This document shows positions 1 through 15,362 of a DNA stretch of 15,362 nucleotides, in pieces (the stretch's first letter is position 1; each line of letters opens with the position of its first letter). The translations under genes and the position numbers were made by a program. Source of the DNA: Candidatus Methylomirabilis sp. (GTDB lineage Bacteria; DYJV01); NCBI GenBank assembly GCA_020722945.1, contig DYJV01000056.1:1-15362 (forward strand), given 5' to 3'. The notes below the pieces were generated by a model that was not told the DNA's origin, searched no databases, and saw only the letters and a list, made by a program, of their open reading frames with translations.

Positions 1-87
1 GTTTTTACCTGTTTTTACCTGTTTTTACCTGTTTTTACCTGTTTTTACCTGTTTTTACCTGTTTTTACCTGTTTTTACCTGTTTTTT
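1..87. repeat. Tandem array of 10-bp units with phased T-tracts
   Basis: Eight perfect copies of GTTTTTACCT fill bases 1-80, and a ninth T-tract (GTTTTTT) starts at 81. The array begins exactly at the window edge, so it may continue upstream. Each unit has a T5 run, so the A/T tracts recur every 10 bp, close to one helical turn. That arrangement is known to give intrinsic DNA curvature. The array could be a bent-DNA segment of a replication origin, a protein-binding iteron array, or an assembly or contig-end artefact. No ORF of note crosses it. The repeat itself is certain; its role is inference. Confidence 0.95.
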
Positions 88-146
88 AACTAGTATTTAA
101 CTAGTATTTAACTAGTATTTAACTAGTATTTAACTAGTATTTAACT
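85..146. repeat. Tandem array of 11-bp units (TTTAACTAGTA)
   Basis: Five perfect copies of TTTAACTAGTA run from 85 to 139, followed by a partial copy TTTAACT to 146. The unit contains the palindrome ACTAGT and directly abuts the 10-bp array, sharing its last T residues. The 11-bp period again places each unit on nearly the same face of the helix. AT-rich iterated 11- to 13-mers are typical of origin unwinding elements, so an origin role is a reasonable inference, but no initiator gene is recognised beside it. The motif AACTAGT recurs once more at 521-527, inside the adjoining structured region. Confidence 0.93.
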
Positions 147-155
147 GATTAACTG

Positions 156-560
156 TTTAGCAGAGCCCCCTCCTTTAGGTTCCCCCAAAATATTCATATT
201 TCAAATATTTTGGTGTTTACCATTCGGCTATTAGGGTTTTACACCAGTCGTTATTGTTAGTAATTCTTATTACCATGTCATTTGCTTACATAAATGTCGA
301 GTTCCGCATCTAGTGAGTCTGGTTCTCGCTTTTGCATATTATGTTCGTAGCGTATGAACAATAACCTTCCAACGAAAACGCTTATTCAATACAAGAATAA
401 AACGTCTTTGAGACATAGCTTCGCTAAGGACACCTGTCTCTAGCTGGGTACCTACGGCTGTAACAAGAGTCCATTTGGCTAAGATGGGTGTTACTAGCGA
501 TAGGATTAAGCGAAGTTATTAACTAGTTCCCTTCGCCCCTCAATGGACTGACTCCATTCG
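156..560 (+). ncRNA. Candidate structured non-coding RNA, class unknown
   Basis: No sizeable ORF covers this stretch. Bases 181-540 are about 39% G+C (142 of 360 counted by eye), clearly above the flanking genes. It is dense in inverted repeats: CCAAAATATT/AATATTTTGG (185-194/204-213), GTAAT/ATTAC (260-264/269-273), an 8-bp stem at 342-349/353-360 containing one G-U pair, TTATTC/GAATAA (382-387/395-400), GAGACA/TGTCTC (410-415/435-440) enclosing TAGC/GCTA, GCGAAG/CTTCGC (510-515/531-536) and AGTCCATT/AATGGACT (468-475/542-549). GTAACA/TGTTAC (460-465/489-494) would cross that last stem as a pseudoknot. The G-U pair works only if the + strand is transcribed, which is weak support for that orientation. 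I do not recognise a known family. It could be a large phage RNA or the structured part of a replication origin. Boundaries are approximate. Confidence 0.42.
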
Positions 561-631
561 CACTTTTAACAGTAATTTAAGAATAAAGGATTCTTTGAAT
601 TTTGTCAAGCATTTTTTTTAATTATTTTAAC

Positions 632-660
632 TTGACTTTTGTTTAATTTGGTGTTAAGTT
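632..660 (+). promoter_or_regulatory. Possible sigma70-type promoter of the helicase gene (weak)
   Basis: TTGACT at 632-637 is followed after 17 bp by TAAGTT at 655-660. The -35 is good and the -10 is poor. Transcription would start near 667, just before the AGGA ribosome site (676-679) of the chosen ATG at 689, and downstream of the alternative ATG at 662. GTCAAG (604-609) and CTTGAC (631-636) form a 6-bp inverted repeat overlapping the -35. Confidence 0.3.
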
Positions 661-688
661 TATGATCATAATCATAGGAATTAAATTA

Positions 689-2497
689 ATGTTAATAGAC
701 TATAATTCAAAAAATAATCAGTTAATTTTAACTGAAGAATCTGGTGAATCCTTTATCACCTTACAGAATTGTTGTGGGTTTAAGTTATGTCCAAAACTTA
801 GAAATGATTCTTATCAAGTTCCATTTATAGCATTACCAATAGTTTTGAAGGCCATTAATAGTTTAAAATATGCAGCATTAATTAGTCAGGAATTGAAAGA
901 TTATTATGCTGCTTACAATAATTGGAGAAAGTATTTATCAGATTTAAAAGATAGAAATTACAAAAAAGATGATGAAAAAATATGGAAAATTTTGGCATTT
1001 GTAAAAGAGTTAGAATCAGAAATAAATACAAGATTTCAAGCTTTTTATAATAAAAAATTTAATTTTTATAGTAACCAGATAGAAACAATAGTTTACGCAA
1101 TAATTGGTCAACGGATTGTTATAGGAAATGATATAGGTACTGGTAAAACTTTAACTTCTTTGGTTGTAGCAAAATACCTGATAAAATACGAAAATGTTAA
1201 AAAAATATTAATTATGTTACCTGCATCACTTGTTAAAAACTTTTATAACGACTATTTAAAGTTTTTCAAGGATACAGAAATGCTTATGGTTTGTACTGAA
1301 ACTAAAGCAAAACGATCAAAATTATACGAATTGTTTCGTATAAATGATAATTTTAAGTTTTTAATTACAAATTACGAAAAGTGTAATTTTGATGAGGAAG
1401 ATTTACGTAAACTTTCATTTGATTGTATTATTGTTGATGAGTTTCATAGAATGAAAAATTTCATATCTGCAAAACGTAGTATAAACTTTTTTGATATGAT
1501 ACAAAACAAATGGAAACCAAAATACAGATACCCAATGTCTGGTACTCCAATTGAAAATAAGCTTTTTGATCTTTATCCAGTATTTAAACTTTTAGATGAT
1601 GGTAAAGTGCTTGGTGGGCAAAAGTTTTTCGATAATAATTTTGTAGAATATACAGAAAAAACATATCCACTTTACATATATGGTAAAAACAAAGCACCAC
1701 TAATTAAAACTCAGTTGGTTGCTACTGGCTTTAAAAATTATAAATTTATTCAGAACTTGATTAAACCATATATAATCAAAAAGAAATTAGATTTACCTGT
1801 AGATTGTTACAGACAAGATATTGAAATAGAACCAAGTTCTAAATTTTTAGATCATTATCATTGGGTTAAACAACAATTTAGTAATAATTCAGCAAAGTAT
1901 ATAGGTGTTAGACAGTTTTTATGTGATACTACAAGACATAATTGGGAAGATAATCCAAAGTATGAAGAACTTGAAAATATAATTACACAAACTTCATCAA
2001 AAGTAATTATATTTAGCTTTTTCAAATGCTCTATAGGCGCCATTGGTAATTATCTTAATAAGTTAGGGTATAAATATGTAACTTGTATGGGTGGTGATGA
2101 ACAAGATCCGTTTGATGTAGTTAAGAAATTTGAGAATGATCCTAATATAAAGTGTCTTATAACTACAGACAAAATAAATTTTGGTCATAATATCCAATGT
2201 GCTAAAATAGTAATAGAATGGGAAAAACCAATAAAACCAACTATTACAATGCAGAGAATTGGTAGAGCTTATAGAACAGGACAAACAGAGGATGTTCATG
2301 TTTACAGTTTTGTTGTAAAAAAAACAATTGAGGATATTATCCAACAACAATGGGTTATCAAGAAAGAAGTTATTGATAAGATTATTGAAACTATGGGTAC
2401 TAATTCAACCAATGAAACCCTGAATGATATGATTGAAAAGTTAGATATTAATATGGAAGAAGAAATAATGAAAGCATTTTTAAAAGAAAAGAATTAA
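689..2497 (+). CDS. SNF2-family (SF2) DNA helicase/translocase
   Basis: Predicted ATP-driven double-stranded DNA translocase of superfamily 2, probably remodelling forks or stripping proteins from phage DNA. With the start at 689 it has 602 residues. Motif I is GTGKT (150-154), motif II is DEFH (250-253, a variant of DEAH), motif III is SGTP (284-287) and motif VI is QRIGRAYRTGQ (522-532). The QRxGRxxRxGQ form is typical of SNF2-like proteins. The N-terminal 130 residues match no domain I recognise. An in-frame ATG at 662 exists, but ATG 689 has AGGA nine bases upstream and fits the predicted transcript start. It is the first gene of the block and is followed after 3 bases by the next promoter. 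Family call is firm; the exact role (UvsW-like, fork regression, other) is inference. Confidence 0.9.
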   Translation: MLIDYNSKNNQLILTEESGESFITLQNCCGFKLCPKLRNDSYQVPFIALPIVLKAINSLKYAALISQELKDYYAAYNNWRKYLSDLKDRNYKKDDEKIWKILAFVKELESEINTRFQAFYNKKFNFYSNQIETIVYAIIGQRIVIGNDIGTGKTLTSLVVAKYLIKYENVKKILIMLPASLVKNFYNDYLKFFKDTEMLMVCTETKAKRSKLYELFRINDNFKFLITNYEKCNFDEEDLRKLSFDCIIVDEFHRMKNFISAKRSINFFDMIQNKWKPKYRYPMSGTPIENKLFDLYPVFKLLDDGKVLGGQKFFDNNFVEYTEKTYPLYIYGKNKAPLIKTQLVATGFKNYKFIQNLIKPYIIKKKLDLPVDCYRQDIEIEPSSKFLDHYHWVKQQFSNNSAKYIGVRQFLCDTTRHNWEDNPKYEELENIITQTSSKVIIFSFFKCSIGAIGNYLNKLGYKYVTCMGGDEQDPFDVVKKFENDPNIKCLITTDKINFGHNIQCAKIVIEWEKPIKPTITMQRIGRAYRTGQTEDVHVYSFVVKKTIEDIIQQQWVIKKEVIDKIIETMGTNSTNETLNDMIEKLDINMEEEIMKAFLKEKN

Positions 2498-2500
2498 TTC

Positions 2501-2529
2501 TTGACAAATTTAAAATAATATGTTTTAAT
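2501..2529 (+). promoter_or_regulatory. Sigma70-type promoter for the clamp-loader gene cluster
   Basis: A perfect -35 TTGACA (2501-2506) is followed after 17 bp by TTTAAT (2524-2529); TAATAT at 2526-2531 is an alternative -10. It lies directly behind the helicase stop codon (2495-2497). The 14-bp perfect palindrome AAGAATTAATTCTT (2489-2502) covers that stop codon and touches the -35, so it could be an operator. The promoter would serve genes from 2564 onward. Confidence 0.68.
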
Positions 2530-2563
2530 ATTGTTAAAGAAGTTTGTTAAAGGGGTTAAAATA

Positions 2564-3133
2564 ATGGTTGAGTTTATTATAGGTGATTATAAGCCCAAAT
2601 CAAATGATATAGTTATAGATAACTATCATTCTTGTTGTGTGTTTCAAAATAAATTAGGTGATGATAGTCCTATTGTTGTCTTTGGTGAATTTGTTGGTTT
2701 AACATCTGAAGATTGTAAAGCAATAGCTAAAGTTGCAACAAAAGATGTTAAAGTTGTATTACAGTCAAATAAATTAATTAAAGGTATTAGACAAGGAAAA
2801 AATGTAAAAATTACATTCGATGATGGAACTGCTGCTATAAGTATTTTTGAAGTAGCTAGTGCTGTTATAAAATTATCTGATCGTGATTATGTTTTTAATT
2901 TCCTTAAATTAAATAAACCTCAGATGTATATGCTTGTTAAAGCATTAATAGGTGCTTATGATGTTATATCACAATCAAATAGACAAATAATAGCTTGGTT
3001 GGATATGTACCAATGGAAAGTAGTACCAGAAATATTGTATGCTATCATGGCATACAAGATAAAGCCACAGCCTGGTATTAAATGGCTACCTTGGAAATTC
3101 CCAAAGAAAAAATCAACAGATTTAGAAGAATAA
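2564..3133 (+). CDS. Unknown 189-aa protein, possible clamp-loader partner subunit
   Basis: I do not recognise the family from motifs. The start is set at ATG 2564, preceded by AAGGGG and eight bases; a TTG at 2531 is in frame but lies at the predicted transcription start. The N-terminal half alternates strands and helices, with hydrophobic runs such as PIVVFGEF and VKVVLQSNKL. The C-terminal half is helical and ends in a Trp- and Lys-rich tail (near WLPWKFPKKK). There is no P-loop. This broad pattern, its size close to T4 gp62 (187 aa) and its position immediately before the clamp loader ATPase suggest a non-catalytic clamp-loader subunit (delta- or gp62-like). That idea rests mainly on context. 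It could equally be an unrelated replication accessory protein. Confidence 0.85.
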   Translation: MVEFIIGDYKPKSNDIVIDNYHSCCVFQNKLGDDSPIVVFGEFVGLTSEDCKAIAKVATKDVKVVLQSNKLIKGIRQGKNVKITFDDGTAAISIFEVASAVIKLSDRDYVFNFLKLNKPQMYMLVKALIGAYDVISQSNRQIIAWLDMYQWKVVPEILYAIMAYKIKPQPGIKWLPWKFPKKKSTDLEE

Positions 3134-3194
3134 GTGCTGATTTTACCATACCTTAACTGGAATTATAAATCTTAAAGAAAATAGGAGTAAATGA

Positions 3195-4049
3195 ATGTTA
3201 TTTGAAACAGAAAGACCACAAACATTAGAACAATTGGTAGGCAGAGATAAAGAAGTTACAAGAATTAAAGAATTTCTTCAGAAACCAGAAGGTATTCCAC
3301 ACTTGCTTTTTAGCGGTAAAAGTGGAACTGGTAAAACTACAATGGCTAGTATTATTGCTAGAGAAGTATTTGGTGATGCACTTAAAGCAAATTATTATGA
3401 GTTTAATTCATCTTCTACAAGAGGTATTGATTTTATTCGTGATGAAATTGCTGAAATTGCTAAGAGAAGACCATTAGGTGCAAATTATAAGATCATTCTT
3501 CTTGATGAAGCAGATGGCATTACACCAGATGCACAACAATGTTTACGTAGAATTATGGAAATAAATGCAAACTATACTAGATTTATTTTCACTTGTAATT
3601 TTCCATATAAAATTATTGAGCCTATTACATCTAGGTGTGTAAATATAACATTTGATCCAATTGATTTACTTACAATAGCAAAACATCTTAAACGAATTGT
3701 TGTTAAACATAAACTTAACTATACAGATGAGCAGATTAAACAATTTGCTAAAATATCCAATGGTGATATGCGATTGGCAATTAATAATTTGGAAGGAAAT
3801 ATAGATATATCATCAAGCGAAATTCTTGATACACTTACACTTAGCAAAATAAAAACAATGAATCTCGATGAAAAAATGTCATTAGCGTTTTCTGTTGATC
3901 CTGAGTTGCTTTTTTCCAAACTGTTTGATCTTGTTCAAAAAGAAAAGTCATGGGATAAACTTTTTCCTATGGCAGAATGTAATTATAAAATGAATATGAG
4001 TATACATAAAACATTATTTATAGCTAATCTATTAGAGAAAAATTTTTGA
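3195..4049 (+). CDS. Clamp loader AAA+ ATPase, RFC small subunit / T4 gp44-like
   Basis: Predicted ATPase subunit that opens the sliding clamp and loads it on primed DNA for the polymerase. It has 284 residues, a little short of T4 gp44 (319). The AAA+ core shows a Walker A motif GKSGTGKT (41-48), Walker B LLDEAD with D104-E105, sensor-1 Asn135 in FTCNFP, and an SRC motif with arginine-finger candidate R147, the form seen in RFC small subunits and gp44. The C-terminal 100 residues look helical, as in the collar domain. AGGAG lies 7-11 bases before the ATG. The gene follows the possible partner subunit (2564) and precedes a Cys-rich mini-gene by one base. No sliding clamp gene is recognisable in the window, so the partner must be encoded elsewhere or be too diverged to see. 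Confidence 0.9.
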   Translation: MLFETERPQTLEQLVGRDKEVTRIKEFLQKPEGIPHLLFSGKSGTGKTTMASIIAREVFGDALKANYYEFNSSSTRGIDFIRDEIAEIAKRRPLGANYKIILLDEADGITPDAQQCLRRIMEINANYTRFIFTCNFPYKIIEPITSRCVNITFDPIDLLTIAKHLKRIVVKHKLNYTDEQIKQFAKISNGDMRLAINNLEGNIDISSSEILDTLTLSKIKTMNLDEKMSLAFSVDPELLFSKLFDLVQKEKSWDKLFPMAECNYKMNMSIHKTLFIANLLEKNF

Positions 4050-4050
4050 A

Positions 4051-4299
4051 ATGTCAAAGAAAAGAACACCATTAGAAGCTATACGAGCAAAATGTAAAGA
4101 ATGTTCATCAGGGCAAAAAAACGAAATTATAAATTGTCCTGTTAAGACTTGTCCTTTGTGGTCATATAGGATAGAATTGGAGCTAATGGAAAACATTGAT
4201 ATTGAAATTGAGCAAATAGAAGAACATAATCAGAAAAAAGAAAAAGTTAAATTAGGTAAAAGTTTATTGGATATAGATATACCATTTGAATCGGAGTAA
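4051..4299 (+). CDS. Small zinc-binding phage protein (Cys4 motif), function unknown
   Basis: 82 residues. The N-terminal part carries C15-x2-C18-x10-C29-x4-C34, with the local pattern CPxxxCPLWxYR. Short proteins with this CxxC...CPxxxCPLxxYR arrangement are common in phages and prophages and are usually annotated as hypothetical; the cysteines probably bind one zinc ion. The C-terminal half is charged and helical (Glu/Lys rich). The ATG follows the clamp loader stop codon by one base, so translation is probably coupled. DNA or RNA binding is plausible but unproven. Confidence 0.8.
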   Translation: MSKKRTPLEAIRAKCKECSSGQKNEIINCPVKTCPLWSYRIELELMENIDIEIEQIEEHNQKKEKVKLGKSLLDIDIPFESE

Positions 4300-4302
4300 A
4301 TT

Positions 4303-4464
4303 ATGTTATTTTATCGCGGTAAAGCTTTTTGTAATAAAGATGATTGTTGTAAACGTAATTCATGTAGTAAATATTTCACAAAATATCATAAGAAAAACGC
4401 TGAAAAACTTGGACTTCCGGTACAATTTATAAAAGAACCGGAATGTTATAAAGTGGAGAAGTAA
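4303..4464 (+). CDS. 53-aa Cys-rich small protein
   Basis: This mini-gene starts at ATG 4303, with CGGAG ending six bases upstream, and stops at 4464, one base before the methyltransferase ATG. The protein has cysteines at 10, 15, 16, 21 and 47 among many lysines, so it may be a small metal-binding or nucleic-acid-binding protein. I do not recognise it. Strong ribosome site, tight spacing on both sides and composition like its neighbours support that it is real. It is the second Cys-rich mini-protein in a row between the clamp loader and the methyltransferase. Confidence 0.72.
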   Translation: MLFYRGKAFCNKDDCCKRNSCSKYFTKYHKKNAEKLGLPVQFIKEPECYKVEK

Positions 4465-4465
4465 A

Positions 4466-5092
4466 ATGACATTACAATATGGAAAAGAATACTATGATTA
4501 TTGTAAAAATGAAAATAAATTTGACATGAATGAACTTGGTGATTGGCATGAAGAATACTTTAAGTTTCTTCTTAATGTATTTAAAGAACACATGGAACCT
4601 CACTATATTTCACTAGATATTGGTTGTGCTACTGGTAACTATTTGGAATTGTTTAGACGACATTCAAGATTAATGTATGGTTGTGATGTATCTCAATGGT
4701 ATATTGATAATACAAAGTTTAATGAAATTAAACATTTGATGAAAGTTATTGAAAATAACAAAGTGCCATTTATAAACAATATGTTTGATTTTATACATAT
4801 GTCACAAGTCATTGAACATATTCCAGAAAAGGATATTCGTGAAGAATTATTGGAAATTAAACGTGTTTTAAAATCTGGTGGTATTTTTTATATATCTACT
4901 GTAGGTGAAGGGCCACAAATACCAAGACCAGATCAAGACCCTACACATATTTCTTGTTTTAGTAAAGAAAAATGGGAATCAATTTTTCAGGATTGTGGTT
5001 TTTGGAATATAACAATAAATTATGAAAAGAAAATAAAGGATGATAAATTTGCTGGTCAGTATGATTGGGTAAACTTTGTTCTTTCAAAATAA
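4466..5092 (+). CDS. Class I SAM-dependent methyltransferase
   Basis: 208 residues with a Rossmann-type methyltransferase core. Motif I is LDIGCATGNY with D51, G53 and G57, the SAM-binding loop. The post-motif segment QVIEHIPEKD and the following helix and strand (LKSGGIFYIST) match the UbiE/Methyltransf_11 style. There is no DPPY/NPPY motif of N6-adenine or N4-cytosine DNA methylases and no PCQ motif of C5-cytosine enzymes, so the substrate is open: a small molecule, a modified base precursor, a protein or RNA. GGAG lies eight bases before the ATG. It sits between the Cys-rich mini-gene and the DNA polymerase, in the same run of genes, so a link to DNA metabolism is only suggested by context. 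Confidence 0.85.
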   Translation: MTLQYGKEYYDYCKNENKFDMNELGDWHEEYFKFLLNVFKEHMEPHYISLDIGCATGNYLELFRRHSRLMYGCDVSQWYIDNTKFNEIKHLMKVIENNKVPFINNMFDFIHMSQVIEHIPEKDIREELLEIKRVLKSGGIFYISTVGEGPQIPRPDQDPTHISCFSKEKWESIFQDCGFWNITINYEKKIKDDKFAGQYDWVNFVLSK

Positions 5093-5112
5093 TACTATTG
5101 GGTAGGTATTTA

Positions 5113-7428
5113 ATGTATAAAATAATGCGTGCATGGGATAAAAGCAACAGCAAAATTGCCTTTGTTTATCGTGATAAAGATAGTGGTAGAAAAAAAATAG
5201 GAGAAGTTAAATTTGATTGGTGGTTTTATGTAAAAACATCTGATTATGAACATTATAAGAATCAGTTTAATTCTTTTATAGAACAGAATCTTATAATTAA
5301 ATGTGAACCAGATGGATTATACACAAAGATTTATGTCGAAAGATCACATAAATCTGAGTTATTAAATACAGAAATGGAATTTGTATGGGAACATAAAAAT
5401 TTTCAGTTTAATCAATTGTCTGAAAAATTGGCTTTAATTGGGATTCAAACTTATGAGGCCGATGTGTTGCCTTACAAAAGATTTTGTTTACAAGATGATG
5501 TAGAATTTGAAAAAGATTATAAATTATTGTTTTTAGATATAGAAACAGATGATCGTATAAGAAATGGTCAACCAATACCGGGTGAGTATAGAATATTATC
5601 AGTCGCACTTGGTGAATATTCTGGTAAAATAGCATGGCTTTGTATAGAAGAAGATACAGATGAAGCAGAAAAAGCAATGCTTATAAAAATGGCAAAAGTT
5701 CTTAATGCCTACGATGTTATAATTGGTTGGAACAGTAGTTTATTTGACTTACCATATATTAAAAGTCGTTTTATGAGATATGGTATATCAATAGATTGGC
5801 GTAAATTATTTCATCAAGATTTCATGAAGATTTTTCAAAAATCTGTATCACTTCGTTCTTATTCTCTGGATGCCGTTGCAAAAGAAATGGAAATAGAAGG
5901 AAAAATTGAACACGATGAATATTCTATTTACAGAATGTGGAAAGAAAATAGAGAACTATTAAAGAAGTATAATATCCAAGATGTTAATATAATGATTGAA
6001 CTGGAAAAGAAAAAGAGCTACCTTTCCACGGCTAGAAATGTTAATGCCATTGGTATGTGTCCTTGTGATGATCCTTTTATCACTAGAAAAATAGATAATC
6101 TTATGCTTAAACAGGCTCAAGAAGATAAGCATTTTCATTTCAAAACAATGATTAAGAATTATGGTGAAGAAGAAATAGAAGAAGAAAATAGTTACGAAGG
6201 TGCTTATGTATTCCCAACAAAACCCGGAATTTATGACAATATCAAAGTATTGGACTTTGCATCATTATACCCAAATACTATAAAAACATTTAACATATCC
6301 CCAGATACATTGATTGCTCCTAGTGATAAGATAGATGATAGTTTTGTAATTACAACACCAACAACAAGTAAACATAAATTCAGAAAAGACTTTATAGGTA
6401 TATTGCCTAAAGTTATTATGAAGATGAAAGAAAATCGTGATTATTACAAAAGACTTATGAGCAAAGAAATACCTGGTAGTCTTATGCACAAAACATACAA
6501 TGAACTTCAGTATGTTTATAAGTCTTTTGGTTTGTCTTTTTATGGAGCACTTGGTGAAAAACATACTAGATTTTATGATGTCAGAATAGCAGAAAGTGTA
6601 ACACTGGCTGGTCAATATTTTATAAAAACTTGTGCAGCTTGGTTAGAAAAACAAGGAAAAGTAATAATATATGGCGATACAGATTCCACATTCGTGCAAC
6701 ATGTTAAAGATACAGAAGTTAATAAAATAATTACATGTCTTGCAAAATTATGTGATTTACATGCAAAACAAAAGTTTAATTGTGACGAATGTACATTAGA
6801 AATGGATTATGACAAGGGATTCCATAAATTCATTATCTGTAATGCAAAGAAAAAGTATGCAGGTTACTTAGATTTTATTGATGGTCATATTGTAAATCCT
6901 TATAAGTTAAAGATAGCTGGATTTGAGTATATACGAAACGATGTTTGTCAGTTTGTTAAAAAGTATCAGAAAGAGTTTCTTACATGGATATTAGAAGATA
7001 ATAAACCTGATTTAATGACTGTTAGAGAATGGATATTAGATAAACAGCGTCAGGTCATGTCTGGTAATCTATTACTAGAAGATTTAGTATTCTCAAAGAA
7101 AATAACAAAACCACTTTCAGAATATGCAACAGACTTACCACAAATAAAAGTAGCAAAAGATATGATATTAGATGGTAAAGATTTTTGGGTTGGTGATAAA
7201 GTGCAATATTTTTTCTTAACATTTGACTCTAAGAAAAAACCAGTACCATTACCAATATATAAATTCAATAATAAATATAATGAAAGTTACTACTGGAATA
7301 ATTGTATATATCCAGCATTTGAAAGAATTTTGGTAGTTGCATATCCAACTATAAAATGGGATGAGTATTACATTTCAGATAAAAATAAAACAGGTTCGTT
7401 AAAAGTAGGTCGTAGTCTATGGAGTTAA
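5113..7428 (+). CDS. DNA polymerase, family B, with 3'-5' exonuclease
   Basis: Predicted replicative polymerase of the phage, 771 residues from ATG 5113 (T4 gp43 has 898). The longer in-frame start at 5065 lies inside the methyltransferase gene and is less likely; GGTAGG precedes 5113. The exonuclease motifs are intact: Exo I LDIET (D142, E144), Exo II N207 to D212 (WNSSLFD), Exo III Y286-x3-D290 (YNIQD). Polymerase motif A is DFASLYP (D381), motif B is K-SFGLSFYG, motif C is YGDTDS (D522, D524), and a KKKYAG segment follows. In motif B the usual Asn before Ser is Leu (KxxxLSxYG). All metal-binding aspartates are present, so the enzyme should synthesise and proofread. It would work with the clamp loader encoded upstream. 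Confidence 0.97.
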   Translation: MYKIMRAWDKSNSKIAFVYRDKDSGRKKIGEVKFDWWFYVKTSDYEHYKNQFNSFIEQNLIIKCEPDGLYTKIYVERSHKSELLNTEMEFVWEHKNFQFNQLSEKLALIGIQTYEADVLPYKRFCLQDDVEFEKDYKLLFLDIETDDRIRNGQPIPGEYRILSVALGEYSGKIAWLCIEEDTDEAEKAMLIKMAKVLNAYDVIIGWNSSLFDLPYIKSRFMRYGISIDWRKLFHQDFMKIFQKSVSLRSYSLDAVAKEMEIEGKIEHDEYSIYRMWKENRELLKKYNIQDVNIMIELEKKKSYLSTARNVNAIGMCPCDDPFITRKIDNLMLKQAQEDKHFHFKTMIKNYGEEEIEEENSYEGAYVFPTKPGIYDNIKVLDFASLYPNTIKTFNISPDTLIAPSDKIDDSFVITTPTTSKHKFRKDFIGILPKVIMKMKENRDYYKRLMSKEIPGSLMHKTYNELQYVYKSFGLSFYGALGEKHTRFYDVRIAESVTLAGQYFIKTCAAWLEKQGKVIIYGDTDSTFVQHVKDTEVNKIITCLAKLCDLHAKQKFNCDECTLEMDYDKGFHKFIICNAKKKYAGYLDFIDGHIVNPYKLKIAGFEYIRNDVCQFVKKYQKEFLTWILEDNKPDLMTVREWILDKQRQVMSGNLLLEDLVFSKKITKPLSEYATDLPQIKVAKDMILDGKDFWVGDKVQYFFLTFDSKKKPVPLPIYKFNNKYNESYYWNNCIYPAFERILVVAYPTIKWDEYYISDKNKTGSLKVGRSLWS

Positions 7429-7430
7429 AC

Positions 7431-7533
7431 ATGAATTTGTTAGGAAAAGATTCAGCAATTAGAAAAGAAACTAGATGATAAACAATTAAATGAAAATAAT
7501 TTTAATGAAAATGAAATAATTTTGCTTGACTAA
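7431..7533 (+). pseudogene. Mini-gene with an apparent frameshift in an A-run
   Basis: An ATG at 7431 has a strong GGAG (7421-7424) six bases upstream, but its frame closes after 15 codons (7476-7478). In the +1 frame a coding-like stretch (7444-7533) continues to TAA with a coiled-coil look, beginning EKIQQLEKKLDDK. Removing one A from the run at 7445-7448 would join them into a single 33-residue ORF ending ENEIILLD. This could be a sequencing error, a decayed small gene, or programmed frameshifting. The -35 of the next promoter (7526) overlaps its end. No function can be assigned. Confidence 0.35.
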
Positions 7534-7554
7534 TCGTTTATCTTATGTTATTCT
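7526..7554 (+). promoter_or_regulatory. Sigma70-type promoter of the SbcC/SbcD region
   Basis: TTGACT (7526-7531) is followed after 17 bp by TATTCT (7549-7554), with an upstream TG (7546-7547) in extended -10 position. Transcription would begin near 7561, giving a leader of about 186 bases before the GTG start at 7747. The leader contains the inverted repeat at 7568-7601 and repeats A and B. It is the strongest promoter candidate between the polymerase and the ligase. Confidence 0.66.
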
Positions 7555-7567
7555 ATTAAATATTCAG

Positions 7568-7601
7568 GATGTTAACAATAAATAATTGATATGTTAACAT
7601 C
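7568..7601 (+). promoter_or_regulatory. 10+10 bp inverted repeat just after the promoter (operator or leader hairpin)
   Basis: GATGTTAACA (7568-7577) and TGTTAACATC (7592-7601) are perfect inverted copies separated by 14 bases. Each arm contains the HpaI-type core GTTAAC. The element starts about seven bases after the predicted transcription start, so it could bind a dimeric repressor or fold as the first hairpin of the leader. Its right arm is part of repeat A. Confidence 0.6.
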
Positions 7602-7608
7602 TGTTATA
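7583..7608 (+). repeat. Repeat A, copy 1 (26 bp)
   Basis: 25 of 26 bases match copy 2 at 9288-9313; the only difference is G versus A inside the ATRTTAACAT core. In copy 1 the core is the perfect palindrome ATGTTAACAT. It lies in the leader of the SbcC N-half gene. A weak promoter reading exists (TTAACA at 7572, 17 bp, TAACAT at 7595), and TGTTATAAA at 7602-7610 resembles an extended -10. Confidence 0.85.
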
Positions 7609-7663
7609 AAAATTTAGACAATGTGTTCTTAAAGAATATATTTCTTGGTCTAATAGATTCTTT

Positions 7664-7735
7664 TATACTGGACGTATATTCTAGTATAAACCTCAGTTAA
7701 TAACCGGGTAACAGTTGTTAATGGAAATAAATCGG
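7664..7735 (+). repeat. Repeat B, copy 1: 72-base double-hairpin element
   Basis: 69 of 72 bases match copy 2 at 12742-12813. Hairpin 1 is TATACTGG / CTAGTATA (7664-7671 / 7681-7688), with one G-U pair. Hairpin 2 is TTAATAACCG / CAGTTGTTAA (7697-7706 / 7712-7721), around a GGTAA loop, with one G-U pair and one C-A mismatch. It ends 11 bases before the GTG of the SbcC N-half gene. Two of the three differences between copies keep base pairing, which suggests an RNA-level role such as control of translation or transcript processing. It matches no RNA family I recognise. Confidence 0.85.
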
Positions 7736-7746
7736 TCAAATAGTCA

Positions 7747-9093
7747 GTGATTAACTCAATAAATATTGAAAATTTTCAATCGCATAAAAACACTAATATA
7801 TGTTTACATAAAAATATAAACGTAATTAATGGATTGTCTGATTCTGGAAAATCTGGTTTTATAAGAGCTATTGATTCTGTTGTAAGAAAAACCCCATTTT
7901 ATTTAAAATATGGTGAAAAATTTGGCCATATATCTTTGAATATAAATGATAAAGAAATAACAAGATACTTTGATAAAACAATACTTCAGAAGTGTCCTGT
8001 TTGTAAAGAAAAGATTCAAAAAGAAACACAAGTTTGTAAAAATTGTGGAGAGTTAATACCTATAAATTCTTCTTCTGATTACTATAAAATTAATGAAGAA
8101 AAATATGAAAAATTTGGTGCAAAAATACCAGATTATATAAATGAACAAATAAGAATTTATCCTATTAATTTTGTAGATAAAGAAATATTTATTAACTTGG
8201 CCAAACAACACGATGATTTCTTTTTTATAGGTAGTTCTTATGATAATCTGAGAAATAAGATGATCTCATCTTTGATTATAGATTCAGAGAAAATAGATAA
8301 TCTTGTAAAAATAATGAATAGTGAAAAGTTATCAACATCAGAATCTCTTAAAGTTACTAAAAAAGATTTTGATAATTATTCAAAAAAGATAATAGATACA
8401 CAAGATTTATATACAGAATGTGAACATTTAATATTAGATATTGAATTTGAAAAATCAGAAGTTAATAAAATAGATGAAAAGTGTTCTAAATTGCGTTCAT
8501 ATAAAACTATGTTTAATGAGCTTCAAGTTGTCTTAGATAATATTCAATTAATTAAAATTATATCTGAAAAAATAACAAAAACGATTATTTTATTGGATAA
8601 AATAATAAACATTGAAAGTCAAAGAAATAATTTAATAAAAATTAAAAATGCCTTGATTATTTTATCATCTTTTGATAAAATTAAATTTGTTAAATTTGAT
8701 AGCGAATTGATTAAAACAATTCAATCGTTGATTGATTTTGGGAATAAATACATGTCTATTTTTCAAATTAACAATGATTTAAAAATTTTGAAAAAATTAG
8801 ATGGAATAGAAAAACAAAATTTTGATATAAATATTCATATTCAAGAATTAGAATTAAAAATAAATACAAGAAAAACATTAATATTATTACAATCTGATCT
8901 TAATAATTTTCAAAATAATATATCAGAAAAATTAAATATCAGTAAAAAAATTAAATTATTAATGGATAAAATAAATCAAGAAGTGTTAAATGTTATAGAT
9001 GAAAGCATTTGTCCTATAACCAAAGAAAAATATTGCGAAAGTTGTATAAGGGTACTTAAAAATGAACATATTGCCAGATTTAAAAGCAAATAA
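7747..9093 (+). CDS. SbcC/Rad50-like ATPase, N-terminal half (split protein)
   Basis: 448 residues starting at GTG 7747, immediately after an in-frame TAG at 7741. The opening INSINIENFQSH and the Walker A motif GLSDSGKS (29-36) are typical of SbcC/Rad50/SMC-type recombination ATPases. A zinc-ribbon insert follows at C83-x2-C86 and C97-x2-C100. From about 180 to 415 the protein is Lys/Glu/Ile-rich and helical, the expected coiled-coil arm. Near the end lies C422-P-x6-C430-x2-C433, which resembles a zinc-hook half. There is no signature motif and no Walker B; those are encoded separately at 10573-11175. So this gene supplies one ATP-binding head part plus the outgoing arm, and it should need the other half and SbcD to act on DNA ends. 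No clear ribosome site is visible; repeat B sits there instead. Confidence 0.85.
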   Translation: MINSINIENFQSHKNTNICLHKNINVINGLSDSGKSGFIRAIDSVVRKTPFYLKYGEKFGHISLNINDKEITRYFDKTILQKCPVCKEKIQKETQVCKNCGELIPINSSSDYYKINEEKYEKFGAKIPDYINEQIRIYPINFVDKEIFINLAKQHDDFFFIGSSYDNLRNKMISSLIIDSEKIDNLVKIMNSEKLSTSESLKVTKKDFDNYSKKIIDTQDLYTECEHLILDIEFEKSEVNKIDEKCSKLRSYKTMFNELQVVLDNIQLIKIISEKITKTIILLDKIINIESQRNNLIKIKNALIILSSFDKIKFVKFDSELIKTIQSLIDFGNKYMSIFQINNDLKILKKLDGIEKQNFDINIHIQELELKINTRKTLILLQSDLNNFQNNISEKLNISKKIKLLMDKINQEVLNVIDESICPITKEKYCESCIRVLKNEHIARFKSK

Positions 9094-9280
9094 ATGTAGT
9101 TTATGTAATAACTTAAGAATGGTTTGGTATTTTAGATTAACTAATAGTAAAGTAATTGCTCTTTGTAAATATTGTATAGTTGAATTATTTGGTACTCTTA
9201 TAGAAAAATACAATGAAGAAAAGATGTTAAAATTAATAAATAAAACACATAAAACACATAAAAGACAACAAAAAGCTTGA
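9062..9280 (+). CDS. 72-aa zinc-ribbon-like small protein
   Basis: Starts at ATG 9062 inside the end of the SbcC N-half gene (32-base overlap), with AAGGG nine bases upstream. It has two CxxC knuckles, C12-x2-C15 and C36-x2-C39, spaced as in a single zinc ribbon, and a basic His/Lys/Gln-rich tail. I do not recognise a family. Its position between the two parts of the split SbcC, directly after a gene that also ends in a cysteine motif, makes a partner role in that complex possible, but this is inference only. Confidence 0.7.
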   Translation: MNILPDLKANKCSLCNNLRMVWYFRLTNSKVIALCKYCIVELFGTLIEKYNEEKMLKLINKTHKTHKRQQKA

Positions 9281-9305
9281 TAATAAGTAATTGATATATT
9301 AACAT
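9277..9305 (+). promoter_or_regulatory. Possible promoter ahead of SbcD
   Basis: TTGATA (9277-9282) is followed after 17 bp by TAACAT (9300-9305). The -35 overlaps the stop codon of the preceding small gene. The -10 lies inside repeat A, whose other copy can be read the same way (TTAACA, 17 bp, TAACAT). The match to consensus is moderate, so this may instead be a protein-binding site. Confidence 0.35.
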
Positions 9306-9313
9306 CTGTTATA
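9288..9313 (+). repeat. Repeat A, copy 2 (26 bp)
   Basis: Differs from copy 1 (7583-7608) by a single base, A for G, which breaks the perfect ATGTTAACAT palindrome. The left arm of the larger inverted repeat seen at 7568 is absent here. It lies just before the AGGAG of the 21-codon leader ORF and the SbcD gene, so the same element precedes both transcripts that encode parts of the SbcC/SbcD complex. Confidence 0.85.
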
Positions 9314-9325
9314 GGAGATTAATAA

Positions 9326-9391
9326 ATGTTTATATCGTCAAGAAAAACGATTAAGTATTTGGGAGTATGTACGAATACTTTGATAAAATAG
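9326..9391 (+). CDS. 21-codon leader peptide upstream of SbcD
   Basis: A short ORF starts at ATG 9326 with an excellent AGGAG (9313-9317) eight bases upstream, and ends at TAG 9389-9391. The peptide begins MFISSRKTIKYLG. Its stop codon overlaps the AGGA that serves the SbcD start at 9400, so ribosomes finishing the leader would be placed at the SbcD ribosome site. This looks like translational coupling or a regulatory leader. It has no recognisable domain, and the short length means chance cannot be excluded. Confidence 0.45.
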   Translation: MFISSRKTIKYLGVCTNTLIK

Positions 9392-9399
9392 GAAAATTT

Positions 9400-10317
9400 A
9401 TGAAAGATAACAAAAAATCAAACAAGAAAAATGAATTCTTGTATATTTGTGATTGTCATTATGGAGCACAACCAGTATCAAGAATAGATGATTATAATAG
9501 TTCTATTTTACATAAACTTGATATAAATTTAAAGTTGGCTCAAGTTAAAAATATACCATTATTGATAGGCGGTGATTTATTTGATACGCCAAAAATTTCT
9601 ATTCATAAATTGATGGATATATTTTATTTATTTAATTTATATCGAGATGTTGAAATAATAATAAATCGTGGTAATCATAGTCATGATGGTCATCCTAAAT
9701 CTAGTCCATTAACAATGTTAGATATAGCATTTGAAAATGTAATAATATCGGATAATAATCCATTTGTATGTATTGATGATATGAATATAGTTTTAGCACC
9801 AAACGAGACAAATCCGTTATTGTTCGAAAATTTTATAAATGAAAACATGAAGTATAATATATTAATGACACATCATATAATAGTTGAAAAACCTATACCA
9901 TTTGAACATTATCTGATAGAAGAATTTAAAACAAATTTTGATTATGTTTTATTAGCTGATTATCATTTACAACAAGGAATTATAGTTAAAGACAATACAA
10001 CATTTATTAGTCCGGGTGCACTGGCTAGAAGAAAGAATATAACTAGTGATATAGAAAGAATTCCAAGTTATGTATATTTTAAAGATGGTGTTGTTAAAAT
10101 AGAAACATTGGATGTTGTTAAAAATGTATTTGTAGAAAAAGTTCAAGACGAAAAACAAGATACCAGTATCATAGATAATGTTAAGAAAATGATAGAATTG
10201 GTTGATCTTGATATAAATAGTAAATCTATAAATGATGCAATTGATATATTTGCTGAAAAGATGAAAACAGACAAAAAGTTAATTAATTATATAAAAGAAA
10301 GAATGGGTGAACTATGA
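9400..10317 (+). CDS. SbcD/Mre11-like nuclease (T4 gp47-like)
   Basis: Predicted Mn-dependent exo/endonuclease partner of the SbcC-like ATPase, for DNA end resection and recombination. With the start at ATG 9400 (AGGA six bases upstream) it has 305 residues; an in-frame ATG at 9367 has GGGAG only one base away and is less likely. Calcineurin-type phosphoesterase motifs occur in order: D18-C-H20, GGDLFD with D59, GNH with N92-H93, H158-H159 in MTHHIIVE, and D187-Y-H189. In the last motif the usual GHxH is ADYH, so the first histidine is replaced by Asp. SPGALARR follows, as in SbcD/Mre11 proteins. The length is near T4 gp47 (339). It overlaps the next gene by ATGA. Confidence 0.92.
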   Translation: MKDNKKSNKKNEFLYICDCHYGAQPVSRIDDYNSSILHKLDINLKLAQVKNIPLLIGGDLFDTPKISIHKLMDIFYLFNLYRDVEIIINRGNHSHDGHPKSSPLTMLDIAFENVIISDNNPFVCIDDMNIVLAPNETNPLLFENFINENMKYNILMTHHIIVEKPIPFEHYLIEEFKTNFDYVLLADYHLQQGIIVKDNTTFISPGALARRKNITSDIERIPSYVYFKDGVVKIETLDVVKNVFVEKVQDEKQDTSIIDNVKKMIELVDLDINSKSINDAIDIFAEKMKTDKKLINYIKERMGEL

Positions 10318-10580
10318 GTAATTTACAGGAATTAAAAGAAAAAGCAGAAGAATTGAAAAAGAGAAATGATGATGTACTTCAGGTTCTTACTAAAGCAGAA
10401 GCACAAAAAGAAATGCTTCATAAACGTCTTAAAGAAGAATTTGGTATTACTCCAGATCAGATAGATGATACTCTTAAAACAATGGAAGAAACTATAAACA
10501 ATAAAAAACAGAATATAGAATCGGCATTAATTAACTTTGAACAGAAGTTATCAGAAGTTGAGAAAATCATAAATGAATGA
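10314..10580 (+). CDS. 88-aa coiled-coil protein, probable SbcC arm segment
   Basis: Overlaps the SbcD stop as ATGA and overlaps the next gene by 8 bases, so it is embedded in the SbcD/SbcC-C operon. The whole protein is a predicted coiled coil rich in Glu, Lys and Leu, with one break near FGITPDQID (about 43-51). There are no cysteines or enzyme motifs. Between a nuclease and the C-terminal ATPase piece, the simplest reading is that it supplies part of the returning coiled-coil arm of the split SbcC-like protein, or helps assemble it. That function is inferred from context and shape only. Confidence 0.8.
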   Translation: MSNLQELKEKAEELKKRNDDVLQVLTKAEAQKEMLHKRLKEEFGITPDQIDDTLKTMEETINNKKQNIESALINFEQKLSEVEKIINE

Positions 10581-11175
10581 TAGATGGAATATAGTTAAAA
10601 TAAAATTATCAGGATTTAAACAACAATTAGTTGTATTAGAATCAAGATTAAAATCTTTAACAGAAACTATAGATATATTAGACAATGCTATACACTTTTT
10701 GTTTTCATTTTCTGAATACACAAGAACTGCTGTAAAAACAAAGATAGAAAGTATAGCCAATATGGCGTTGAAAGCAGTATTTCCAGATAAGGAAATAATT
10801 TTTAATCTGATACCAAACAAAAATAAACGTGGTCTTTATTACGTTCCTTATGTAGAAACAAATGGTGTTATAACACCACTTGATGATAGTAAAGGTGGCG
10901 GGGTATTAGATATAATAAGTATTTGTCTTAGAATTAGCTACCTTAGAATATTTAAAGGAAAACTAGAACAAGTTTTAATCCTAGATGAACCATTTAAAAA
11001 CATAGATTCAACAAGACGAGAACTAGCAATAAACTGGCTTAAAAATATTTCAAATGAAATGGAAATACAGTTTATAATAGTCACGCACATAGAACAACTG
11101 ATAGATTCTGCTGATAAAAGTTTTTTATTTGAACTTCGTGGAGATAATACAATTGTCAGGGAAATTACAAGATAA
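10573..11175 (+). CDS. SbcC/Rad50-like ATPase, C-terminal half (split protein)
   Basis: 200 residues, start ATG 10573 overlapping the coiled-coil gene. The first 60 residues are coiled coil. A signature-like segment DSKGGGVLDIISICLRI (about 105-121) follows, then Walker B with D-loop, VLILDEPFKNID (about 137-148), and the switch histidine in FIIVTHIEQL. There is no Walker A; it is in the separate gene at 7747. In SbcC/Rad50 the signature and Walker B of one subunit complete the ATP site with the Walker A side, so the two proteins should associate to form a working head. The GGGV signature in place of LSGG is a clear variation. The order N-half, SbcD, coiled coil, C-half suggests one complex. 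Confidence 0.86.
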   Translation: MNDRWNIVKIKLSGFKQQLVVLESRLKSLTETIDILDNAIHFLFSFSEYTRTAVKTKIESIANMALKAVFPDKEIIFNLIPNKNKRGLYYVPYVETNGVITPLDDSKGGGVLDIISICLRISYLRIFKGKLEQVLILDEPFKNIDSTRRELAINWLKNISNEMEIQFIIVTHIEQLIDSADKSFLFELRGDNTIVREITR

Positions 11176-11530
11176 AGATAAAATACTCAGATGGTTAGGT
11201 TATAAACACTGGGTATCAAAAAAGATAGTAATTCCTATGCTTTATGAAAAGCATATGACATTATTATATGAAGCTATATTTATGAATGCTTGTGATTACA
11301 CAAGGTTCTTATCATTTATGTTTGCTTTTTCAACATCAATTTTCTTTAAAATGTATGAAAAATATGAAATAAAATCAATTATGGAATTTTTAAAATTTCA
11401 ACGCTGGATATTCAAAAATTTAAAATTTCTTTTGTTTCTTAGTCAAAAATATGATAAGATTAATAAAGAGATAATTAAATTAAAGATGAAACAAAATGTT
11501 AGTCGAACTCATACAAAGAATCAGAAATGA
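11153..11530 (+). CDS. Unknown helical protein, 125 aa
   Basis: No family recognised. The start is taken at TTG 11153, which has GGAG (11140-11143) nine bases upstream and gives an N-terminus reading SGKLQDKDKILRWLG after the initiator; a TTG at 11129 and a GTG at 11138 are also in frame. The protein is basic, aromatic-rich and helical, with several hydrophobic stretches (such as FLSFMFAFSTSIFF) that could be buried helices rather than membrane segments. It overlaps the SbcC C-half gene by 23 bases and the ligase gene by 35 bases, so its translation is tied to both. A role in recombination or ligation is only suggested by position. Confidence 0.72.
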   Translation: MSGKLQDKDKILRWLGYKHWVSKKIVIPMLYEKHMTLLYEAIFMNACDYTRFLSFMFAFSTSIFFKMYEKYEIKSIMEFLKFQRWIFKNLKFLLFLSQKYDKINKEIIKLKMKQNVSRTHTKNQK

Positions 11531-12731
11531 ATCGAGAAATACAAAAAAAATTGAACTTCTCAGGAATTATCCTGATCAGAAAAGTTTAAAATTATTGCTT
11601 TGGTATGCTTACTCAAATAGTGTCACTTTCAATATAACTAGTAACTGTATAAAGATACCGGGATATGGTTTTATTGATGAAATAGATTTATCATTTTTTG
11701 AAAATTTACAAAAACTTTCTAGTAGAAATGATAAATTAAAAGCTATAATGACGGAACTTAGAATATATACATCAAGAGCAGCACATTTGATATTGAATGT
11801 AATTGATAAAGATTTGAATATAGGTATAAACAGAAAGCTAATAAATAAAGCATTTGGTGAAGAATTAATACCAGATTTTCCTGTAATGCTTGCTTTTAAG
11901 CAAGATGAAAAAAGATGGTTAAGCAATTTTTCTGATATAGATTGGTGTTACTATAATGTAAAAATAGACGGCATCAGGTGTATCTGTGATGTTAAAAATA
12001 GAGAAGAAATAAACTTTTATTCTAGGGATGGTAAAGAACTACAGTCATTCTTAACAGATAGAATTAAAGCTGATATATTAACCAATTATAAATTATTTAA
12101 AGGTAATAAATTAGATGGTGAAATATATAGCAATAACTTTCAACAGTTAATGAGGATTGTACAGCGTAAAAATGTAACAATGGATTCTGTTTATATAAGA
12201 AACTCTGTTAAATACAAGATATTTGATTTAATTAATATATCTGATAAGAGTCTTGAAAACAGAGTAATGATAATGAGCGATATGTCAGAAGAATTAAAAT
12301 CTAACTGTATTTCATTTATAAAATACTTTAAAGTTAAAAAAGATTATCCGTTAATTTCTGCTATTGCTAGAAAATACATTGATCTTGGTGCTGAAGGAAT
12401 TATTATCAAACATCCTCTTAGTAAATATGAACCAAAAAGAAGTAACTATTGGTTAAAATTTAAAGATAAAAATACACTAGATTTAAAAATTATTGGTATG
12501 TTTGAAGGTGAAAAAGGTACCCAGTTTGAAAATAGTTTGGGTGGTTTAATACTTAAATATAAAAACTCAGAACTACGTTGTGGTTCTGGATTTACAGAAG
12601 ATGAAAGAAAAGAATTTTGGGATAAAAAAGAAGAACTAATAGGTAAAACTTGTGAAATAAGTTATATGGAAGAAACAAAAACTGGTAGTCTTAGACATCC
12701 TGTTTTTGAAACTATAAGAATTGATAAATGA
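11496..12731 (+). CDS. ATP-dependent DNA ligase
   Basis: Seals nicks, for example between Okazaki fragments and after repair. 411 residues, between T7 (359) and T4 (487) ligases. Nucleotidyltransferase motif I is K156-I-DG-I-R161 (lysine adenylation site). SRDG follows, then motif III LDGE (207-209), motif IV EGIIIK (300-305) and motif V WLKFK (319-323). The C-terminal 80 residues fit an OB-fold domain. The N-terminal 130 residues are a helical DNA-binding-type region, as in T4 ligase. The ATG at 11496 lies within the previous gene and has only a weak purine-rich site upstream, so coupled translation is likely. It is followed after 10 bases by repeat B copy 2. Confidence 0.95.
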   Translation: MLVELIQRIRNESRNTKKIELLRNYPDQKSLKLLLWYAYSNSVTFNITSNCIKIPGYGFIDEIDLSFFENLQKLSSRNDKLKAIMTELRIYTSRAAHLILNVIDKDLNIGINRKLINKAFGEELIPDFPVMLAFKQDEKRWLSNFSDIDWCYYNVKIDGIRCICDVKNREEINFYSRDGKELQSFLTDRIKADILTNYKLFKGNKLDGEIYSNNFQQLMRIVQRKNVTMDSVYIRNSVKYKIFDLINISDKSLENRVMIMSDMSEELKSNCISFIKYFKVKKDYPLISAIARKYIDLGAEGIIIKHPLSKYEPKRSNYWLKFKDKNTLDLKIIGMFEGEKGTQFENSLGGLILKYKNSELRCGSGFTEDERKEFWDKKEELIGKTCEISYMEETKTGSLRHPVFETIRIDK

Positions 12732-12741
12732 AAGATTTTTC

Positions 12742-12813
12742 TATACTGGACGTATATTCCAGTATAAACCTCAGTTAACAACTGGGTAACAGTTGTTAAT
12801 GGAAATAAATCGG
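12742..12813 (+). repeat. Repeat B, copy 2: 72-base double-hairpin element
   Basis: Second copy of the element at 7664-7735, with three substitutions. Hairpin 1 is a perfect TATACTGG / CCAGTATA (12742-12749 / 12759-12766) with loop ACGTATATT. Hairpin 2 is a perfect TTAACAACTG / CAGTTGTTAA (12775-12784 / 12790-12799) with loop GGTAA. It fills most of the gap between the ligase and the gene at 12822. No promoter is evident, and it would lie inside a read-through transcript, which favours function as RNA. It ends exactly at the ATCGG that can pair with the next start codon region. Confidence 0.88.
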
Positions 12814-12823
12814 AGTTCCCGAT
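12809..12823 (+). promoter_or_regulatory. Hairpin masking ribosome site and start codon
   Basis: ATCGG (12809-12813) can pair with CCGAT (12819-12823), closing the loop AGTTC. The stem and loop include the CGGAG ribosome site and the first two bases of the ATG at 12822. A five-base stem is small, but together with the two upstream hairpins of repeat B it could form a translational switch. The SbcC N-half leader has no equal to this stem. Confidence 0.4.
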
Positions 12824-13208
12824 GAATAATTTGCCATTGATTTTGAAAGTCATAAAAGAAAAAAGTCCTATTATTCGTATTTCGTTTAAAGATGGAGTAC
12901 AAGCGTTTCAACCATTTGATGATCCCGGTGTTATTTTTACGAGAAAATATATACATTTCAAGAAAAATGGTGCAATTATTAAAACTATGACACCAAAAGA
13001 TACAACTGTCACAAAAACTACAAGAAAAGAAGTACCAATGATAGCAACATACGGATTAATGGAAGAAGAAAGATACTATAGTACAGAACATGTACATTGC
13101 ATAACAGTTATAGACGATTTTGAAGGATTGAAAAGATTTGAAGAAGAACTAAAAGAAATGTATGGCAAATTGGATAAAAAAATAAATAAAATAAATCAAA
13201 ATACTTGA
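12822..13208 (+). CDS. Unknown 128-aa protein downstream of repeat B
   Basis: No family recognised. The start ATG 12822 has CGGAG ending six bases upstream. The first 60 residues suggest a compact beta-rich fold (IRISFKDGVQAF, VIFTRKYIHFKKNGAIIKTM); the C-terminal third is helical and charged, ending with a Lys/Asn tail. There are no cysteine pairs or P-loop. The stop codon TGA is inside the -35 of the next promoter. Its leader carries the same 72-base element as the SbcC N-half gene, so the two are probably co-regulated, which hints at a job in DNA end processing or replication. Confidence 0.78.
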   Translation: MNNLPLILKVIKEKSPIIRISFKDGVQAFQPFDDPGVIFTRKYIHFKKNGAIIKTMTPKDTTVTKTTRKEVPMIATYGLMEEERYYSTEHVHCITVIDDFEGLKRFEEELKEMYGKLDKKINKINQNT

Positions 13209-13233
13209 CAGGATATAATACCTGTTATATAAT
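13205..13233 (+). promoter_or_regulatory. Perfect consensus promoter with an operator-like inverted repeat
   Basis: TTGACA (13205-13210), a 17-bp spacer and TATAAT (13228-13233) match the sigma70/sigmaA consensus at all twelve positions and in spacing. ACAGG (13208-13212) and CCTGT (13221-13225) form an inverted repeat centred in the spacer, where a repressor could block polymerase. It drives the Hc1-like gene at 13262 and probably the exonuclease and the two genes after it. Confidence 0.88.
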
Positions 13234-13261
13234 TAAAAATATTTTATTTTAGGAGTGTATT

Positions 13262-13567
13262 ATGTCGAGTAATTTTGAAAGTTATATGATTCAGTTAGAA
13301 GAAGCAATGATTGTATTACGTGGTGAGTTGTACAAATTTTCACACGACAAACAGAAAAAATCTGGTAAAATAGCAAGAAAAGTACTTTCTAACATGTCAA
13401 AGTCAGCAAAACAGCTTAGAAAAATGATTATTGATATTATTAAAAAAATTCCGGTAGTAAAGCAGAAGATGACACCAGAAAGACGTGAAGAAGTAAAAAA
13501 GAAAAGACTCGATGCTCTTGCAGCTAGTAGAGCTGCAAAAAAGAAAAATAAAGAGGAAAATAAATAA
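13262..13567 (+). CDS. Histone H1/Hc1-like basic DNA-binding protein
   Basis: 101 residues, strongly basic. The N-terminal 60 residues resemble the bacterial and phage Hc1-type histone H1-like family: a helix, then KQKKSGKIARKVLSNMSK and a following SAKQLRKMI helix, comparable to the Hc1 pattern of KGNKxAAxRVR followed by LEKxxKxxRK. The C-terminal 30 residues are a Lys/Arg/Ala tail. It probably coats or compacts DNA, or acts as a general DNA-binding helper. AGGAG lies six bases before the ATG, behind the only perfect-consensus promoter in the window, so high expression is expected. The call is from pattern recall without a search, so moderate certainty. Confidence 0.75.
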   Translation: MSSNFESYMIQLEEAMIVLRGELYKFSHDKQKKSGKIARKVLSNMSKSAKQLRKMIIDIIKKIPVVKQKMTPERREEVKKKRLDALAASRAAKKKNKEENK

Positions 13568-13570
13568 ACG

Positions 13571-14443
13571 ATGAGCAAAGTTTCTATAATTGATGGAAAT
13601 AATTTTTTCAGAAGAACATTTTATCATGGATATGTAGAAGATGATTTTTCTGCATCAATGTTAGGTGTTATTAGACCGTTTTTACAACTTAAAAATGGTT
13701 CTCTGAAAGATAGTCAGGTGATAATGACTTTTGATACTTGTAAAAGTGAAAAAAGACTAGCATTATATCCTGATTACAAAGCCCATAGAAAATCATCTCT
13801 AACAGAAAAACAATTAGAAATGTATGGCAAAGTATTTCCAGCATTTATAAAAATTTGTAGAAACATGAAATTACGTGTTTTAGAAGGTGATGGTTACGAA
13901 GCAGATGATTATATAGCAATATTAAGTTACATGCTTTGTAATCATCATCTTGTAAAAATATATTCAACAGATGGCGATTTTCCTCAGTTAGTTGGAAAAA
14001 ATATATCTGTATATAGTCCAAATAAGAATATAGAAATTACAGATAATAATTTTCAGCAAATTTTTGGAATAGATAAAAGATTTTACTTGGATATGAAATG
14101 TATGTGTGGTGATAATTCTGATAATATACCTGGTATTGATGGTGTTGGTGAAAAAACAGCCATTAAATATATAAACGAATATGGTAGCTATGAAGAAATT
14201 CGACAGGGATTGAATCAGAAAAAGAAGTTGAATAAGACAGATGAAAAGATTTTAGCCTTTACAAGTGAAAAAATGGAACTTAACAGAAAACTAATGGATT
14301 TGTCGTTAGTTAAAAATGATAAAATCTTACAAAATCTTGTGAAAGAAAAAGTGAAAGAAATTCTTGAAATAGATAAAGATGATTTATTTAAGTTACTATG
14401 TGAGTATGGAATTTCTGAACTTCATAAAGAATGCGTTATATAA
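13571..14443 (+). CDS. 5'-3' exonuclease / flap endonuclease (T4 RNase H-like, Pol I 5'-nuclease family)
   Basis: Removes RNA primers and 5' flaps from lagging-strand fragments before ligation. 290 residues, close to T5 D15 (291) and T4 RNase H (305). Family motifs: IIDGNNFFRR at the start, YPDYKAHR (66-73), EADD (110-113), STDGDF with D134 and D136, and GDNSDNIPG with D181 and D184. These supply the two-metal acidic cluster. A helix-hairpin-helix follows (GIDGVGEKTA, about 188-197), which binds duplex DNA. The ATG comes four bases after the Hc1-like stop; the nearest GAGG is 14 bases upstream, longer than ideal, so coupling is likely. The partner enzymes polymerase and ligase are in the same block. 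Confidence 0.94.
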   Translation: MSKVSIIDGNNFFRRTFYHGYVEDDFSASMLGVIRPFLQLKNGSLKDSQVIMTFDTCKSEKRLALYPDYKAHRKSSLTEKQLEMYGKVFPAFIKICRNMKLRVLEGDGYEADDYIAILSYMLCNHHLVKIYSTDGDFPQLVGKNISVYSPNKNIEITDNNFQQIFGIDKRFYLDMKCMCGDNSDNIPGIDGVGEKTAIKYINEYGSYEEIRQGLNQKKKLNKTDEKILAFTSEKMELNRKLMDLSLVKNDKILQNLVKEKVKEILEIDKDDLFKLLCEYGISELHKECVI

Positions 14444-14763
14444 CAAAGTTAATTAAAAGTATAAATATTGATAATGAAGAAATACCTGAAGAAGAAATAG
14501 TTCAGGTATTTTTATCTATAAAACCAGAACACAGTTTATTAAAGATAAAGCAGATAATTAACAAACGCAAATTAACAGAAAAACAAAAACAATCACTATA
14601 TGAATATATAAAACATACTTATATAACAAATTACTTTATAGATCGTGATTTTATTGAGTATTATAATAGTTTGATTCAATCATTACCATTAACAACACAA
14701 CAAAAGGTGGCTATAGAAAATGAGCTTAATAAATATAACAAACAACGATTTAAATTTGATTAA
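14431..14763 (+). CDS. Unknown helical protein, 110 aa
   Basis: No family recognised. Starts at ATG 14431 inside the exonuclease gene (13-base overlap), without a clear ribosome site of its own, so it depends on coupled translation. The protein appears all-helical: an acidic segment EEIPEEEIVQVF, a Lys-rich middle and an amphipathic C-terminal helix. There are no cysteines and no catalytic motif. It overlaps the next gene by 44 bases. Small helical proteins in such places are often adaptors or DNA-binding accessory factors, but nothing here shows which. Confidence 0.72.
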   Translation: MRYITKLIKSINIDNEEIPEEEIVQVFLSIKPEHSLLKIKQIINKRKLTEKQKQSLYEYIKHTYITNYFIDRDFIEYYNSLIQSLPLTTQQKVAIENELNKYNKQRFKFD

Positions 14764-15283
14764 AAAAGATCAACAACAATTAGCTGCCATTGATAATAAA
14801 TTATTGGTTATCAGAAAAAATGCCATTTTTGAAACACTTAAAGCGGCTACAGAAGCTAGAATTGAACTGATAAAACGAATGAAACGATGGATTGATACAC
14901 TTGAATCAAAAATATTTGAAGCAGACTACATGAAAAAATTAAGTGTTAAAGAAACAATGAATCTGTTTAAATATATTAATAATGCTAATATGCGAGTATT
15001 AGACAAGATAGACAAATTAGAGAGTGTGTTAAATGTTTATATAAAAGAACAGACAACTCAACAAAATAAAGCATCTGTTAAAAAAGATGTAGAGGGATTA
15101 CAAGAAATTAGAAAATCAGTATTGGATAAAGTTAATGCCTTTTTGAAAACAAACACAAGTGATGCTGTAATTGTTGATGATAACGAAGATATATCAATAG
15201 AAAACAATTTCACAGATGATATAAAAAAAGAATTAGAAGAACTTGATGTTGATATAAATAAAATAGATTTAGATAATTTATAA
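14720..15283 (+). CDS. Unknown 187-aa helical protein with acidic tail
   Basis: No family recognised. ATG 14720 has AAGGTGG about ten bases upstream. Residues 15-150 are helical with coiled-coil character (LKAATEARIELIKRMKRWIDTL and neighbours). The last 40 residues are very acidic (VVDDNEDISIE, then KKELEELDVDINKIDLDNL). An acidic disordered tail on a helical body is seen in several phage proteins that bind partner proteins or mimic DNA, but no specific match is claimed. It is the last gene before a strong terminator, so it ends the operon begun at the 13205 promoter. Confidence 0.78.
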   Translation: MSLINITNNDLNLIKKDQQQLAAIDNKLLVIRKNAIFETLKAATEARIELIKRMKRWIDTLESKIFEADYMKKLSVKETMNLFKYINNANMRVLDKIDKLESVLNVYIKEQTTQQNKASVKKDVEGLQEIRKSVLDKVNAFLKTNTSDAVIVDDNEDISIENNFTDDIKKELEELDVDINKIDLDNL

Positions 15284-15290
15284 AATTGGA

Positions 15291-15334
15291 AAAAAATAGC
15301 CCGTGGATATTTTTCCACGGGCTTTAATTATTTT
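15291..15334 (+). terminator. Intrinsic (rho-independent) terminator
   Basis: AGCCCGTGG (15298-15306) and CCACGGGCT (15315-15323) form a perfect 9-bp GC-rich stem with an 8-base loop, followed by a T-rich tract (TTTAATTATTTT). A six-A run precedes the stem, so the structure may also work for transcripts from the opposite side. It lies 14 bases after the last stop codon. Bases 15335-15362 contain nothing I can identify. Confidence 0.92.
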
Positions 15335-15362
15335 AACCTGTTTTCGCAAGAAATCCTCTGCC

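What the first reader, a model, noticed from the sequence alone, without database searches (positions are those of the whole stretch)
156..560. A roughly 400-base structured RNA candidate of unknown class beside the repeats
The region has no gene, is about 39% G+C by hand count in an otherwise very AT-rich window, and contains at least eight perfect or near-perfect stems, including GAGACA/TGTCTC around a nested stem and an 8-bp long-range helix that would cross GTAACA/TGTTAC as a pseudoknot. That density and GC rise is what large phage RNAs look like. I could not place it in tmRNA, RNase P, group I intron or riboswitch classes.
Basis: partly seen in the sequence, partly recalled or inferred. 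Interest (0 to 1): 0.72.

Follow-up and report, generated by a model that had tools for sequence, protein, structure and literature searches.

The report
Conserved structured RNA at phage origin
A virus of bacteria carries a roughly 400-base folded RNA, unlike any catalogued family and far better conserved than the genes beside it, in a spot that looks like a DNA replication origin, so it may be the RNA that starts copying of the viral genome.

Summary
Window 146-575 is non-coding, 40% G+C in a 27% window, and folds into a real RNA, read on the minus strand. A second phage contig (L004; proteins mostly 73-85% identical) carries it at 87% identity, while neighbouring four-fold sites are 44-68% identical. 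Folded separately, the two minus strands share 90 pairs (simulated 30±11, 0/200); the plus strands share 29, the chance level. A TTGACA-17-TATTCT promoter is conserved upstream although its spacer diverged. No Rfam family matches; no sequence relatives were found in phage, plasmid or genome collections.

Anatomy: between divergent replication operons; promoter, ~390 nt of folded RNA, a G-tract holding the only G5 runs in 33 kb of this phage, then AT-rich 11-bp repeats (among the least stable DNA locally), near the cumulative GC-skew minimum. In a more distant relative (L032, ~50% identical) the same slot holds other repeats and weakly O-like initiator genes instead.

Most likely mechanism (inferred): a ColE1-RNAII/T4-oriF-like R-loop origin, the RNA supplying the leading-strand primer (0.42). 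Rivals: trans-acting structured RNA, operon leader, DNA-level origin element. No transcript or replication start was observed; only two distinct homologues exist.

The parts
580..608 (-). Promoter of the RNA: -35 TTGACA (608-603), 17-nt spacer, -10 TATTCT (585-580); start of transcription inferred at about 573
   Evidence: Found by consensus scan in window and at L004 5423-5395 with the same hexamers and spacing but a diverged spacer. The scan count alone is not above chance; the conservation is the evidence.
146..573 (-). Structured non-coding RNA (5' end about 573, 3' end not known; conserved block ends near 146)
   Evidence: 87% identity to L004 4961-5400; shared independent folds 90 pairs against 30 in simulations, minus strand only; alifold z -5.4 minus, -2.6 plus
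542..558 (-). 5' hairpin AAUGGA/UCCAUU; GGUGGA/UCCACC in L004 (two compensatory pairs)
510..536 (-). Hairpin GCGAAG/CUUCGC, invariant
451..504 (-). Long helix CCUAUCGCU/AGCCGUAGG with inner AACA/UGUU and UCU/GGA
369..447 (-). Domain closed by CCAGC/GUUGG, holding GAGACAGGUGUC/GAAGCUAUGUCUC (compensatory G-C to U-A) and the 13-bp AAGACGUUUUAUUC/GAAUAAGCGUUUU helix
250..365 (-). Domain closed by GUUAUUGU/ACAAUAAC and UCAUACGC/GCAAAUGA; its tip (about 288-348) is the only fast-changing part, and it holds the UGGUAAU/AUUACUA hairpin
185..213 (-). 3' hairpin CCAAAAUAUUU/GAAUAUUUUGG (11 bp)
166..186 (-). G-rich tract GGGGGAACCUAAAGGAGGGGG, identical in both phages; proposed R-loop anchor
   Evidence: Only runs of five G or C in 33 kb of this phage; role inferred
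85..146 (.). 5.6 copies of an 11-bp AT-rich repeat TTTAACTAGTA; proposed unwinding element
   Evidence: only 0.5% of 60-bp stretches in the window melt more easily; L004 has related repeats, also in its lowest 1%
1..86 (.). 8.6 perfect copies of GTTTTTACCT, continuing into contig C79 of the same bin
632..660 (+). Back-to-back promoter of the helicase operon (TTGACT-17-TAAGTT); in L004 TTGACA-17-TAGGAT
   Evidence: By eye in window; found by scan in L004
689..2497 (+). SNF2-type superfamily 2 helicase, first gene of the rightward replication operon
   Evidence: Pfam SNF2-rel_dom 1.9e-22, PHROG 62 DNA helicase 7.9e-65

Best explanation
The element is a phage-encoded structured RNA, about 410-430 nt, transcribed leftward (minus strand) from a host-type promoter at 608-580. 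Most likely it is the primer RNA of an R-loop replication origin. Proposed steps: RNA polymerase starts at about 573; the first ~390 nt fold into a conserved multi-domain structure; this fold plus the terminal G-tract (GGGGGAACCUAAAGGAGGGGG) keeps the nascent RNA paired to its template as polymerase enters the AT-rich 11-bp repeats; the displaced strand there opens; an RNase H activity leaves a 3' end that the phage family B polymerase extends, and the DnaB-type helicase loads on the displaced strand. Shown here: conserved structure, strand, promoter-like site, G-tract, low-stability repeats, setting between divergent replication operons, skew minimum. Inferred: transcription itself, R-loop formation, priming, RNase H processing, any role of the SNF2 helicase in removing the R-loop.
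For: Conserved minus-strand structure. Much slower change than neighbouring genes: RNA 87% identical including its variable tip, four-fold sites 44-68% in eight genes. Conserved promoter. G-tract with the only G5 runs in 33 kb, followed by the least stable duplex. Cumulative GC skew minimum at window 569 and at L004 5239. Divergent replication operons: helicase, clamp loader, PolB, ligase, 5'-3' exonuclease to the right; DnaB, primase and RuvC in C79 to the left. In L032 the slot between the same two flanking genes holds 41/83-bp repeats, a Cro-like gene and two genes with weak O-initiator matches. Known precedent: ColE1 RNA II, a ~550-nt non-coding primer RNA (PMC5043065), with a G-rich stretch just upstream of the origin (PMC6317783); T4 oriF/oriG, promoter plus A+T-rich unwinding element, R-loop as primer, R-loops removed by the UvsW helicase (PMC3016281).
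Against: No transcript, R-loop or replication start was observed. GC skew and the gap between divergent operons are confounded by gene orientation. Only two distinct homologues. T4 R-loop origins need no folded RNA, so structure is not predicted by the T4 model alone. No antisense RNA I promoter was found. The O-like matches in L032 are weak (Pfam 1.3e-3, PHROG 1.6e-4) and single-sequence structure models were useless (pLDDT 38). The phage encodes a DnaG-type primase, so an RNA primer is not strictly needed.
Confidence: 0.42

Rival explanations
1. A trans-acting structured non-coding RNA with its own promoter (in the broad style of GOLLD, ROOL or OLE: a free RNA acting through its fold, perhaps with a protein), whose place beside the origin is only genomic convenience.
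For: Extensive multi-domain structure, own promoter, strong conservation. The variable tip with a conserved core is usual for free-standing structured RNAs.
Against: Not near tRNAs and no match to GOLLD, ROOL, OLE or any other Rfam family. Gives no reason for the G-tract, the AT-rich repeats or the skew minimum. No terminator follows the 3' end, so a discrete RNA would need processing.
Confidence: 0.28
2. A long structured 5' leader that regulates the leftward operon (riboswitch, attenuator or phage anti-termination element); transcription runs through the repeats into the left genes.
For: The RNA points at the left operon and no terminator was found before the repeats. Some phage anti-termination elements are folded leader RNAs (own knowledge).
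Against: About 200-250 nt of tandem repeats and spacer separate the RNA from the first left gene in L004. No terminator, Shine-Dalgarno switch or adjacent start codon at its 3' end. No riboswitch match. L032 keeps the left gene without the RNA.
Confidence: 0.15
3. A DNA-level origin or replication-protein assembly site that folds as single-stranded DNA; no RNA is made.
For: Origin-like setting, repeats and skew minimum. Watson-Crick compensation suits DNA as well as RNA.
Against: The fold is conserved on one strand only (90 pairs against 29, the latter at chance), one-sided changes on that strand keep G-U pairs, and a promoter drives exactly that strand.
Confidence: 0.08
4. A short protein or leader peptide is encoded on the minus strand (91-aa ORF in L004).
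For: An open frame of 91 aa in L004, with about 50 residues also open in the window.
Against: Frame broken by indels and stops in the window; substitutions mostly change the amino acid while keeping base pairs.
Confidence: 0.02

Closest known systems
ColE1 RNA II (primer RNA of ColE1-type plasmids)
   Same: Long non-coding folded RNA from a host promoter, G-rich stretch near its 3' end, origin just beyond, no initiator protein gene at the locus
   Different: No sequence similarity found in plasmids; a T4-like phage with its own PolB, primase and DnaB; no antisense RNA I promoter found; tandem AT-rich repeats follow the RNA
T4 R-loop origins oriF and oriG
   Same: Promoter plus AT-rich unwinding element in a phage with T4-type replication genes; a superfamily 2 helicase is encoded next door
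   Different: T4 origins need only about 100 bp and no conserved RNA fold (PMC3016281); here a ~400-nt structured RNA is strongly conserved; the neighbouring helicase is SNF2-type and not shown to be UvsW
GOLLD and ROOL RNAs
   Same: Large structured RNAs encoded by phages, function open
   Different: No Rfam match; shorter; not near tRNA islands; sits at a putative origin
Human mitochondrial LSP-CSBII primer
   Same: Transcript, G-rich tract that stabilises an R-loop, then RNA-to-DNA transition (PMC6317783)
   Different: Unrelated genome and machinery; no long conserved RNA fold there
Lambda-type origins (iterons with an O initiator)
   Same: L032 holds repeats and weakly O-like genes in the same slot
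   Different: No O-like gene at the locus or elsewhere in the bin by sequence search

Membership tests
Any Rfam family (tmRNA, RNase P, group I/II introns, riboswitches, GOLLD, ROOL, OLE, RNAI) | Covariance-model score at or above the curated threshold | tested here: not met
   No match at gathering over the whole window; at E up to 5 only a chance PreQ1 hit in the repeats
Structured non-coding RNA | Base pairs conserved through sequence change, beyond chance and on one strand | tested here: met
   Minus strand 90 shared pairs against 30±11, 0 of 200; plus strand at chance; alifold z -5.4; 4 double and 5 single compatible changes, none breaking
Structured non-coding RNA | Transcribed | not testable with these tools
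   Only a conserved promoter-like site; no RNA-seq
ColE1 RNA II-type primer | Long folded non-coding RNA from a promoter several hundred bases upstream of the origin | tested here: inconclusive
   RNA and promoter-like site present; origin position not measured
ColE1 RNA II-type primer | G-rich stretch in the RNA just before the origin | tested here: met
   GGGGGAACCUAAAGGAGGGGG at 186-166 minus, only G5 runs in 33 kb of this phage
ColE1 RNA II-type primer | Antisense RNA I covering the first ~110 nt | tested here: inconclusive
   No plus-strand promoter-like site, though the 5' hairpin followed by T residues could end a plus-strand transcript in L004
ColE1 RNA II-type primer | Persistent RNA-DNA hybrid cut by RNase H and extended by polymerase | not testable with these tools
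   Needs biochemistry
ColE1 RNA II | Sequence homology to known ColE1-type origins | tested here: not met
   No match among 72,556 plasmids
[quoted passage not shown]
   Promoter-like site at 608-580; repeats downstream of the transcript are in the lowest 0.5-1% of duplex stability
T4-type R-loop origin | Replication starts there | not testable with these tools
   Skew minimum is only suggestive
GOLLD/ROOL | Model match and location near tRNA islands | tested here: not met

The most novel reading that the evidence does not exclude
A new RNA class: a phage replication origin in which a large, folded primer RNA with a terminal G-tract stands in the slot where a related phage keeps a protein initiator and its iterons, i.e. 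RNA-based instead of protein-based origin firing in a T4-like replicon.
Probability: 0.3. Interest if true: 0.82.

Novelty: new variant of a known kind. Interest (0 to 1): 0.62.

Why it matters
If the origin model is right, a phage with a full T4-like replication set starts copying from a folded primer RNA as ColE1 plasmids do, in the slot where a cousin appears to use an initiator protein. That would make exchange between RNA-based and protein-based initiation testable in one phage lineage. Even without the mechanism, it is a new conserved structured RNA outside Rfam with a defined strand, promoter and domain map.

Tried and rejected
Known RNA classes: rejected by Rfam scans. Coding on either strand: frames broken, substitutions mostly amino-acid changing. 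Plus-strand RNA: shared pairs at chance. More homologues: eight viral scans (protein and DNA patterns) gave only L003 (same sequence) and L004; the L029 pattern hit lies in unrelated sequence. Genome scans, 'relatives' searches and INPHARED/PLSDB blastn gave none or only short chance matches. Profile search over all fetched loci, including the relative L032, found no further copy. Single-sequence AlphaFold models of the L032 O-like proteins were too poor to use. 16S rRNA of the bin was not found, so the host stays unidentified. A possible pairing of the G-tract with GGUACCC was considered and dropped because it conflicts with better-supported helices. The perfect Shine-Dalgarno-like AAAGGAGG in the G-tract has no start codon after it.

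Full report
What the window is. The window is the whole of contig C95 of an unnamed metagenome bin (2.5 Mb, 184 contigs). It is phage DNA: an SNF2-type helicase, clamp loader, family B DNA polymerase, SMC/gp46-like and gp47-like proteins, ATP-dependent ligase and 5'-3' exonuclease follow in order. The same sequence is in IMG/VR as contig 3300000227_000315, which starts inside the repeat array. Contig C79 of the same bin (L028) carries DnaB, primase and RuvC, points the other way, and begins in the same repeat, so it almost certainly lies immediately to the left. The finding therefore lies between two divergent replication operons.

Check of the observation. Positions 156-560 are 40.5% G+C against 26.9% for the window, essentially the G+C maximum. 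No ORF covers it. Single-sequence folding is only slightly better than dinucleotide shuffles (z -1.7 and -1.6), so structure could not be claimed from this sequence alone.

A homologue. A polymerase search found IMG/VR contig 3300028388_003030 (L004) with the same gene order around the locus. Upstream of its helicase the whole region is present. Over 439 aligned columns the identity is 87%, and nearly all divergence is in one block (window about 288-348). In eight neighbouring genes four-fold degenerate sites are 44-68% identical and whole-gene DNA 64-82%. The region is thus under much stronger constraint than coding DNA. The fast block inside it argues against a recent transfer.

Structure and strand. 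I folded both sequences separately, on both strands. Minus strands share 90 of 132/136 pairs; plus strands share 29 of 132/125. As a control I moved the observed substitutions to random positions of the same base within the same three blocks: 200 simulations gave 30±11 shared pairs on the minus strand (none reached 90) and 28±11 on the plus strand (89 reached 29). RNAalifold against column shuffles gives z -5.4 minus and -2.6 plus. In the 90 shared pairs, 4 change on both sides, 5 on one side, and none breaks; because these pairs were chosen as shared, this count is descriptive. The best examples are AAUGGA/UCCAUU to GGUGGA/UCCACC and GAGACA/UGUCUC to GAUACA/UGUAUC. With two sequences, covariation counts are small (23 of 500 shuffles reach them), so the independent-fold test is the main evidence.

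Promoter. On the minus strand TTGACA-17-TATTCT lies at 608-580 and at L004 5423-5395, with identical hexamers and a changed spacer. The scan alone is not above chance; conservation is what counts. This puts the 5' end near 573, just before the first hairpin. A divergent promoter for the helicase operon lies back to back with it.

3' end and repeats. At its 3' end the conserved block reads GGGGGAACCUAAAGGAGGGGG, identical in both phages. These are the only runs of five G or C in 33 kb of this phage. Next come AT-rich 11-bp repeats; only 0.5% of 60-bp stretches in the window melt more easily. L004 has related repeats in its lowest 1%. The array units differ between the phages while the RNA does not. 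No intrinsic terminator was found before the repeats. The cumulative GC skew minimum is at window 569 and L004 5239; gene orientation alone could cause this.

A more distant relative. L032 (IMG/VR 3300005939_000028; helicase 53%, clamp loader and polymerase 49% identical) keeps the same flanking genes, the helicase to the right and a small gene to the left (27-29%, E about 1e-6). Between them it has no such RNA but 41/83-bp repeats, a MerR-like gene, a Cro-like gene and two genes with weak matches to phage O-type initiators (Pfam Phage_rep_O 1.3e-3; PHROG 678 1.6e-4). Neither O-like gene has a match in the window, C79 or L004, and the second has none in the bin. If those weak matches are right, the slot is an origin locus, and the RNA sits where a relative has an initiator.

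Mechanism. ColE1 has no initiator protein: a non-coding RNA started 550 bp upstream opens the origin and is the primer (PMC5043065), and a guanine-rich stretch just upstream of the origin is essential (PMC6317783). T4 oriF and oriG consist of a promoter and an A+T-rich unwinding element, the transcript stays as an R-loop and primes the leading strand, and the UvsW helicase later removes the R-loops (PMC3016281). Here the order promoter, folded RNA, G-tract, AT-rich repeats matches an R-loop origin, in a phage with T4-type replication genes. I consider this most likely (0.42). Transcription, hybrid formation, priming and RNase H processing are all inferred. A trans-acting structured RNA (0.28) fits the structure equally well but not the G-tract and repeats. 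A leader of the left operon (0.15) is possible because the transcript points that way, but the spacing is long and no switch elements were found. A purely DNA-level element (0.08) is disfavoured by the strand-specific fold.

Novelty. Nothing in Rfam matches, and there is no similar DNA in 50,697 phage or 72,556 plasmid records beyond short chance matches. One exact pattern in the species-level genome collection found nothing. It is a new RNA family with two distinct known members. If it is a primer RNA it is a new variant of R-loop origins rather than a new principle.

Noticed in passing
window 7620-7735, 12733-12829; L028 7126-7240, 9689-9768, 12861-12975: Dispersed intergenic repeat of about 80-120 bp, mostly 85-97% identical, with an invariant stem TATACTGGA..TCCAGTATA, in front of phage genes; a second module (GTTAACATC type) at window 7568-7611 and 9274-9333 and L028 2661, 7039, 12774.
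   Followed up: partly
window 7442-7735: Copy (97% identical) of the last roughly 30 codons of DnaB plus downstream spacer from C79 9476-9768, inserted between PolB and the gp46-like gene, where L004 has methylase, DnaB, clamp, tRNA and RuvC: a scar of gene-cluster relocation or duplication.
   Followed up: partly
L004 10004-12790: The family B DNA polymerase holds an in-frame intein-like insertion of about 155 residues at the YGD/TDS catalytic motif; the window polymerase has none.
   Followed up: no
window 166-186: The G-tract contains AAAGGAGG (the only AGGAGG in 33 kb of this phage), a near-perfect Shine-Dalgarno sequence with no start codon after it.
   Followed up: no
window 15296-15325: GC-rich perfect hairpin AGCCCGTGGA..TCCACGGGCT followed by T residues, a likely terminator at the contig end.
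   Followed up: no
L028 11784-11859: Phage tRNA reported as Tyr with the unusual anticodon ATA; L004 has a tRNA at the corresponding place.
   Followed up: no
L028 17773-17905: 30-bp tandem repeats (TCCATAAACACCGTAGCACTGAAAAGCAAC) at the contig end, apparently coding on the minus strand.
   Followed up: no
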